Assembly: GCA_017561825.1 (NCBI GenBank)
Contig: JAFZBK010000002.1
Location: forward strand, 31,934 to 95,933
Length of the DNA: 64,000 nucleotides
DNA from: Prevotella sp.
Lineage (GTDB): Bacteria > Bacteroidota > Bacteroidia > Bacteroidales > Bacteroidaceae
Direction: 5' to 3'
Below are positions 1 through 64,000 of this stretch, one piece after another. The first letter of the stretch is position 1. The number at the start of each line of letters is the position of its first letter. Both the position numbers and the translations under genes were made by a program. The notes beneath the pieces are model-generated. The model did not search any database. It saw nothing but the letters and a program-made list of their open reading frames with translations, and was not told the origin of the DNA.

Positions 1-411
1 ATAGTCGTGCAGTCCATTAGCACGGATAAGCAATAGACTACCGAAATCAAAATCATCCCTCACACTACCCGACTGATAGTCAATGACAGGATGTTTCACC
101 GTATTTCCGTTCTCCACGGAATAGCGGTCGGCATACACCCACATAGCCTCAGTCTCCAAAGCCACCCTCAGTAAACGCCGCAAAGCCCCATAACCAATGG
201 TTAGGGGCGTTGCTTTCAGATACAGTAGAACATATTCGGCTGTAGTCTTCTCTTCTATCTCAGCCAGCGTCTCTGATGACATCAGTCGCTCTGTCACCTC
301 TCCGCTCAGCAGATGCACTCTACGGATGAAACGGCTTTCCTTGAGTTGCTGCAGCGTAGAGGCCATTTGCGTCTCATTGCCGAACAGGAAAGCATCTATC
401 TTTTCTCTCAT
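1..411 (-). CDS. Glycosyltransferase family 2-like protein, N-terminal part (cut by window edge)
   Basis: The frame opens at an ATG at 411 on the minus strand and stays open to the window edge, giving 137 residues without a stop. The protein starts MREKIDAFLF and contains YVLLYLKATPLTIGYGALRRLL and later HPVIDYQSGSVRDDFDFGS. I recognise the layout as that of Bacteroidales GT2-like proteins in which a YVLLYLK-type strand is followed by a conserved HPVIDYQ..S.RDDF.FG block. The catalytic domain would lie mostly outside the window. A TAnnTTTG promoter element on the minus strand lies about 30 bases upstream of the start. The gene is divergent from carB. The family call is from memory of similar proteins; the acceptor and sugar cannot be told. 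Confidence 0.6.
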   Translation of the reverse strand, partial: MREKIDAFLFGNETQMASTLQQLKESRFIRRVHLLSGEVTERLMSSETLAEIEEKTTAEYVLLYLKATPLTIGYGALRRLLRVALETEAMWVYADRYSVENGNTVKHPVIDYQSGSVRDDFDFGSLLLIRANGLHDY

Positions 412-439
412 GATGATTACCTATTTCACTTTCTCCCCG

Positions 440-447
440 CAAATGTA
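440..447 (-). promoter_or_regulatory. Bacteroidetes -7 promoter element for the leftmost glycosyltransferase
   Basis: On the minus strand the bases read TACATTTG, which fits TAnnTTTG. It lies 29 bases upstream of the ATG at 411. No clear -33 TTG was placed. Confidence 0.5.
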
Positions 448-578
448 GCGAAAATCTGCTGAACAGCCAAATAATTCGAGAGTTTTTTACTCAGACTTAC
501 CAGTCATCGTCATCATTGCCTATGATGCCGTTCATTAAGAATTTGCGGAAAAAATTATCTCCTTCGGAATATTTTTCG

Positions 579-586
579 TACCTTTG
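579..586 (+). promoter_or_regulatory. Bacteroidetes -7 promoter element for carB
   Basis: The bases read TACCTTTG, matching TAnnTTTG, 68 bases upstream of the carB start. A matching -33 TTG at the usual distance was not found, so the promoter may depend on the -7 element or be weak. Confidence 0.5.
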
Positions 587-653
587 CGAAAAATTTCGCG
601 AAGGTACTCCGTTAAGGTAGAAAAATATCCATAAAACAACCATAAACAATAAA

Positions 654-3600
654 ATGAAGAAGAAACTGAATAAAGTGCTGGTACTCGGCTCTGGCGCTTT
701 GAAAATCGGACAGGCAGGCGAGTTCGACTACTCAGGCTCGCAAGCACTCAAGGCATTACGTGAAGAAGGAATCCGTTCGGTATTGGTAAACCCGAACATC
801 GCTACCATCCAGACATCGGAAGGTATTGCCGACAAGGTGTATTTCCAACCCGTGAACACGCATTTCGTGACGGAGATCATCAAGAAGGAACGCCCCGACG
901 GCATCCTGTTGGCATTTGGTGGACAGACAGCCTTGAACTGTGGTACAGAACTTTATCAGAAAGGTATTCTCAAGGAATATGGCGTGGAGGTGCTGGGAAC
1001 CTCTGTGGAGGCCATCATGAACACTGAGGACCGCGACCTCTTCGTAAAAAAACTTGGTGAGGTTGATTTGAAGGTGCCAGTGAGTCATGCTGTGGAGAAC
1101 ATGGAAGATGCCCTGAAGGCTGCCCGTGAGATTGGCTTCCCCATCATGATCCGTTCGGCTTACGCTCTTGGAGGACTGGGCTCAGGTATCTGTCCTGACG
1201 AGGCTACCTTCATTGAACTGGCTGAGAGCGCCTTTACCTTCGCTCCGCAAATCCTCGTGGAAGAGAGTCTGAAGGGATGGAAGGAGATTGAGTTCGAGTG
1301 CATCCGCGATGCAAACGACCGCTGTTTCACTGTTGCCTCTATGGAAAACTTCGACCCGCTGGGCATCCATACAGGAGAATCCATTGTGGTAGCACCCACC
1401 TGTTCGCTCACAGAAGAGCAGGTGAAGATGCTGCAGGAACTCACCATCAAGTGCGTGAAGCACCTTGGCATCGTAGGTGAGTGTAACATCCAGTTCGCTT
1501 TCAATGCCCAGACCAACGACTACCGTATCATCGAGATCAACGCCCGACTGAGTCGTTCATCAGCCCTGGCATCAAAGGCTACGGGTTATCCTCTGGCATT
1601 TGTTGCTGCGAAGATCGCTCTCGGCTATACACTCGACCAGATTGGTGAGATGGGTACCACCTCATCGGCTTACGTAGCTCCGAGTCTTGACTATATGATC
1701 TGTAAGATTCCGCGCTGGGACCTCACGAAATTTGCTGGTGTTTCTCGTCTGATTGGTTCGTCTATGAAATCCGTGGGCGAGATCATGTCTATCGGTCGTA
1801 CCTTTGAGGAGATGATTCAGAAAGGACTGCGTATGATTGGTCAGGGCATGCACGGATTCGTGGGTAATGACCATATTCATTTCGACAACCTTGACGATGC
1901 CTTGCAGAATCCTACCGACCTGCGTATCTTTGCTATCGCACAGGCATTGGAAGAGGGATACAGCGTGGAGCGCATCGAGGAGCTGACCAAGATTGATGTG
2001 TGGTTCCTGAAACGACTGAAGCATATCGTTGACCTGAAGCATGAACTGCAGAAATACAATAAGCTGGAGGAGATGCCCGACGAGCTGCTGCTGGAAGTGA
2101 AGCGTGCAGGCTTCTCTGACTTCCAGATTGCCCGCTTTGTACTGAAGACCAAGCAGAGCAACATGGAGAAGGAGAATCTGGAGGTGCGCCGCTACCGTAA
2201 GCAGAAAGGTATCGTGCCCAGTGTGAAGCGCATTCCCACTGTTGCCAGTGAGAACCCGGAGCTGACTAACTATCTGTATTTCACCTATACGCATATCCCT
2301 GCTTTCCAGGATGAGTTTACTTGTGCCAATCAAGCAAAAGAGAAATATGTGGCCAAGCACGATATCGATTACTACAAGAACGAGAAATCGGTGGTGGTGC
2401 TGGGATCAGGTGCTTACCGTATCGGCTCTTCTGTGGAGTTCGACTGGTGTTCAGTGAATGCCATCAATACCGCTCGCAAGTTAGGTTATAAGTCGATCAT
2501 GATCAACTACAACCCCGAGACGGTATCCACCGACTACGACATGTGCGACCGTCTGTACTTCGATGAGTTGTCATTGGAGCGTGTGCTCGATGTGATTGAC
2601 CTCGAAGAGCCCCGCGGCGTGATCGTCAGCGTGGGTGGACAGATTCCGAATAACCTCGCTATGAAACTGTACCGTCAGGGTGTTCCCGTATTAGGTACCT
2701 CACCGGTGAATATCGACCGTGCAGAGAACCGCGATAAGTTCTCGGCCATGCTCGATAAGTTAGGCATCGACCAGCCCGCATGGCGTGCACTGACTTCCTT
2801 CGAGGATGTGAAGGAGTTCGTGGATGAGGTGGGCTATCCCGTATTGGTACGCCCGTCATACGTGCTCTCTGGTGCTGCCATGAACGTGTGCTATGACGAT
2901 GAGGAACTGCATCGCTTCCTGAATATGGCTACCGAGGTATCGAAGGAGTTCCCCGTGGTGGTATCACAGTTCATGCAGGACACCAAGGAGATTGAGTTCG
3001 ACGCAGTTGCTGACAAGGGTGAAGTGGTAGAATATGCTATCTCTGAACATGTGGAATATGCCGGTGTGCACTCAGGTGATGCTACCATGGTGTTCCCCGC
3101 TCAGCATATCTACTTCTCTACCATCCGACAGATTAAGAAGATTGCCCGCAAGATTGCGAAGGAGTTGAACATCAGCGGTCCGTTCAACATCCAGTTCTTG
3201 GCCAAGAACCGTCAGGTACGCGTCATCGAGTGTAACCTCCGCGCCAGTCGTTCATTCCCCTTCGTATCCAAGATCCTGAAGCGCAACTTCATCGAGACGG
3301 CTACGAAGATCATGCTCGATGCGCCCTACTCTAAGCCTGACAGAAGCGAGTTTGATATCGACCGCATAGGTGTAAAAGCCAGTCAGTTCTCATTCGCCCG
3401 TCTGCAGAACGCTGACCCTGTACTGGGTGTGGATATGTCATCAACCGGTGAGGTTGGCTGTCTGGGTGACGACCTGCATGAGGCATTGCTCAACGCCCTC
3501 ATCGCTACAGGTTACAGGATTCCCAAGAAGAGCGTACTGATCTCTTCAGGTGGCGTAAAAGGAAAGGTTGACCTCTTGGAACCGGTACGCGAGCTGGCCA

Positions 3601-3932
3601 AGAACGGCTACGATATCTATGCCACTGGCGGCACAGCCAAGTTCTTTAACGAAAACAACGTGAAGGCTACGGCTGTATCATGGCCCGACGAGGACGGTGA
3701 GAACAATGTGATGGACATGATTGCCGACCACAAGTTCGAACTGATCATCAACGTGCCGAAGAACCACACGAAGCGTGAGCTTACTAATGGCTACCGCATC
3801 CGTCGTGGTGCCATCGACCATAATATTCCGCTGCTGACAAATACGCGTCTGGCTAAGGCGTTCATCCAGGCATTCTGCGACCTGAGTCTGGAGGATATCA
3901 AGGTGAAGAGCTGGCAGGAGTATAATAATTGA
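654..3932 (+). CDS. carB: Carbamoyl-phosphate synthase large subunit
   Basis: The enzyme makes carbamoyl phosphate from bicarbonate, ATP and ammonia passed on by the small subunit, for pyrimidine and arginine synthesis in the cytoplasm. The 1092 residues fit the family (about 1070). The N-terminal half opens with LVLGSGALKIGQAGEFDYSG and holds the first ATP-grasp unit with IRSAYALGGLGSG. The second half repeats this with VVLGSGAYRIGSSVEFDWC and an ATP-grasp containing VRPSYVLSGAAM. The last 130 residues form an MGS-like allosteric domain with SSGGVKGKVDLLEPVREL and YATGGTAKFF. carA is not in the window. The gene ends 16 bases before rlmN, and an AGGAGG lies between them, so co-transcription is likely. 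Confidence 0.97.
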   Translation: MKKKLNKVLVLGSGALKIGQAGEFDYSGSQALKALREEGIRSVLVNPNIATIQTSEGIADKVYFQPVNTHFVTEIIKKERPDGILLAFGGQTALNCGTELYQKGILKEYGVEVLGTSVEAIMNTEDRDLFVKKLGEVDLKVPVSHAVENMEDALKAAREIGFPIMIRSAYALGGLGSGICPDEATFIELAESAFTFAPQILVEESLKGWKEIEFECIRDANDRCFTVASMENFDPLGIHTGESIVVAPTCSLTEEQVKMLQELTIKCVKHLGIVGECNIQFAFNAQTNDYRIIEINARLSRSSALASKATGYPLAFVAAKIALGYTLDQIGEMGTTSSAYVAPSLDYMICKIPRWDLTKFAGVSRLIGSSMKSVGEIMSIGRTFEEMIQKGLRMIGQGMHGFVGNDHIHFDNLDDALQNPTDLRIFAIAQALEEGYSVERIEELTKIDVWFLKRLKHIVDLKHELQKYNKLEEMPDELLLEVKRAGFSDFQIARFVLKTKQSNMEKENLEVRRYRKQKGIVPSVKRIPTVASENPELTNYLYFTYTHIPAFQDEFTCANQAKEKYVAKHDIDYYKNEKSVVVLGSGAYRIGSSVEFDWCSVNAINTARKLGYKSIMINYNPETVSTDYDMCDRLYFDELSLERVLDVIDLEEPRGVIVSVGGQIPNNLAMKLYRQGVPVLGTSPVNIDRAENRDKFSAMLDKLGIDQPAWRALTSFEDVKEFVDEVGYPVLVRPSYVLSGAAMNVCYDDEELHRFLNMATEVSKEFPVVVSQFMQDTKEIEFDAVADKGEVVEYAISEHVEYAGVHSGDATMVFPAQHIYFSTIRQIKKIARKIAKELNISGPFNIQFLAKNRQVRVIECNLRASRSFPFVSKILKRNFIETATKIMLDAPYSKPDRSEFDIDRIGVKASQFSFARLQNADPVLGVDMSSTGEVGCLGDDLHEALLNALIATGYRIPKKSVLISSGGVKGKVDLLEPVRELAKNGYDIYATGGTAKFFNENNVKATAVSWPDEDGENNVMDMIADHKFELIINVPKNHTKRELTNGYRIRRGAIDHNIPLLTNTRLAKAFIQAFCDLSLEDIKVKSWQEYNN

Positions 3933-3948
3933 TATCAAGGAAGGAGGA

Positions 3949-4992
3949 ATGGAGAAGGTACTGCTAGGACTGTCGCTCCATGAGTTGAAAGAGGTGGCGA
4001 CGATGTTGGGGATGCCTGCCTTTACGGGTGGACAGATTGCGAAGTGGCTCTATGCACAGCATGTGACCAGCATTGACGAGATGACGAACATCTCGAAGGC
4101 GAACCGCGAAAAGCTGAAGGAGCAGTACACTATTGGCTGCATGCCTCCCACCGACTGTCAGGAGTCGAAAGACGGAACAAAGAAATATCTCTTCCCCGTA
4201 GGCGACACCAATGAACCCAAATACGTGGAGACGGTCTATATACCCGACGGTGACAGGGCTACACTCTGCGTGAGCTGTCAGATTGGTTGTAAGATGAACT
4301 GTCTGTTTTGTCAGACCGGCAAGCAGGGGTTCGAAGGAAACCTCTCAGCTGCCGACATCCTCAACCAGATCTACTCCCTACCGGAACGTGACACACTCAC
4401 CAACATCGTGTTCATGGGACAGGGGGAGCCGATGGATAATCTGGAGAATGTGCTACGGGCTACGGAAATCTTAACAGCTGACTACGGTTATGCATGGAGT
4501 CCGAAACGCATCACGGTGAGCAGCGTCGGTATCAAAAACAAACTGAAACGGTTCCTCGATGAGAGCGACTGTCATGTGGCCATCAGTCTCCACTCTCCCC
4601 TGCCCGAGCAACGGGCGCAACTGATGCCTGCCGAAAGGGGCATGGGTATTCAAGAGGTGATAGAGTTGCTGCGCAACTACGACTTCAGTCATCAACGCCG
4701 CCTATCGTTCGAATATATCGTGTTTGGCGGGGTGAACGACTCAGAGAAACATGCGCGGGCTATCATCCAACTGCTCAAAGGACTGGAGTGTCGCGTAAAC
4801 CTCATCCGTTTCCACCAGATTCCTGGCGTAGAGCTGAAAGGAGCCAGCGAGCAAAAGATGGAGGTGCTGCGCGACTACCTCACACAGCACGGGGTGTTCA
4901 CCACCATCCGTGCCAGCAGAGGACAAGATATCTTTGCAGCCTGCGGGTTGCTGACCACAGCGAAGAAGTCATCTAACAAGCAGCGGTCATGA
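3949..4992 (+). CDS. rlmN: Dual-specificity 23S rRNA/tRNA adenine-C2 methyltransferase RlmN
   Basis: This radical SAM enzyme methylates C2 of A2503 in 23S rRNA and A37 in some tRNAs. At 347 residues it has the usual length. The iron-sulfur motif CX3CX2C is C114, C118 and C121 (CKMNCLFC), followed by QTGKQGFEGNL. MGQGEPMDN is the SAM-binding GGEP-type motif. C332 in FAACGLL is the second mechanistic cysteine, and RASRGQDI precedes it as in other RlmN proteins. The start is supported by an AGGAGG at about 3941-3946. The stop overlaps the next start in an ATGA, so the two genes are translationally coupled. Confidence 0.96.
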   Translation: MEKVLLGLSLHELKEVATMLGMPAFTGGQIAKWLYAQHVTSIDEMTNISKANREKLKEQYTIGCMPPTDCQESKDGTKKYLFPVGDTNEPKYVETVYIPDGDRATLCVSCQIGCKMNCLFCQTGKQGFEGNLSAADILNQIYSLPERDTLTNIVFMGQGEPMDNLENVLRATEILTADYGYAWSPKRITVSSVGIKNKLKRFLDESDCHVAISLHSPLPEQRAQLMPAERGMGIQEVIELLRNYDFSHQRRLSFEYIVFGGVNDSEKHARAIIQLLKGLECRVNLIRFHQIPGVELKGASEQKMEVLRDYLTQHGVFTTIRASRGQDIFAACGLLTTAKKSSNKQRS

Positions 4993-5936
4993 AGAACTTA
5001 TGGCTTCTTTTCGCACTTATGCTTGTTGCCTGCGACAGCAGGAACCCGCTTATCCCTAAGAGTGGCGGACGACCGTATGAGGTAGTGGTGGAAGACGACT
5101 GTGACAGCATGATTTTCCACGCCCTCGACATGGATGTGGAAGGATTGCCGCAAAGGGAGCCGTCGTTTGATGTCACCATGATGACAAACAACCGCACTGA
5201 GGATATTACCCGTCTGGCGCGTAACATCGTGCGGGTGGATATCAACCCCAAGTACGGGAAGGCGGAAATCAGATACGCCCAAAACGTGGACGCAAAGCCG
5301 CAGATGCGGATCCATATCGTGGCACCAACGACAGAAGCACTGCAAAAGGCCATGCCGGTGATCGCACCACAACTGCGCAACTTGCTTAACCGCGCAGAGT
5401 TGAATACGGCTATCAGTAACCTGAAGGCGCATCATCAGGACAAGGCGCAAGCAAGCATCCGCGAGATGTTCCACACGGAGATGCTCATCCCCGAGGAGCT
5501 GACCGCCAGCAAGAAAGGTAAGCAGTTTGTATGGTACTCCAACCAGCAGGCGCAGGGCATGATGAATATCTGTCTTTATACCTATCCCGCCAAGGATCTC
5601 AACACGGAAGAGTGGATCATGAAGCGCGACAGTATCATGCAGGTGAACATCCCTGGAGAAGAAGAGGGGATGTATATGACTACCGTCAGAAACGGTATAT
5701 CGCAGGAGCGAATAAAATTAAAGGACCAGGAACGACTTATCGTCCGCGGTCTATGGGAAATGAAGAACGATATGATGGGCGGACCATTGGTGGCACATGC
5801 CATCTATGATAGCGCCCGTGCAACGGTGATGGTGGCAGAAGGATTCGTCTATGCCCCGGAATCGAAGAAGAGAAACAAAATCAGGCAGTTGGAAACTGCA
5901 CTCTATACATTAAATACGCAGAACAATGGAAAATAG
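4989..5936 (+). CDS. DUF4837 family lipoprotein
   Basis: The 315-residue protein starts MKNLWLLFALMLVACDSRNP, a short signal peptide with a lipobox (VAC) and cysteine 15. The rest has no membrane segment and carries features of DUF4837, a Bacteroidetes-only family of unknown function: an early PYEVVVEDD strand, paired strands around HIVAPT, and NNRTEDITRLARNIV. It lies between rlmN and pdxA with overlaps on both sides (4 and 11 bases), so it is part of one operon. The protein is expected in the cell envelope, bound by its lipid. No catalytic motif is visible. Confidence 0.85.
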   Translation: MKNLWLLFALMLVACDSRNPLIPKSGGRPYEVVVEDDCDSMIFHALDMDVEGLPQREPSFDVTMMTNNRTEDITRLARNIVRVDINPKYGKAEIRYAQNVDAKPQMRIHIVAPTTEALQKAMPVIAPQLRNLLNRAELNTAISNLKAHHQDKAQASIREMFHTEMLIPEELTASKKGKQFVWYSNQQAQGMMNICLYTYPAKDLNTEEWIMKRDSIMQVNIPGEEEGMYMTTVRNGISQERIKLKDQERLIVRGLWEMKNDMMGGPLVAHAIYDSARATVMVAEGFVYAPESKKRNKIRQLETALYTLNTQNNGK

Positions 5937-7032
5937 GAAAATTCGCGTGGCCATCACGCACGGTGATACCAACGGCATCGGCTATGAACTGATATTCAAG
6001 ACGTTCGCCGATCCTACCATTCTTGAATTGTGTACCCCAATCATCTACGGTTCGCCTAAGGTAGCCGCTTACCACCGTAATGTCCTCGGCATCCAGGCTA
6101 ACTTCACCATCATCAGTAAGGCGGAAGACGCACACGACGGGAAAGTGAATCTGCTCACCACCTTTGATAATGAGATCAAGGTGGATATGGGAGAACAGTC
6201 GGATGAGGCCGGCACAGCAGCACTGAAAGCCTTGAAACGGGCTGTTGACGACCATGCCAAAGGATTGTTCGACGTACTCGTCACCGCACCGGTGAACCCC
6301 GCGAACATCAAGAACGACGCATTCCCGTTTACCAGTCAGACCGACTATTTAGAGCGCACAGCAGGTAACGGACAGAAGGCGCTCACCATCTTGGTGAACG
6401 AACACCTCCGCGTTGGCATGGCCACCCGTCCTCTGCCCATCAAGGACATCGCCGGTTCCATCACCAAGGAAACGGTAGTAGAGAAAGCCCGCGTGCTCTT
6501 CAATACCCTGAAGCGTGATTTCATCATCACCAACCCGCGCATTGCCATCCTCGCATTGAATCCCTGTAACACCAAGGATGCTCCTGTAGGAAAGGAGGAG
6601 CAGGAGATCATTATCCCCGCCATTACGGAATTGGAGGCGAAAGGTATTCAGGCCTTCGGGCCCTACCCTGCCGATACCTTCTTCGGTAACGGAATGTACG
6701 AGGCATTTGATGGCGTGCTGGCCATGTACCATGATCAAGGACTGGCTCCGTTTAGAACCATCGATATGGGCGAAGGAGTATGCTACACCGCTGGTCTGCC
6801 CATTATCCGGACAAGTCCTGCTGTTAATTACGACATGAGTCTGGCTGGAAAAGGACTGACGGATGAGACATCCTTCCGTCATGCCATCTATCTGGCCATC
6901 GATGTTGCCCGTCATCGTCATGTTTCCGATACTTCCAGTGCCAACCCGCTACCCAAGCTCTATCACGAGAAACGCGATGACAGCGAGAAGGTACGTTTCG
7001 CCATTCCCAAGGCCAAGACAGAGAAGAATTAA
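5926..7032 (+). CDS. pdxA: 4-hydroxythreonine-4-phosphate dehydrogenase PdxA
   Basis: This enzyme oxidises 4-phospho-hydroxy-L-threonine in the DXP-dependent pathway to pyridoxal phosphate. At 368 residues it is slightly longer than the common 330. The N-terminus IRVAITHGDTNGIGYEL is the PdxA signature. APVNPANI and FTSQTDYLE follow in the expected order, and the metal-binding histidines are seen in MYHDQGLAPF and in the C-terminal part. GLPIIRTSPAVNYD closes the catalytic domain. The start overlaps the DUF4837 gene by 11 bases. Confidence 0.95.
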   Translation: MENRKIRVAITHGDTNGIGYELIFKTFADPTILELCTPIIYGSPKVAAYHRNVLGIQANFTIISKAEDAHDGKVNLLTTFDNEIKVDMGEQSDEAGTAALKALKRAVDDHAKGLFDVLVTAPVNPANIKNDAFPFTSQTDYLERTAGNGQKALTILVNEHLRVGMATRPLPIKDIAGSITKETVVEKARVLFNTLKRDFIITNPRIAILALNPCNTKDAPVGKEEQEIIIPAITELEAKGIQAFGPYPADTFFGNGMYEAFDGVLAMYHDQGLAPFRTIDMGEGVCYTAGLPIIRTSPAVNYDMSLAGKGLTDETSFRHAIYLAIDVARHRHVSDTSSANPLPKLYHEKRDDSEKVRFAIPKAKTEKN

Positions 7033-7048
7033 TACACCTACCTGACCT

Positions 7049-8080
7049 GTGGCTCTCTCAAAGAACAAGTACCAGAATATCTTCTTCATCTTCGGCCTCG
7101 TCGTACTCACCATCATGGTGACGCAGCTCGACTTCGCCGAAGTATGGAAAGGTTTGCGCCATGCCGGCTACTGGTTTTTCGCCGTGGTGGCCCTCTGGGC
7201 TGTGCTCTATATTTTCAACACTGCTGCCTGGTACATCATCATCAAGAGTCAGGAAGACAATCTGCACACGGTCAAGCAGTCATCACCCGTCAGCTTCTGG
7301 TGGCTGTACAAGATCACCATCTCGGGCTTTGCGCTGAACTATGCCACACCCGGTGGACTGATGGGTGGAGAGCCTTACCGTATCATGGAACTGTCACCCA
7401 AAATCGGTACGGAACGAGCCTCCTCATCCGTCATCCTCTACGTGATGACCCATATCTTCAGTCATCTATGGTTCTGGCTGCTCGCCACCTTATTATATAT
7501 AATAACACAGCCCATGAACGTTTTCATGGGGATGGTGCTGGGTTTGGTGACATTGTTCTGCCTCCTTGGTATCTGGTTCTTCCTCAAGGGGTATAAGAAA
7601 GGGCTGGCCTTACGACTGATGAACATCTTGCGTCATATCCCCGGTGCGAAGAAATGGGCACGGGGTTTCATCGAGACCCACAAGGAGCAGCTCGACAACG
7701 TGGACCGTCAGATTGCAGCCCTGCACAACCAGAACCCGCGCACCTTCATGGGTGCTGTCATCCTGGAGATTGCCTGCAGAGTGGTGTCTGCCCTCGAGAT
7801 CCTGTTCATCCTTATGGTACTCATGCCCAGCGTGAACTTCATCCAGTGCGTTCTCATCCTCGCCTTTACCAGTCTTTTTGCCAACATGCTCTTCTTCATG
7901 CCCCTGCAGTTAGGCGGCAGGGAAGGCGGTTTTCTGATGTCGGTTAACGGACTGGGAATGACGGCCAGTGCAGGAATCTTCGTGGCACTGATTGTCAGGG
8001 TGCGCGAACTGATATGGACAGCTATCGGTTTGCTATTGATCAAACTTGGCAAGGCAAACAGTCCTAAAAACAAAAATTAA
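7049..8080 (+). CDS. Flippase-like integral membrane protein (lysylphosphatidylglycerol synthase transmembrane region family)
   Basis: The 343 residues form about eight hydrophobic segments with family landmarks: an early W/F-rich helix pair, then YKITISGFALNYATPGGLMGGEPYR, close to the P-GG-GGEP motif of the LPG_synthase_TM (UPF0104) family, and FMPLQLGGREGGF near the C-terminus. The family moves or modifies lipids in the inner membrane; the substrate here is unknown. Translation must start at GTG (7049), because no ATG lies near in frame. It follows pdxA by 16 bases. Confidence 0.85.
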   Translation: MALSKNKYQNIFFIFGLVVLTIMVTQLDFAEVWKGLRHAGYWFFAVVALWAVLYIFNTAAWYIIIKSQEDNLHTVKQSSPVSFWWLYKITISGFALNYATPGGLMGGEPYRIMELSPKIGTERASSSVILYVMTHIFSHLWFWLLATLLYIITQPMNVFMGMVLGLVTLFCLLGIWFFLKGYKKGLALRLMNILRHIPGAKKWARGFIETHKEQLDNVDRQIAALHNQNPRTFMGAVILEIACRVVSALEILFILMVLMPSVNFIQCVLILAFTSLFANMLFFMPLQLGGREGGFLMSVNGLGMTASAGIFVALIVRVRELIWTAIGLLLIKLGKANSPKNKN

Positions 8081-8088
8081 CTGCCATT

Positions 8089-8122
8089 TTTGCAGTTTTA
8101 TGAAATAATATGCGTAATTTTG
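8089..8122 (+). promoter_or_regulatory. Bacteroidetes promoter ahead of the sigma-54-type regulator
   Basis: TTTG at 8089-8092 and TAATTTTG at 8115-8122 are separated by 22 bases. Transcription would be expected to begin only a few bases before the ATG at 8132, so the leader would be almost absent. This argues for 8132 as the start rather than the in-frame ATG at 8090, which overlaps the -33 element. Confidence 0.6.
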
Positions 8123-8131
8123 TCAGCGATT

Positions 8132-9865
8132 ATGAATACGTCTGAACTACAGAGAATCAAACAGCGGTACAATATCGTGGGAAACAGTCCTGCGTTGAAC
8201 CGCGCACTCGATGTCGCCCTTCAGGTGGCACCGACTGATCTCAGCGTACTCATCGTCGGAGAGAGCGGTGTGGGTAAGGAGATCCTACCCCGCGTCATTC
8301 ATGACAACTCACCGCGCCGTCGCGAGAAGTATTTCGCCATCAACTGTGGCTCCATCCCTGAAGGAACGATCGACAGTGAACTGTTCGGTCATGAGAAAGG
8401 CTCCTTCACCGGTGCCATCGGCGAGAGCGAAGGTTATTTCGGCGTGGCCAACAAAGGTACTATCTTCCTCGACGAAGTTGGAGAAATGCCAATGGCCACC
8501 CAAGCCCGTCTGCTCCGTGTGTTGGAGAACGGCGAGTATATCCGTGTGGGCGGCACGCAGATACGCAAGACCGATGTCAGAGTGGTGGCAGCCACGAACG
8601 TGAATATCCAGAAGGCCATCAGCGAAGGACGGTTCCGCGAGGACCTCTACTACCGTCTGAACCAGGTACCTATCCAGATGCCGCCACTGCGTGAGAGAGG
8701 CGAAGACATCATCCTGTTGTTCCGTCTCTTTGCCCTGCAGATGGCCGAGAAATACCGTCTGCCCAAGATCACGCTCAACGAGGAGGCTCGTCAGATGATG
8801 CTGCACTACAAATGGCCGGGGAATGTCAGACAACTGAAGAACATCACCGAGCAGATGTCGGTACTGAGTCAGGAACGCGAGATCACCGCCGAAGCACTTA
8901 ACCAGTTCATTCCCCACGATACCGAGAGCACCATGCTGGCCACCATCCCCTCAAACAGCGGACGGCACAGCTATGAGAACGAACGCGAAGCACTCTATCA
9001 GGTGCTCCAGAAACTGGGAAGTGAGCTGTCTGACCTGCGTCATGACATGAATAACCTCCGTAAGCAGCTTGATGATGCACGCAACGCCAGTTTCATCCCC
9101 TCGCCTACTGCGGTACAGAAGATTCCAACGATCATCGGGTCACAGTCGCATATCGACTCCTACAACGAGTCTCCGAAAACTGAAGATGCAGTAGCTGAGG
9201 AGATCAAGGCAGAACCTGAGACGCTCAACTTGGAGAATATCGGACGACAGATGGTAGAGAAAGCCCTGGAACGTAACAAGGGCAACAGGAAGAAGGCCGC
9301 AGCAGAACTGGGCATCTCCGACCGCACCCTCTACCGTCGCATCAAGCAGTATGGTCTGGAGTGCATCATGCTCATCCTGTGTATGAGTTCGCTGATGTTC
9401 ACTTCGTGCGCCTTCAAGGGCTACTCCTTCACGGGCGCTAGTATCAACTACAACGAGACCAAGACCATCACGATAGCCGACTTCCCCATCCGCTCCAACT
9501 ATGTGTGGGGACCTATGGCCAGCATCTTCAACAACCGACTCAAGGATGAGTTCGCCAGTCACACCAAACTACAACAGGTAAAGAAGAACGGCGACCTCGT
9601 CATCGAAGGAGAGATCTCCAAATATGAACAGCGGAATAAGTCGGTCACCGCTGAAGGACACTCTGCCATGACGGAACTTACCATGACCGTCACCGTGAGG
9701 TTCACCAACAATAAGAACCACACGAAGGATTTTGAACAGCAGTTCAGTTCCAGCAAATCGTACGAGACCACCCAGAGCCTCAACAGCGTACAGGAGGAAC
9801 TCGTGACTCAACTCTCGAAAGATATCGTAGATCAAATATTCAACGCTACTGTAGCAGACTGGTAA
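8132..9865 (+). CDS. Sigma-54-interacting AAA+ regulator, in frame with a C-terminal LptE domain
   Basis: Residues 1-412 form a sigma-54 activator without a receiver domain: Walker A GESGVGKE (43-50), the sigma-54 contact loop as GSFTGA (90-95, serine in place of the usual alanine), Walker B GTIFLDEVGE, the R-finger region FREDLYYRLN, WPGNVRQLKN, then a linker with a heptad stretch, and a Fis-type helix-turn-helix (AAAELGISDRTLYRRIKQYGL). In other Bacteroidales as I know them, this regulator stops soon after RRIKQYGL and a separate lptE follows. Here no stop occurs: residues 413-577 are a complete LptE-like lipoprotein. Either the genes are truly fused, or lptE is made from the internal ATG at 9368, or a base error removed the stop. 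The start was chosen from the promoter position. Confidence 0.85.
   Translation: MNTSELQRIKQRYNIVGNSPALNRALDVALQVAPTDLSVLIVGESGVGKEILPRVIHDNSPRRREKYFAINCGSIPEGTIDSELFGHEKGSFTGAIGESEGYFGVANKGTIFLDEVGEMPMATQARLLRVLENGEYIRVGGTQIRKTDVRVVAATNVNIQKAISEGRFREDLYYRLNQVPIQMPPLRERGEDIILLFRLFALQMAEKYRLPKITLNEEARQMMLHYKWPGNVRQLKNITEQMSVLSQEREITAEALNQFIPHDTESTMLATIPSNSGRHSYENEREALYQVLQKLGSELSDLRHDMNNLRKQLDDARNASFIPSPTAVQKIPTIIGSQSHIDSYNESPKTEDAVAEEIKAEPETLNLENIGRQMVEKALERNKGNRKKAAAELGISDRTLYRRIKQYGLECIMLILCMSSLMFTSCAFKGYSFTGASINYNETKTITIADFPIRSNYVWGPMASIFNNRLKDEFASHTKLQQVKKNGDLVIEGEISKYEQRNKSVTAEGHSAMTELTMTVTVRFTNNKNHTKDFEQQFSSSKSYETTQSLNSVQEELVTQLSKDIVDQIFNATVADW
9368..9865 (+). CDS. lptE: LptE-like LPS-assembly lipoprotein, possible internal start within the fused frame
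   Basis: From the in-frame ATG at 9368 the product is 165 residues: a hydrophobic stretch MLILCMSSLMFTSC with a lipobox (FTSC, cysteine 14), then YSFTGASINYNETKTITIADF, typical of Bacteroidetes LptE. LptE supports LptD in placing lipopolysaccharide in the outer membrane. The signal lacks the usual basic residues at its start; those are supplied only by the upstream regulator (RRIKQYG). A weak GGAG at 9358-9361 lies six bases before the ATG. The stop overlaps the next gene by one base (TAATG). An independent LptE is functionally needed, since a cytoplasmic DNA-binding head on an outer membrane lipoprotein is implausible. Confidence 0.6.
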   Translation: MLILCMSSLMFTSCAFKGYSFTGASINYNETKTITIADFPIRSNYVWGPMASIFNNRLKDEFASHTKLQQVKKNGDLVIEGEISKYEQRNKSVTAEGHSAMTELTMTVTVRFTNNKNHTKDFEQQFSSSKSYETTQSLNSVQEELVTQLSKDIVDQIFNATVADW

Positions 9866-10632
9866 TGGATTTAGAACACCTCATCAAACACCCCGAGTTG
9901 CTCGACAAGGAAACGCTGTACGATCTGCGTTCCCTACTGGCCATGTATCCGTACTACCAGACGGCTCGACTGCTCATGCTCCAGAACCTGTACCTGTTGC
10001 ATGATCCCACCTTCGATGAGGAACTCAGAAGGGCTGCGATCTATATCACCGACCGCAAGACCATCTTCAACCTCGTGGAGGCTGGGCACTACAAGATCCA
10101 CTCGCGGAACAATGCCCATGCAAGCAGTGCTGACAGTCAGGCACCTGCCGAAGAGCATGAGAACCGTACGATATCCCTCATCGACCGCTTCCTCGATACC
10201 CTGCCTGTGGTTGACGAAAAAGCATCAGGCAAGAGCAAGCGCAAGCCAACCCCTGCTGATGCTGCCGTTGACTATGTGGCCTATCTCCTCGAAACGGAAG
10301 AAGAGAACCAAAATCAGGCTGAGCAACCCAGTATGCGAGGACAGGATTTGATCGATAATTTCATCAATAACGAAGGTGGAAATTTTGAGCTGAAGGAAAA
10401 ACTGGAATTCTCGCCGCAACTCGAAGAAGAAGAAATAATTGAAGAAAATTCCACCGATGAAGGCTATTTTACCGAGACTTTAGCCCGAATTTATATAAAA
10501 CAAGGCAGATATTCAAAGGCTTTGGAAATTATTAAGCGTTTAAATTTGATTTATCCAAAAAAAAATGCTTACTTTGCAGACCAAATTCGTTTCTTAGAGA
10601 AATTGATTATAAACAATAACAAAAATATGTAA
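9865..10632 (+). CDS. TPR-type hypothetical protein between lptE and secG
   Basis: The 255-residue protein has no signal peptide or membrane segment. It opens with a helical region (ETLYDLRSLLAMYPYYQTARLLMLQNLY), has an acidic, low-complexity middle part (about residues 100-200), and closes with a TPR-like pair (FTETLARIYIKQGRYSKALEIIKRLNLIYPKKNAYF). The same gene stands between lptE and secG in related Bacteroidales; its role is not known to me. The last 250 bases are clearly richer in A+T than the first part of the gene. Confidence 0.75.
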   Translation: MDLEHLIKHPELLDKETLYDLRSLLAMYPYYQTARLLMLQNLYLLHDPTFDEELRRAAIYITDRKTIFNLVEAGHYKIHSRNNAHASSADSQAPAEEHENRTISLIDRFLDTLPVVDEKASGKSKRKPTPADAAVDYVAYLLETEEENQNQAEQPSMRGQDLIDNFINNEGGNFELKEKLEFSPQLEEEEIIEENSTDEGYFTETLARIYIKQGRYSKALEIIKRLNLIYPKKNAYFADQIRFLEKLIINNNKNM

Positions 10633-10638
10633 AAGAAA

Positions 10639-11046
10639 ATGACAAGCATTTACACTTTATTCGTCGTATTGATTGTCCTGGCTGCACTGCTGATGATCGG
10701 CATTGTGCTCATCCAGGAATCGAAGGGTGGTGGCTTAGCCTCAAACTTCGCATCTTCCAATGCCATCATGGGTGTCCGCAAGACTACCGATGTCATTGAG
10801 AAGGCCACATGGACACTGGCAGCTGCCATGGTTGTACTCAGCGTCCTCTGTGCCTATGTTGCTCCTACAGCCTCTTCTTCTCAGAGCGTGCTCGAGAATG
10901 TTGCTACTGAGCAGCAGCAGACCAATCCGAACAACCTTCCGGGCTTCGGTGCCAGTCAGACAAAACAAGATGCACCTGCCACACAGGAGGCTGCACCTGC
11001 TAAGGAAGCTGCTCCCGCAGCACCTGCCGCACCTGCAAAGAAATAA
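10639..11046 (+). CDS. secG: Preprotein translocase subunit SecG
   Basis: SecG is the small subunit of the SecYEG channel in the inner membrane. The 135 residues have two membrane helices (about 3-23 and 56-76) joined by the conserved loop LIQESKGGGLASNFA. The C-terminal 55 residues are an Ala/Pro/Lys/Gln-rich tail (APAKEAAPAAPAAPAKK) common in Bacteroidetes SecG and absent from E. coli. The gene ends just before a hairpin that overlaps the tRNA-His promoter. Confidence 0.93.
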   Translation: MTSIYTLFVVLIVLAALLMIGIVLIQESKGGGLASNFASSNAIMGVRKTTDVIEKATWTLAAAMVVLSVLCAYVAPTASSSQSVLENVATEQQQTNPNNLPGFGASQTKQDAPATQEAAPAKEAAPAAPAAPAKK

Positions 11047-11060
11047 ATAGAAAAAATAGC

Positions 11061-11091
11061 GGGATTTATTTGGCCATCTCAAATAAATCCC
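11061..11091 (+). terminator. Perfect 12-bp hairpin after secG
   Basis: GGGATTTATTTG (11061-11072) pairs perfectly with CAAATAAATCCC (11080-11091) across a 7-base loop. Only short T runs follow, so termination may be partial. The hairpin contains the -33 element of the tRNA-His promoter. Confidence 0.55.
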
Positions 11092-11100
11092 GTATCTTTG
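11069..11100 (+). promoter_or_regulatory. Promoter of tRNA-His
   Basis: TTTG (11069-11072) and TATCTTTG (11093-11100) are spaced by 20 bases, a near-consensus Bacteroidetes promoter. The tRNA begins 52 bases downstream. Confidence 0.75.
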
Positions 11101-11152
11101 CACCCGCTAAACGCCAAAAGGCTCTTCGTTCATCGAAGCATAGCGGTACATG

Positions 11153-11226
11153 GTGCCCGTAGTTCAGTTGGTTAGAGCGTCAGATTGTGGTTCTGAATGT
11201 CGTGGGTTCGAGTCCCACCGGGCACC
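11153..11226 (+). tRNA. tRNA-His (anticodon GTG)
   Basis: The acceptor stem GTGCCCG pairs with CGGGCAC, the D arm has AGTTCAGTTGGTTAGAGCG, the anticodon loop reads TTGTGGT with anticodon GTG, and the T arm has GGGTTCGAGTCCC. A G directly before the first base (11152) and a C as discriminator provide the extra G-1:C73 pair typical of tRNA-His. The CCA end is not encoded, as is usual in Bacteroidetes. Confidence 0.96.
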
Positions 11227-11230
11227 CTCT

Positions 11231-11259
11231 AAAAGACATCGCATTGCGATGTCTTTTTT
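11231..11259 (+). terminator. Intrinsic terminator after tRNA-His
   Basis: GACATCGC and GCGATGTC form a stem with a three-base loop, extended by AAAA/TTTT and followed by a T run. It could also act weakly for the transposase gene coming from the other side. Confidence 0.85.
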
Positions 11260-11264
11260 ATTTG

Positions 11265-12404
11265 TCAGATAACAACTGTTGCGATCTGCTCTGCTAATCT
11301 GTTGAGTTGTAAGCACTGTTCACGGGAAATCGTGCGACGATTCATATGATACTCCCAAGGACTGATCTGCAGCAAGTCTCCTCTGGCGCATGCAGCAAAA
11401 GACTCTCCTGCAGGCTTATATAATGGTGGGAAACCATTCTCACGAAGAACAATGAGCCGATAACCACGGTTCAGGGCTTCACGCATCACTTCCTTCTCAC
11501 GAGGCGCGATGGCAGTCCCTACCAGAACACCACCATTCTCCGCCAGTGCAAGCCATTTCTGCTTCAATACTGCATATTCCTTATCACTACAGGCACGATG
11601 CACAATGACCGCAGCTTTTTCGGGATACGAAAGAAGATAGCGGTTGCCAACCATCTGGCATGACCACTCTACGATCCTGATCTGATGAACCACCGTGAAA
11701 TACCTAGGGCATTGGCGCTTCACTGCCAACCTGCGAGGATTATCATCAAGGTATCGTTTCCAATTATCCAGCTGCCCATCCCTTAATAGGATCTTATCGC
11801 AATAGCCTTTTTCATAAAGCACTGGGCGGTGGGGGGCAGGGATACCTGACGGAGATATGCCAGGGACGGGAGCAACACCTGACGGAGATGCGCCAGGAAC
11901 GGGTGCTCTGCCTGTCACCGTCCCCTGCGATTCTCCGCAGGGTCTTTGCGCTTCTCCGCAGGGAGTTAACCTCCACCAAGCCCTGGTGCACCCCGTTTTA
12001 AATCCCCTCACCGCCTGCCCCAAATGCTTGCCGGCAGGCATATCCTCTTTCACCCTTACAATGAGGTGGATATGATCAGGCATGATACAAAGTTTCCATA
12101 CTTCTACCATGGGATAAAAGGCAGAAACCTTCTTAATCTCCACATCACGGATAGCCACGCCCAACGGTGAGAGTTCTATTCTTGGGGCTTCCGTCGTTCC
12201 GTCAGGCGCAAAACCATCCCCTTTCAGCGTTCCAAGCAGAGGCTTTCGTCCTTCCACCACCAATGTCAACATGTATGTTCCTTTTGTATGATAGTTATGA
12301 AAAGGCATGCGCCGTTTCATGGAGTGTTTGGTTTCACAAACATCGATGCCCGCTCGAATGGCCTCTATACGACTCCTACTCATAGCGAAGACATCCGTTA
12401 CCAA
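11265..12404 (-). CDS. REP-associated-type HUH transposase with C-terminal Rossmann-like domain
   Basis: The N-terminal part is a Y1/HUH nuclease: FHNYHTKGTYMLTLVVEGRKPLLG, then the HUH pair H111/H113 in MPDHIHLIVRV, and the likely catalytic Y218 in NWKRYLDDNPRR. Between them lies a low-complexity insert (about 145-193) with doubled PCGEAQR/PCGESQG and PVPGASPSG/PVPGISPSG units. The C-terminal 140 residues (LVGTAIAPREKEVMREALNRG, then ISPW) resemble a DprA/SMF-like Rossmann fold, a combination I know from Bacteroidales transposases of this type. No terminal inverted repeats were found, as expected for single-copy housekeeping-like RAYT genes. Its 5' end overlaps the DUF6078 gene by 7 bases; a later start, such as the MKRR at residue 29, is possible. 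Confidence 0.8.
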   Translation of the reverse strand: MVTDVFAMSRSRIEAIRAGIDVCETKHSMKRRMPFHNYHTKGTYMLTLVVEGRKPLLGTLKGDGFAPDGTTEAPRIELSPLGVAIRDVEIKKVSAFYPMVEVWKLCIMPDHIHLIVRVKEDMPAGKHLGQAVRGFKTGCTRAWWRLTPCGEAQRPCGESQGTVTGRAPVPGASPSGVAPVPGISPSGIPAPHRPVLYEKGYCDKILLRDGQLDNWKRYLDDNPRRLAVKRQCPRYFTVVHQIRIVEWSCQMVGNRYLLSYPEKAAVIVHRACSDKEYAVLKQKWLALAENGGVLVGTAIAPREKEVMREALNRGYRLIVLRENGFPPLYKPAGESFAACARGDLLQISPWEYHMNRRTISREQCLQLNRLAEQIATVVI

Positions 12405-12838
12405 GCATAATCCTCTACATACTCATCGAACACGACTTCCCCATTCCAGCCAGCTTCACGGAACAGACAGCGCACCTCTTCTTGAAGAGCGGGAGGAATA
12501 AGACGGGAACCATTGCGGTACTCGAAGTAGTAGGTGCGACAGTGATTGTCGATAAGCTGTTGGCGAACAAATGGTTCCACACGACTTGGCATATCATTGT
12601 TAAAGATACGTGTCATACCCTTCGCCATCTTCACCTTCTCTGCGTTACGGAAATGAGGACAATCTTCCGTGGCCACACCCTTATAGCGTGGGTTAACACA
12701 TTCATAAAAACGCTTGGTGTCGGGCATCTGCTGTCCAACCTTCCAGCGCAGACAATGTTCCTTTTGAGAACATTGCTCCGCAAAACACACCGTATAGCCG
12801 TTCTCGGCTTTCTTGGCAAATAATTCTTTATCTTCCAT
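12398..12838 (-). CDS. DUF6078 family protein
   Basis: The 146-residue soluble protein has four to five cysteines near its N-terminus (CFAEQCSQKEHCLRW, later YECVNPR and CPHF), which suggests a small metal site, followed by MAKGMTRIFNNDMPSRVEPFVRQQLI and a C-terminal helix-rich part. I recognise it as the Bacteroidales family DUF6078, function unknown. The start at 12838 (MEDKELF) is preferred over an upstream hydrophobic extension. It precedes and overlaps the transposase gene, so the two are probably co-transcribed. Confidence 0.7.
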   Translation of the reverse strand: MEDKELFAKKAENGYTVCFAEQCSQKEHCLRWKVGQQMPDTKRFYECVNPRYKGVATEDCPHFRNAEKVKMAKGMTRIFNNDMPSRVEPFVRQQLIDNHCRTYYFEYRNGSRLIPPALQEEVRCLFREAGWNGEVVFDEYVEDYAW

Positions 12839-12897
12839 AGTAATATGAATAATGAAATAAATAAGTAATAAACTCAACGAAAAACAGGATGAAACTC

Positions 12898-12964
12898 CAG
12901 TCCGAACCGTTACGGACTCACAGTCCGTGACGTGCGGACTCTCAGTCCGAAGCTTGCGGACTGA
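12898..12964 (+). repeat. REP-like cluster A: three tandem palindromic units (23, 22 and 22 bases)
   Basis: Units lie at 12898-12920, 12921-12942 and 12943-12964. Each has CAGTCCG, a variable 7-8 base loop (AACCGTTA, TGACGTG, AAGCTTG) and CGGACT plus two bases. Each unit can fold alone with a stem of AGTCCG/CGGACT. The cluster lies in the 252-base gap between the DUF6078 and VanW-like genes. A second cluster with identical unit lengths and order lies at 42854-42920. Confidence 0.9.
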
Positions 12965-13094
12965 CTCTAATCTGGCGGTATCTCTTTGCAGAATGCTCCC
13001 ATAACATTAGAATTAAAAGTTCCAACATCTCACTTATGCGCTATCCCTTCAGGAAACGCATAAGATTATATCATCTGCAAAGGTAGTGATTTTT

Positions 13095-13121
13095 CCTGAA
13101 TAACACAAACTATTCAGGAAG
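13095..13121. other. Hairpin downstream of the VanW-like gene
   Basis: TCCTGAATA and TATTCAGGA form a stem across an 8-base loop, 10 bases after the VanW-like stop codon. It may end the minus-strand operon transcript, although no clear T run follows on that strand. Confidence 0.4.
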
Positions 13122-13129
13122 TTTTCACA

Positions 13130-14002
13130 TCAACCTGAGCATTCCGCTTCATCCTTTGCAGGATAAGGATGCTGATCGTCATAAATAACCACTGACGGCG
13201 GACATTCGTACATCACCTTGGCATGATTGGTACGGATGAGTTGGCGGTCAATGCACTTGCCTGTGTTACGGTCGATGGTGTCGCGGAATACCTGACCGTT
13301 ACGATAGACATCCTCGCCTTCGCGAGAGAAATACTCGTTCTCGGCATGAATATGGAAGGTATTTGTCAGAGGTTCTTCTGCCCGCAGTTCCCCGCACAAG
13401 TATTCATCATCCACCCAAAGTTTGAGCTGATAGGTGTTGGCGGTGTTGTTCTTTACCCGGTAATCGATGTAGTTGTATGAGATACTGGTGCCTGTGCCGA
13501 ACGGGATTTGTCGACCGAAATCAGGAAAGAGGTCTAACCCATCGTGATGATGATGCTCGGTGATGGTCAGCTCGCTATGCAGTACCATCCAATGAATCAG
13601 GTTTGAAAGCTGACACAGACCACCGCCAATACCCTGTGATGGCTGTCCTTTCGCAATGGTTAGTCCTTCCTTGTACCCCTTGCGTTTGGTAGTCCGCCCT
13701 ATCTGCTTCCATACTGAGAAGGTCTCGCCAGGACGAATGAGCAATCCATCGATATGGGAAACAGCCAGTGCCAGATTCGTGGCCTTGTTCTCCTGCAGTT
13801 GCATGTTGACATTGCCCAGACGGCGACGAATAAGAGAGTTATGCCTATAGACAAGAACGGGCAAAGCGGTATTTGTGCGTTCCTTGGCGAAGAGCGTCTT
13901 CCTACACATATCTTTTATATGCCGCTTCAGGATCTCCTTCTCCATCGACAAGCGATAGGTAAAGGGGGATATCTCGCAAAACATTTTACGTTTCTTTGTC
14001 AT
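13130..14002 (-). CDS. VanW family protein
   Basis: The 290 residues contain the VanW signature block: NKATNLALAVSHIDGLLIRPGETFSVWKQIGRTTKRKGYKEGLTIAKGQPSQGIGGGLCQLSNLIHWMVL. The part IRPGETFS and GGGLCQLSN is the most conserved. A C-terminal beta-rich region (SYNYIDYRVKNNTANTYQLKLWV) follows. VanW is named from vancomycin-resistance clusters, but its biochemical role is unknown and a resistance function should not be assumed here. No signal peptide is seen. It is the last gene of the pepD-DUF418-vanW-like operon, 19 bases after DUF418. Confidence 0.88.
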   Translation of the reverse strand: MTKKRKMFCEISPFTYRLSMEKEILKRHIKDMCRKTLFAKERTNTALPVLVYRHNSLIRRRLGNVNMQLQENKATNLALAVSHIDGLLIRPGETFSVWKQIGRTTKRKGYKEGLTIAKGQPSQGIGGGLCQLSNLIHWMVLHSELTITEHHHHDGLDLFPDFGRQIPFGTGTSISYNYIDYRVKNNTANTYQLKLWVDDEYLCGELRAEEPLTNTFHIHAENEYFSREGEDVYRNGQVFRDTIDRNTGKCIDRQLIRTNHAKVMYECPPSVVIYDDQHPYPAKDEAECSG

Positions 14003-14021
14003 TTCTCTATTGTAAATTTCT

Positions 14022-15206
14022 TTATATCCACGTCAGTTTCCTCCACAAACCTTCTAACGGACCGCGTTGATGGTTCCTGAACCAATAGCGGCAGAAGAGG
14101 TATTGACAAATAACCATGCCTAAACCGATCAGGACGGCATAGGTAATGCCGACAAGACGATAGCAGGCCAGGCCATAACCACTGAAGATGAAACTGCCGA
14201 TAATCGACTGGAGCAGATAGTTCGTCAAACTCATCCGACCGAAGATACACAGATGATGCAGCACCCTGCGTACGCCCTTGAAAGCGTACCATGCAGAGAC
14301 AACACCCGAAACAATCATCAGTAGGATAAAGAGGCTATATATCGGTTTGAGCCACATCTCAAGTGCGCCAAAGTCAACAAAACTCAAGGCAATAACAAGC
14401 GTTGCTGATACGCAGAGGATGACATGCCATATCTGCAGGTTCCTTCCTTCATGATAGAACAGTCTTTGGCGCCCTAACTGCATACCTATGATAAAGAGAC
14501 AGAGCAATTGCGTCAGTCGTCCACTAAAGACATTGAACCGCAGATTCAACTCAAATCCACATTGCAGGTTGTTGATGGCGTTCTCCATGAACGAACCCGT
14601 CTCGTGCAATGTTATCGTTTTATTATAGATCTCAAAGAGTGTGGAATGGTCGATGCTAGTACCCGTCATCAGACAGAACAGTTCCACGGGTTGGATGGCC
14701 AACAGTCCGATGATACACCACACAACCTTCGACGACAGATAACTGATGGGGATGAGTAATAAGCCATACACCGCATAGAGCATCAGGATATCACCATCGT
14801 AGAAGGCCACGTTGATAAGACCGAACACGAACAACAGGCACATGCGCCAGGCGAAACGCCCAGAGAAGCATTTGCCCTTCTGCTGCTGGTTGTCATTGGC
14901 TTCGCCTTCGAACGTCACGACTCGGCCATCAGAACAAGTTCTATGGCTCTTACTGTTCCGTTCTTTCATAATGAAGAAACTCAATCCGAAGAGCATGGCA
15001 AAGATGCCATACATCTTACCCGAAAACAGCCATGCCATCACATCGCCCACTGTTTGGTCGCATGCCAGCGTATGCACAATCGGCTCCTTCGTAAAGATAT
15101 CGAAGTGCTCAACAGAGTGATATAGTATAATACCTGCTACGGCGATACCTCGCAAGGCATCGGCCACATCTATTCGGGTGTTGGGTAAACGACGCGTGTG
15201 ATACAT
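14022..15206 (-). CDS. DUF418 domain membrane protein (YeiB-like acyltransferase superfamily)
   Basis: The 394 residues contain about ten hydrophobic segments. The N-terminus RIDVADALRGIAVAGIILYHSVEHFD is the R-x-D-x-LRG motif of YeiB/acyltransferase-like proteins. The C-terminal part FGRMSLTNYLLQSIIGSFIFSGYGL is the DUF418 core. A charged insert follows KERNSKSHRTCSDG. The family may transfer acyl groups in the membrane, but this has not been shown. The gene starts 4 bases after pepD ends. Confidence 0.88.
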   Translation of the reverse strand: MYHTRRLPNTRIDVADALRGIAVAGIILYHSVEHFDIFTKEPIVHTLACDQTVGDVMAWLFSGKMYGIFAMLFGLSFFIMKERNSKSHRTCSDGRVVTFEGEANDNQQQKGKCFSGRFAWRMCLLFVFGLINVAFYDGDILMLYAVYGLLLIPISYLSSKVVWCIIGLLAIQPVELFCLMTGTSIDHSTLFEIYNKTITLHETGSFMENAINNLQCGFELNLRFNVFSGRLTQLLCLFIIGMQLGRQRLFYHEGRNLQIWHVILCVSATLVIALSFVDFGALEMWLKPIYSLFILLMIVSGVVSAWYAFKGVRRVLHHLCIFGRMSLTNYLLQSIIGSFIFSGYGLACYRLVGITYAVLIGLGMVICQYLFCRYWFRNHQRGPLEGLWRKLTWI

Positions 15207-15210
15207 CTGA

Positions 15211-16647
15211 TTATGACAAGCGTTTTAACAGTTCAAGGAGCACCTGCCAGATGTCGTTGATGGTTGACAACTCAACGCGTTCGCTGGTGGAATGAGGCTC
15301 CACGATACGAGGACCGATACTGGCTATCTGAATGCCTGGATAATGCTGCACGAAGAAACCTGCCTCCAGCACAAAGTGCATGGCCACCATGCGGGGACGC
15401 CAGCCCAACACATCCTGGAAAGTGTTGCTGACCAGTTGCAGGAAGGGCGACTGCTGGTCTTCCTGCCAGGCAGGGGCCGACATGACAACTTCCGAACCGG
15501 CACCAGCGGCAACAAAGGTATTGGCAATTTCCTTACTGAGCGCCTCCATATCGTTATCAATGAAACTGCGTGTATGGGTGGATACGAAGATATGATTATC
15601 CGCTGTCGAGATTCGTCCTACATTATTTGATGTCTCCACCGTGCCGGGCATCACCTCACTCATCTTCACCACACCCTGCGGAATCTGTTCCAGACAATCA
15701 ATCAATGTCTTGATGGTTTTCTTGGGGATGACCGTTTCCTGCTTATCACACTTCTCAATGCGGCAGGTGATGTTAGGATCGCTCTTTCCATATTCCTCGC
15801 GCAGCCACTGATTGATGCTATCCACCTGCTTCTTCACGAACTCGGAAGTCTTGAGAGAAGTGCCTATGATCATCTCACCCTTCGAGGCGATCGATGCGTT
15901 GGCCTCACCGATATCGATAAGACTCACATCAATATCGTTCGTTTGACTGAAAGCTTTCAGCATAGTCCTTGCAGGAATCATCGCACTGCAACGTCCCTTG
16001 TTGATATCCACGCCAGAGTGACCACCCAGTCCGCCCTCAATACAGATGCGGTACCAGCACTCATCACCTCTCACCTCTCCTCTTATTACAGGGATGCGGT
16101 GGAACTGCAGACAGGCACCTGCTGCACCAGTGGTGATCGTGTCGTAGTCCTCTGAGTCGAGGTTGATGACCTTCCGTCCTTTCAGGAAATCCTTACCCAA
16201 CTGCGAGGCACCCGACATTCCGTCCTCTTCGTTAGTGGTGGTGATAACTTCAAGGGCGGGATGCACGATACTGTCGTCTTCGAGCACGGCCAGAGCCATC
16301 GAAAGTCCCATACCGTTATCAGCTCCCAACGATGTGCCGCGAGCCTTCATCCATCCGTTCTCCTCGTAAGCTTCAATGGGATCGTTCAACGGATCATTCA
16401 TTCCTACGCACACCATATCCATGTGGTTCAGCAGGACGATGGGCTCGGCCCCCTCATGTCCAGGACTGGCTGGCTTGCGTATCACCACACAGTTCTCTTT
16501 GTCGCGCTCGTACTCCAAATGGAGTCGCTCTGCAAACTGGCAAAGATAGTTAGCCACCCGCTCCTCGTGATGCGAAGGACGAGGAATCTGGTTCAGTTCT
16601 CGGAAGATGCTGAACACTCGTTCTGAAGAAATGATCTGGTCTGTCAT
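15211..16647 (-). CDS. pepD: Aminoacyl-histidine dipeptidase PepD (M20/M28 metallopeptidase)
   Basis: This cytoplasmic zinc dipeptidase cleaves Xaa-His dipeptides such as carnosine. At 478 residues it has the usual length. Metal ligands are seen in LLNHMDMV (H and D), GADNGMGLS, and TTNEEDGMSGA (catalytic Glu pair). GLGGHSGVDINKGR is the lid-domain histidine motif, and EPHSTSERVELSTI holds the last ligand. It opens the three-gene minus-strand operon. A TATTTTTG element on the minus strand (16681-16688) lies 34 bases upstream. Confidence 0.95.
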   Translation of the reverse strand: MTDQIISSERVFSIFRELNQIPRPSHHEERVANYLCQFAERLHLEYERDKENCVVIRKPASPGHEGAEPIVLLNHMDMVCVGMNDPLNDPIEAYEENGWMKARGTSLGADNGMGLSMALAVLEDDSIVHPALEVITTTNEEDGMSGASQLGKDFLKGRKVINLDSEDYDTITTGAAGACLQFHRIPVIRGEVRGDECWYRICIEGGLGGHSGVDINKGRCSAMIPARTMLKAFSQTNDIDVSLIDIGEANASIASKGEMIIGTSLKTSEFVKKQVDSINQWLREEYGKSDPNITCRIEKCDKQETVIPKKTIKTLIDCLEQIPQGVVKMSEVMPGTVETSNNVGRISTADNHIFVSTHTRSFIDNDMEALSKEIANTFVAAGAGSEVVMSAPAWQEDQQSPFLQLVSNTFQDVLGWRPRMVAMHFVLEAGFFVQHYPGIQIASIGPRIVEPHSTSERVELSTINDIWQVLLELLKRLS

Positions 16648-16718
16648 ATGCGTAATTACCTAAATTCAATTTACCAACGACAAAAATACACATTATATAT
16701 CAATAATCTGCCATTTGG

Positions 16719-16750
16719 TTGTTATTATTAAGTTTATTTTTGTATCTTCG
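16719..16750 (+). promoter_or_regulatory. Promoter of the DUF4252/ECF sigma operon
   Basis: TTG at 16719-16721 and TATCTTCG at 16743-16750 (one base off TAnnTTTG) are 21 bases apart. The leader before the DUF4252 start is about 110 bases. Confidence 0.45.
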
Positions 16751-16865
16751 CATCATAAAACATCCTTCGCGTTGTAACAAACAGAAAAGAAACCTCGTTT
16801 GTACAGATAGAAGGGTTATCGATGACACTCTAACACTACAATGTAAAACTTTAAAACGAACAAAG

Positions 16866-17414
16866 ATGAAGAGAATGGAAATGATCAGTCCTTTGAGGAC
16901 CATGAAGAAGGTGGTTTTGTGTGCCATGTTGATGATGGTGTGTGCCAATGCTTCGGCACAAAACAAGGAATTTGAGAAGCTGGCCAAGATCGATGGCGTG
17001 GAGTATGAACATCTCAACAAAGAGATGATCCGTGAAGCTGTTCAGAAGAAGACGGAACAACTTGATCAAGTAGGTGGAATAACCTTCGACAAGGTAGAGA
17101 TAAGAAATAATATTGCGAGCATACTCGATATGGATGACCTGATGGTCTTTTCCTGCAAAGAGGAGAAAGCTGTTGAGGAGTTGAAGAAGTCGGTTCAGGG
17201 AATAGTGAAAGGTGACGGATGGGAATCAATCCTTGACATCAATGCCGAGGATGGTCAGATGGTGAAGATCTATCAGAACACGAACGACGGCAAGAAGACC
17301 AGTGTGATCTTCGGATCCAGTAAAGATGATACGCAGCTGATGGTGATTGAAGGATCGCTCGGCATCTTACAAATGATGCAGCAGCTTCAGGGAATCATAG
17401 AAGGCATGAAATAG
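16866..17414 (+). CDS. DUF4252 exported protein, first copy
   Basis: The 182-residue product has a signal peptide whose core is MKKVVLCAMLMMVCANASAQ. Translation may start at the ATG at 16866 or at 16902; both are in frame. The mature part begins KEFEKLAKIDGVEYEHLNKEMIREA and continues with VFSCKEEKAVEELKKSVQGIVK and VKIYQNTNDGKKTSVIFG, the DUF4252 layout found in Bacteroidetes. Function unknown; periplasmic or surface location is expected. It leads an operon with an ECF sigma factor. Confidence 0.85.
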   Translation: MKRMEMISPLRTMKKVVLCAMLMMVCANASAQNKEFEKLAKIDGVEYEHLNKEMIREAVQKKTEQLDQVGGITFDKVEIRNNIASILDMDDLMVFSCKEEKAVEELKKSVQGIVKGDGWESILDINAEDGQMVKIYQNTNDGKKTSVIFGSSKDDTQLMVIEGSLGILQMMQQLQGIIEGMK

Positions 17415-17434
17415 ACCGATAAGGAGTAATCCTC

Positions 17435-17947
17435 ATGGATGCACGGGAGTTCAAGCAACGGTTCATGCCTTACCACAGACTGCTCTATCGGGTGGCCTAC
17501 CGTATGACAGAGAACGCGCAGGATGCCGAAGACCTTCTTCAGGATACCTACTTGAAGCTGTGGCAGAAGCGCGATGATCTGAAAGAGGAGGCAATGAATG
17601 AGGCTTATCTCGTGACCATGATGCGAAACCTGTTCCGCGACCAGCGACGACTGAAGCATATCGATACCTCCATGGAACTGGAGAAGGTGACAGAACCGCC
17701 GGATGAACGGAGTCTCGACCGTCAGATCGATTCCCACGACGAGGCATCAAAGATGGAAGGACTCATCCAGCAACTTCCAGAAAGAGACGGGAAGATCATC
17801 CGGATGCACCTGATGGAAGAACGCTCGTATGAAGAGATAGAACAAGATACAGGTCTCTCACAGGGAAATATCCGCATCATCGTGATGCGAACGAAAAAGA
17901 AACTCAAAGAACAATTTATACATCTCACGAAGACATGGACGAACTGA
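17435..17947 (+). CDS. ECF-type RNA polymerase sigma factor
   Basis: The 170 residues contain region 2 (YHRLLYRVAYRMTENAQDAEDLLQDTYLKLWQKRDDL) and region 4 with a helix-turn-helix (LPERDGKIIRMHLMEERSYEEIEQDTGLSQGNIRIIVMRTKKKLKEQ). The linker and the YLVTMMRNLFRDQRR helix are typical of Bacteroidetes ECF factors. The factor likely directs transcription of its own operon and possibly others. It lies 20 bases after the first DUF4252 gene and overlaps its partner by 13 bases. Confidence 0.93.
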   Translation: MDAREFKQRFMPYHRLLYRVAYRMTENAQDAEDLLQDTYLKLWQKRDDLKEEAMNEAYLVTMMRNLFRDQRRLKHIDTSMELEKVTEPPDERSLDRQIDSHDEASKMEGLIQQLPERDGKIIRMHLMEERSYEEIEQDTGLSQGNIRIIVMRTKKKLKEQFIHLTKTWTN

Positions 17948-18327
17948 ATATGAAAGAATTAGAGCGAATACCTATTCCAGAAGGACTGGAGGAACGACTC
18001 TCAAAGAAGATCGATGAATGGGAAAGGGAGGAGAAGCAAACCGCCCGTCATATACGATTGCCGAGAGTACTACGCTATACGGCCATCGCTGCCACCTTTG
18101 CCCTGATTGCGGGTGTGGGATTCCACTGGTATAATCATGATCAATACGTGAACCGTGCAGAACAGGATACCTATCAGGATCCCGTATTGGCACAGCAGGA
18201 GGCTGAACGGGCACTCAATCTGTTGGCTCTCAACCTGAACAAGGGAATGCAACAGCTGGAGAAGGCCAAGGCCCTGAGTGACAAGACGGAACATACATTA
18301 AACGCACAATTAAAAGCATTGAAATAA
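17935..18327 (+). CDS. Single-pass membrane protein, probable anti-sigma factor
   Basis: The 130 residues have a charged cytoplasmic N-terminus (about 1-45), one membrane helix (YTAIAATFALIAGVGFHW, about 48-65) and a short outer part ending in a coiled-coil-like helix. The gene overlaps the ECF gene by 13 bases, the usual arrangement for sigma/anti-sigma pairs. It has no recognisable zinc-type anti-sigma motif, so the call rests on context and topology. Confidence 0.65.
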   Translation: MDELNMKELERIPIPEGLEERLSKKIDEWEREEKQTARHIRLPRVLRYTAIAATFALIAGVGFHWYNHDQYVNRAEQDTYQDPVLAQQEAERALNLLALNLNKGMQQLEKAKALSDKTEHTLNAQLKALK

Positions 18328-18328
18328 C

Positions 18329-18820
18329 ATGAAAAAGATAATGATTAAAACCATCCTCTGTGCAGTGATGGCACTCACTACGCTCAATGCCCATGCACAG
18401 GTAAAGGCATTCGAGAAATACTCTGACATGAACGGCATCACCTATGTGTACATCTCCAAAGCCATGCTTTCGGCGATATCCGGTCGTCTGAATAAAATGC
18501 CTTCCATGCCCAATGTGGACGCACAAGTACTGGTCAATAAGCTGTCAGCCATTCAACTCATCCATGCAGAGAAGAAACTGCTGACAAAGAACGACATGTG
18601 TGCGAAACTGAGAAGTGATGTGCAGGGCATTGTGAAAAAAGACAAGTATGAGTTGCTGATGCAGGTCAAAGAAGACGGCAACAAGGCTGATATCTACCAG
18701 AACATCGGTCCGCAGCAATCAGCCGTTGTCATGCTGGTCGAAGAGAAAGACGGGGTGACAGCTGTTGTATTCTCCGGTAAGTTCACCACAGAGGATGTGA
18801 TGAAGATGGTTAAGAAATAA
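18329..18820 (+). CDS. DUF4252 exported protein, second copy
   Basis: The 163-residue protein has a clear signal peptide (MKKIMIKTILCAVMALTTLNAHAQ) and a mature DUF4252 domain: VKAFEKYSDMNGITYVYISKAML, a central helix ending LRSDVQGIVKKDKYELLMQ, and DIYQNIGPQQSAVVMLV. It follows the probable anti-sigma gene by 1 base. The two DUF4252 proteins are clearly related but diverged, so they are an old duplication and possible target or signal proteins of the ECF system. Confidence 0.85.
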   Translation: MKKIMIKTILCAVMALTTLNAHAQVKAFEKYSDMNGITYVYISKAMLSAISGRLNKMPSMPNVDAQVLVNKLSAIQLIHAEKKLLTKNDMCAKLRSDVQGIVKKDKYELLMQVKEDGNKADIYQNIGPQQSAVVMLVEEKDGVTAVVFSGKFTTEDVMKMVKK

Positions 18821-18831
18821 ATATGCACACC

Positions 18832-19587
18832 ATGAATAAAATCGTATTGATAACAGGAGCCACAAGTGGCATCGGTCTGGCCTGTGCCAGGAAGTTCGCA
18901 GAGAACGGTGACAAACTGATTCTCACAGGTAGAAACGAGCAGTTCCTGACGGATCTCCGTCAGGAGCTAACTGCAAAAGGAACGGAGGTGCAGATACTGG
19001 TGTTTGATGTGCGCGACCGTGAGAAGGCCAAGCAGTGCCTGGATGAATTACCAGCAGAATGGCAGGATATTGATGTGCTGGTGAACAATGCAGGACTTGC
19101 CCTGGGCTTGGAGCCCGAGTATGAGGGCAGCTTCGACGATTGGGACACGATGATCGACACGAACATCAAAGGACTGCTCACCATCACCCGGCTTATCGTG
19201 CCGAAGATGGTGGAACGCAACAGCGGTCATATCATCAATATCGGTTCCGTTGCCGGCGATGCCGCCTATGCAGGAGGGAACGTGTATTGTGCCACCAAGG
19301 CTGCCGTGAAGGCACTGAGCGACGGTCTTCGCATCGATGTGGCTCCCACAGCTGTACGAGTAACGAACCTAAAGCCTGGTCTGGTAGAGACGAACTTCAG
19401 CAACACCCGCTTCCATGGTGACAACGATCGTGCCGCCACGGTATATAAAGGTATCAAGCCACTGACAGGTGATGACATTGCCGATGTGGCTGTCTATGCT
19501 GCCAATGCCCCTGCCCACGTACAGATTGCCGAGGTGCTCATCCTGGCCACCCACCAAGCCAGCGGCAGCGTGATCGTCAGAAAATAA
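18832..19587 (+). CDS. Short-chain dehydrogenase/reductase (YdfG-like)
   Basis: The classical SDR fold is clear: TGATSGIGLACA for NAD(P) binding, LTGRNEQFL favouring NADP (Arg after the second strand), LVNNAGLALGLEP, the catalytic Ser in INIGSVAGDAAYAGGNVYCATKAA with YxxxK (YCATK), and KPGLVETNFSNTRFHGD. The pattern is that of YdfG-type 3-hydroxy acid/serine dehydrogenases. Translation may begin at 18823 (MHTMNK) or 18832; the second is preferred. It may be co-transcribed with the upstream sigma operon. Confidence 0.9.
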   Translation: MNKIVLITGATSGIGLACARKFAENGDKLILTGRNEQFLTDLRQELTAKGTEVQILVFDVRDREKAKQCLDELPAEWQDIDVLVNNAGLALGLEPEYEGSFDDWDTMIDTNIKGLLTITRLIVPKMVERNSGHIINIGSVAGDAAYAGGNVYCATKAAVKALSDGLRIDVAPTAVRVTNLKPGLVETNFSNTRFHGDNDRAATVYKGIKPLTGDDIADVAVYAANAPAHVQIAEVLILATHQASGSVIVRK

Positions 19588-19644
19588 TTAGCGGTATTCG
19601 TGCAATTTTTCATGACAAATGACCGATAATTGAGGAATTATTGT

Positions 19645-19652
19645 TAATTTTG
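19645..19652 (+). promoter_or_regulatory. -7 promoter element of the GH51 gene
   Basis: TAATTTTG fits TAnnTTTG and lies 22 bases upstream of the ATG at 19675. No -33 TTG at the standard distance was placed. Confidence 0.5.
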
Positions 19653-19674
19653 CGCAAACTAATTTATTAGAGAC

Positions 19675-21861
19675 ATGAAAAAGAGCATTTGGGTAACCGC
19701 AGCGTTACTGACCACTGTGCTGATGCAAGGCTGGGCACAGACAGCACATCGTCAACTGAGTATCAACACGAAGGACTTGGGCATCGAGATCAGTCCTACC
19801 CTCAGCGGTATCTTCTTTGAAGACATCAACCAGTCGTTAGACGGTGGTATCTGTGCACAGATGATCCAGAACAACTCATTCCAGGCATACAACGTACCTG
19901 ACGGTCCTGCCAACGAGTTCTCACAGAGCGACACCATCTTCTTCGGATGGACGGTAGTGAGCAAGGACGGTGCTGTTGGTCAGGCTCATGCCGTGAGCGA
20001 TCATCCGCTGGTGAAGTCGTTGCCGCGCAGATACAACTACGACCCGAATGATAAATACGATGATGAGCAGCGTTATGTGCAGTATTGCGTGCGCTTTGAT
20101 ATCCAGCAGGCAGGTGGTGGCTATGGTATCGCTGCCAACGGCTACGGCATCGTTCCCACTTCTCGCGACCGCAATGCCATCTATTCCAACAACACCCAGC
20201 GTCCCTCGTTGGCTGTGGAGGCAGGCGTGAAATACGACCTCGGTCTTTACCTCCAAGGACAGCAATATAAAGGTAAGATACGCATCTGGCTTGAGGATCT
20301 CAACGGGAATATCAACTCCAACATCATCAAGATTTCCAAATTGAAGAATGACTGGAAGAAATATCGCGGTAGTCTGAAGGCCCTGCGCACAATAGACAGT
20401 CGTTTGGTGATCACAGGTGACAAGGAAGGAACGTTCTTCCTCGATTTCGTTACCTTATTGCCCGAAGCATCCCATCTGTGGAAAGGCGGCAAATACGGTC
20501 CGTTCAGAAAGGATTTGATGGAGGCACTCGCCAATCTGCATCCCAAATTCATGCGTTTCCCTGGTGGCTGCGCCTCAGAGGGTCCTAACTACTTCGGACA
20601 AGTATTCTGGAAGAACTCCATTGGTAATCCTGAGGAGCGCCTCGGCTTCCGTAACCATTGGGGCTACTGGACCTCCCAGTATGTAGGTTTCTATGAGTAC
20701 TTCCTTATGGCAGAGTCATTAGGAGCCAGTCCGCTACCGGTGCTTAACAACGGTGTCACCTGTCAGTTCGTTGGTCATTCGTATATCGCCCCGCTGGAAA
20801 CAGAGACTGACCGTCAGCGCTTCCACGACATCTTCGTGAATGATGCCCTCGACCTCATCGAGTTCTGCAACGGTCCTGTTACCTCCACATGGGGAAAGCT
20901 GCGTGCCCAGATGGGACATCCCGCCCCGTTCAACCTGAAATACCTCGGTATTGGTAACGAGAACCAGGGCAAGGAATTCTGGGAGCGATTCGATATCATC
21001 TACAAGGCCGTCAAGGAGAAGTATCCCAACATCATCATCGTCTCTACAGCCGGAGCCCGCGATGCTGGTCGTGAGTTCGACAACAACTATGCCGAGATTG
21101 ATGCCAAATACCCTGACACCTACGTGGATGAGCATTATTATAAAGGTGATGATTGGTTCTTCAGTCAGGGTAACCGCTATGCACCAGGAGCCAAGCGCGG
21201 CAAGGAAGGAAACACCTACGACCGTAGTAAGCCTACCCGTGTATTCGTAGGCGAGTTCGCCAACAACAATACCAACAACGCCTATCAGAGCACCCTTGCT
21301 GAGGCAGCCTACTGGCTGAGTTTGGAACGCAACTCCGACATGGTGGTGATGGCCGCCTATGCCCCGCTGTTCTGCAAGAAAGGCTACAACAAATGGAACT
21401 CCAACCTCATCTGGTTCGATAACCGCGGTTTATGGCGTACCACCAACTACTACTACCAGAAGCTCTTCTCGTTAGGCGGTAACCGCGCACTGAAGTATGA
21501 GGATGTGAAGCAAGGCAACGAGGTAGATGGAAAGGTCTATACCTCCCCCACCATCGATACGCAATCGGGAACCATCTTCCTGAAGTTTGTCAATGCGGAG
21601 GCAATGGACAAGAAGATCAGTGTTAGTCTTGATAATGCTGATGTCTATGCGGCATATATGTATTACATCACCTCGCACGACACCAAGGTAAAAAACCAGG
21701 GTGACCAGAATTATTACTCCAGTCACCCTGATGTTGATAATACATTTAACTATAACGAGGCCATCACTCCCCAGAAACAATCCCTCGGCACCGTTAAAGG
21801 CTCCTTTGAGTTCGTGATGCCCGAGAATGCGGTGGGTGTGTTACGACTGCAGAAGAAATAA
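19675..21861 (+). CDS. Alpha-L-arabinofuranosidase, glycoside hydrolase family 51
   Basis: The 728-residue enzyme has a signal peptide ending near GWAQ and thus acts in the periplasm or on the surface, removing arabinofuranose side chains from plant polysaccharides such as arabinoxylan or arabinan. Family landmarks are [45 protein letters not shown] with acid/base E429, and VFVGEFANN with the likely nucleophile E527. The C-terminal beta domain follows. No transporter or SusC/SusD pair lies nearby, so it is a stand-alone enzyme rather than part of a utilisation locus. Confidence 0.93.
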
Positions 21862-21953
21862 GTTTGGTATGGTTGTTTAGTCATCATGCAACTTTTTGTG
21901 ATTCTTTTTCGTCTATATGGGAAAAGACAATTATTCACTATAAACGAGAGATT

Positions 21954-22271
21954 ATGATACTATCAACAACCCCACAGATTGAAGGTCGCCCAATCCGCGA
22001 GTACAAGGGCGTAGTTACAGGTGAAACCATTATTGGTGCAAACGTTATCAAGGACTTCTTCGCAGGCATCCGCGATTTCGTTGGTGGCCGTTCAGGCAGT
22101 TACGAACAAGTGTTGCGCGAAGCCAAGGAAACCTCGATGAGGGAGATGATGCAACGTGCTCAGGCTATGGGTGCCAATGCCGTGGTAGGCATAGACATTG
22201 ACTACGAGACCATTGGTTCCAACGGTTCCATGTTGATGGTTGCCACCAGCGGAACAGCAGTAGTGATATAA
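21954..22271 (+). CDS. YbjQ/UPF0145 family protein
   Basis: The 105-residue protein matches the YbjQ family: [48 protein letters not shown], then [25 protein letters not shown] and a C-terminal strand. The family forms small oligomers and is annotated as heavy-metal-binding by similarity only. The ATG at 21954 is chosen because the family always begins close to STTP; earlier in-frame residues are not conserved. Confidence 0.9.
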
Positions 22272-22274
22272 TTA

Positions 22275-22462
22275 AGAGGTGAGAAGTGAGAGGTGAGAGG
22301 TGAGAAATTAGAAGTTAGAAGTTAGAAGTTAGAAGCAAGAAACAAGAAGCAAGAAGCAAGAGATATGTAACATGATATAAGTGACTTTATCCAATACCTA
22401 TATTATAGAACTATTCTCTCACCTCTTGCTTCTTGCTTCTAACTTCTAATTTCTCACCTCTA
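22275..22462. repeat. Inverted pair of 7-base tandem repeat arrays between convergent genes
   Basis: The left arm (22275-22362) is made of 7-base units such as GAGGTGA, GAAGTTA and GAAGCAA. The right arm (22414-22462) carries the complements of the same three unit types in matching order. The arms can pair into a long hairpin around a 51-base A+T-rich loop. The right arm reaches the CotH stop codon. It may end transcription in both directions. Confidence 0.85.
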
Positions 22463-24175
22463 AAAGGGGAACCCAGGGAACGACATTTTCCGTTCCACCA
22501 GTTCCTGTATTCGAGGTTGCCAGTCACGGTCAAACCGCTCAATATTCTTATCCAGGAAGGCAAGTCGGTCGGATAGCCACTGCTTCAAGATCTTGATCTC
22601 CTCATCATAGCTGCTTACCCTATAGGCGGCAAACATACCAATGGCATCAAACTGGAAGCCGCCATTCCCCTGCTGGAATCCACCCATAGGAAAACCGCCC
22701 ATGGGGAAGCCACCTTGTGGGAACTCTCCACCTTGCGGAAATCCGCCCTGTGGGAAGCCAAAACCTCCTTGCGGGAATCCTCCTTGTGGGAATCCTCCAC
22801 CAGGGAATCCACCCTGTGGGAAACCAAATCCTCCTTGCGGGAAACCACCTCGTGGCTGTTGATGGCGCATCTGCTCAAACTGCTTCTGCATCTGCTCCAT
22901 CTGTTCCTGTTGTGCTTTCAGTTGTTGTTTCCGTTCCTCGCTTACCAGCAGTTCAGGGAAGGTCTGGAAATGATGATCAACAGCCTTAGCCAGAAGATGT
23001 GCCTGGTTGTCGATGTATTGGAAGAGTCGTTTGTTGCTCAGCACATCCTTCCTCAGTTGGAAGTACCTTTGTTTCACGGCCTTCCTGAAATTCGGATCCT
23101 GCAGGAGTCGTTGCCAGAAGGCAGGTGTAGGATTGGTGTTTCCACCCTCGAAGCACCATGCTTCGATGTTATTCGCATTACAGAAGTTACAGTTGCCGTA
23201 AGCCAGGTTATAGTCCCATACAGGACCTGCACACAACTTCCCTCCTGTGCCGTCTTCATGCTGTTTCTCCTTGTAGAAGTAAGCACTGCGCTTATAGCCG
23301 TCAGCATTCAGACTCAGTTCCGTATGGATGAAATAATCCACGAACGAGGGCACATCGATATAGCGGGCATATCCTTTCTTGGGATCAGCGAAGTAGTCAG
23401 ACTGTATCACTTGCTCCACTGTATCCACATAACTCTTGATATACGCCAGCTGTTCAGGTTGCAGTTTATCCTTCTTCGGATAGATGCACGACCAAGTAAT
23501 CTGACTGTTCATGATGCCGTCGCCAATGCCTGGAACCTTCGACACGAAGGTCACATCATCCTCATCATAAGCATCGATGCGGAGCAGATAACCACCCGTC
23601 ACCTCTCGCCCACTCACATCCGTCTTCTTCATCTTACTGAGCGGAACACGTTCCTCACCACGTTTAATCGCCTCTGCAAGGATATAGATGCCACGGTATT
23701 CGCCATCCATCATCAGTTCGCACATCACGGTTCGAGGTCCCCAATGTCCCATATCACGCCACAGCTGGAACGCCAGCGGGTCGCGCATCATCGAAATATC
23801 ATTATAGGGAGCCAGTAATACCCATTTGCTATGAGCGGGCAGTCCTAACAGACTCACCACGCTGTCCTTACCGTTTTCATTTCGGGTCTCGAATGTATAT
23901 TTCTTCTGATTGAAACTCAGCGAACTATTGCCACGCAGCTTGATGCCAATAGCACCTTCAAAACCAGCGGTCTTCATCATCGCCCCCACCTTCTCCCTGG
24001 CATTCAGCGTTGTCTGTGTAGTAATGCTGATAAGCGGCAGCGATTCATCAGATGGAGCACTCATCTCTGGAATCGTTGCTGTATGCGCAGTAAGCTCGTC
24101 GGTCATGTCGGGAGTAAGTTCGTTATCAGACGACAAAAGGAGCGACAATATAGCAATAATAAGTACAGTTTTCAT
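22460..24175 (-). CDS. CotH kinase family protein with a GGFPQG repeat insert
   Basis: The 571 residues begin with a hydrophobic leader (MKTVLIIAILSLLLSS) for export. The CotH core includes IKLRGNSSLSFNQKKYTFE, the segment SMMRDPLAFQLWRDMGHWGPRT, GEYRGIYILAEAIKRGEERV, and GPVWDYNLAYGN, which holds the metal-binding Asp of the atypical kinase. After a Q/M-rich coiled-coil stretch (about 415-440), residues 441-507 are about ten GGFPQG/GGFGFPQ/GGFPMG units. A helical C-terminus follows. CotH proteins phosphorylate spore coat proteins in Bacillus; the target here is unknown. It is divergent from the VTC gene. Confidence 0.88.
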   Translation of the reverse strand: MKTVLIIAILSLLLSSDNELTPDMTDELTAHTATIPEMSAPSDESLPLISITTQTTLNAREKVGAMMKTAGFEGAIGIKLRGNSSLSFNQKKYTFETRNENGKDSVVSLLGLPAHSKWVLLAPYNDISMMRDPLAFQLWRDMGHWGPRTVMCELMMDGEYRGIYILAEAIKRGEERVPLSKMKKTDVSGREVTGGYLLRIDAYDEDDVTFVSKVPGIGDGIMNSQITWSCIYPKKDKLQPEQLAYIKSYVDTVEQVIQSDYFADPKKGYARYIDVPSFVDYFIHTELSLNADGYKRSAYFYKEKQHEDGTGGKLCAGPVWDYNLAYGNCNFCNANNIEAWCFEGGNTNPTPAFWQRLLQDPNFRKAVKQRYFQLRKDVLSNKRLFQYIDNQAHLLAKAVDHHFQTFPELLVSEERKQQLKAQQEQMEQMQKQFEQMRHQQPRGGFPQGGFGFPQGGFPGGGFPQGGFPQGGFGFPQGGFPQGGEFPQGGFPMGGFPMGGFQQGNGGFQFDAIGMFAAYRVSSYDEEIKILKQWLSDRLAFLDKNIERFDRDWQPRIQELVERKMSFPGFPF

Positions 24176-24207
24176 GAAAGAATATACATTCTTTGATTAT
24201 CCGGATG

Positions 24208-24237
24208 CAAAAGTACAAACAATTTGCCGATTTGCAA
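24208..24237 (-). promoter_or_regulatory. Promoter of the CotH gene
   Basis: On the minus strand TTG (24235-24237) and TACTTTTG (24208-24215) are spaced by 19 bases, and the CotH start is 33 bases downstream. Confidence 0.7.
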
Positions 24238-24287
24238 CTATTTTTGCAGAAAAAATAGCATAAATTGTAAAAAAACACTTGTTTGAG

Positions 24288-24318
24288 TTGCGTTTCTCGA
24301 ATAAATGTACTAACTTCG
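24288..24318 (+). promoter_or_regulatory. Promoter of the VTC/DUF4956/DUF2490 operon
   Basis: TTG (24288-24290) and TAACTTCG (24311-24318, one base off consensus) are 20 bases apart. The VTC start is 28 bases downstream. Confidence 0.55.
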
Positions 24319-24345
24319 CACCGTTTTACTAACAACCCAAATCGA

Positions 24346-25104
24346 ATGAGTGTTTTTTCTAACGATTTACTAACCCCCTTTGCCCCTATCACCCTAGAAC
24401 AGATGAGCGGAGTGAAGCTGATGAATCGGACAGACACGAAGTTTGTCACCAATACCGAAAAGTTGTGTCAACTGCTGCAGTTGGCAGAGAACGACTATTA
24501 CGTGCAGGAGATCAAAGGTGAACGCAATATGGAGTACGACACCACGTATTTCGACACCACGGCGTTCGATATGTTCTACCAGCACCAATGGGGACACACC
24601 AACCGTCAGAAGATCCGTTTCCGCACCTATGTCAGCTCACACCTGCAGTTCATGGAGGTGAAGACCAAGGATAACCATGGTCAGACCAAGAAGAAGCGTA
24701 TCAAGGTGTCCGACATGGATGTGCTCGATGAAGAGAAGCGTACCTTCCTTGCCAAGCACCTACGCTACAATGCTGAGACGCTGATACCCGCCATCAACAA
24801 CAATTTCCACCGCATCACCTTGGTGAATAAGGGTAAAACCGAACGACTTACCATCGATAGCTCGTTGTGTTTCAACAACCTGGTAAGCGGTGTGAAGCGC
24901 GACATGGGTGATCTGGTGATCATTGAGCTCAAGCGCGACGGTCTCGTCTTCTCGCCTGTTCTCGACATGCTGCGCCAGCTGCGCATCCATCCCCATGGGT
25001 TCTCCAAGTATGGTATGGGGTCGGCACTTACAAACCCCGAGCTGCAAGTAAACCGTTTCAAATGCAAGCTCATCGAAGTGAATAAACTTGTCAACATTGA
25101 ATAG
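24346..25104 (+). CDS. VTC domain (triphosphate tunnel) polyphosphate polymerase-like protein
   Basis: The 252 residues carry the tunnel-fold motifs in order: RTDTKFV (28-34), YFDT, QKIRFRTY, LQFMEVKTKD, KKKRIKV, and VIIELKRDG. The fold is that of yeast Vtc4, which makes polyphosphate from ATP, but bacterial members are uncharacterised or little known. The start at 24346 (MSVFSNDLL) fits the promoter and the family. The next gene, DUF4956, follows by 23 bases; CotH, VTC and DUF4956 genes often occur together. Confidence 0.9.
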   Translation: MSVFSNDLLTPFAPITLEQMSGVKLMNRTDTKFVTNTEKLCQLLQLAENDYYVQEIKGERNMEYDTTYFDTTAFDMFYQHQWGHTNRQKIRFRTYVSSHLQFMEVKTKDNHGQTKKKRIKVSDMDVLDEEKRTFLAKHLRYNAETLIPAINNNFHRITLVNKGKTERLTIDSSLCFNNLVSGVKRDMGDLVIIELKRDGLVFSPVLDMLRQLRIHPHGFSKYGMGSALTNPELQVNRFKCKLIEVNKLVNIE

Positions 25105-25127
25105 AATAATAATTAAAAACCTATAGT

Positions 25128-25808
25128 ATGTTTAATCAATTGTTTTCTGCAGGATTCGGCGATACCCTCATACGGTTCGCCATCTGTTTTATCGCTAACT
25201 GGGTGATTGTCAACTTTCTGTATTACAAGAAGAGTCACCGCCGCGATTTCTTCTTCACGTTTATCATCATCTCTGTAGCCATCTACTTCCTTGTCTATCT
25301 CATGATGGGCATGGATCGCGGTAAGGCTACAATGGGTGTGGGCTTAGGACTCTTCGGCATCTTCAGCATCATGCGTTACCGTACCGACTCGATGCCAGTA
25401 CGTGAGATGACCTACCTCTTCGTGGTGATCTGTCTCTCTGTGGTACATGCCATGGCCTCCTCCCTTGGTGTAGATGCGAATGGTGTGTTGATTGGTACGC
25501 CACTGATGGAACTTATCGTCATTGACATCATCACCATCCTCGCCATCATCATCTTCGAGAAGAAGTACACCGTCAAGGCCACCAAACTGATCCAGTACGA
25601 CCGCATCGAACTGGTGAAGCCCGAGAAGCGTGCTGAGTTAGTGGCTGACATCGAGAACCGCTTAGGAATCAAGGTGCTCGACGTACAGGTGGGTGCTATC
25701 GATTTCCTCCGCGACATGGCTATGCTGAAAATTGTCTATGACAGTGATGACAGCAATGATGTGGATAATCAGCTGAAGATTAAAAAGTCCGACCATGAAG
25801 ACATTTAG
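25128..25808 (+). CDS. DUF4956 membrane protein
   Basis: The 226 residues have about four membrane helices in the first 135 residues (FAICFIANWVIVNFLYY, FFFTFIIISVAIYFLVYLM, FGIFSIMRYRTDSMPVREMTYLFVVICLSVVHA, LIVIDIITILAIIIF) and a cytoplasmic C-terminal domain of about 80 residues. The motif GLFGIFSIMRYRTDSMPVREMTYLF is the signature of DUF4956, the usual membrane partner of VTC-domain proteins. The C-terminal tail overlaps the DUF2490 gene by 14 bases. Confidence 0.9.
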   Translation: MFNQLFSAGFGDTLIRFAICFIANWVIVNFLYYKKSHRRDFFFTFIIISVAIYFLVYLMMGMDRGKATMGVGLGLFGIFSIMRYRTDSMPVREMTYLFVVICLSVVHAMASSLGVDANGVLIGTPLMELIVIDIITILAIIIFEKKYTVKATKLIQYDRIELVKPEKRAELVADIENRLGIKVLDVQVGAIDFLRDMAMLKIVYDSDDSNDVDNQLKIKKSDHEDI

Positions 25809-26520
25809 GACATTCCTGGCAGTGCTCATGACCGTAGTGAACTTGCCGCTTTTCGCCCAAGGTGACGACTTCGGACTCTGGGGCGAACTGAACATCGAAA
25901 AGAAGATCAACAAGCGTTGGACTGCCGAGCTGGGGGCTGAATACCGCAGTCGCAATGATATGAAGACCGATGACCGCTACAGTGCCGGTATCGATGTGAG
26001 CTACAAAGTGAACGATTGGTTGAAGGCTTCCGCAGGCTACTGGCTCTTGGATGACCATCGTTACAAGGTGAATGACAGCGGTAAGAAATACGCCGACTAT
26101 TGGGGACTGCGCCATCGTTTCAATGTATCGCTCACTGCGTCACAGTCGTTTGGTAAGTTCACCGTTTCTCTCCGCGAACGCTGGCAATACACCTACCGTC
26201 CTGAAAAGACCGTTCAGCGCTACAAGACCAAAAACGATGAAGAGGTCGATGAGCACACCTACAGCGGTAAAGGAAAGAACGTATGGCGTAACCGTATGCA
26301 AGTGAAATACAAGCTCACCAACACGTTCCGCCCATACGTCAGAGCGGAGTCGTATGTGGGTAAAGGACTCGAAAAGATGCGCTATGCAGCAGGTACCGAG
26401 ATTCGTATCAACAAACAGCACTCATTCGATGTGAAGTACCTCTATCAGCATCTATACGATGAAGAAGATAATGAAGGTGACCGCCATATCATCGGACTGG
26501 GATACACCTTTAAGTTTTGA
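25795..26520 (+). CDS. DUF2490 outer membrane beta-barrel protein
   Basis: The 241 residues begin with a signal peptide (MKTFRTFLAVLMTVVNLPLFAQ). The mature part is a run of amphipathic strands (WTAELGAEYRSRND, RYSAGIDVSYKVNDWLKASAGY, RNRMQVKYKLTNTFRPYVRAESY, HIIGLGYTFKF) ending in an aromatic residue, as barrel proteins do. This is DUF2490, role unknown. It is the last gene before a strong terminator and is encoded together with VTC and DUF4956. Confidence 0.85.
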   Translation: MKTFRTFLAVLMTVVNLPLFAQGDDFGLWGELNIEKKINKRWTAELGAEYRSRNDMKTDDRYSAGIDVSYKVNDWLKASAGYWLLDDHRYKVNDSGKKYADYWGLRHRFNVSLTASQSFGKFTVSLRERWQYTYRPEKTVQRYKTKNDEEVDEHTYSGKGKNVWRNRMQVKYKLTNTFRPYVRAESYVGKGLEKMRYAAGTEIRINKQHSFDVKYLYQHLYDEEDNEGDRHIIGLGYTFKF

Positions 26521-26542
26521 AAGAAATAGAATTGCCAATTGA

Positions 26543-26575
26543 CATCCCCAGTTATTCGCTGGGGATGTTTTTTAC
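26543..26575 (+). terminator. Intrinsic terminator of the VTC operon
   Basis: ACATCCCCAG pairs with CTGGGGATGT across a 7-base loop and is followed by a run of T. Confidence 0.92.
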
Positions 26576-26587
26576 AAAAAAGTAGAT

Positions 26588-27042
26588 TTTACCTACATAA
26601 CTACATGGTTTCATTATAACCAACTATAACACAACGGATTACAAACCTTCTACCTACATGCAAACTACATGGAAACTACATATAACTACATGCAAACTAC
26701 ATGGTTTGATGGGTATAAACGACCTAAATCATGGTGTTCTCGATAAGTATCTTAGTCGTTTGCTATGAAATTCTCTAGAGAATTTACGAGTTAGAATACA
26801 TCTTTCTACCAGTAAGTAGCCTGCTTGTGCACAAATTCTCTAGAGAATTTATGTAAGAGTGACGTTGTGACTGTCAGAAAGTGACGTACTTTCTACCTCT
26901 TAGTGCCACAGTTTCTATGGTTTTATACGGCAATTTGTGGCAAAACATGTAGGTAGCATGTAGTTATATGTAGTTTCCATGTAGTTTCAAATTCTCGTAA
27001 CATATTGAGGAATAGTAAAATAATGTAAAACATGTAGGTAAA
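26588..27042. repeat. Non-coding inverted-repeat element 1 (about 455 bases) with CTACATG arms and palindromic core
   Basis: No gene lies between 26521 and 27115. The outer arms are tandem units of about 11 bases built on CTACATG, for example AAACTACATGG. A 32-base arm at 26662-26693 is perfectly complementary to 26956-26987, and an outer 11-base pair lies at 26588-26598 and 27032-27042. The core holds AAATTCTCTAGAGAATTT twice (26768-26785 and 26833-26850, 65 bases apart) and the palindrome AGAAAGT-5-ACTTTCT (26876-26894). A diverged second copy is at 61399-61866. No open frame or terminal target duplication was noticed. Confidence 0.9.
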
Positions 27043-27073
27043 TTCAAAAAAAGACAATTATTTTTCTTAATGT

Positions 27074-27105
27074 AAAACCCTCACGAGGGTGAGACCTCAT
27101 GAGGG
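27074..27105 (-). terminator. Hairpin terminator downstream of tmRNA
   Basis: On the minus strand CCCTC-GT-GAGGG is followed by TTTT; an extra CCCTCA upstream can form a longer alternative stem. It lies 11 bases past the tmRNA 3' end. Confidence 0.7.
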
Positions 27106-27115
27106 CGTAACGAAG

Positions 27116-27512
27116 TGGAGCTGGAGGGAGTCGAACCCTCGTCCGAACAAGGAAACCATACGCTTTCTACACGCTTATCTTAGACTTTGGTTTTCGTGCT
27201 GCAGCAAGACCTAAGCCACCAACTACAGCCTTAGCTCCTAAATTTCACCCCTGCATCGGAGCCTACAGAGGCTATTTCCGATTTAACCTGCGCCGCTTGA
27301 TCTTTGGATTCGGAACAACATCCTCGGAGCGACGTCTCGTTTCTCCGCCTAGCAGAGAAATTAAGCTAGCAATCTACTGTACTTCGATTAAGCAGCGAGA
27401 GCATACTCATTGTTGCCAATTAATTTTTTGAGAACTCAGATTTAGGAGGGAACCCTCGAGCCTCCGCGTGCTTACGTACCATCTCATCTCGCCGTCAAAT
27501 CCAGTCAACCCC
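27116..27512 (-). ncRNA. ssrA: Transfer-messenger RNA (tmRNA)
   Basis: tmRNA frees stalled ribosomes and tags the unfinished protein. On the minus strand the 5' end GGGGTTGACTGGATTTGAC pairs with the 3' end CAGCTCC plus discriminator A, and the T arm GGGTTCGACTCCC is present. The tag frame at 27388-27417 reads GGC AAC AAT GAG TAT GCT CTC GCT GCT TAA, coding GNNEYALAA, close to known Bacteroidetes tags ending YALAA. The final CCA is not encoded. The length of 397 bases is normal for a one-piece tmRNA. Confidence 0.95.
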
Positions 27513-27535
27513 AAGATGATTTACGTTTGAGCGTG

Positions 27536-27543
27536 CAAATATA
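27536..27543 (-). promoter_or_regulatory. -7 promoter element of tmRNA
   Basis: TATATTTG on the minus strand matches TAnnTTTG, 24 bases before the mature tmRNA end, leaving a short 5' piece for RNase P to remove. Confidence 0.6.
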
Positions 27544-27590
27544 CATACTTTTTCCAATACAATCACCATTATTCTCAAAAAAAAAGTAAT

Positions 27591-27626
27591 TTTGCCATCA
27601 AGATGGCGAACTTTTTCGTAATTTTG
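27591..27626 (+). promoter_or_regulatory. Promoter of the polysaccharide locus
   Basis: TAATTTTG (27619-27626) lies 47 bases before the first gene. A TTTG at 27591-27594 is 24 bases upstream, slightly wider than usual. No transcription-antitermination gene of the UpxY type precedes the locus. Confidence 0.55.
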
Positions 27627-27673
27627 CACCCGATTTCTATAATAACAAGGTGAAATTTACGTTTAATTTAGTA

Positions 27674-28492
27674 ATGAAGACCATGATGAAACTAAGAATA
27701 AACCATCTGATGGCGCCTGTGTGTGCCATCATTCTGTTCACGGCTTGTTCTACACCCAAGAACGTAGCCCTTTTCCCCGAAGTAAGTAACGGTACGACTA
27801 TTGCCATGGCCGCCAGCAAAGGCATCGTATTGAAAGCCAACGACAAGCTGTCAATTGTGGTGAATACCAAGTCGGCTGAGTTGAACAACGCCCTGAACAT
27901 GCCCGTAACCAACCAGATTATCGGCTACAACGAGGTGCAGTCAACCAATCAGAGTCGTGCCACATCGGGATACACCATCAATCCCGACGGTAACATTGAC
28001 TTCCCCCTTATCGGTGCAGTCAAGGCCGCAGGCTTCACACGCTCAGAGTTAGCCAGTCATCTGAAGAACGTGCTGGAAGAGAAGAGCGTAGCCAAGGATG
28101 CTGTGGTCACCGTGGAGTTCCTGAACGTGGGATTCTCCGTGTTAGGTGAAGTGGAAGAGCCTGGGTTCTATCCCTTTGAGAACGACAAGACCACCCTGCT
28201 TCAAGCACTCGGCAAAGCAGGTGATATGACCATCTACGGTAACAGAAATAACGTGAAGGTGGTAAGGATGAACGAGGGTCAGCAGGAGTTATATGTGATT
28301 GACATGCTCGACACCCAGAAGCTTATGCAGTCGCCTGCCTACATCCTCCAGCAGAACGACGTGGTATATGTGGAGCCGAACAACTACCGCAAGCGTCAGA
28401 GCACTGCCAATGCCAATGAGGTAACCACCGCATCGTTCTGGCTGTCAGCCTTGTCGGTACTGGCCACCATCTCAGTGCTCATCTTCAAATAA
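27674..28492 (+). CDS. Polysaccharide export lipoprotein (Wza-like)
   Basis: The 272-residue product has a lipoprotein signal (ILFTAC, then STPKNVALFP). The polysaccharide export domain includes ANDKLSIVVNTKSAELNN and YTINPDGNIDFPLIGAVKAAGFTRSELASHLKNVL. A SLBB-like domain follows (GFSVLGEVEEPGFYPFENDKTTLLQALGKAGD, YILQQNDVVYVEPN). The C-terminus ends in a membrane helix (ASFWLSALSVLATISVLIF), as in Bacteroidetes export proteins. It forms the outer membrane channel for capsule or exopolysaccharide. The start at 27674 places the signal correctly; a GTG at 27650 is less likely. Confidence 0.92.
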   Translation: MKTMMKLRINHLMAPVCAIILFTACSTPKNVALFPEVSNGTTIAMAASKGIVLKANDKLSIVVNTKSAELNNALNMPVTNQIIGYNEVQSTNQSRATSGYTINPDGNIDFPLIGAVKAAGFTRSELASHLKNVLEEKSVAKDAVVTVEFLNVGFSVLGEVEEPGFYPFENDKTTLLQALGKAGDMTIYGNRNNVKVVRMNEGQQELYVIDMLDTQKLMQSPAYILQQNDVVYVEPNNYRKRQSTANANEVTTASFWLSALSVLATISVLIFK

Positions 28493-28528
28493 CAACGTTT
28501 TATAAGACAGAATAGAAAAGACAACAAT

Positions 28529-30073
28529 ATGACGGTTAGCAATTTCATCAAAACCTGTTTTTCCAAATGGAAATGGTTCGCCCTCTCATTGGCTGCAACC
28601 ATGCTGTTGGGCATTGCGTATCTTGTAGTCACCCCTCCCAAATATACCAAGAAAGCACAAGTACTCGTCAAGGAAGAAAGTGGAATGGGTGCCCTGATGG
28701 GGCAGATTGGAGGATTGGCTGAACTGGGCGGAATCATGGGCTTAGGAGGATCATCGAATGTGTATAACGAGATGTATGCGATGCAGTCGCCCTGGCTGCT
28801 GCTGACAGTAGTGGACCAGCTGGATCTGGATATGAGCTACACCATCAAGGGTATCCGCAACAAGGAGCTCTATGGCGAGGATCTTCCCATCAATGTCTCC
28901 ATCGATAACCTGACTAATGAGGATGATGTCAGCATGAAGATCAACCTGAAGAAGAACGGTGACCTGAAGGTGTATAAGCTGAGGAAGAACAAGGATAAGT
29001 TCAAAGGCGACATTCCAGGACGTGTGAACCAGACGCTGAAGACCGCCATTGGCAACATCGAGATCACCTCTACGGAGGCCCTCGGCAAGATGAAGAAAGA
29101 CGAGGTGACCATCGAGGTTTGTCGTACGGAACCCATGGCCATCGTGGAAGCACTCCGGAAAAAGATGCTAAGCATTGCCGTGAGCAACCGCGAGGCTTCT
29201 ATTATCGACATCAACTGCAAGGATGTCTCCAAGGAACGTGCCGTGGATATCATCAATGCCGTGATTGCCGAATACCGCAAGGAGAGTATAGAGGACAAGG
29301 ATGCACAGATTGCTGTATCTGAGAATTATGTCATGGATCGGTTGGCATCGTTGGAGAACGAGTTGAGAACACTCGACCAGCGCGTGGCCGACTATAAGAG
29401 CAAGACCATGATGCCCGACCTCGAGGTGATGGCCAAGGTATATGCCGAGAGCGCCAAGGATATCTCGGAAGCGCATCTGGAGTTAAGTAACCAGCTCTAT
29501 GTAGCACAAGCCATCAGAGACTACCTGCGCGACGAGTCGAAGAAGGATGAGTTACTGCCGGTGCTCCTTGTGGCTGACAACCAAGGACTGGCTGATCAGG
29601 TGAGCGAATACAACGCCTTGCAGCTGCAGCGCAACAAGATCATTGCCAGCTCCAGCAAGGAGAGTCCGCTGGTGAAGGATATCGACAAACAGCTGTCAGC
29701 CATGCATGATGCCGTGCTGACCTCTGCTAACAATGCCATCAAGCAACTGCAGCTCCAACTGAAGAGCGTGAAGGCGAAGGAGAACGAGGGTAAGCAGTTG
29801 ATTGCCTCCGCTCCGAAGAAAGCCATTGGCGGTTTGACCGATGAGCGCGACTGGAAGGTGCTGAACGAGGTGTATGTGTTCCTGCTGCAGAAGCGCGAGG
29901 AAGCACAGATGTCAAAGGCACTGAAGACTGATATCCGTCTGCTCACTCCTCCCCTTGGCGTGAAGAAGCAGAGTTCGCCCAACAAGATCAGCGTGCTGTT
30001 CTGTTCCTTCATCCTGGGTCTGTTCATCCCAGCCTTCCTCATCATCTTTCGTGCATCCCTCAAGAAGAGATAA
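28529..30073 (+). CDS. Chain-length determinant / Wzz-Wzc-like protein without kinase domain
   Basis: The 514 residues have an N-terminal membrane helix (KWFALSLAATMLLGIAYLVV), a Wzz domain (KYTKKAQVLVKEE), long coiled-coil stretches (about 250-430), and a C-terminal helix (LFCSFILGLFIPAFLIIF). The part LLTPPLGVKKQSSPNKI is the GNVR-like proline motif before the second helix. It lacks the tyrosine kinase domain of full Wzc proteins, and no separate kinase gene is seen nearby. It should control chain length or link export to synthesis. It follows the export gene by 36 bases. Confidence 0.9.
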   Translation: MTVSNFIKTCFSKWKWFALSLAATMLLGIAYLVVTPPKYTKKAQVLVKEESGMGALMGQIGGLAELGGIMGLGGSSNVYNEMYAMQSPWLLLTVVDQLDLDMSYTIKGIRNKELYGEDLPINVSIDNLTNEDDVSMKINLKKNGDLKVYKLRKNKDKFKGDIPGRVNQTLKTAIGNIEITSTEALGKMKKDEVTIEVCRTEPMAIVEALRKKMLSIAVSNREASIIDINCKDVSKERAVDIINAVIAEYRKESIEDKDAQIAVSENYVMDRLASLENELRTLDQRVADYKSKTMMPDLEVMAKVYAESAKDISEAHLELSNQLYVAQAIRDYLRDESKKDELLPVLLVADNQGLADQVSEYNALQLQRNKIIASSSKESPLVKDIDKQLSAMHDAVLTSANNAIKQLQLQLKSVKAKENEGKQLIASAPKKAIGGLTDERDWKVLNEVYVFLLQKREEAQMSKALKTDIRLLTPPLGVKKQSSPNKISVLFCSFILGLFIPAFLIIFRASLKKR

Positions 30074-31336
30074 GTGGATATTATCAGTCAGCTGTCCATT
30101 TTGCTGATACTTCTCCTGGAAGTAACAGCATTGACGTATATAGAGTATAAGTCATGGCATACTATATATACTCCTCTCTGTGCGCTGATGATTCCGTATG
30201 TGATCGTACTGCTGATCACGATTGCCATTGCAGGGAATTTCGGGTTTACCACCTTCAACTACAACAGTATCTGGATATGGATCATAGGCTTGCCGTTGTT
30301 TGCCCTGCCCAGCTATGCCTTCGCGGCAGTCATGCGACACTACGGACTGCCGACCAAGGTACCATACAAGGAAGACAGTAAGCCTTTGCCAACCGTACTG
30401 ATTGTCATTGCCGTGTCTGTATCCCTGTTGCTGCTCTACCGACTGTACAGTACATTGTCGGTGAAGACGCTCCTCTTTGGTACAGATGACTTTGCCGACC
30501 AGTTCAGCGGTCATGGCTTCTGGGCGCACCTGAGGACGCTGCTCATTCCCATCTTGATCATAGCGATGTTTCAGGTCAAGAAGAAACAGTACTGGCTGTG
30601 GTTACTCATTGTGCTCATGTTGGTCATCCAGTTTGTCAACATGGTCAAGGGCACCATTATCATTCCCATCATGGCAGCCATCCTCTTCCGACTCTATGCC
30701 GGAAGGATGCATCTGAACCTCACGCTGATCTTCTCGGTATTGGTGGGCGGATTGGTGGTGTTCTTCCTGATCTACATGGTGATCCCCATCATGGGTAATG
30801 GTGGCGGGGTGGATATGGACTTGGTGGAGTTTGTGACCAAGCACTTCGTACATTATTTCACCAGCGGTACGTTTGGTTGGAGCTTTGACTTGGATCAGGG
30901 AATACCCGACAAGAACGGATTCTCGTATATCATAGCCCCGTTTGTGAATATCTACAGTACCTTGGCTGGTCAGGAGGTGATCCTGCCCGTCAACCACTTC
31001 TACTGGAACGTGGGCGATACGGTAACCACCTTCACCAATGTGCGCACCTTCTTTGGTACGCTTTATATCTACAGTGATTACCTGCAGTTCATCACCTATA
31101 CCCTGATCCTGAGCACCTTCATCTACACATGGAAGGTACTGGCGATGCTGAAACAGAACATCTACCTCTACGTCATCCTGTTCTACTACTGCGGTCTGCT
31201 GGCCATGGGGTGGTTCGAGTTCTATTTCTTCCACCTGGATACCATCGAGATCCCGCTGATTACCTTATTCTATATGTGGGCTTCGAAATGGTCATTGTTC
31301 CCTGAGGTAAAAGGAAAGGAGGTGACGATTGGCTAA
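30074..31336 (+). CDS. Oligosaccharide repeat unit polymerase (Wzy-like)
   Basis: The 420 residues contain about ten to twelve hydrophobic segments with a large outer loop (about 230-310, with YFTSGTFGWSFDLDQGIPDKNG), the topology of Wzy polymerases that join lipid-linked repeat units at the outer face of the inner membrane. Sequence similarity among Wzy proteins is low, so the call rests on topology, loop position and context. Translation begins at a GTG directly after the previous stop, without a gap. Confidence 0.8.
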   Translation: MDIISQLSILLILLLEVTALTYIEYKSWHTIYTPLCALMIPYVIVLLITIAIAGNFGFTTFNYNSIWIWIIGLPLFALPSYAFAAVMRHYGLPTKVPYKEDSKPLPTVLIVIAVSVSLLLLYRLYSTLSVKTLLFGTDDFADQFSGHGFWAHLRTLLIPILIIAMFQVKKKQYWLWLLIVLMLVIQFVNMVKGTIIIPIMAAILFRLYAGRMHLNLTLIFSVLVGGLVVFFLIYMVIPIMGNGGGVDMDLVEFVTKHFVHYFTSGTFGWSFDLDQGIPDKNGFSYIIAPFVNIYSTLAGQEVILPVNHFYWNVGDTVTTFTNVRTFFGTLYIYSDYLQFITYTLILSTFIYTWKVLAMLKQNIYLYVILFYYCGLLAMGWFEFYFFHLDTIEIPLITLFYMWASKWSLFPEVKGKEVTIG

Positions 31337-32762
31337 TATCAAGCGGAACCTTGCCTATAGTGCCATCCTCACCCTCAGCACCTATCTTGTTCCACTCATC
31401 GTATTCCCTTATATCAGTAGGGTTTTAGGGGTGGAAGGAATCGGTCAGATTGATACTGTTGACAACATCATCGACTACTGTATCCTGTTCTCCATGATGG
31501 GATTGACCACCGTGGGCATCCGAGAGATTGCCAAGAACAAGGACAATCCGCAGGCGTTAGGACAGACGTTCACGGATCTCTTCGTGCTCAACCTCTACTC
31601 CACCCTCTTCATTGCCATCATCTTCGGCATTGTGGTATGGACATCTCCCAAACTGAGCAACTATGGGGTGCTGATTCCCATTGGTGCCGCCAAGCTCATT
31701 GCGAACCTTTTCTGGATAGAGTGGCTCTATACGGGCTTGGAAGAGTTCAAGTATATCACGCTTCGCTCTGTGATACTCCGTACGGCCTTTATCATTGCGG
31801 TGTTCATCTTTGTCAACGACCAGCATGACACGACCGTGTATTACCTGCTGTTTGCGGGTATTACGATTGGCAATGCCATCTGTAACTGGACCTACAAACG
31901 CACGTTCTTGCACTGGGATATCCGCAAGGCGAACATCAGGCATTATATCACCCCGTTCTTTATCTTAGGGTTGTTTGCCATGCTGTCGGCCGTTTATACC
32001 AAACTGTCACTGCCTGTACTGAGTTTCCTGACCGATGATCAGGAGGCGGGTAACTACGCAACAGCCACCAGGGTGTATCAGGTGATCATCGCCCTTGTGG
32101 GAACCCTTACGGCGGTGATGATTCCACGAATGAGCGTGTTGATGAAGGAGAACAGGTTCGACAAGGTGCGCGAGTACTCACTGATGTCGTTCAAGCTCCT
32201 GTTCATCTTCTCCTTCCCCATCATCTGCTTCATGGAGATCTTTGCGCCTGACATCATCCGTTTGTTTGCAGGTTCGGGATTCGAGGGGGCTATCCTGCCC
32301 ATGCGCATCATCATGCCCCAACTCATCATCATCGGGGCAGAGAAGATTATCGTTCTCCAACTGCTCATCCCGCTTAGAAAGGATAAGACCATTGTCATGG
32401 CAGGCTTGATTGGTGTCTTCAACTGGTGTATCTTTACCGCCCTGCTGGTGCCCACCTATCATAATATAGGTACGAGTATTGTTTGGGTGATTGCGGAGCT
32501 GACCGTTTTGATCATTGCCAATCGTGAAACTGGTCGTTCACTCAATATCCAGTTCCCACTGAAGATGTTCCTGCTGTCATGTCTCTACTCCATTCCCTAC
32601 TTGTTGTTGGGATGGGGTATCTATTGCGTCACAGAGGATCCCGTGATGCGGATTATCCTGTCGATGGTACTGTTTATAGCCTATGCGACAGTGCTAGAGT
32701 TCAAGGTTTACAAGACGGGTATCCTGCAACCTGTCGTTAACATCATCAAGAGAGTAATATGA
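31329..32762 (+). CDS. Polysaccharide flippase (Wzx-like, MOP superfamily)
   Basis: The 477 residues have about twelve to fourteen membrane helices. The N-terminus NLAYSAILTLSTYLVPLIVFPYISRVLGVEGIGQIDTVDNIIDY is the Wzx/RfbX signature, and MMGLTTVGIREIAKNKD and ATRVYQVIIALVGTLTAVMIPRMS support it. It moves lipid-linked repeat units across the inner membrane. The frame only permits a TTG start at 31329, overlapping the polymerase by 8 bases. Confidence 0.92.
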   Translation: MANIKRNLAYSAILTLSTYLVPLIVFPYISRVLGVEGIGQIDTVDNIIDYCILFSMMGLTTVGIREIAKNKDNPQALGQTFTDLFVLNLYSTLFIAIIFGIVVWTSPKLSNYGVLIPIGAAKLIANLFWIEWLYTGLEEFKYITLRSVILRTAFIIAVFIFVNDQHDTTVYYLLFAGITIGNAICNWTYKRTFLHWDIRKANIRHYITPFFILGLFAMLSAVYTKLSLPVLSFLTDDQEAGNYATATRVYQVIIALVGTLTAVMIPRMSVLMKENRFDKVREYSLMSFKLLFIFSFPIICFMEIFAPDIIRLFAGSGFEGAILPMRIIMPQLIIIGAEKIIVLQLLIPLRKDKTIVMAGLIGVFNWCIFTALLVPTYHNIGTSIVWVIAELTVLIIANRETGRSLNIQFPLKMFLLSCLYSIPYLLLGWGIYCVTEDPVMRIILSMVLFIAYATVLEFKVYKTGILQPVVNIIKRVI

Positions 32763-33613
32763 GCTACGCCATAGGAATAGTGACCTACCAACCCGACAAG
32801 CATCGTCTTCAGGAGAACATCTTGTCGGCTCTCACCAACCAAGAGGCTGGTCATCTGTTCATTGTTGACAACCACTCCTCTAATCTCTCTGATATCCAGC
32901 AACTTGTTGCTGATTACCCTCGTACTGTACTTATCGAGAATGATGACAATAAAGGCATTGCCCGTGCGCTGAATCAGATTGCTGAATGTGCGGAGGAATA
33001 CGGTTATGAGTGGTTTGTGACACTGGATCAGGATTCGGTGATGCCCAAGCGCTCCATGGATGAATATGTGCCATATACCCAAGAGGATGACATAGGTATT
33101 ATCTGTCCCAGTATCGTGGATCGAAACATGGGGGCGGAATACAATCCTTCCCATCAGGAAACGGATGAGATTGAGCAATGTATTACAGCAGGGAATCTTG
33201 TTCGGTTGGAGGCGTGGAAGAAGACTGGCGGGTTCAGTGAGGAGCTGTTCATCGATGGGGTTGACTTCGACTTCTGTCTGAAGATCCGTAAGGCAGGGTA
33301 TAAGATACTGCGTGTGAATCGCATCCAGCTATTGCAGGAGGTAGGTCATGGAAAGAAGATTCCCCTGCCCTTCCATCATCAGATGTCGGTACTGCACCAT
33401 TCACCCACCCGACTCTATTACATCGCCCGAAACTACCTGTATATCGGCAAAAAGCACCACCAGCGATGGCACTGGACCGTCGAGGTGGCTAAGCGTATGT
33501 TTATCGTTCTATGCTTCGAGAAGAACCGATGGAAGAAGCTCCGCTATATGCTCATCGGTATCCGACACAGCATGAAGGGGATACTCGGAAAATGTCCTCT
33601 ATCACTCACCTAA
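32759..33613 (+). CDS. Glycosyltransferase family 2, rhamnosyltransferase-like
   Basis: The 284 residues begin AIGIVTYQPDKHRLQENILSALTNQ, with VDNHSS, NKGIARALNQIAECAEEYGYEWFVTLDQDS (the DxD-type motif is LDQDS), then AGNLVRLEAWKKTGGFSEELFIDGVDFDFCLKIRKAGYKIL. This order is that of rhamnosyltransferases in O-antigen and capsule loci. Sugar and acceptor are not shown by the sequence. It overlaps the flippase gene by 4 bases (ATGA). Confidence 0.87.
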   Translation: MSYAIGIVTYQPDKHRLQENILSALTNQEAGHLFIVDNHSSNLSDIQQLVADYPRTVLIENDDNKGIARALNQIAECAEEYGYEWFVTLDQDSVMPKRSMDEYVPYTQEDDIGIICPSIVDRNMGAEYNPSHQETDEIEQCITAGNLVRLEAWKKTGGFSEELFIDGVDFDFCLKIRKAGYKILRVNRIQLLQEVGHGKKIPLPFHHQMSVLHHSPTRLYYIARNYLYIGKKHHQRWHWTVEVAKRMFIVLCFEKNRWKKLRYMLIGIRHSMKGILGKCPLSLT

Positions 33614-33623
33614 ATCATCGCCT

Positions 33624-34421
33624 ATGAGATTTCTATTTGTACCCGTTAATTATAACTCTTACGATGCACTGAATGCCTATATCAAAGCCGTCAGTCATGC
33701 ACTACAGATGACTGGCGATGACTCGTTTTGTGCTGATATCCATGTGGCTGACAACTCGTCTAAACCCAAGGAAATCGCTCAGGATGAGAGGGTTACCATC
33801 TTAGCAAGGCATTATGACAACCCCGGTTATCTGCAGGCAGCGTTGAATACCATCTATTCGACTGATCTATCCTCGTACGACTATATCATCATCTCGAATG
33901 TAGATGTGCTGGTAGATGAATCGTTCTTCGTCAGCTTCAAGGATCTTAAGCTCGATCAGCAGACTGCCTGGATTGCTCCTGCCATCTATTCCGAGAGTGA
34001 GAAACGGGATGTAAATCCCAAGATACAAGAGCGTTACAGTAAGAAACGACTCCAGCAATTGCGCCTGCTTTTCCGCTTCCCACTGCTCTATCATCTCTAT
34101 ACCAAGACGGTGTATAGGAAGAAGGTAATCACGGCCACACAGAAGCCTCAACAGGAAATCTATGCGGGGCATGGTTCCTTCATGATCTACACCAGTGAAT
34201 TCTTCCGGAATTGTCCCCAAATGGACTACCCCGTCTTCCTCTTCTGCGAAGAGATCTTCCTGGCAGAGAAGGTGATAAACAGTGGATATAAGACCACCTA
34301 TTGTCCTTCCATCAAGATACATGACAAGGAGCATGCTTCAACGGGAAAGATGAAGCTGGCCAGATACTGCAAATACAATTACGAAGCACTCACCTATATC
34401 ATCAACCAATTCTATGAATAA
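33624..34421 (+). CDS. Glycosyltransferase family 2-like protein
   Basis: The 265 residues begin MRFLFVPVNYNSYDALNAYIKAV, with VADNSS, NPGYLQAALNTIY and YIIISNVDVLVDESFF (the SNVDV block takes the place of DxD). AGHGSFMIYTSEFFRN and FLFCEEIFLAEKVINSGYKTTYCPSIKIHDKEH complete the GT2 layout. It overlaps the next gene by 8 bases. Confidence 0.85.
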   Translation: MRFLFVPVNYNSYDALNAYIKAVSHALQMTGDDSFCADIHVADNSSKPKEIAQDERVTILARHYDNPGYLQAALNTIYSTDLSSYDYIIISNVDVLVDESFFVSFKDLKLDQQTAWIAPAIYSESEKRDVNPKIQERYSKKRLQQLRLLFRFPLLYHLYTKTVYRKKVITATQKPQQEIYAGHGSFMIYTSEFFRNCPQMDYPVFLFCEEIFLAEKVINSGYKTTYCPSIKIHDKEHASTGKMKLARYCKYNYEALTYIINQFYE

Positions 34422-35667
34422 GCTTGAGAAGATCATATACGATGCGCTGAAGAAGCATCCGCAAATCAAACTATTTGTCCGCGACACCTATCAGAATGTC
34501 ATGGATTTGATTCCCGACAAGCCGAATTTCACCATTGCAGATGTCAAAGTGTTAGAAGGCTTTTTCTGGGGATTCCATGATGTGTCACCCATCTCGAACG
34601 ACGAGCAGCACATGCTGGGGTGTAAGCTGAACATCCCACTGAGGATGCCCGAAAAAGGGGAACCACTCACCATTGGTTACTGGGATATGGACTTCCAAGA
34701 GTTCCATCCTGTTGACGATTCCTACGCATGGGGTTACCATAAGGGATGTCGATTGCAATGGATGGGCAACTCCAACGAACAGTTCATCTTCAACACCTTC
34801 CACGACAACCATCTCTGTGCGGAGATCTGTCGTATCAACCAGCAGGAAAAGGTATTTCTTGACTACCCCATTGATACCGTCAGCTGGGATGGGAAGTATG
34901 CTACTTCGTTCAGTTACAGACGACTGAATGAGCTGATGCCTGGGTATGGTTACGACTATGAAGACGGGAGTTATCTGGAGGAGAACGAACCAGAGAATAC
35001 GGGTCTGTATCTGATTGATATCGAGAAGAATACAAGAAAACTACTCTTCTCGCTCAAGGAACTGGCAGCCATGAATCCTACACCCAACATGAAGGGGGCA
35101 AGACACTTCGTGACACACACGGAATTCTCGAAAGACAACCAGTATGTTGTCTTCATGCACAGATGGATTTTTGATGATCCCGAGAAGCGTTTCTCACGAC
35201 TCATCACCTGCCGACTTGACGGTAGTGAGATCTCTATCTCACCCACCACCGATATGGTGTCACATTATGTGTGGGATCAGAAATGGGGCATCCTGGCCTA
35301 CTGTCGTGTCAATAACATCGATGGGCACTACCTCTTCAGCGATGCTTCGATGAAACAATGGCGCCATATCGCACCCGTATTGAACTCAGACGGACATCAG
35401 TCGTTTATACCCAATACCAACCAGTTCATTACCGACACCTATCCTGATGGGCGCAGGTATGCCAAATTGTATCGTGTCAACCTGGAAAACGATGCTGTGG
35501 AACTGATAGCCGACCTGAAATCCTACAAGGAATTCCAGTCGCCTAACTGTTACAAGAACTGGGCTTGCGACCTCCATCCGAGGGTGAGTCCGAAGGGTAC
35601 TTTCGTTACTTTCGACTCCGTTCATACCCGTCAACGCGCCTTGTGCGTCATGAAAATCCCCAAATAA
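34414..35667 (+). CDS. Beta-propeller-like protein in the polysaccharide locus, function unknown
   Basis: The 417 residues lack a signal peptide and a membrane helix. They hold repeated strand blocks such as GCRLQWMGNSNEQFIFN, DTVSWDGKYATSFSY, HTEFSKDNQYVVFMHR, and HPRVSPKGTFVTFDSVH, the pattern of TolB-like or WD40-like blades. Conserved histidines (FHD, MHR, DLHPR, SVH) recall oligogalacturonide-lyase-type propellers, but this is only a resemblance. The position among glycosyltransferases suggests a role in polysaccharide assembly or modification. Confidence 0.6.
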   Translation: MNKLEKIIYDALKKHPQIKLFVRDTYQNVMDLIPDKPNFTIADVKVLEGFFWGFHDVSPISNDEQHMLGCKLNIPLRMPEKGEPLTIGYWDMDFQEFHPVDDSYAWGYHKGCRLQWMGNSNEQFIFNTFHDNHLCAEICRINQQEKVFLDYPIDTVSWDGKYATSFSYRRLNELMPGYGYDYEDGSYLEENEPENTGLYLIDIEKNTRKLLFSLKELAAMNPTPNMKGARHFVTHTEFSKDNQYVVFMHRWIFDDPEKRFSRLITCRLDGSEISISPTTDMVSHYVWDQKWGILAYCRVNNIDGHYLFSDASMKQWRHIAPVLNSDGHQSFIPNTNQFITDTYPDGRRYAKLYRVNLENDAVELIADLKSYKEFQSPNCYKNWACDLHPRVSPKGTFVTFDSVHTRQRALCVMKIPK

Positions 35668-35713
35668 ACGTAAAGTTTCTACCTAAAAATACACGTATTT
35701 CAATTAATTGTTG

Positions 35714-35721
35714 TACCTTTG
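35714..35721 (+). promoter_or_regulatory. Internal promoter element ahead of the aldolase gene
   Basis: TACCTTTG matches TAnnTTTG. It is followed by a hairpin (GGTCGA at 35741-35746 with TCGACC at 35757-35762) in a leader of about 85 bases. It may begin a second transcript for the back half of the locus. Confidence 0.55.
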
Positions 35722-35811
35722 CAGGCACTTTGTGCTTATGGGTCGAGAAATATTTTTCGACCTACACAATAAAAACGTATATAATACGTTTTAAGTTAAA
35801 GAAAACAAGAA

Positions 35812-36639
35812 ATGGCTATCAAGTTAATGTATATAGCAAATGAGCCAAACATCGCTCATATTGCAGAAAGAAATGGTGTAGATCGTATTTTTGTGGATTT
35901 GGAAGTCCGCAATAAAGCCAAGAGGCAAAAGAATATTGACTCCGTAAAGTCTCACCATTGCTTAAACGACATCAAGCAGATTAAGGACACGCTGACAACA
36001 GCAGAGTTGTTGGTGCGTTCTAATGCTATGTATGAGGGAAGCCAGAAAGAGATAGATGAGATTGTTTGTCGGGGTGCCGATATCGTGATGCTTCCCATGT
36101 GGACATCTGTGGATGATGCCAAGAGATTTCGTGACTATATTAACGGAAGAGCCAAAGTAATGTTGCTGTTGGAGACGATTCCTGCAGAGAAATCACTCGA
36201 CGAGGTGCTGGAACTGGATGGTATCGATGAGATCCTTATCGGACTGAACGACCTGCATCTGCAGTACAAGATGAAGTTCCTGTTCGAGTTGTTGGCCAAC
36301 GGAAAGATTGACGAACTGATGAACAAGATGGTGGCAAAGGGTCTGCCCTGCGGCTTTGGCGGCATTGCCAGTCTTGACAAGGGAATGATCTCAGGAAGGA
36401 ACATCTTGGCAGAGCACTACCGTCTGCATTCAAGCATGGCCATCCTTTCGCGCAGCTTCTGCGACACATCCAAGATCAAAGACGAGGATGAGATTGAGAA
36501 CATCTTCCACCAGGGCATTATAGACATTAGAGATTTCGAAGAGTTCCTTACTAAACAAGACGAAGAATATTTCGAGGTCAATCACCAAGAAGTCATCAGG
36601 AAGACCAATGAAATTATCGACATTATTAGCAAGAAGTAA
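35812..36639 (+). CDS. HpcH/HpaI aldolase / citrate lyase family protein
   Basis: The 275 residues have the phosphoenolpyruvate/pyruvate-binding TIM-barrel motifs: NGVDRIFVDLEVR, LLVRSNAMYE (substrate Arg), ADIVMLPMW, VMLLLETIPAEKSLDEVLELDGIDEILIGLNDLHLQ, where the Glu of LLETIPA and the Asp of GLNDL are the expected metal ligands, and GFGGIASLD. The family makes or splits hydroxy-keto acids with pyruvate or makes CoA-type adducts. Here the substrate is unknown. The next gene follows directly with a one-base overlap. Confidence 0.85.
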   Translation: MAIKLMYIANEPNIAHIAERNGVDRIFVDLEVRNKAKRQKNIDSVKSHHCLNDIKQIKDTLTTAELLVRSNAMYEGSQKEIDEIVCRGADIVMLPMWTSVDDAKRFRDYINGRAKVMLLLETIPAEKSLDEVLELDGIDEILIGLNDLHLQYKMKFLFELLANGKIDELMNKMVAKGLPCGFGGIASLDKGMISGRNILAEHYRLHSSMAILSRSFCDTSKIKDEDEIENIFHQGIIDIRDFEEFLTKQDEEYFEVNHQEVIRKTNEIIDIISKK

Positions 36640-37868
36640 TGGATCTGAGTTATACCCTACTGAGAGAAATTGAGCAGGAACAAGAAGGTGCCTTTTACCT
36701 TCTTGATACTGAGCAATTCTCGCAGAACTTTAGGGAACTCCTCGAAGCATTCCGCCATTACTATCCGAATACCTTCATCGCTTACTCCTACAAGACCAAC
36801 TATATTCCCAGACTCTGTCAGATCGTGAACGAGCTCGGGGGATGTGCGGAAGTGGTGTCTGGCATGGAGTATGAGATCACCAAACGCTTGAATATTCCCA
36901 CCGATAGAGTCCACCTGAACGGTCCTTGTCAGGAACCTGAGGTGGTCAAAGAGATTATTCTTGGTGGGGGATGTGTGAACCTTGACGATTATGTAGAGGT
37001 GCCCACTATCCTTCAGTTGGCAGAAGAGCATCCTGAGAAAACCATCCGTATCGGTCTGCGTTGCAACTTCAAGATCAACGATGGTGTGACCTCACGCTTT
37101 GGCTTTGACGTAACCAAGCCCGCCTTTCAGGAACTGCTAAAGGAACTCACATCCATCAAGAACATACAAATAACCGGCATTCAGTGTCATTTTGCCTGCA
37201 GAGCACTCGATACCTGGCTGCCAAGAGCCGAAGGTATCTGTCAGCTATACGATAAGGTGCCTGGCATTCCCATGGGACATATCGATCTGGGGGGAGGACT
37301 CTACGGAAAGATGAAGGACTCGTTGAAGAAACAGTTCGACACGCCGATACCCACTTACGAGGAATATGCCCAAGAGGTGGCTGGCTTCATTGCCCGCTAT
37401 TTCGCTGACGCTCCCCAAAAGCCTGATCTGTTTATCGAGCCGGGAAGTGCTTTGGCAGGTGACTGCATGAAGTTCGTGGCTCCTGTGGTGAGCATCAAGG
37501 ACATCCGAGGAAAGGCGATTGCCACCCTGCTGGGTAGCATGTATAATATCAACCCGACACTGAACAAGAAGAATCCGCCCGTTACTGTTTACGGGGATCC
37601 GAAGGAGAAAAGGGAGAACTATACGGATCTGGACTTCGCAGGATATACCTGTATTGAATGTGATTACCTGTACAAGGGCTACAGTGGAGCACTGGGACTG
37701 AATGATCTCGTGGTGTTCGACAATGTGGGCTCCTACTCTATCGTCCTCAAACCACCATTCATCCTGCCCAACTTCCCCGTCATCGAACTCAGGGATGGGA
37801 AAAAGTATGTCGTAAAAAGAAAGGAAACATTCGACGATCTGTTTCACACCTATGAATTCAATTTCTAA
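36639..37868 (+). CDS. PLP-dependent decarboxylase of the LysA/ornithine decarboxylase fold
   Basis: The 409 residues show the alanine-racemase-like barrel: AFYLLDTEQF, then AYSYKTNYIP with K52 as the PLP lysine, GGCAEVVSGMEYE, GLRCNFKI, GIQCHFAC, HIDLGGGLYG, and FIEPGSALAGD. The C-terminal domain has CIECDYLYKGYSGALGLNDLVVFDNVGSYS, where the Cys and Tyr fit the second-subunit active site of DAP decarboxylases. The gene is not the housekeeping lysA by context. It probably acts on an amino acid made for the polysaccharide. It overlaps the sugar transferase by 17 bases. Confidence 0.85.
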   Translation: MDLSYTLLREIEQEQEGAFYLLDTEQFSQNFRELLEAFRHYYPNTFIAYSYKTNYIPRLCQIVNELGGCAEVVSGMEYEITKRLNIPTDRVHLNGPCQEPEVVKEIILGGGCVNLDDYVEVPTILQLAEEHPEKTIRIGLRCNFKINDGVTSRFGFDVTKPAFQELLKELTSIKNIQITGIQCHFACRALDTWLPRAEGICQLYDKVPGIPMGHIDLGGGLYGKMKDSLKKQFDTPIPTYEEYAQEVAGFIARYFADAPQKPDLFIEPGSALAGDCMKFVAPVVSIKDIRGKAIATLLGSMYNINPTLNKKNPPVTVYGDPKEKRENYTDLDFAGYTCIECDYLYKGYSGALGLNDLVVFDNVGSYSIVLKPPFILPNFPVIELRDGKKYVVKRKETFDDLFHTYEFNF

Positions 37869-38559
37869 GGATATGTGGACATCTTTCAACAACATACTCA
37901 AGCGCATAGGCGATATCCTTCTTTCGCTTCTGGCGTTACTGCTACTCTCGCCAGTGATGTTGGCTTGCGCCATTTGGGTGAAGATGGATTCAAAAGGACC
38001 CGTGATCTTTCGTCAGGACCGTCTTACCAAGAACGGGAAGGTGTTCAAGATGATGAAGTTCCGCTCGATGGTGCAGGATGCTGAGAAGCAGGGAACGGGT
38101 TTGTTCAACTACGAAGATGATCCGCGGGTAACAAAAAGCGGACGATTCCTCAGGGATCACAGTCTTGACGAGCTGCCGCAACTGATCAATATCCTGAAAG
38201 GCGACATGTCGATAGTAGGTCCTCGTCCTTGTGTGGTCTATGAGTTAGGCGACTATGCCACACTGAACAAGCGGTACAAGAAACGCTTTGAGGTGATTGC
38301 CGGACTGACAGGCTACGCTCAGATACAGGGCAGGAACGAGCTCGACTGGGACGTAAAGGTGGATTTCGACAACCAATATATCGATCTGTACAAGAAATGG
38401 GGCGTGGCATTGGATGTATATATCATCCTCAGAACGGTGCTGAACGTCTTTCGCGCTACAGACATCTACGAAAAGAAAATCGACGAGAATATTAGTAACA
38501 ACTTGTCAGCTGAACTGGCACAGAACAGAGTCGTTGAGCTGGCACATCAACCTGATTAG
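37852..38559 (+). CDS. Undecaprenyl-phosphate sugar-1-phosphate transferase, first copy
   Basis: The 235 residues have one N-terminal membrane helix (about 22-44) and the bacterial sugar transferase domain: FRQDRLTKNGKVFKMMKFRSM, DPRVTKSGRFLRDHSLDELPQLINILKGDMSIVGPRP, and GLTGYAQIQGRNELDWDVKVDFDNQYID. It adds the first sugar phosphate to undecaprenyl phosphate. The last 35 residues (DIYEKKIDENISNN) are an extra tail. A second gene of the family is at 40260. Confidence 0.92.
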   Translation: MNSISKDMWTSFNNILKRIGDILLSLLALLLLSPVMLACAIWVKMDSKGPVIFRQDRLTKNGKVFKMMKFRSMVQDAEKQGTGLFNYEDDPRVTKSGRFLRDHSLDELPQLINILKGDMSIVGPRPCVVYELGDYATLNKRYKKRFEVIAGLTGYAQIQGRNELDWDVKVDFDNQYIDLYKKWGVALDVYIILRTVLNVFRATDIYEKKIDENISNNLSAELAQNRVVELAHQPD

Positions 38560-38561
38560 AT

Positions 38562-39482
38562 ATGGACAACAACCGAATAATATGGCTGGGAGGTGAACTG
38601 ATGCCAGTAACCGAAGCGAAAGTGAATGTGCTTTCGCCAACCTCTCAATTTGGTGCCAACGTTTTTGAGGGCATCCGCTGCTATTGGTCGGAAAAGGACC
38701 AGCAGTTGTATGCGTTCCGCCTTGCCGACCACTACAAGCGTCTGCATGCTTCGATCAAGCTCCTGCGAATGAAGAGTCCGTATGCTACTGAGGATTTCCT
38801 GAAAGGACTCAAGGACGTGATCCAGGCTAACAACTATCGTGAGGACATCGCTGTAAGACAGACGGTGTTCATCGATGGCTTAGGGGGCACATGGAACTCA
38901 TGCGAACCCGTGAATATGTTCATTGCTCCCATCGCCAAGGCTTTCGTGCCCATTGAGAAGAAGAAAGGACTGAGATGTATGATCAGTACATGGGAGAGAA
39001 TCAGCGACCGTAATATGTCACCTCGTGCAAAGGTGGGTGCTAACTATATCAACAGTCGTATGGCTTATCTCGAAGCCCGTCAGAACGGTTACGACACGGC
39101 GATCCTGATGAACTACCAAGGGAAAGTGTCTGAAGGACCGGGGTCTTGCTTCTTCATGGTACGCGACAACAAGCTTTACACACCGCTGGTAACAGCTTCC
39201 GTTTTGGAGAGTATCACCCGTGATACCATCATCCGTGTGGCTAAAGAAGAGTTAGGTATAGAAACCGTAGAGCGTGATATCGACCGTACGGAGCTCTATA
39301 TCTGCGATGAGGCCTTCCTGTGCGGCTCGGCCATGGAGGTAACACACATCACGGATATTGACGGATACAAGGTTGGAAACGGTGAAGTGGGTGCACTTAC
39401 CCGTCAGCTGTCTGACTGCTACCACAAGATTGTGACTGGTCAGAACAAACGTTACGCCGACTGGCTTACACCTATTTATTAA
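38562..39482 (+). CDS. Branched-chain amino acid aminotransferase-like (class IV)
   Basis: The 306 residues follow the IlvE layout: IIWLGGELMPVTEAKVNVLSPTSQFGANVFEGIRCY, KVGANYINSRMAYLEARQNGYDTAILMNYQGKVSEGPGSCFFMV with the PLP lysine expected in KVGANY, and a C-terminal ELYICDEAFLCGSAMEVTHIT. It starts 2 bases after the sugar transferase and lies between glycosyltransferases, so it may be a special copy for a polysaccharide amino substituent rather than the main biosynthetic ilvE. This cannot be settled from the sequence. Confidence 0.87.
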   Translation: MDNNRIIWLGGELMPVTEAKVNVLSPTSQFGANVFEGIRCYWSEKDQQLYAFRLADHYKRLHASIKLLRMKSPYATEDFLKGLKDVIQANNYREDIAVRQTVFIDGLGGTWNSCEPVNMFIAPIAKAFVPIEKKKGLRCMISTWERISDRNMSPRAKVGANYINSRMAYLEARQNGYDTAILMNYQGKVSEGPGSCFFMVRDNKLYTPLVTASVLESITRDTIIRVAKEELGIETVERDIDRTELYICDEAFLCGSAMEVTHITDIDGYKVGNGEVGALTRQLSDCYHKIVTGQNKRYADWLTPIY

Positions 39483-39485
39483 TAT

Positions 39486-40256
39486 ATGGGAAAAGAACAG
39501 CTTCAACAAGGTCTGGTTTCGATCATCACACCTGTGTATCATGCAGAGAGATTTATCGAGCAGACCATCCTATCCGTACAGGCTCAGACCTATCAGGACT
39601 GGGAGATGATACTGGTTGATGACTGTTCTAACGACCGTTCCGGCGAGATTATCAACCGTCTAGCGGCACAGGATGCACGCATCCGCTATTACCGTTTGGA
39701 GAAAAACAGTGGTGCTGCAGTAGCCAGAAACACGGCTATTGGTCATGCCCGAGGTGAATACCTGGCTTTTCTCGACAGTGATGATCTCTGGAATCCTGAG
39801 AAACTCGCACGACAGCTGTCGTTCATGAAGGAGAAGGAATGTGCTTTCTCTTTCACTCGCATCAACTTTATTGATGCGGATAATCAGGTTGTGAAATCCA
39901 ATGTACCCATTCCTGAACGGATTGACTACCGGCATCTGCTTCGTCAGACGGTCATTGCCACCTCAACAGTACTGATCAATCGCAGGTTCTTCCCCGATTT
40001 CACCATGCCATTGCGCAGAGGCGGACAGGATTATGCCACCTGGCTGATGTTGCTCAGACATACCGACTATGCCTATGGTCTCAACGAGTGTCTCACTTCC
40101 TATCGTATCAGCGACCATTCCTTGTCATCCAACAAGTTCAGTAGTATCCGTCAGGTTTACGAGATACAGACGCAAGACGAAAAGATCAATAAGATACAGG
40201 CGGGCTTCAACACTTTCTGCTTCTGTGTCTATGCATTCAAAAAACACTATTTCTAA
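39486..40256 (+). CDS. Glycosyltransferase family 2
   Basis: The 256 residues are a classical GT-A enzyme: VSIITPVYHAERFIEQTILSVQAQTYQDWEMILVDDCSNDRS, NSGAAVARNTAIGHARGEYLAFLDSDDLWNPEKL with the metal-binding DSDD, then QDYATWLMLLRHTDYAYGLNECLTSYRISDHSLS. It is similar to WaaE/EpsE-type capsule enzymes. It is followed after 3 bases by the second sugar transferase. Confidence 0.92.
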   Translation: MGKEQLQQGLVSIITPVYHAERFIEQTILSVQAQTYQDWEMILVDDCSNDRSGEIINRLAAQDARIRYYRLEKNSGAAVARNTAIGHARGEYLAFLDSDDLWNPEKLARQLSFMKEKECAFSFTRINFIDADNQVVKSNVPIPERIDYRHLLRQTVIATSTVLINRRFFPDFTMPLRRGGQDYATWLMLLRHTDYAYGLNECLTSYRISDHSLSSNKFSSIRQVYEIQTQDEKINKIQAGFNTFCFCVYAFKKHYF

Positions 40257-40259
40257 AGG

Positions 40260-40832
40260 ATGAAAAGAACGCTCGACTGTATCATCGCCCTGGGATGCCT
40301 TCTCATCTTCTCTCCCCTCTTCCTCATCATCTATCTGATGATCAAGGCTGAGGATGGCAGTCCTGTCATCTTCAAGCAGGAACGAATAGGAAGAAAAGGG
40401 AAACCTTTCAACATCCTCAAGTTCAGAAGTATGACGGTGGATGCCAACAGGGATGAGAATGAGCTCTTCGGACTGGAACAGAATGATAACCTGACACGGG
40501 TGGGGAAATTCCTGCGCGACCATCACTTGGACGAACTGCCACAGTTATGGAACGTGTTCGTGGGAGATATGGCCTTTGTAGGACCTCGTCCTGAAAGGAA
40601 ATACTACATCGACAAGATCATGGAACGTAATCCGCGTTACGAGGAACTGTACAAGCTACGCCCTGGGGTAACCAGTTATGCTACTCTTCATAACGGCTAT
40701 ACAGATACGTTGGAGAAGATGCTCGTACGACTGGAGATGGATCTGTATTACCTGGAGCATCAGTCGTTATGGTTTGATGCCAAGATCCTTGTTCAGACCT
40801 TTCTCAGCATCATTACCGGAAAGAGATTCTAA
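40260..40832 (+). CDS. Undecaprenyl-phosphate sugar-1-phosphate transferase, second copy
   Basis: The 190 residues are the minimal (PglC-like) form: a membrane segment (LDCIIALGCLLIFSPLFLIIYLMI), then FKQERIGRKGKPFNILKFRSM, LTRVGKFLRDHHLDELPQLWNVFVGDMAFVGPRPE, and RPGVTSYATLHNGYTDTLEKML. The domain is shorter than that at 37852 and clearly distinct. It ends the forward operon and overlaps the converging lipoprotein gene by 4 bases. Confidence 0.92.
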   Translation: MKRTLDCIIALGCLLIFSPLFLIIYLMIKAEDGSPVIFKQERIGRKGKPFNILKFRSMTVDANRDENELFGLEQNDNLTRVGKFLRDHHLDELPQLWNVFVGDMAFVGPRPERKYYIDKIMERNPRYEELYKLRPGVTSYATLHNGYTDTLEKMLVRLEMDLYYLEHQSLWFDAKILVQTFLSIITGKRF

Positions 40833-41260
40833 TGCTTATTGAAATAGAGTCGTAAGAGTGGTGACTCCAATACCATGCTCTCACTGTTCAGACTCACTAC
40901 CTGGAACACTGCGGGGATGGCATTCACACCATACGACTTCAACACCTCCACATCCGTAATCATGGTATCTCCTGCCGACCTGTCAAACAAACAGGGGTTC
41001 TTGATGGTCAGTACGCCATTCTCATGGGTGAACTGACAGATAATCGGCTGATCTTCCAGATTCCACAGTTGTAGTAGATCTGCTTGGATGCTCCAGAAGA
41101 TGCGTTGGTTGCCATAATCACATACCTTGTTGTTTGACAAGGAGTCAATCTGTTGCAGATGCCAATAGCCATCCAGATCACCATTCGAGGATGTTTCTAT
41201 GTCACAGGCTGTCATCAACAACAAGCAGACAGCACTCAGAAGGAAGACGATTCTTTTCAT
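40829..41260 (-). CDS. Lipocalin-like lipoprotein
   Basis: The 143 residues begin with a lipoprotein signal (MKRIVFLLSAVCLLLMTAC) followed by DIETSSNGDLDGYWHLQQIDSLSNN, the usual start of Bacteroidetes lipocalin-like domains, and beta strands with NGVLTIKNP. Role unknown; placement next to Wzi suggests the envelope side of capsule assembly. It overlaps the Wzi gene by 4 bases and the converging sugar transferase by 4 bases. Confidence 0.75.
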   Translation of the reverse strand: MKRIVFLLSAVCLLLMTACDIETSSNGDLDGYWHLQQIDSLSNNKVCDYGNQRIFWSIQADLLQLWNLEDQPIICQFTHENGVLTIKNPCLFDRSAGDTMITDVEVLKSYGVNAIPAVFQVVSLNSESMVLESPLLRLYFNKH

Positions 41261-42774
41261 AAGATACCCGTTTTAGTGATGGTCAACTGAATACCATAAT
41301 TCTCTCCCAACAGCTTTCCTGAGTCGAACCCTAACCCGCAGGATACTCTCCAGCTGTTCTTCAGTCGATAGGAACACTCAGCCAAGACGCTGCACAGATA
41401 CTGCTTGGGAATCATCGGCTCGTTGTAGGAGCCGTAGCCGGTCTGATAAGTGGCTAACAGTCTGTATGACAAGGGTTGCAGGGGATTACCACTGAGTCCT
41501 AGATGCCACGCCACAAAGCGGTTGTTCTTCACGCTGATGTCACCATCCTTATTATATATAGGTGAACGGTACAACGGATTACCCATTACTTGTCCCCAAT
41601 GCTGCCAACCCGTATAAAGGTGATGGTTGTAATAGTTATCCATGCCGCAGATATGGGAACCGATATATTGGGTATGGTCATGGTATAGCGGACCGCTTTG
41701 GTACTTCGTATAGACATATTCCAACACGATGGTACGCAGCCAGTTGTTCCGCTTCAGGTTCAGTTCCGTTCCGATCATCATGTCTTTGAAGTCGTATAAG
41801 AAGAAACGTTCACTGTTCTTCTCCTGCCAATCCGTACCGGTCTTATAATCATCAGCACTCAGTTGGAACATCGCGGAATGATCCTCGAAGAAATGATCTG
41901 CATAGATGCCCAACGACCAGTCCTGCGCATCATAATCCACACGCATCACCCAGCTGCCCAACTGATTACCTTCAGCGTTCTTATAGTCGCTGGTTACTTC
42001 ATCAGAGCCTGCTCCTCCAGGGAGGAAGGCATTCACAAAGGATTTCATATCAGAAGCATTGGTGATGACCACCTGCTGACCGTTCTCCTCCTTGATGGTC
42101 TTACCGCCAAACTGACAAGCCATCTCAAGACCTAATACTACAGTCAGGTTCTTAGGTCCTATCTTCAGATAACCCGCCTTACTATGATAGAGCGTTCCTT
42201 CGGTATAGCGCTGATGAAGTGCGACAAAGTCCTTCTGCCAATGATCATCCGTGGTTTTGCCATAGGCCACATGACCTTTCAGCGCCAGCCAGTTCTTAGT
42301 ACCAGGAATGTTCCAGTAGTCAGGCAAGGCGAATCGTACTTGCGGTACAGGACGTGCATTGATACCCAGAGTCTGGGAACCACTCGATAACTCGTAGTTC
42401 TTCAGCTCCATCTGCCACTCCTTACTACCGACAGTCACCACGGCCTTCTTCCATCGTGCCTCGATGAAAGCCTGTTGAATGATGAAATCACTGGTGTAAT
42501 GAAGAGGAGCAACGAGATCCATGGCATAGCCGACACCCCAATTGCGGGCACTGTCGGTTGTCAATGGTCGTTCCACCATTCCCCGCAGATAACCGTTCAC
42601 GGCATCCAGCGAGCTCAGTCCGTGCTTGTTCGCATTCAGCCACAAAGGGGTATGCCCGTCAGACATGCTCGACTGGAACTCCACTTTGTAGTCGAGATCC
42701 TTCAAAAGAGCTTCCTGGGCATTTACCGCTAATCCTGTAAAAAGAATGATGAACGTGAGTAAAAATCTCCTCAT
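41257..42774 (-). CDS. Capsule assembly Wzi family outer membrane protein
   Basis: The 505-residue product begins MRRFLLTFIILFTGLAVNAQ (signal peptide) and continues with EFQSSMSDGHTPLWLNANKHGLSSLDAVNGYLRG, the conserved N-terminus of the Bacteroidetes Wzi family. The rest is a beta barrel with many alternating strands and GLEMACQFGGKT, ending in LTITKTG. Wzi anchors capsule at the surface. The start at 42774 is preferred over an upstream ATG because it places the signal peptide at the start. Confidence 0.9.
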   Translation of the reverse strand: MRRFLLTFIILFTGLAVNAQEALLKDLDYKVEFQSSMSDGHTPLWLNANKHGLSSLDAVNGYLRGMVERPLTTDSARNWGVGYAMDLVAPLHYTSDFIIQQAFIEARWKKAVVTVGSKEWQMELKNYELSSGSQTLGINARPVPQVRFALPDYWNIPGTKNWLALKGHVAYGKTTDDHWQKDFVALHQRYTEGTLYHSKAGYLKIGPKNLTVVLGLEMACQFGGKTIKEENGQQVVITNASDMKSFVNAFLPGGAGSDEVTSDYKNAEGNQLGSWVMRVDYDAQDWSLGIYADHFFEDHSAMFQLSADDYKTGTDWQEKNSERFFLYDFKDMMIGTELNLKRNNWLRTIVLEYVYTKYQSGPLYHDHTQYIGSHICGMDNYYNHHLYTGWQHWGQVMGNPLYRSPIYNKDGDISVKNNRFVAWHLGLSGNPLQPLSYRLLATYQTGYGSYNEPMIPKQYLCSVLAECSYRLKNSWRVSCGLGFDSGKLLGENYGIQLTITKTGIL

Positions 42775-42853
42775 ACTACACCTTATTATATATATACAAC
42801 GATAAAAGATATCGTTTAGTGTATCCATAATAAAGAAAAAACCATGCAAACAT

Positions 42854-42920
42854 CAGTCCGTAAGGCTTCGGACTCATAGTTCGAAAGGCGCGGACTCACA
42901 GTCCGCTGCTTTCGGACTGG
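42854..42920 (+). repeat. REP-like cluster B: three tandem palindromic units (23, 22 and 22 bases)
   Basis: Units lie at 42854-42876, 42877-42898 and 42899-42920. They read CAGTCCG/TAGTTCG/CAGTCCG, a loop of 7-8 bases, then CGGACT. The unit lengths and order are those of cluster A (12898-12964), with different loop sequences. It lies between the divergent Wzi and Ser/Gly-rich protein genes. A separate hairpin (GCGCAAAG with CTTTGCGC) follows at 42943-42969. Confidence 0.9.
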
Positions 42921-43043
42921 ATGTATCTTTAGGGAAATTCCCGCGCAAAGTAGGGATTTTCCTTTGCGCAGGTATTAATTTCTTCGTTTCTTTGCAACGT
43001 GAAAAGAAGAAAAATAATAATAACCCTTTAAAAAGATACGATT

Positions 43044-44324
43044 ATGAAGAAGTTGATTTTTGCCCTTGTAGCACTGTTGACGATGACTGTTTCAGTCAAT
43101 GCCATGAGTTACGAACAGGCTCGCGATCAGGCTTTGTTCCTCACCGATAAGATGGCTTATGAACTGAACCTCACCGAGGATCAGTACGAGGCTGCTTTCG
43201 AGATCAACCTCGACTACCTGATGAGCATCGACACAGTTGATGATCTGTATGGATTATATTGGACCAGGCGTAACCTCGACCTGAGCTATATCCTCCTCGA
43301 TTGGCAATACAGTGCATTCTGCGCAGCCAGCTACTTCTACCGTCCCCTCTACTGGGAGGCAGGTTACTGGCACTTCGGCATCTATGCCCGCTATCCGATC
43401 CGTACCTATTTCTACTTCGGACGTCCGCATTTCTACCTGACCTATCATGGTGGACACAGCTGGCGGATGAACGGTGGTCATAGCTATTACCACGGACGCA
43501 CCTACGGTTCCGCTCACCATGGCGGTCGTGATCACCACGGCTTCGGCATGCGCAACGGCTTGGATCGTGGTGACTACCGCAACCAGAGTGGACACTTCGA
43601 GCGTACTCAGGGCGCAAAGGCACTGGAACGCAGAAGCGGTAGTGCAAACCATGGTAGTGGCTCTTTCGGCGGCAACCGCGGTAACAGACCCAACGACCGT
43701 AATGTAGCACGTGACGCTCAGCGCCCTGACAACAACCGCAGTGTAGAGCGCAGAAACGACAACATGTCTTCACGCAGTGTTGGCACGCCTAACAACGGCT
43801 CTTCAACTGGCAGTCGTAACAGCGGCACCTTTGGTGGCAACCGCGGCAGTCAGGTGAACCGCACTCCCAACAGCTCAAGCGTAGAACGTCCCAACAGAAG
43901 TTCAAACGTAGAGCGTCCAAGTAGCAGTTCAAACGTAGAGCGCTCCAACAGGAGCTCATCCGTAAGTCGCGGCAGTGATTTCGGATCCCGTCAGAGCAGC
44001 ACACGCAGCAGCAGTGAGTCACGCAGCGTATCTCGTGGTAGCTTCTCAGCACCCAGTCGCTCGTTCTCATCAAGCCCCAGCAGTAGCTCTTCCAGCCGTA
44101 GCGTGTCAGCCCCCTCTCGCCCCAGCAGCTCTTCAAGCAGGAGTGTTTCTGCACCCTCTACTCGCAGCAGCGGTTCCTTCAGCGGTGGTTCCCGTGGCGG
44201 TAGTTCCCACAGCAGCGGTGGTTCCTTCAGCAGCGGTTCCCGTGGTGGTGGTTCCCATAGTAGTGGTTCCTTCGGTGGCGGTTCCCGTGGCGGCGGTGGC
44301 GGTCACTCTGGCGGACGCAGATAA
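43044..44324 (+). CDS. Secreted protein with a disordered Ser/Gly/Arg-rich C-terminal half
   Basis: The 426 residues begin with a signal peptide (MKKLIFALVALLTMTVSVNA). A first domain of about 110 residues (MSYEQARDQALFLTDKMAYELNLTEDQYEAAFEINLDYLMSI, then many Trp/Tyr) is shared by a family of Bacteroidales proteins. Then comes a His/Gly/Tyr-rich part and finally about 240 residues almost wholly of Ser, Arg, Gly and Asn, with repeats such as SSNVERP, RSVSAPS and SRGGGSHSS. The C-terminus ends GGRR. No function is known. It should be secreted to the periplasm or surface and could bind acidic polymers through its many arginines. Confidence 0.75.
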   Translation: MKKLIFALVALLTMTVSVNAMSYEQARDQALFLTDKMAYELNLTEDQYEAAFEINLDYLMSIDTVDDLYGLYWTRRNLDLSYILLDWQYSAFCAASYFYRPLYWEAGYWHFGIYARYPIRTYFYFGRPHFYLTYHGGHSWRMNGGHSYYHGRTYGSAHHGGRDHHGFGMRNGLDRGDYRNQSGHFERTQGAKALERRSGSANHGSGSFGGNRGNRPNDRNVARDAQRPDNNRSVERRNDNMSSRSVGTPNNGSSTGSRNSGTFGGNRGSQVNRTPNSSSVERPNRSSNVERPSSSSNVERSNRSSSVSRGSDFGSRQSSTRSSSESRSVSRGSFSAPSRSFSSSPSSSSSSRSVSAPSRPSSSSSRSVSAPSTRSSGSFSGGSRGGSSHSSGGSFSSGSRGGGSHSSGSFGGGSRGGGGGHSGGRR

Positions 44325-44340
44325 AGGATTTGTCTCTCTT

Positions 44341-44850
44341 CTATAATAATTTTACCTCGCGCACCTCGGCATTGGTCATTCGCGGAATCTCCCGCATCTC
44401 CTTGCCGAGGTGCACTGCTTGTATCGCCTTGTTGATGATGCCATGACCCACAGCCAACACGGTCTTTTCAGGATATTGTTCCTTGATGAAGTCGAGAAAA
44501 GCCTGTGCTCTTGCCCGCAGATCAGTGATGGTCTCTATATCATCTGGCCACTGCTCATCCTTTAAATCCGGTATGAAACGACCGGTAAACCCTCCCCAGT
44601 CGCGCTCCCTCAACAAAGGTGTTTGCACCACAGGAAGATGATGCGACTGTGCGATGATCTTACAGGTATCGATACTGCGCTTCAGGTCGCTCGACACAAA
44701 GACATCAATCTGCTCGTCAGTCATCTGTCGTGCCAGCTCTTCAGCCTGCAGGACACCGTTCTGAGTCAGTTCCCCTTGTGTCTGTCCCTGCATGATCTGG
44801 TTGACATTATCAACCGTCTCACCGTGTCTTACCAGTAATAAACGCGTCAT
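44341..44850 (-). CDS. Histidine phosphatase family protein
   Basis: The 169 residues show the branch-1 histidine phosphatase motifs: LLLVRHGETVDN (phospho-His in RHG), ELTQNGVLQAEELA, VFVSSDLKRSIDTCKII (substrate Arg), LRERDWGGFTGR, and TVLAVGHGIINKA with the second His. The family includes phosphoglycerate mutases, alpha-ribazole phosphatase and others; the substrate is not predictable. A TACTTTTG element on the minus strand (44868-44875) lies 18 bases before the start. Confidence 0.92.
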   Translation of the reverse strand: MTRLLLVRHGETVDNVNQIMQGQTQGELTQNGVLQAEELARQMTDEQIDVFVSSDLKRSIDTCKIIAQSHHLPVVQTPLLRERDWGGFTGRFIPDLKDEQWPDDIETITDLRARAQAFLDFIKEQYPEKTVLAVGHGIINKAIQAVHLGKEMREIPRMTNAEVREVKLL

Positions 44851-44884
44851 TTATCAGAAATTTTCTACAAAAGTAATAAAAAAA

Positions 44885-44915
44885 TTGCTTCTTTCATTCG
44901 TTTTTCGTAATTTTG
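44885..44915 (+). promoter_or_regulatory. Promoter of the HdeD-like gene
   Basis: TTG (44885-44887) and TAATTTTG (44908-44915) are 20 bases apart; the start codon is 17 bases downstream. Confidence 0.7.
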
Positions 44916-44932
44916 CGGAAAACTAATAAGCT

Positions 44933-45682
44933 ATGCGAATACTCCAGAGTTCCATCGTCCGCGCTATTTGCGCCATTGTTGTAGGTTATCTGCTGGTGAT
45001 CTACCGTACAGAAATGGTTCAGTGGCTGACCATTGCCACGGGAGCCTTGTTCTTCATCTCAGGACTTATCTCCGTCATTGCCTACTATGCCGAGAAGCGC
45101 AGGGCAGTGAAGACGGCCGAACGACTGGCTGCCATGGCAGAGATGCGCGATGGTAATGATGCGCCTGAAAACCCTGAAGACATTCAGCGTGCCATCATGC
45201 CTTCCTTCCCCATCGTGGGTTTAGGTAGCATGATCCTGGGTGTTATCCTTGCGTTGATGCCTACCACGTTCGTCAGTGGAATGATGTATGTGCTGGCAGC
45301 CATCTTGATTTTGGGTGCCATCAACCAGTATTTCAACCTGGCTTCCGTTCGTAAGATTAGTACGGTACCTTTCATCTTCTGGCTCTTCCCCACCATCATC
45401 CTCGGTGTAGGAATCTTCATGTTGGTGAAACCCATGGAGATGTCAGCCCTGCCCTTCCGCATTCTCGGCTGGTGCTTGATCTTCTATGGTGTGGTGGAAT
45501 GCATCAACAGCATCAAGATCTACAAGGCCAAGAAGCAGTACGAAGAGACACAACGTAAGTTAGAGGAGGCTGCCAAGAGTATCCCTGCGGATACCGATCA
45601 AATTGAGGAGGCAGTTATTGAGGAGCCCGCAGTTGATGAGCCCGCAGTGGAAGATGCGGTGGTCATCGAACCGGAAGTGTAG
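44933..45682 (+). CDS. HdeD-like membrane protein (DUF308)
   Basis: The 249 residues have six hydrophobic helices in two sets of three (about 9-60 and 85-190), the HdeD/DUF308 plan, with AICAIVVGYLLVIYRTEMVQWLTIATGALFFISGLISVI at the start and VLAAILILGAINQYFNLA further on. The C-terminal 55 residues are cytoplasmic and strongly acidic, with repeated EEPAVDEPAVED units. In enteric bacteria HdeD relates to acid resistance; here the role is unknown. Confidence 0.85.
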   Translation: MRILQSSIVRAICAIVVGYLLVIYRTEMVQWLTIATGALFFISGLISVIAYYAEKRRAVKTAERLAAMAEMRDGNDAPENPEDIQRAIMPSFPIVGLGSMILGVILALMPTTFVSGMMYVLAAILILGAINQYFNLASVRKISTVPFIFWLFPTIILGVGIFMLVKPMEMSALPFRILGWCLIFYGVVECINSIKIYKAKKQYEETQRKLEEAAKSIPADTDQIEEAVIEEPAVDEPAVEDAVVIEPEV

Positions 45683-45706
45683 AGTAAAGATAAACTTGAA
45701 TGAATA

Positions 45707-45738
45707 AAGAAGGACTGGCCTATATGGTCAGTCCTTCA
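45707..45738. terminator. Hairpin between the HdeD-like gene and uridine kinase
   Basis: AAGGACTG (45710-45717) and CAGTCCTT (45729-45736) form a stem that spans the udk stop codon and may end both converging transcripts. Confidence 0.6.
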
Positions 45739-46328
45739 ATGTATTTGCAGATAATTCCAATACCCTTCATATTCTCTCCGCCTTGCGGGATGATGATGTC
45801 GGCATACTTCTTGGTAGGCTCGATAAACTGTTCGTGCATGGGTTTGAGTACTTCCAGATAGCGGTTCAGCACCATATCAACAGTACGACCGCGTTCCATC
45901 ACGTCACGAAGGATATTGCGGATCAGTCGTTCATCTGAATCCGTATCCACAAAAATCTTCAGATCCATCATGTTACGGAGCTTGCGGTCAACCAAAGTCA
46001 TGATACCCTCAATGATAATCACGGGCTTGGGTTCCACATGCACCGTTTCCGGTAAACGGTTACTGAGCACATAACTGTAGGTAGGTTGCTCAATGGCTTC
46101 CCCCTTTTTCAGCATAGAGATCTGCTTGTGCAACAGCTTCCAGTCGAAAGCATCGGGATGGTCGAAGTTGATCTGCCGGCGTTCCTCATCGGTGAGATCA
46201 GTAGTGTCATTATAATAGGAGTCGAGGGGCACCACGGCAACACTATCAGGTGGCAGTGCCTCCACAATTTTCTTCACGACGGTGGTCTTACCAGATCCCG
46301 TCCCGCCAGCAATTCCAATAATTGTCAT
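45720..46328 (-). CDS. udk: Uridine kinase
   Basis: The 202-residue enzyme phosphorylates uridine and cytidine in pyrimidine salvage. The P-loop GGTGSGKTT is residues 8-16, VVPLDSYYND holds the catalytic Asp-Tyr segment, INFDHPDAFDW and EQPTYSYV bind the nucleoside, and IIIEGIMTLVD and RNILRDVMERGR complete the family pattern. It lies downstream of the nuclease-like EEP gene on the same strand, with a gap of 19 bases, so the two may be co-transcribed. Confidence 0.94.
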   Translation of the reverse strand: MTIIGIAGGTGSGKTTVVKKIVEALPPDSVAVVPLDSYYNDTTDLTDEERRQINFDHPDAFDWKLLHKQISMLKKGEAIEQPTYSYVLSNRLPETVHVEPKPVIIIEGIMTLVDRKLRNMMDLKIFVDTDSDERLIRNILRDVMERGRTVDMVLNRYLEVLKPMHEQFIEPTKKYADIIIPQGGENMKGIGIICKYIEGLTI

Positions 46329-46347
46329 ATTATATTAAGTCTGAGAA

Positions 46348-47400
46348 TCATTCCTTCTGCTCTTTCACCAGATACACCACTACGGGCAGGTGATCGCTGT
46401 AGCCGTCGAGCCAAACACCACCGGCATGGGTTCGCTTAGGATTACCCTTGTACTTTCCTTCCTGTTGCATCAGATAGTCGCGACGGAACACCTGACATTT
46501 CAGATAGGTCAGTCCGATATAGTCCTTATTCCCCTTCTTGTCAATCGCATTAGGTGTCATCACAATCTGGTCGAACAGGTTCCACGCGCCATCATAGGCA
46601 AGGGTTCCGATACCTTGTTTGACGAGCACGTTATACCAAGGATTATACATATCACCAGGACCCACCTTATTAACCTCAGGCTTACAGCTCAGTCCTTCGG
46701 TCAAACTCTTGTTGGTGGGATCATCATTAAGGTCACCCATCACAAAGACTTTCCTCGTCGGATCCTCAAGCAAGAGGTTGTCCTTGATGACACGCACCTG
46801 ACGGGCTGCACTCTCACGATAGAAAGAGGTGCTGTACCTACTGGGCCAGTGGCAGACAATGATGGCAACGGGTTCGTTGGCCATAATGCCTTTTACCGTG
46901 AGGAAGCCACGAGTCTTGAAGGTGCTATCCTGCTCCAGTTCAGGAACATAGGGCGGCAACTGCGCATCTTCCACCGTAAACAACGAAGGATTATAGAGCA
47001 TGGCACAGTCAACACCACGGGTGTCAGGACCTTCGATATGTACATATTTCATACCCCGGGCACGCAATGGTTCCTGAGCAACAAGGTCATCAAGGACGCG
47101 GGCATTCTCCACCTCAGAGAGACCGATCACGGCACATCCTACATTCGGAAGCATATCCGTTCCCATATCGGCCAAGGCTCTTGCCATGTTCTGGAGCTTG
47201 TGCGTGTATTTCCGCGCATTCCAACGGTTACTTCCTGTGGGAAGATACTCATAGTCGTTCTTGCCCTCATCATGACAAGTATCAAACAAATTCTCCTGAT
47301 TATAGAAACCTATTCCATAAACGGAGTATTTCTTCTGTGCCGAAACAACGGTCACGACACTACAGAAGATAACGGCAAAAAGGATTCTCAGTCTATTCAT
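46348..47400 (-). CDS. Secreted endonuclease/exonuclease/phosphatase (EEP) family protein
   Basis: The 350 residues begin with a signal peptide (LRILFAVIFCSVVTVVSA). EEP-fold motifs follow: GFYNQENLFDT (metal-binding Asn/Glu), GLSEVENARVLDDL, ICHWPSR with His, VMGDLNDDPTNKSL (catalytic Asp-x-Asn), and GYSDHLPVVV with the terminal Asp-His. Such enzymes cleave phosphodiester bonds of DNA, RNA or lipids. The adjoining TonB-like receptor and OB-fold lipoproteins favour a nucleic-acid substrate, but this is inferred. Two TATCTTTG elements on the minus strand (47418-47425 and 47502-47509) lie upstream. Confidence 0.88.
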   Translation of the reverse strand: MNRLRILFAVIFCSVVTVVSAQKKYSVYGIGFYNQENLFDTCHDEGKNDYEYLPTGSNRWNARKYTHKLQNMARALADMGTDMLPNVGCAVIGLSEVENARVLDDLVAQEPLRARGMKYVHIEGPDTRGVDCAMLYNPSLFTVEDAQLPPYVPELEQDSTFKTRGFLTVKGIMANEPVAIIVCHWPSRYSTSFYRESAARQVRVIKDNLLLEDPTRKVFVMGDLNDDPTNKSLTEGLSCKPEVNKVGPGDMYNPWYNVLVKQGIGTLAYDGAWNLFDQIVMTPNAIDKKGNKDYIGLTYLKCQVFRRDYLMQQEGKYKGNPKRTHAGGVWLDGYSDHLPVVVYLVKEQKE

Positions 47401-47417
47401 AATTATGTTATTTTCTG

Positions 47418-47509
47418 CAAAGATACGAAAAATCGAGAGCAGAACAAAACAAATACATTAGTTTTTTATGCCGAGATAGAGTATCTTCGCGATTTCATTC
47501 GCAAAGATA
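47418..47509 (-). promoter_or_regulatory. Tandem -7 elements for the EEP gene within 17-base direct repeats
   Basis: The 17-base sequence GCAAAGATACGAAAAAT occurs at 47417-47433 and 47501-47517. On the minus strand each carries TATCTTTG. The second copy is also part of an inverted repeat with GTATCTTCGC at 47481-47490. Confidence 0.55.
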
Positions 47510-47599
47510 CGAAAAATCTGATTAAGTGAGAAGGAAATCAACAAAATTATTTTCTCAAACGAGAAGTTTTTTGAATGACAAGAAAAATGTGGAAAAGAT

Positions 47600-47630
47600 T
47601 TTGCACATACAAAAATATTGTTTATCTTTG
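47600..47630 (+). promoter_or_regulatory. Promoter of the TonB-receptor-like gene
   Basis: TTTG (47600-47603), 19 bases, then TATCTTTG (47623-47630) is a full-consensus Bacteroidetes promoter. The start codon is 28 bases downstream. Confidence 0.85.
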
Positions 47631-47658
47631 TGGCAAATATCAAACAAGATTACTTCTT

Positions 47659-50208
47659 ATGAACAAAAAACTGAAACTAATCGTGATTGCCCTTTGCTAT
47701 GTTCCGTTTGCGTTTGCGCAAACAGAGCAGACAGAAGGACAGAATGCCAGCGAAACGAACGAGTCGGCATTCACTTTCACAGAGGCACAGTTGGGCGAAG
47801 ATGATGACATGTCACAGAACGTGACCATCATCTCATCAAACAACAACATCTATGCCAGCGAGGTAGGGTTCCTGTTCTCGCCAGTACGATTCAGGTACCG
47901 CGCATTCAACCAGAAGTACAATGATGTCTATATCAATGGCGCGGCGATGAACGATATGGAAAGTGGACAGTTCCGCTATTCTCTGGTAGGCGGTTTGAAC
48001 CAACAGACCAAGAACCTGGAGTTCTCTCTCCCCTTCGAGAGCAATAACTTCTCGATGTCGGGAATGGCTGGTTCAAACAACTACAACTTCCGTCCTGCCC
48101 AGATGCCTGCGGGTCACAGAATCACGCTGAGCGGTGCGAACCGGAACTACACTTTAAGAGGGATGTACACCTTCAACAGCGGACTGAACAACAAGGGTTG
48201 GGCCTATTCAGCCAACATCACCTACCGCTGGGCTGATCAAGGATATGTGGAGGGTACCTTCTACAACTCTTTGAGCTACTTCTTCGGTGTACAGAAATTG
48301 CTCAGCGACAACCACTCCCTCTCATTGGTCACCTGGGGTAATCCCACCGAACGAGCTTCACAAGGAGCCTCAACGGATGAGATGTACTGGCTGGCTAACG
48401 ACAGGTACTACAATCCCTACTGGGGCTACCAGAACGGGAAGAAACGCAATTCCCGCGTAGTAAACGACTTTGCTCCCACTGCATTGATGACCTGGGATTG
48501 GGATATCGACCATGAGACCAGACTCACCACCACGGTATTGGGTAAGTATTCGATGTACAAGAGCACGAAGCTGAACTACAACAACAGTGATAACCCGCAG
48601 CCCGACTACTGGAAGCTAATGCCGAGCAGTTATTATAATGTGTTCGACGAGAACGATACTTATAACAGAACGGAGCAGGATCTGGCTAACTGGACAACGG
48701 CATACAGCTATCTTACCGGTAGAAAAGCCGACCGTCAAATCAACTTCGACCGGTTAATCTATTCCAACCGACAGATAAATGCACAGGGCGGCGACGCGAT
48801 GTACTTCATTCAGGCAAAGAACAATGATGTACTGAACCTCTCGATGTCATCCTCCCTGAACACCAAGCTGAACACCAACACCACCTTCAACATCGGTATG
48901 CTCTTCGGCACGAACAATGCCCGTCATTACCAGACGATGGAGGATTTGCTGGGCGCATCCGTCTATCATAACATCAACTCCTATGCCTTAGGAAACTACT
49001 CGGATACCGACGACCGGGTTCAGTACGACCTGAACAACCGCAACGCGGCTATCAAGGAAGGAGATGTATTCGGATACGACTATTATATTAAGGTGAACAA
49101 AGCCACGGCATGGAGTAGCATCTCCACCAAGACAGGAACCTGGTTCCTGATGGCTGCCGGCAAGGTGAGCGGAACAGGAATGCAGCGCGATGGTAAGATG
49201 CGCAACGGTATGGCTGCCGATAACTCTTACGGCAAGAGCGGTATCGCTAAGTTCCTTGACGGCGGTGCCAAGGCAGGAGCCACTTGGACAATCGGTAGAG
49301 GACATACACTTAACATGGGTGCAGGCTACGAATGGAAGGCACCCACAGCAGCCACGGCTTTCGCTGCTCCTGAGATCAACAACGACTTTGTGACGAACCT
49401 CAAGAACGAGCGTATCCTGAGTACTGAGTTGGCCTATACCTACCAGACCTCTTGGGTTAAGCTGAACCTGAACAGCTACTACAGTCTGGTGGACAATGCT
49501 ACAGAATGGCAGAACTTCTACTACGACGACATCAACTCGTTCTCGTATGTATCCCTGACCGACCAGCAGAAAGCCTACTATGGTATCGAGGCTGGTGCAC
49601 GTATCAAGGTAACTTCCGCCTTCGATGTAACGCTGATTGGAACAATCAGTGAAGCCAAGAACATGAAGAACGCTAATGTTCGTTATATGAACTCCGTCAG
49701 CGGTTATTACGTGGAAGACATCTGTCACAATAAGAACCACCACGATAGTGGTACACCACTTACTATTGGTAGCGTAGCATTAAGCTACCACGCAGGCGGA
49801 TGGTATCTCGACCTGAATGCCAACTGGTACGACAGGATCTATCTCTCCAGCGCACCTTGCTTCTATTATGAGAACTCTCTGAAGAACAGACAGGCTGCTA
49901 TCGGTGATGTGATGGACAATGAAGGAAACTACCTGCCAGGCATCCTCGACCAGGCTAAAGGTCATGGCGGTCTAATGGTAGATGGCTCCATCGGTCATAA
50001 CATCCGTTTGAAGAAAGGACAGCTGAGCATCAACCTCTCCATCACCAACCTGTTGAACAACCAAAGTATTACTACTTCAGGTTATGAGCAGGGACGTTCC
50101 GACTACTCCAGCAGTGGTAAGGAGCGTGTGTATAAGTTCTCCAAGAACCCGAAGGTGTACTACGCATTCGGAACCAATGGTATGCTGAATCTTGCCTATA
50201 AGTTCTAA
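47659..50208 (+). CDS. TonB-dependent receptor-like outer membrane barrel
   Basis: The 849-residue product starts MNKKLKLIVIALCYVPFAFAQ (signal peptide). A short plug-like part follows (MSQNVTIISSNNNIYASEVGFLFSPVRFRYRAFNQKYNDVYINGAAMNDMESGQFRYSLVGGLNQ), then about 700 residues of amphipathic strands, ending in GTNGMLNLAYKF with terminal Phe. There is no carboxypeptidase-like N-terminal domain and no SusD partner, so it is unlike SusC. The downstream DUF5689 gene is 29 bases away. Transport of nucleic acid fragments or nucleotides is inferred from the neighbours only. Confidence 0.85.
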   Translation: MNKKLKLIVIALCYVPFAFAQTEQTEGQNASETNESAFTFTEAQLGEDDDMSQNVTIISSNNNIYASEVGFLFSPVRFRYRAFNQKYNDVYINGAAMNDMESGQFRYSLVGGLNQQTKNLEFSLPFESNNFSMSGMAGSNNYNFRPAQMPAGHRITLSGANRNYTLRGMYTFNSGLNNKGWAYSANITYRWADQGYVEGTFYNSLSYFFGVQKLLSDNHSLSLVTWGNPTERASQGASTDEMYWLANDRYYNPYWGYQNGKKRNSRVVNDFAPTALMTWDWDIDHETRLTTTVLGKYSMYKSTKLNYNNSDNPQPDYWKLMPSSYYNVFDENDTYNRTEQDLANWTTAYSYLTGRKADRQINFDRLIYSNRQINAQGGDAMYFIQAKNNDVLNLSMSSSLNTKLNTNTTFNIGMLFGTNNARHYQTMEDLLGASVYHNINSYALGNYSDTDDRVQYDLNNRNAAIKEGDVFGYDYYIKVNKATAWSSISTKTGTWFLMAAGKVSGTGMQRDGKMRNGMAADNSYGKSGIAKFLDGGAKAGATWTIGRGHTLNMGAGYEWKAPTAATAFAAPEINNDFVTNLKNERILSTELAYTYQTSWVKLNLNSYYSLVDNATEWQNFYYDDINSFSYVSLTDQQKAYYGIEAGARIKVTSAFDVTLIGTISEAKNMKNANVRYMNSVSGYYVEDICHNKNHHDSGTPLTIGSVALSYHAGGWYLDLNANWYDRIYLSSAPCFYYENSLKNRQAAIGDVMDNEGNYLPGILDQAKGHGGLMVDGSIGHNIRLKKGQLSINLSITNLLNNQSITTSGYEQGRSDYSSSGKERVYKFSKNPKVYYAFGTNGMLNLAYKF

Positions 50209-50237
50209 TCAACGACAACAGATAAACGACAAGCATT

Positions 50238-51143
50238 ATGAAACAGTTCAAATATATCATGATGGCACTGGCCTGCATCTTGATGATGGGGTGTATGGAT
50301 GGTGATTACGACGAGACGGAACAGGCACAGCCTCCCTATGGGGATAACACCATTGTGGAGAGCAACCTGGTAACGATCGCGCAACTGAAGAATATGTACA
50401 AGACGCAGTTGTCCACCGACTACCGCGATGGCAACAGTTTCGCCAAGGTAACGAAGAACTTGCAGATCAAGGGATATGTCACAGGTAACGACCTCACAGG
50501 TAATATCTACAACGAGTTGTGGATTCAGGACGAGACAGGAGCTATCAGCTTCTCCATCAGTCAGGGCGGCATCTGTGGCTATCTTCCTGTTGGCGCTGAG
50601 ATTCTTGTGGAACTGAAGGGCCTTTCGGTGGGTAACTACCGTATGCAGCCTGTTATCGGCACACCTTATACCACCGTTCTCAACAGCGGTAAGAATGCTG
50701 GCAAGGAAGTAACCTACGTCAGCAGGATGAACCGCATGGAGTGGATGAGTCACTTCAAGATCACAGGCGGCAAGAAGATCATCGAACCGGAAGTGTTTGC
50801 TGATGGTTCGACCAAGACCACCTGGAATCTGGATAAGGATGCTGGAAAACTGGGAACACTGAAGAACGTGACCTTCAAGAACGGATCTTACTATGACGGT
50901 TCGAAAGGACAGTCGGTTACCGTGAAGTATAACGACAAGTCTGTCTATGCTTCTGGTTTCAATACCTCTTGGTATTTCAAGGAACAGCCCACCACGGTGA
51001 TGCTGTACAACAGTCCGTATTGCGACTTCGCCGCTAGAACCCTTCCGCAAGGTAAGGTGAACCTGACGGGAATCATGAAACGCTACGACAGCAACTGGGA
51101 GATCATTCTCCGCTCACTCGACGATGTTCAAGAAGTTCAATGA
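50238..51143 (+). CDS. DUF5689 lipoprotein with OB-fold-like domain
   Basis: The 301 residues have a lipoprotein signal (MKQFKYIMMALACILMMGC). The first domain begins VTIAQLKNMYKTQLSTDYRDGNSFAKVTKNLQIKGYVTGNDLTGNIYNELWIQDETGAISFSI and GAEILVELKGLSVGNYR, the DUF5689 pattern, which reads as an OB-fold (a strand, KGYV, a gap, WIQDETGAI, GAEILVELKG). A second domain follows with NVTFKNGSYYDG. The protein is expected on the cell surface. It comes right after the receptor gene and is likely translated from the same message. Confidence 0.85.
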   Translation: MKQFKYIMMALACILMMGCMDGDYDETEQAQPPYGDNTIVESNLVTIAQLKNMYKTQLSTDYRDGNSFAKVTKNLQIKGYVTGNDLTGNIYNELWIQDETGAISFSISQGGICGYLPVGAEILVELKGLSVGNYRMQPVIGTPYTTVLNSGKNAGKEVTYVSRMNRMEWMSHFKITGGKKIIEPEVFADGSTKTTWNLDKDAGKLGTLKNVTFKNGSYYDGSKGQSVTVKYNDKSVYASGFNTSWYFKEQPTTVMLYNSPYCDFAARTLPQGKVNLTGIMKRYDSNWEIILRSLDDVQEVQ

Positions 51144-51144
51144 G

Positions 51145-51256
51145 AATTGAAAATTGAAAATTAAACTTTTGGAACAGCGAGTGTAGAACCAAGCTTGCTT
51201 GAGTTTTGCCGAGTCGTGACAAAAGTCAACGAAGTTAAAATTGAAAATTGAATAAT
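51145..51256. repeat. Intergenic element with AATTGAAA arms and an imperfectly palindromic centre
   Basis: Tandem GAAAATT units stand at both ends (51142-51163 and 51236-51252). The centre holds ACTTTTGGAACAGCGAG on the left and GACAAAAGT on the right, with AAGCTTGCTTGAG between. I recall similar sequences as dispersed repeats in Prevotella-type genomes. It lies between the two OB-fold lipoprotein genes and could modulate their relative expression. Confidence 0.65.
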
Positions 51257-51275
51257 AATAAAAACAGATAAAGAC

Positions 51276-52973
51276 ATGAAAAAGATTTTTTATTCAATGT
51301 TGATGCTGGCCATGGCGGCCATGACATTCACAAGCTGTGAGGATGTGCCGGAGCCATATACCTGGCCTACTCCTCCAGAAAGCAACGTAGAGGAAGAGGT
51401 GGTGACTCCCCAAGGTAGCGGAACACTGGAAGATCCGTATAACGTGGCTGCTGCCCAAGCACTCATCCAGACATTGGGTGCTGACGTACAGTCGGAAGAG
51501 ATCTACGTCAAAGGTTTCATCTCACAGATTGACGAATTATCGGTGCAGTACGGCAATGCCACCTATTGGATCTCCGACCAGAAGGGCTCAACGGCAGGAC
51601 AACTGGAAATCTACCGTGGCTACTCGTTAGGTGGAGAGAAGTTCACATCTGAGGATGAGATCAAGGAAGACGACGAGGTAATCGTGAAAGGAAAGGTTGT
51701 GAACTTCCGTGGCAGCACACCTGAGTTCACTACGGGTAGTGCTATCTACTCCCTGAATGGCAAGACTGCTGGTGAGAAACCTGTTGAACAGACTATCGGT
51801 ACGCTTGATGAACCGATCACTGTTGCTAAGGCAGTTGAACTGATCAATGCATTGGCAGAAGGTGGCACAACAGAGCAGGATGCTTATATCAAGGGTAAGA
51901 TTACCACCATCAAGACCAAGGATGAGGATATCTCGAAGTACAAGAACATCGACTACATCATTTCTGATGGTACCAACGAGTTGACAGTCTTCCGTGGCAA
52001 GAACCTGAACAACACCGACTTCACCGAACCAGGACAGATCAACGTAGGTGATGAGGTCACCGTTATCGGTAAACTCACCAAGTTTGTGGATAAGAATGGA
52101 AAGGTGATACCAGAGGTAGCTCAGGGTAACTACATCGTGAAGCTGACAAAGGGCAGCGGTGGTGGTGGTACACCAGTTGGCAACAACGATGGTACTCTGG
52201 CCAAGCCCTTCACTCCTGCAGAGGCCAATGCTTTTGCAGCCCAGCTGGGAGCCGATCAAAAAACCGACCAAGAGTATTACATCAAGGGAAAGATCATCGA
52301 GATTACTGAAAAGAACCAATTCAACACACAGTATGGTAACTGTACGTTCTACATCTCTGATGACGGAACAGACAAGGCTGATAAGTTCTATGTATATCGC
52401 ACCCTCTATCTTGGAAATGTGAAATACAGTGACGACTCTTGGGAAAAGCCGAAGGCAGGTGATGAGGTGATTATCTGTGGTAAGTTGGTGAATTACAAGG
52501 GAACAACGCCAGAAACCGTTCAGAACGAGAGTTATATCTACTCGTTGAACGCCAATAGTGGTGGCACATCCAGCGGTGGTGACAGTGGTACCTTGGCTAA
52601 ACCGTTCACTCCTGCAGAGGCCAACGCTTTCGTAGCCCAGATGGCAGCCGACCAAAAGTCCGACAAGGAGTATTACATCAAGGGAAAGATCATCGAGATT
52701 ACAGAAAAGAACCAGTTCAACACACAGTATGGCAACTGTACATTCTACATCTCTGATGACGGTACAGATAAGGCTGATAAGTTCTATATCTATCGCACCC
52801 TTTACCTTGGAAATGTGAAATACAGTGACGACTCATTGACAAAACCAAAGGCTGGCGACGAAGTGATTATTTGTGGTAAGGTAGTGAACTACAAAGGAAC
52901 CACCCCCGAAACCGTTCAGAACGAGAGTTATATCTATTCACTGAACGGCAGCAGTAACAGCAAGAAACACTAA
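51276..52973 (+). CDS. Lipoprotein with four tandem OB-fold-type repeats
   Basis: The 565 residues have a lipoprotein signal (MKKIFYSMLMLAMAAMTFTSC) and four repeats of about 115-130 residues, each starting GTL(E/D/A)xP and holding YxKGxI, then Y(W/I)ISD, and GDEVIICGK-type strands. Repeats start near residues 48, 175, 306 and 438. Repeats 3 and 4 are nearly identical in protein and DNA (52191 onward against 52587 onward), which marks a recent duplication. They are joined by Gly/Ser-rich linkers. The repeat resembles OB-fold domains of unknown function such as DUF6359. Surface nucleic-acid or ligand binding is an inference. Confidence 0.85.
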   Translation: MKKIFYSMLMLAMAAMTFTSCEDVPEPYTWPTPPESNVEEEVVTPQGSGTLEDPYNVAAAQALIQTLGADVQSEEIYVKGFISQIDELSVQYGNATYWISDQKGSTAGQLEIYRGYSLGGEKFTSEDEIKEDDEVIVKGKVVNFRGSTPEFTTGSAIYSLNGKTAGEKPVEQTIGTLDEPITVAKAVELINALAEGGTTEQDAYIKGKITTIKTKDEDISKYKNIDYIISDGTNELTVFRGKNLNNTDFTEPGQINVGDEVTVIGKLTKFVDKNGKVIPEVAQGNYIVKLTKGSGGGGTPVGNNDGTLAKPFTPAEANAFAAQLGADQKTDQEYYIKGKIIEITEKNQFNTQYGNCTFYISDDGTDKADKFYVYRTLYLGNVKYSDDSWEKPKAGDEVIICGKLVNYKGTTPETVQNESYIYSLNANSGGTSSGGDSGTLAKPFTPAEANAFVAQMAADQKSDKEYYIKGKIIEITEKNQFNTQYGNCTFYISDDGTDKADKFYIYRTLYLGNVKYSDDSLTKPKAGDEVIICGKVVNYKGTTPETVQNESYIYSLNGSSNSKKH

Positions 52974-52997
52974 AAATCACAAAAAGTAAGGGTAAGA

Positions 52998-53029
52998 TTT
53001 GCACAATCCGAAAATTCTTTGTAATTTTG
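52998..53029 (+). promoter_or_regulatory. Promoter of ribosomal protein L31
   Basis: TTTG (52998-53001), 20 bases, TAATTTTG (53022-53029). The start codon lies 50 bases downstream. Confidence 0.8.
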
Positions 53030-53079
53030 CAGCCCGATTGTGGATTGACATTTAGTATTAATAATTTATAAACAAAGAA

Positions 53080-53337
53080 ATGAAAAAAGGTATTCATCCC
53101 GAAAACTATCGCCCCGTCGTATTCAAAGATATGTCCAACGGCGATATGTTCCTGTCACGTTCTACATGCAAGACTAATGATACAGTAGAATTTGAAGGCG
53201 AAACTTACCCTGTGGTAAAAGTAGAAATCTCTAGTAGCTCACACCCGTTCTATACCGGTAAGAGCAAGCTCGTTGATACAGCTGGTCGCGTTGACCGCTT
53301 CATGAGCCGTTATGCTAAGAGCACTTCTAAGAAGTAA
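53080..53337 (+). CDS. rpmE2: 50S ribosomal protein L31 type B
   Basis: The 85 residues begin [29 protein letters not shown] and contain [31 protein letters not shown], the L31 pattern. The type A zinc CxxC pair is missing, so this is the zinc-free type B form common in Bacteroidetes. It has its own promoter and terminator and so is an independent unit inside the surrounding envelope genes. Confidence 0.97.
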
Positions 53338-53368
53338 TATATACCTTATTATATATTAGAGTTTAGGC

Positions 53369-53418
53369 AAAGTGTGTCAGGGTGTAGTTGCATATGCACG
53401 CTGACACACTTTCTTTTT
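53369..53418 (+). terminator. Intrinsic terminator of L31
   Basis: AAAGTGTGTCAG and CTGACACACTTT form a perfect 12-bp stem with a 20-base loop, followed by a T-rich tract. Confidence 0.85.
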
Positions 53419-53434
53419 CCCCTATCGCTAGCTT

Positions 53435-54355
53435 ATGACTGTCCTGAAACGATTCCTATACCTAACCATCATCCTGATCACCTTCACCGCTTGTGGAGGT
53501 GATGATGAAGATGAACCGATTATCGAGACGAATAGTAATCGGAACAACACGATGGTCTATCAGGACGCAGGGCGATTGGAGTTCCCCCATCTGAAAGGCG
53601 GCAACAATGTAGTTCTTGTTCACAAGACTGACAATAATACGGTGGTGAACTACGCCGTGGAATGGGATTGCGACAAGAAGTCGCAACGTTGGTCGTGCTA
53701 TGAGATGAGCAGTCGTTATATGGTTTCCAACACCTCCCGCTACAATGGTAACCCACAATATCCCTTAGATCCTGATCTTCCTTTGAACGATTATCTCGAC
53801 CGACCGTCAGAAGACTATCTCGTAGGTGACTATTTCTGGAACTCAGGCTTCGACCACGGACATATCTGTCCTTCTGCCGACCGCCTTTACTCCAAAGAAG
53901 CCAACTACCAGACCTTCTACCTCACCAACATGCAGCCCCAGTTCAATAAGTTCAATGCCGGTCTGTGGGCGATGATGGAGAAGCAGGTGCGCACCTGGGC
54001 AACGGGAAAAGGAGTGGAAGCACTGTATGTCTGCAAGGGAGGAACCATCGATCAGGAAGAAAATATCCTTGGGTACATCACCTCTTCCCACACACTGGCC
54101 AAGACCGGTAAGCTTCTCGTACCGAAATATTTCTTCATGGCCGTCCTCCTGAAGAACACTCAGGGCTACCGCGCCATCGCCTTCTGGTGTCAGAACGAGA
54201 ATGTTGACCGCACCTACGACAGTCTTTCCAACTATGCCATCAGTATCGATGAACTGGAAAGACGTACAGGTATCGACTTCTTCTGTAACCTGCCCGACCA
54301 GACGGAGCAGAAGGTGGAACAAAGTTATGCAACAAGTGTATGGGGACTGAGATGA
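53435..54355 (+). CDS. DNA/RNA non-specific endonuclease lipoprotein (NucA family)
   Basis: The 306 residues start with a lipoprotein signal, cysteine 20 in FTAC, then an acidic stretch. The NucA active site is FDHGHICPSADR with D140-H141-G142-H143, in which His replaces the usual Arg of DRGH; YLTNMQPQFNKFNAGLW holds the metal-binding Asn. The enzyme would degrade DNA and RNA outside the inner membrane. It ends in an overlap with the next gene (ATGA) and lies near the receptor and OB-fold genes. Confidence 0.93.
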   Translation: MTVLKRFLYLTIILITFTACGGDDEDEPIIETNSNRNNTMVYQDAGRLEFPHLKGGNNVVLVHKTDNNTVVNYAVEWDCDKKSQRWSCYEMSSRYMVSNTSRYNGNPQYPLDPDLPLNDYLDRPSEDYLVGDYFWNSGFDHGHICPSADRLYSKEANYQTFYLTNMQPQFNKFNAGLWAMMEKQVRTWATGKGVEALYVCKGGTIDQEENILGYITSSHTLAKTGKLLVPKYFFMAVLLKNTQGYRAIAFWCQNENVDRTYDSLSNYAISIDELERRTGIDFFCNLPDQTEQKVEQSYATSVWGLR

Positions 54356-55272
54356 AAGGTAAGATCATCATAGCTTGGGCGGCAATATTGCTGCTGTTGT
54401 TCACTGGATGTCAGGAACAGCAACAAGGTCGTTCCATGTACTATTGGAGCACCACTTTCCAATTAGACTCCACCAAGCAATCTTTTTTGAAGGAGCACCA
54501 AATAAATCGACTCTATTTGCGTTATTTCGATGTGGTGGTCGATGACAACGGTGAAACGATGCCCAATGCTACAGTTAGGTTCAGGGACAGCATCCCCCAA
54601 CAGCTGGAGATCATCCCCACGGTATTCATCGTGAACGACTGCATGAAGCAGGATGTCAGCGGACTGCCAGAGAAGATGCTGCGCCGTATCCTACAGATGA
54701 ACGAGACGCATCATGTCAGAAAGGTCAGTGAGATACAGATCGACTGCGACTGGACGCCCAGTACCCGCAAGACCTTCTTCTCCTTCATGGAAAAGTTGCG
54801 GGCGCTGGCTAAGGAAAAAGGTATCCGACTCTCGTCAACCATCCGACTGCATCAGTTGTCACAAACACCGCCACCTGCCGACCGAGGCGTGCTGATGATG
54901 TATAACACGGGCGACTTCACCCAGCTCAGTTGTGAGCATCCGATCCTCGACATGCGAGATGTCCGTCCGTTCCTTCCAGCACTGCGGCGCTATAAGCTGC
55001 CGTTATCCACAGCCTATCCGCTGTACCGCTGGCGCATCGTCTTCCGCAACGGTCGTTATGTGGGCATCCTCCACACCGACGATGAGCTGCCCGTCCTGCC
55101 TGGCGACAGCATCGTAATTCGTCAGCCGGAACTGCAGGAGATCCTCGAAGCCAAGCAGGCCGTGAGCAAACAGAACGCTCGTGCCAACGATGAGGTGATC
55201 CTCTTTGATTTGAACAATACCAATATCACACGATTTAAACATACGGACTATGAAGAGATTTTTGACTCTTAG
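54352..55272 (+). CDS. Lipoprotein of unknown function, DUF3142-like TIM-barrel candidate
   Basis: The 306 residues begin MKGKIIIAWAAILLLLFTGC, a lipoprotein signal. The rest looks like an alpha/beta barrel: INRLYLRYFDVVVDDNG, LEIIPTVFIVND, VSEIQIDCDWTPSTRKTFFSFMEKLRALAKEKGIRLSSTIRLHQL, and GVLMMYNTGDF. QIDCDW and the Arg-x-Leu-x-x-L strand resemble DUF3142 and glycosidase-like barrels, but this is a loose likeness. The stop overlaps the next gene by 23 bases, so the two are linked. Confidence 0.6.
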   Translation: MKGKIIIAWAAILLLLFTGCQEQQQGRSMYYWSTTFQLDSTKQSFLKEHQINRLYLRYFDVVVDDNGETMPNATVRFRDSIPQQLEIIPTVFIVNDCMKQDVSGLPEKMLRRILQMNETHHVRKVSEIQIDCDWTPSTRKTFFSFMEKLRALAKEKGIRLSSTIRLHQLSQTPPPADRGVLMMYNTGDFTQLSCEHPILDMRDVRPFLPALRRYKLPLSTAYPLYRWRIVFRNGRYVGILHTDDELPVLPGDSIVIRQPELQEILEAKQAVSKQNARANDEVILFDLNNTNITRFKHTDYEEIFDS

Positions 55273-57349
55273 CCTGCTGATGCTCCTCGTGAGCGCCAAG
55301 GCATGGTGCTGTGGTGACTACGGTTCCACACATAACTATTACATGTTCAGCATGTTCCCCTACAAGCAGTCGCTTTGGGACGACCCACGACTGAACCAGT
55401 TCTGGGAGACATACACCAACGGGAAAGTCAAGGCCTACTACTCTTGGGAACACGACGCCATCGTTGAGGCAGCCCAGAAAAAGAACGACAAGGACATGCT
55501 CACCTATCTCGAACTGCTCAAACTGTACATGGACAACAGCGGCGAGATCAGTAAGGGTTGGGACTATCCTACCGAGGAGGAGCTGAACAAGCAGGGCGAC
55601 ACCATGAAGAACATCCTGCAAAAAGCCAAGTCATATACCGGCACCAAGTTGCAACAGCAGTACTCCTTATTGGTGATGCGTGCCAACATGCAGTTGGAGA
55701 AACATGCCGACAACAAGGCATACTGGGAGAATACCGCCTCCAAGCTGAGCGACAGTGCGTATCGTGATATCATGAAGAACATCTACGCAGGAGCATTACT
55801 CCGACTGGGACAGCGCGACGAAGCATGGAATATCTATGCCGAGCAGGGCGACTATATCAGTCTGCGATGGAGTGCCTTCAAGTATCGTAACTTGGCTGGC
55901 ATCAAAACCCTCTTCGCTGATCACCCCGACTCACCAGTCATCAACTACCTGGTGCAGGACTTTGTGAACAGTGCTCAGGAAACGCTCGACCAACAGCATG
56001 CTGCTGAAGGGAATGAGTTCATGGACAAGAGTTGGATCGAGGACGAGATCAACATGGTAGGTGCCAACCCCATCTATGTGGATGAGGTGCGCCAGTTCAT
56101 CACCTTCGCCAACGAGGTGGTGAAGAACAAGAAGTCTAAGAACCCCTGCATGTGGAAAGGGGCTACCGGTCTTCTGCACTACCTATTAGGAGAATACGAT
56201 GAGGCCATCAGCGACCTTGATCAGGCACAGAAGCTCAATGGTACCCAGCGCATGAAAGACAATGTGCGCTGCATCCGTCTCCTCGCCTCAACAGGTAATC
56301 CGAAACTCGACAAGAAATACAGCAGCTATGTGCTTCAGGAACTGCAGTGGCTGGAGGGGAACCTCTCGAAGGACGATTACTATCGCTATGCATGGGATCG
56401 TATCGTGCACTTAGGACTCTCGCCTTGCTACGAGAAAGCTGGTAACAAGAACTTCTCCACTGCCCTGTTGGGTATTGAGATGCCGAGTAAGTATGAAAGC
56501 GATCCGTCATCATGGAACGATAACTATAATAGTGAGTATTACTACAAAGCCATTGACAACGCTACGGCCGAGCAGACCCTTTCTTACTATCAGTATCTGA
56601 ACAGCAATCCCAAGGATGCGCTGGAGCAGTATATCATTGGTAAGGTGAACCACGAAGATAACTATTTCAACGACCTTATCGGCACGAAGTTCATTGCACA
56701 GGGAAACTTCGCCGAGGCAGCAAAGTATTTGGAGAAGGTGTCATTGAAGTTCATCGAGGGGCAGAACATCAGCTGGTATATGGGCAACCGCGACTACACC
56801 AAGGAGCCTTGGCTGAACGAGCGGGAGAACACCGGTTTCGATAGCGGTGAGGACGGACCCAACAAGGCCAAGATCACAACGAACAAGAAGCTGACCTTCT
56901 GCAAGGAGATGCAGCAGTTACAGTCACGACACCTGCTGGCTGGTGACATCGCTCAAAAGAAACAACTGGCATACGATATTGCTGTGCGCTTCTTCCAGGC
57001 TTCGTTCAAGGGCGACTGCTGGTTCCTTACCCACTACGGATGGAGCTGTGGCGATGAGCAGAAGCCACAGGAAAAGGATTTCCTGCAGGCTGCCGTCACC
57101 TATCTGAATGAAGCCAAGACTGCGAATAACTTCGAGTTGAAAGAGAAGAGTCTGTACGCCCTCGCCTACATCCCCTTGGATGAGTGGCAGGTGTATAGCT
57201 GGGAGGCAGGCGAGTTTGTTGCAAAGAAAGACTCACGCCAGTACCGAGCGCTGAAAGAACTGTGCGACTTCCGTAATCAAAACCTCTCAAAGGTAAGCAG
57301 CTACATCAGCAAGTGCGATGTGCTGAAAGAGTTCATGAAACAGAATTAG
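55250..57349 (+). CDS. Large exported helical-repeat protein of unknown function
   Basis: The 699 residues begin with a signal peptide (MKRFLTLSLLMLLVSAKAWC) followed by CCGDYGSTHNYYMFSMFP. Most of the protein is helical with TPR- or Sel1-like pairs (EAWNIYAEQGDY, GLLHYLLGEYDEAISDLDQAQKL, KFIAQGNFAEAAKYLEKVSL). I recall similar large proteins paired with a barrel-like lipoprotein in other bacteria but no function. It probably forms a complex with the upstream lipoprotein. A strong terminator follows. Confidence 0.7.
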   Translation: MKRFLTLSLLMLLVSAKAWCCGDYGSTHNYYMFSMFPYKQSLWDDPRLNQFWETYTNGKVKAYYSWEHDAIVEAAQKKNDKDMLTYLELLKLYMDNSGEISKGWDYPTEEELNKQGDTMKNILQKAKSYTGTKLQQQYSLLVMRANMQLEKHADNKAYWENTASKLSDSAYRDIMKNIYAGALLRLGQRDEAWNIYAEQGDYISLRWSAFKYRNLAGIKTLFADHPDSPVINYLVQDFVNSAQETLDQQHAAEGNEFMDKSWIEDEINMVGANPIYVDEVRQFITFANEVVKNKKSKNPCMWKGATGLLHYLLGEYDEAISDLDQAQKLNGTQRMKDNVRCIRLLASTGNPKLDKKYSSYVLQELQWLEGNLSKDDYYRYAWDRIVHLGLSPCYEKAGNKNFSTALLGIEMPSKYESDPSSWNDNYNSEYYYKAIDNATAEQTLSYYQYLNSNPKDALEQYIIGKVNHEDNYFNDLIGTKFIAQGNFAEAAKYLEKVSLKFIEGQNISWYMGNRDYTKEPWLNERENTGFDSGEDGPNKAKITTNKKLTFCKEMQQLQSRHLLAGDIAQKKQLAYDIAVRFFQASFKGDCWFLTHYGWSCGDEQKPQEKDFLQAAVTYLNEAKTANNFELKEKSLYALAYIPLDEWQVYSWEAGEFVAKKDSRQYRALKELCDFRNQNLSKVSSYISKCDVLKEFMKQN

Positions 57350-57360
57350 GACAAATAAGA

Positions 57361-57400
57361 ATGAAGGGTTAAGAATGCGTATTCTTAACCCTTCATCTTT
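57361..57400. terminator. Bidirectional terminator between the helical protein and trxB
   Basis: A perfect 16-bp stem (57361-57376 with 57381-57396) around a 4-base loop is followed by CTTTT on the plus strand and a T-rich tract on the other. Confidence 0.92.
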
Positions 57401-57408
57401 TATTGGTA

Positions 57409-58344
57409 TTATTGAATCGTTTGCAGATACCGTTCCGCCTCCAGGGCGGCCTTGCAACCGCTACCTGCTGCCACAATCGCCTGTCGATAGACAGGATCGC
57501 AGACATCCCCTGCGGCGAACACACCAGGAATCTTTGTTGACTGCGTGTTACCGATGGTCTTGATATACCCGATCTCATCAGTATCAAGCCATGGTTTGAA
57601 CACATCGCTGTTGGGCTTATGACCGATAGCGAGGAAGAAACCGTCAACGGGAATATCGTAATGATGCTCGTCGGGTTCGCCCTTGCGCTTCACCAGATGA
57701 ACACCCTCTACCCCATTCTCACCATAAAGACCGGTGGCGTTATGCTCGAAGAGAATCTCGATGTTCTCCGCATTCATCACTCGTTCCTGCATCACCTTCG
57801 AGGCACGGAGGAATGGCTTGCGGACAATCAGATATACCTTCTTACACAAGCTGGCAAGATAAAGCGCGTCTTCACAAGCTGTATCACCACCGCCCACCAC
57901 GGCCGTCACCTTCTTACGATAGAAGAAGCCGTCGCAGGTGGCACAGGCAGAAACGCCCTGACCGCGGTATTTCTCCTCGTCAGCCAGTCCTAAGTATTTG
58001 GCAGAAGCGCCAGTAGCGATGATCACCGTGTCGGCCTCTATCTGCGTTCCGTCATCAATGGTGAGCACATACGGTGCCTTACTGAAATCCACTTGTGTCA
58101 CGATACCGTCGCGCAGGTCGGCCCCAAACCGTTCCGCCTGCTCACGCATATCCATCATCATCTGGTTTCCGTCAACCCCCTGCGGATAGCCGGGGAAGTT
58201 CTCCACCTCGGTAGTCTGCGTCAGCTGACCGCCCATCTGCAGTCCGCAATACAGCACTGGCTGCAGGTTGGCGCGACTGGCATAGATGGCAGCCGTATAA
58301 CCGGCAGGTCCGCTGCCGATGATCAAACACTTCGTTTTCTCCAT
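57409..58344 (-). CDS. trxB: Thioredoxin-disulfide reductase
   Basis: The 311-residue flavoenzyme reduces thioredoxin with NADPH. FAD binding is IIGSGPAGYTAAIYASRA, the redox pair is C134/C137 in ACATCDGFFYRKK, the NADPH fold is VVGGGDTACEDALYLASLCKKV, and the C-terminal FAD motif is GVFAAGDVCDPVYRQAIVAAGSGCKAA. It is encoded 23 bases after the glutathione peroxidase, so the two form a redox operon. Confidence 0.96.
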   Translation of the reverse strand: MEKTKCLIIGSGPAGYTAAIYASRANLQPVLYCGLQMGGQLTQTTEVENFPGYPQGVDGNQMMMDMREQAERFGADLRDGIVTQVDFSKAPYVLTIDDGTQIEADTVIIATGASAKYLGLADEEKYRGQGVSACATCDGFFYRKKVTAVVGGGDTACEDALYLASLCKKVYLIVRKPFLRASKVMQERVMNAENIEILFEHNATGLYGENGVEGVHLVKRKGEPDEHHYDIPVDGFFLAIGHKPNSDVFKPWLDTDEIGYIKTIGNTQSTKIPGVFAAGDVCDPVYRQAIVAAGSGCKAALEAERYLQTIQ

Positions 58345-58367
58345 GATTGGTTTATTTCCTTGATCCT

Positions 58368-58916
58368 TTACAGCAGATCAGCGATTTGCTGTTCAACATG
58401 CTCGATTTTCTCTGTCGGCTCAAAGCGTGCTACCACCTGTCCTTTCTTGTTGATCAGAAACTTGGTGAAGTTCCACTTGATGTCTGACTTCGTCTTGTAG
58501 TCGGGATCAGCCTTGGTAAGCATATCATCGAGGATATGCGCAATCGGGTGCTCCATGTCCCAGCCTGCAAAGCCTTTCTGCTTCTTCAGGAAGACGTACA
58601 GCGGATCAGCGTCATCGCCGTTTACCTTGATCTTCTTGAAGCGGGGGAACTCCGTACCGAAGTTCAGCTTGCAGAACTCATGGATGCTCTCGTCAGTTCC
58701 AGGTGCCTGCTGACCGAACTGGTTACAGGGGAAGTCGAGAATCTCGAATCCCTGACTGTGGTACTTCTCGTAAAGTTTTTCCAGTTCCTCATACTGTGGG
58801 GTGAATCCGCATTTTGTGGCTGTGTTGACGATGAGCAGCACTTCGTTGGCATACTCCTTCAGTGAAACATCCTTACCTTTTCTGTCCTTGACAGAGAAAT
58901 CATAAACTGTCTTCAT
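58368..58916 (-). CDS. Glutathione peroxidase-family thiol peroxidase
   Basis: The 182 residues include NTATKCGFTPQYEELEKLY with peroxidatic C36, ILDFPCNQFGQQAPG with the conserved Gln and the likely resolving Cys, and IKWNFTKFLINKKG with the catalytic Trp-Asn. The enzyme has Cys rather than selenocysteine. Members of this kind use thioredoxin rather than glutathione, which fits the adjoining trxB. Confidence 0.93.
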   Translation of the reverse strand: MKTVYDFSVKDRKGKDVSLKEYANEVLLIVNTATKCGFTPQYEELEKLYEKYHSQGFEILDFPCNQFGQQAPGTDESIHEFCKLNFGTEFPRFKKIKVNGDDADPLYVFLKKQKGFAGWDMEHPIAHILDDMLTKADPDYKTKSDIKWNFTKFLINKKGQVVARFEPTEKIEHVEQQIADLL

Positions 58917-58948
58917 TTTTATGGTTCGTTGATTTTAAGTATTCCATG

Positions 58949-58979
58949 CAAAGATACGGATAAGTGAGCACAATACAAA
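58949..58979 (-). promoter_or_regulatory. Promoter of the peroxidase/trxB operon
   Basis: On the minus strand TTTG (58976-58979), 19 bases, TATCTTTG (58949-58956): full consensus. The peroxidase start is 33 bases downstream. Confidence 0.82.
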
Positions 58980-59052
58980 GAAAAATCGCATTTTTCTTTC
59001 GTTTTGTCGAACAAAAGCATTACCTTTGCATCAAAACAATACCTATAGAATC

Positions 59053-59523
59053 ATGAAACGCATTACTTCCATGCTAACGATGGTGATGATAGCCATGCTG
59101 TCGTTTACCTTTGTATCCTGTGAACTCGACGATGATGATATTGCCTACAACCTCGAAGGAGTTTGGGAAGGTGAGATCGTAGGATCCTATTACGACCGCT
59201 ATGGTCATGGCACCACCTACAACAGTGCCCGCATTGAGTTCTACCAGAATCCGTATGAGTATGCCAGTGGTAGCGGAAGAGAGATTGACTTCGACGGCTA
59301 CGGCTACTATACCGACGTAGTGAACTTCCGTTATACGGTAGAGAACGGCACGATCTATATCAGTTACGACGATGGTACCGATGTGGCCATCACACACTAT
59401 TCCCTTTGGTCGAATGAGTTCAGAGGGGAGTTCCGCGACTACCATAACGGTCGTACGTTAGCCACGTTCCGTTTCTACCGCATCAACTCTTGGCGCAACA
59501 ATTACTATTACGACCGCTGGTAA
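59053..59523 (+). CDS. Small acidic/Tyr-rich lipoprotein
   Basis: The 156 residues have a lipoprotein signal (MKRITSMLTMVMIAMLSFTFVSC) followed by an acidic linker ELDDDD and a beta-rich domain (LEGVWEGEIVGSYYDRYGHG, NGTIYISYDDGTDVAITHYSLWSNEFRGEFRD) that looks lipocalin-like. The end is rich in Tyr, Asn and Arg. A TACCTTTG element is 25 bases upstream (59021-59028). The coding end overlaps the converging symporter gene by 41 bases. Confidence 0.7.
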   Translation: MKRITSMLTMVMIAMLSFTFVSCELDDDDIAYNLEGVWEGEIVGSYYDRYGHGTTYNSARIEFYQNPYEYASGSGREIDFDGYGYYTDVVNFRYTVENGTIYISYDDGTDVAITHYSLWSNEFRGEFRDYHNGRTLATFRFYRINSWRNNYYYDRW

Positions 59524-60934
59524 GCCACAGTCCGCAGAACGTGAGCAATCCGTTGAGCATCAGCAGCTCATAACCAAACTGATAACCCGTAGTCTTCGCC
59601 ACCACTACATTGAGCACGTAGCATATCAGGGGCGAAGCCACAGCAATATAAGGAACGGCCTTGTCGTTCCTTATTTTTCGTTTGGTAAGCAGTCCAAAGG
59701 CAAATAATCCTAACAGCGGACCGTAGGTGTAGGAGCACAGGATATAGATAAAGTCGATGACGCTCGTGCTGTTTACGGCATCTACCATCAGGATGATGAG
59801 CATGAACACCACTGCCATGCCTACATGCACCCGCTTCCGCAGTCGTTCATCCCCTGCCCTCTCCTTGATATCCACGCAGTAAGTGGTGGTCATGGCGGTC
59901 AGTGCACTGTCAGCACTGGAGAACGACGAGGCCACGATACCGATGGTGAACAGCACCACCACTGCCTCACCCAGTTTTCCTGTGGCAGCAAACATCGGCA
60001 GCAGGTCATCACCGCTTGACGGCAGACCCACCCCTTCTTTCTGTGCCAACAGAACCAGAAGCACACCCAAAGCCATGAACAGCAGGTTGGCTGGCACAAA
60101 GGCGAAGCCATAGGAGCACATATCCTTCTGTGCTTCGCGCAGCGATTTGCACGTCAGGTTCTTCTGCATCATGTCCTGATCAAGACCCGTCATCACAATC
60201 ACGATGAACACACCGCTCAGGAACTGCTTCCAGAAGTTCTGTCGCGAGAGCCAGTCATCCATCACAAACATCCTGCTATGGGTATCTCCCGCAATGGCTT
60301 GCACCGCCTCCCCCACATTCATCTCCAAAGCACCCATTACCTGCCAGATAATCAGCAGCAGGGCTGTGAACATACAAGTGGTTTGAAACGTATCGGTCCA
60401 CACCAGTGTCTTGATACCTCCACGACGCGTATATAGCCAAATCAGGGCGGTCATCACAACAACGGTAACAACAAAAGAGGTAAAGCCTGGCCACAGAGGA
60501 GTTACTACGAAGCGGTGCAATAGGATACATACCACATAAAAGCGTACAGCCGCACCCGTCATCTTCGACAGCAGGAAGAAGCTCGCACCCGTTTTATGAG
60601 CTTTGTTTCCCAACCGTCGTTGCAGGTAAGAGTAAATGGTGGTCATGTTCCAGCGGTAATACACGGGGAGCAATATAAATGCCACCGCCGCATATCCCAA
60701 GATGAATCCCAAGCATGTTTGGATATAGGTCATATCCATCTTCAGCACCATGCCCGGTACACTGATGAAAGTCACGCCCGAGATGCTGGCGCCTATCATA
60801 CCGAAGGCTACCAGGTACCACTTGCTCTGTCGGTTACCGCGGTAGAACGTATCGTTGTCCGACCGCCGTGCCGTCCATCGACTCAGCTGCATCAGTACGG
60901 CAAAATAGACAATTATGGTTCCTACTATCATCAT
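59483..60934 (-). CDS. Sodium:solute symporter (SSS family)
   Basis: The 483 residues have about thirteen membrane helices with GMIGASISGVTFISVPGMVLKMDMTY, the SSS sodium-site region, GGIKTLVWTDTFQTTCMF, VMTGLDQDMMQKNLTCKSLREAQKDM, and IGIVASSFSSADSALTAMTTTYCVDI. Members carry sugars, amino acids, sialic acid or nucleosides with sodium. The start is 60934 or 60931 (MMIVG). A TACCTTCG element (60943-60950, minus strand) lies so close that the message would have almost no leader. Confidence 0.92.
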   Translation of the reverse strand: MMIVGTIIVYFAVLMQLSRWTARRSDNDTFYRGNRQSKWYLVAFGMIGASISGVTFISVPGMVLKMDMTYIQTCLGFILGYAAVAFILLPVYYRWNMTTIYSYLQRRLGNKAHKTGASFFLLSKMTGAAVRFYVVCILLHRFVVTPLWPGFTSFVVTVVVMTALIWLYTRRGGIKTLVWTDTFQTTCMFTALLLIIWQVMGALEMNVGEAVQAIAGDTHSRMFVMDDWLSRQNFWKQFLSGVFIVIVMTGLDQDMMQKNLTCKSLREAQKDMCSYGFAFVPANLLFMALGVLLVLLAQKEGVGLPSSGDDLLPMFAATGKLGEAVVVLFTIGIVASSFSSADSALTAMTTTYCVDIKERAGDERLRKRVHVGMAVVFMLIILMVDAVNSTSVIDFIYILCSYTYGPLLGLFAFGLLTKRKIRNDKAVPYIAVASPLICYVLNVVVAKTTGYQFGYELLMLNGLLTFCGLWLTSGRNSNCCAKS

Positions 60935-60984
60935 ACAGGGTGCGAAGGTACGAAGAATCTTTCGTTTTACCAAAAAAATGTTCC

Positions 60985-61085
60985 CAATGTGGGAATATCG
61001 AGTAAGAAGCCTAGTTGCTCTGAGAAAGTAGCCTAGTTTGAGGCAGTAATCAGCCTAGTTACTATGAGAAAGTAGCCTAGTTTCT
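60985..61085. repeat. AGCCTAGTT direct repeats upstream of the symporter gene
   Basis: AGCCTAGTT occurs four times (about 61007, 61029, 61051 and 61074), two of them preceded by GAGAAAGT. The related sequence AAGTAGCCTGCTT stands inside inverted-repeat element 1 at about 26814. The copies lie beside element 2 and may be a decayed piece of the same repeat family. Confidence 0.6.
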
Positions 61086-61133
61086 TCCTGGATTATTTCT
61101 CCGCTAAACTCTCTAATTCTCTGTAAACTAAAA

Positions 61134-61221
61134 AGATGATGGCGGAGAAATTGTGGCGCTTACATTCGACACACTTGGAGGCTTTATTCACCTCTGAATG
61201 AAAGAATTCCTCCGCCATCAT
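61134..61221. repeat. Inverted repeat around GATGATGGCGGAG
   Basis: ATGATGGCGGAG (from 61135) pairs with CTCCGCCATCAT (about 61210-61221) around a loop of about 60 bases. No T run follows. It lies in the 1.3-kb gap without genes between the symporter and the BspA-like fragment (61037-62322). Confidence 0.6.
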
Positions 61222-61339
61222 ATTTCTGACATATAGATAGTTAAAGGACTTAGCGGAGTAATAATAGAAAGAATCAGTTTTCTTATATTAACGATCTCCC
61301 CACCTCTTCATTGTTGGTGCGGTTTTCATTCACCCCTCC

Positions 61340-62065
61340 TCTTTGGAGGTGCTGGGGGTGGCTCCTTCTTCTCTATGGTGACTTTGCCCTTTTCCTGATT
61401 ATCTCCTACTAAACTCAATATAAGCATCAGTGATACTGGTATTTATATCATTTTTATTCCCTACTAAATCCCCTACTAACTCCCTACTTATTCACTACTA
61501 ATCTCCTACTAAAACATTATACATTAAAGATGCAAGATGTGGCACTTTCTCATAGTAAATGCGGCACCTACTGCCAAATTCTCACGAGAATTTATGAGTT
61601 AGAACGCTTCTTTCCACCAGTAACTGCGTCACTTTCTCACAAATTCTCGAGAAAATTACAGAGCAACTGCAACAACAACGAATTGGAATCGCCTAAGGCA
61701 TGAACTCAGATAAACGCTTTTGGTCACTCCTTTGTCGTATTCTTTCGCAAATTAGTAGAGGATAGGTAGGGAGTTTGTAGGGGATAAGTAGGGGATTTAG
61801 TAGGAGAAGAATTTGAGCTATAGCACTTACTACCAATATTATACGCCATATTTAGTAGGAGATAATTCAAACATCAGTTTGTCTTGCCAAATCAATGTGA
61901 TCAACATGCCTAAAGAAGTGCTTTTCAATTATCATTTAGGTGCAAGCCATTTGGTTGGTGCGGTATTAATTATTAATTTTTATTTTTTCATTTTTCATTT
62001 GGCGTCAGCCATTGGGCTGGGGGTGGCTCCTTCTTCTTTTCTTGGAGGGACTGGGGTGGCTCCTT
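61340..62065 (+). repeat. Dispersed CTGGGGGTGGCTCCTTCTT repeats
   Basis: CTGGGGGTGGCTCCTTCTT occurs at about 61351 and 62017, and the related CTGGGGTGGCTCCTT at about 62050. Each long copy is preceded by TTGGTGCGGT within about 80 bases. The copies flank element 2. No coding function is seen; this looks like a repeat family scattered in intergenic DNA. Confidence 0.6.
61399..61866. repeat. Non-coding inverted-repeat element 2 (468 bases) with CTACTAA arms and palindromic core
   Basis: The outer arms ATTATCTCCTACTAAA (61399-61414) and its complement (61851-61866) are perfect. A 17-base inner pair is at 61461-61477 and 61788-61804. The arms are tandem units of 10-12 bases with CTACTAA in place of the CTACATG of element 1. 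The core has AAATTCTCACGAGAATTT (61576-61593) and AAATTCTCGAGAAAATT (61641-61657), again 65 bases apart, and the 47 bases between are clearly alike in both elements (GAGTTAGAA and CCAGTAA shared). Confidence 0.9.
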
Positions 62066-62274
62066 AATTTGTCTAATACATAGAGTTGCACAATACCAGT
62101 TTTAATCCCATCGAATTCGATGGGTTTAGATGTCTGTCTGGCCAAAAATCAATCTCATGAACAGAAAAATAGTGGACGAAGAAAACACATATACCCTTAT
62201 AGCACCCGTTATAAAACAGAAAAGTTTAGGGCTGTTTCTAGAAAGATAATTGTTCCAATGTTTACATATGAAAG

Positions 62275-62308
62275 GTGGGAACTCACAAATCTGCAATTAT
62301 TCCCACCC
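62275..62308 (-). terminator. Hairpin after the BspA-like fragment
   Basis: GGTGGGAA (62275-62282) and TTCCCACC (62301-62308) form a perfect stem 15 bases past the stop on the minus strand. The T tract is weak. Confidence 0.5.
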
Positions 62309-62322
62309 TTCATACAAATCCT

Positions 62323-63171
62323 TTATTGTATAACCACTTTAACGCTTCTATCACCTATCTTAATGATAGCAACACTACCAGATTGCAGATTAGTGTTAAT
62401 ACTTGCCTGACCATCATAACTCATGGATGAACCGATTTGCTGGCCATCAATCCCATATACATAAATCTTCGTTCCATCATTTGTTCCAGTAATATTAATC
62501 TGACCATTATCCGTCTGAATTAATATGGCATTAGCTTTAACATGAGCAACGCCGTTTTCGATGCCATCTGTCTTTGGTTCAACATCAATCCAACATAGTG
62601 TTGCAGTAGCAGTTTCTGAGTTCTCATAGCCTACTTTAGTAGCATATACGCTAATTTCGTAAGTCACACCCAGTTGAACTTCATTACCACTATATGACTT
62701 GATGTCTGTGTCTATAATGGTTGATTGACATTCTGCTCCTTCTGTGGCACAGTTAAACGTCAGCAGACCATTCTTGTAGCTAATGGTTGGCTTTTCACAT
62801 TTTGTCGGTTCTGTGGTTGTATTTCCACCTGATCCTTCCTCAATATACAAAAAGTCTTTCCATCCCTCAGTAGATTTATATTTATCAATAGTCCCTATAG
62901 GAACATACAATGTGGCATTGTTAAATGTATTCTTGCTAAATACACCTTTAGCAAGATCAAATGGAGTTTCAATCAAGGAAATAACTGTTGATAAATCCCA
63001 ATCACAGCCAGAGAAAGCATAATTACCTATGCCTGTCACGCTGTTGGGTATGGTTATGGAGGTCAGGCCGCTGCAACACCCGAAAGCAAACAAACCTATG
63101 TATGTCACATTATTGGGTATAGTAAAAGAGGTCAGATTTCTACAGCCAGAGTATTTGCAACTTACTGTATG
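62323..63171 (-). pseudogene. 5'-truncated BspA-like leucine-rich repeat surface protein
   Basis: The open frame runs from just after a TGA at 63172-63174 to 62323. It opens inside a LRR_5 unit: [52 protein letters not shown], about two repeats, where full BspA proteins have many. There is no signal peptide and the only possible start is a GTG at 63108 in mid-repeat. After the repeats come a fibronectin-like part ([22 protein letters not shown]) and a C-terminal domain ([41 protein letters not shown]) like type IX secretion sorting signals. The gene has lost its 5' part, or that part lies elsewhere. Confidence 0.75.
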
Positions 63172-63703
63172 TCAGCTTGTTCTGATTAAAACGGTAGAAA
63201 AGTAATGATGGAGATTCTGTAGATGGTTAAAAAGATGAAGATTTAACACTTTTAACTTTTCAAAACCACACAAAACATAAAAATGTGCAGTTTTTTAGTT
63301 GGCTTATGTGGATTGTTTTTTCGATAGTAATCCAAAACTGCGACAGCCTGTCGCAGTTGTACATTGAGGAGATCCGGGTCTTGATGTGCAAGTTCGGAGG
63401 CAATTACTATACCATATTATTACAATACGCTTACAATACGCGCGTGTGATTATGTCAAGAGGTTGGAATTACGAACTACTATCCAATACAGTCCCTTTTC
63501 TGATGCACAAGAAGAATGGATTATCGGGCAACAACTTTGGATAGTAAATTGTACAAATTTGCTATCTCTACACACAATATAAAGTTAAATACATATAAAA
63601 TCGTATGATAATTACAAAAAAATAGCATCCCATATAGTATTTTTATCAAATATTATTCGTATTTTTGTAGCATATTTACGAAAACAAATAAAATATTTGG
63701 GAT
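63172..63703. other. Intergenic stretch without recognisable gene, with a CTGCGACAG hairpin
   Basis: No frame on either strand matches a family I know. A+T content rises toward the right end. CTGCGACAG and CTGTCGCAG (about 63340-63358) overlap at CC/GG to form a near-perfect 8-9-bp hairpin. A -7-like TATTTTTG is at 63660-63667. A remnant of a broken gene is possible but not shown. Confidence 0.5.
63660..63667 (+). promoter_or_regulatory. -7 promoter element of the AAA ATPase gene
   Basis: TATTTTTG fits TAnnTTTG, 36 bases before the ATG. No -33 TTG at the usual distance was found. Confidence 0.4.
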
Positions 63704-64000
63704 ATGATACGAGATTTTTGGGTAAAAAATTACCTTTCCATTCGCGACAAGCAAGAATTGAGTTTCTTAGCTAAGGGGCCCTCATCGGAACTTGTTACAG
63801 AAGTTACCGATGGGGTGTTCTTGTATAAATTAGGTGTCTTGTATGGTGCAAATGCTTCCGGCAAGTCTAATATGTTGATTGCCTTAAATGAAGTATTTCG
63901 CCTATTGGTTTTGCCTAAATCTGATGCAACCCAAAGAATAAATGGCAGTATTCCTTTCATTCTCACAAAGGATGAACCCATAGAGATGCATGTGTCATTC
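63704..64000 (+). CDS. AAA family ATPase (AAA_15/OLD-like), N-terminal part
   Basis: The frame opens at the ATG at 63704 and continues past the window edge (99 residues). MIRDFWVKNYLSIRDKQELSFLAKG is the N-terminal strand pattern of AAA_15/SMC-like ATPases (a core strand, then SIRD..ELSF), and the Walker A motif is GANASGKSN near residue 50. Such proteins often belong to defence systems with a partner gene (for example RloA/RloB-like), but the partner, if any, would lie to the right. The codon use is more A+T-rich than in the housekeeping part, which suggests an acquired gene. Confidence 0.8.
   Translation, partial: MIRDFWVKNYLSIRDKQELSFLAKGPSSELVTEVTDGVFLYKLGVLYGANASGKSNMLIALNEVFRLLVLPKSDATQRINGSIPFILTKDEPIEMHVSF

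Follow-up and report, generated by a model that had tools for sequence, protein, structure and literature searches.

Palindrome-pair elements with inverted heptamer arrays in Prevotella are candidate recognition sites of BT4734/VapE-type primase-helicases

Two elements in a Prevotella sp. genome, E1 and E2, each consist of a pair of palindromes flanked by inverted arrays of a short repeat, and they would be gene-less copies of a cis-acting region just upstream of genes of the BT4734/BF3469 family (here called VirE). We consider it probable, arguing largely by analogy with known initiators, that these elements are iteron-like initiator sites, that is, an origin-operator upstream of VirE accompanied by gene-less satellites such as E1 and E2. 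This reading draws on results obtained by computation: the architecture of the element, its linkage to VirE, the covariation of its arms with the VirE C terminus, the matching of orphan copies to a resident VirE, and the lower divergence of arms and palindromes. Both elements lie in the window, the whole stretch of 64,000 nucleotides analyzed here, which comes from a draft genome (G000) of 2.98 Mb in 69 contigs, 88% complete. No description of the element itself was found in the literature searched, which did not extend to subscription papers, and no described job for BT4734/VapE-type genes was found in it.

Results

E1 and E2 share one plan

The first-pass annotation had described E2 (intergenic, about 470 bases, window positions 61398 to 61866) as the layout of E1 (26587 to 27041) with CTACTAA (type 2) instead of CTACATG (type 1) in its arms, and the same plan was found again: an outer arm, an inner array, two palindromes, and the arrays in inverted orientation (Table 1). 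The CTACTAA heptamer occurs in E2 five times forward on the left and three times in reverse on the right, a score reached by none of 500 dinucleotide shuffles, and the longest far inverted repeat of E2 (18 nt) was equalled in none of 300. Also borne out were the palindrome spacing of 65 nt in both elements and the likeness of the 47 bases between the palindromes, of which 32 agree, the highest of 1,000 shuffles being 23. The inter-palindrome segment of E1 (26786 to 26832) is, judged by eye, unlike most type-1 cores and closer to type-2 cores, and this resemblance suggests that cores may have been exchanged between arm types.

Directly left of E2 (60975 to 61270) stands a separate array of 22-nt bricks (AGAAAGTAGCCTAGTT) with an imperfect hairpin (ATTTCTCCGCTAA...TTAGCGGAGTAAT), a unit that recurs in L059, L061, and the right half of L070. 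A GCTGGGGGTGGCTCCTTCTTCT-type repeat is found on the flanks of E2, at 61351, 62016, and 62049.

Table 1. Parts of E1 and E2, in window positions
Feature	Position	Strand	Remark
E1 left outer arm	26587..26607	+	26590-26607 zero divergence among type-1 copies compared
E1 left inner array (CTACATG)	26651..26704	+	
E1 palindrome 1, AAATTCTCTAGAGAATTT	26768..26785	.	
E1 palindrome 2	26833..26850	.	
E1 right inner array	26942..26987	-	26662-26708 and 26941-26987 94% complementary
E1 right outer arm	27028..27041	-	
E2 left outer arm, ATTATCTCCTACTAAA, one CTACTAAA site	61398..61413	+	complementary to 61851-61866 over all 16 nt
E2 left inner array, CCCTACTAA-type sites, ~11-nt period	~61456..61513	+	
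E2 palindrome 1, AAATTCTCACGAGAATTT	61576..61593	.	family-wide spacing 64-66 nt
E2 inter-palindrome core, ~22-nt bricks	61594..61640	.	32/47 identical to E1; cores genome-specific
E2 palindrome 2, imperfect, AAATTCTCGAGAAAATTA	61641..61658	.	
E2 right inner array, inverted	~61751..61807	-	
E2 right outer arm	61851..61866	-	complement of left outer arm

The element is repeated in the genome and across the genus

The palindrome was found at 19 loci of G000 and the pair in 79 of the 398 genus genomes, which were scanned for exact palindromes with starts allowed 50 to 80 nt apart; a reversed-pattern control gave 0 among the matches listed. A second source of pair loci gave a listing of 80 matches with the titles Prevotella, Xylanibacter, Prevotellaceae, Bacteroidaceae, Bacteroidales, or uncultured bacterium; ruminant hosts appear in many of these titles. 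At 147 loci from both sources, the starts of neighboring palindromes (148 pairs, not independent because the two locus sources overlap in genomes) are 65 nt (133), 64 nt (10), or 66 nt (5) apart, and one further distance of 130 nt represents a triple. L060 (contig C23) has a triple core, with three palindromes at 65-nt steps.

The 19 loci of G000 fall into three clear arm types plus armless ones. Type 1 accounts for 11 loci, one of them gene-linked (possibly 10, as three are cut by contig ends), and type 2 for four (E2, L064, L066, and L073). CATACAC arms were seen by eye at two, on both sides of L072 and on the left only of L070, and the two armless loci each adjoin another hairpin unit. The annotation would have been refuted by a lack of further copies or by copies whose arms disagree; neither was found, setting aside the half-elements L059, L061, and L070 (one palindrome, incomplete arms), and the several arm types that it looked for within one genome are present. 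The contig ends of C1, C31, C35, C59, C62, and C65 adjoin several copies, and given this position of copies near contig ends, the repeats probably break assemblies and copy number is under-counted.

These properties recall an ordinary MITE, whose arms would be the sites, terminal or subterminal, at which the transposase of an unseen transposon acts, with VirE adjacent by chance or insertion preference. The element is multi-copy, its ends are sharp and near the outer arms, and no ORF of at least 110 aa overlaps it in the 12 own elements checked. In the nearest relatives, G118 and G203, the palindrome pair is absent beside the rpsO-like, ion-channel-like, and outer-membrane-like genes (named by eye) and the tmRNA; the sequences that flank the element here are separated in those genomes, for E1 in G203 by about 6 kb, which precludes defining a clean empty site. 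One ORF cluster beside pairs (3 loci) looks by eye like a putative transposase, presumably of the PD-(D/E)XK putative-transposase (Rpn) family. In seven copies the flanks shared words of 4 to 9 nt without a consistent target duplication, the relatives' flanks not being contiguous. The MITE reading is nevertheless quite improbable in our judgment, as the commonest ORF families at the 147 loci are VirE and HU, and the element has a fixed position upstream of VirE and arms that covary with the VirE C terminus (see below). An autonomous transposase was sought and rejected: by eye, the 40 largest ORF clusters at the 147 loci, headed by VirE and HU, include no IS transposase.

A MITE named BrickBuilt occurs in Porphyromonas gingivalis, a species that we take to belong to the same order as the window's bacterium. 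According to the part of its description consulted (PMC4596501), BrickBuilt is likewise intergenic, with 19 copies in one strain, and has 23-nt bricks between inverted ends of IS5 type (GAGACCTTTGCA), whereas the elements described here have 22-nt bricks, palindromes at fixed spacing, and a link to a Rep-like gene. A BrickBuilt/IS5 MITE was rejected on the absence of the end fragments GAGACC, TGCAAAGG, CCTTTGCA, ACGTCA, and TCGAACT in and around E1 and E2.

Arms change as types and the core is genome-specific

The first-pass annotation held that the arms had changed together while the core was kept, and attributed this to compensatory change or arm-to-arm gene conversion. Arms do shift together as types and the spacing is kept, but the core sequence is genome-specific. 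Among the matches listed from the second source, 74 cores of 65-nt spacing had a mean similarity of 0.753 within a genome (53 pairs) and 0.376 between genomes (2,648 pairs), and 30 of 43 cases had their nearest core within their own genome (shuffled mean 1.5, maximum 8). Divergence among nine type-1 copies was lowest in the arms (0 to 0.053) and palindromes (0.025 to 0.037, a figure biased by the copies having been found via the palindrome), compared to 0.083 to 0.197 in the linkers, 0.081 in the bricks right of palindrome 2, and 0.207 in the inter-palindrome stretch. The attribution did not survive, since the two arms of an element are no more alike than arms taken from different elements of its type: left arms scored against reverse-complemented right arms gave 42.6 within and 42.4 between elements for type 1 (n = 8, one gene-linked) and 40.0 and 40.25 for type 2 (n = 4, arm boundaries cut unevenly). 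Nor are the spacers between motifs the same in an element's left and right arms.

The arms are long inverted repeats, as a structural RNA or a DNA cruciform held together by compensatory change would need, and we give this explanation very little credence. It sits badly with the lack of a within-element excess of arm matching, with an array mainly on one side in most sampled elements of genomes G034 and G132, and with Rfam 15, which at gathering score has no family at E1 or E2 and places only the tmRNA (27113 to 27512) and one tRNA in the window. Both RNA structure and conversion between arms were dismissed on the Rfam result and the arm-matching test. A DNA-binding protein would explain the joint change of the arms better than base pairing, because the C-terminal part of VirE, a predicted winged helix, changes with them.

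The element lies upstream of a primase-helicase gene

Clustering of the ORFs near the pairs gave two commonest families, one of up to 730 aa at 34 of the 147 loci and one of HU proteins at 26. The larger, VirE, has Pfam BT4734-like_N and VapE-like domains, and the smaller is HU-HIG. VirE thus comprises a primase-like N-terminal domain, a VapE-like helicase (whose core was modelled poorly), and, by structure prediction, a C-terminal winged helix. The only PDB sequence match of VirE is 7pds, to which the fold of the predicted model is related moderately above background. Domain scans fit a replication protein: VirE matched DNA helicase/primase families in PHROGs, stayed below the cut-off of NCBIfam PrimPol_Db, and matched PADLOC models in its primase part only (PrimPol, 3.6e-34; RTasVirE-PriCT2, 6.6e-13); HU matched no PADLOC model. 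A defence system was among the readings rejected, PADLOC having matched no more of VirE than this primase part. The part of the source consulted (PMC5862659) places BT4734-like among the AEP families that fall outside its main clades. Within residues 84 to 196, the primase motifs of VirE look non-canonical by eye (LVVLExN, SVK), compared to the hhhDhD/E and sxH given in that part of the same source. Many of these genomes have several BT4734/VapE-type genes.

The AATTCTC palindrome pair was found upstream of 21 of 34 VirE genes of at least 60% identity fetched by protein (16 of 28 from an evenly drawn search, 5 of 6 from genomes selected because they have the pair). Where present, it begins between positions -277 and -468 relative to the gene start. 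In the other 13, one of which includes an N run, the arms were seen by eye to enclose different bricks. Inverted heptamer arrays with a score of at least 8 and no misoriented copy precede 45 of 50 VirE at 58% identity and above, among them 32 of the 36 that had been fetched by protein. At 40 to 50% identity, 7 of 15 reach that score, as do 59 of the 80 loci overall; one of 10 shuffles reached 8 at 6 of the 80 loci, and the 45 include two with a score of exactly 8. The arm motifs follow the VirE C terminus more closely than they follow its other parts. Windows within residues 1 to 100 and 261 to 360 also correlate with the arms (partial correlation 0.32 to 0.41), and the covariation owes something to shared ancestry.

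On contig C61 of G000, HU, a type-1 element, and VirE lie side by side, and no integrase or island gene was recognized by eye in the 14 kb read there. Between divergent HU and VirE genes, the element is found at 16 of 28 informative loci (at least 58% identity, fetched by protein), and four loci (L241, L243, L250, L268) have an extra palindrome-like site on the HU side. Such an arrangement could mean a transcriptional operator only, through which VirE or a partner controls itself and HU from its own upstream region, with orphans as drifting decoys. We hold this to be unlikely: an operator would hardly call for two large inverted arrays and a fixed 65-nt core, HU was not found in 12 of the 28 informative close loci, and a primase-helicase is, to our knowledge, not a usual repressor. 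HU as an obligatory partner was rejected, as no HU lies within 1.3 kb upstream in those 12 loci or in 11 of 11 informative ones at 40 to 50% identity.

A phage or plasmid origin was also rejected. Only one viral contig has the exact pair pattern, without a VirE or HU match, and VirE relatives, of which phages gave 515 records and plasmids 102, stay below 60% identity there. BT4734/BF3469 genes in Bacteroides and Parabacteroides records of a plasmid collection belong to the same annotated family, with HU adjoining in 2 of 4 records; arrays were seen there by eye only, in 2 of 3 upstream regions, and the 7-mer array scan used above found nothing in the four loci.

Orphan copies carry the motif of a resident VirE

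A VirE gene lies within 800 bp of the element in 29 of 118 contig stretches; 34 of the other 89 end too soon to judge, and on these numbers gene-less copies are common. For all seven scored CTACATG orphans of G000, the arms of its own C61 VirE were the best of 40 VirE arm profiles. The CATACAC orphan L072 was matched best, among the same 40, by L299 of G203. The VirE of L299 aligns collinearly with the truncated C27 copy of G000 (86.9% over 2.1 kb) and shows 2 differences each from the C7 and C27 copies in the last 55 residues; L070 yielded no arm profile. A CTACTAA partner VirE for E2 was not found in the 88%-complete draft. The best cosine of E2 among 40 VirE loci was 0.43, and the four type-2 copies including E2 have no close VirE profile (best 0.31 to 0.45). 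Sampling of G034 (30 pairs, 10 places fetched), G132 (15, 6), and G175 (21, 4), with one gene-linked place each, gave 16 of 17 orphans with the motif of their genome's VirE (9/9, 5/5, and 2/3, respectively), the degenerate gene-linked arms of G132 being judged by eye.

Discussion

An iteron-like initiator site as the preferred reading

In the iteron-like reading, the CTACATG, CTACTAA, and CATACAC arrays would act like iterons, each bound by the winged helix of its cognate VirE. On each side stands a single outer site plus a group of sites spaced by about one helical turn, the two sides being inverted. A second layer may be formed by the palindromes with their 65-nt spacing, together with the 22-nt bricks, the spacing being kept and the sequence genome-specific. 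From the Rep/ori analogy with SaPI elements, we infer that the whole element is most likely a replication origin plus operator, where VirE would bind, load as two oppositely facing oligomers, and initiate replication, and that orphans such as E1 and E2 may have moved in the past and would be addressable in trans by a resident VirE.

In SaPI-type iteron origins, the iteron sets are separated by an AT-rich segment. Here, by contrast, the sequence that separates the arrays is not more AT-rich than the arms (0.60 versus 0.64 to 0.69 in E2, 0.62 versus 0.67 to 0.72 in E1). With SaPI Rep/ori (PriRep1, 7pds; SCCmec Cch2), as given in the part of the source consulted (PMC7581432), the system shares a primase/helicase initiator with a C-terminal DNA-binding domain (here predicted), clusters of short repeats beside the gene, and a repeat motif that tracks the C-terminal domain, besides the sequence and fold match of VirE to 7pds. 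At VirE loci the putative initiator gene adjoins the site; for E1 and E2 themselves the relation would be only in trans. The SaPI site lies directly downstream of rep, whereas the element lies upstream of VirE, its arms are inverted around a fixed 65-nt palindrome core, and many copies are gene-less. Because of this position, the inverted arms, the fixed core, the centre that is not AT-richer, and the orphans, we do not class it as a SaPI origin.

The fast-changing arms look like an address label read by initiator-like proteins. More tentatively, the elements might form a new class of satellites, gene-less origin-like units spread through the chromosome and recognized in trans by BT4734-VapE primase-helicases, with arms and winged helix co-diversifying so that each initiator has private satellites; we regard this as possible, with the doubts outweighing the support. 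A readable, diversifying address with scattered copies gives a handle on which protein reads which repeat, and in this family nature has already paired winged-helix sequences with DNA motifs. Whether reading the repeats starts replication, controls genes, or mobilizes DNA is open to direct test.

Two further VirE loci of G000, L272 (C27) and L273 (C7), hold VirE 3' halves that are 95% identical over 595 nt, the likeness ending at the stop codon. One of them precedes a priA-like gene and the other a tsf-like gene (named by eye), and in a Bacteroides record VirE lies near priA too.
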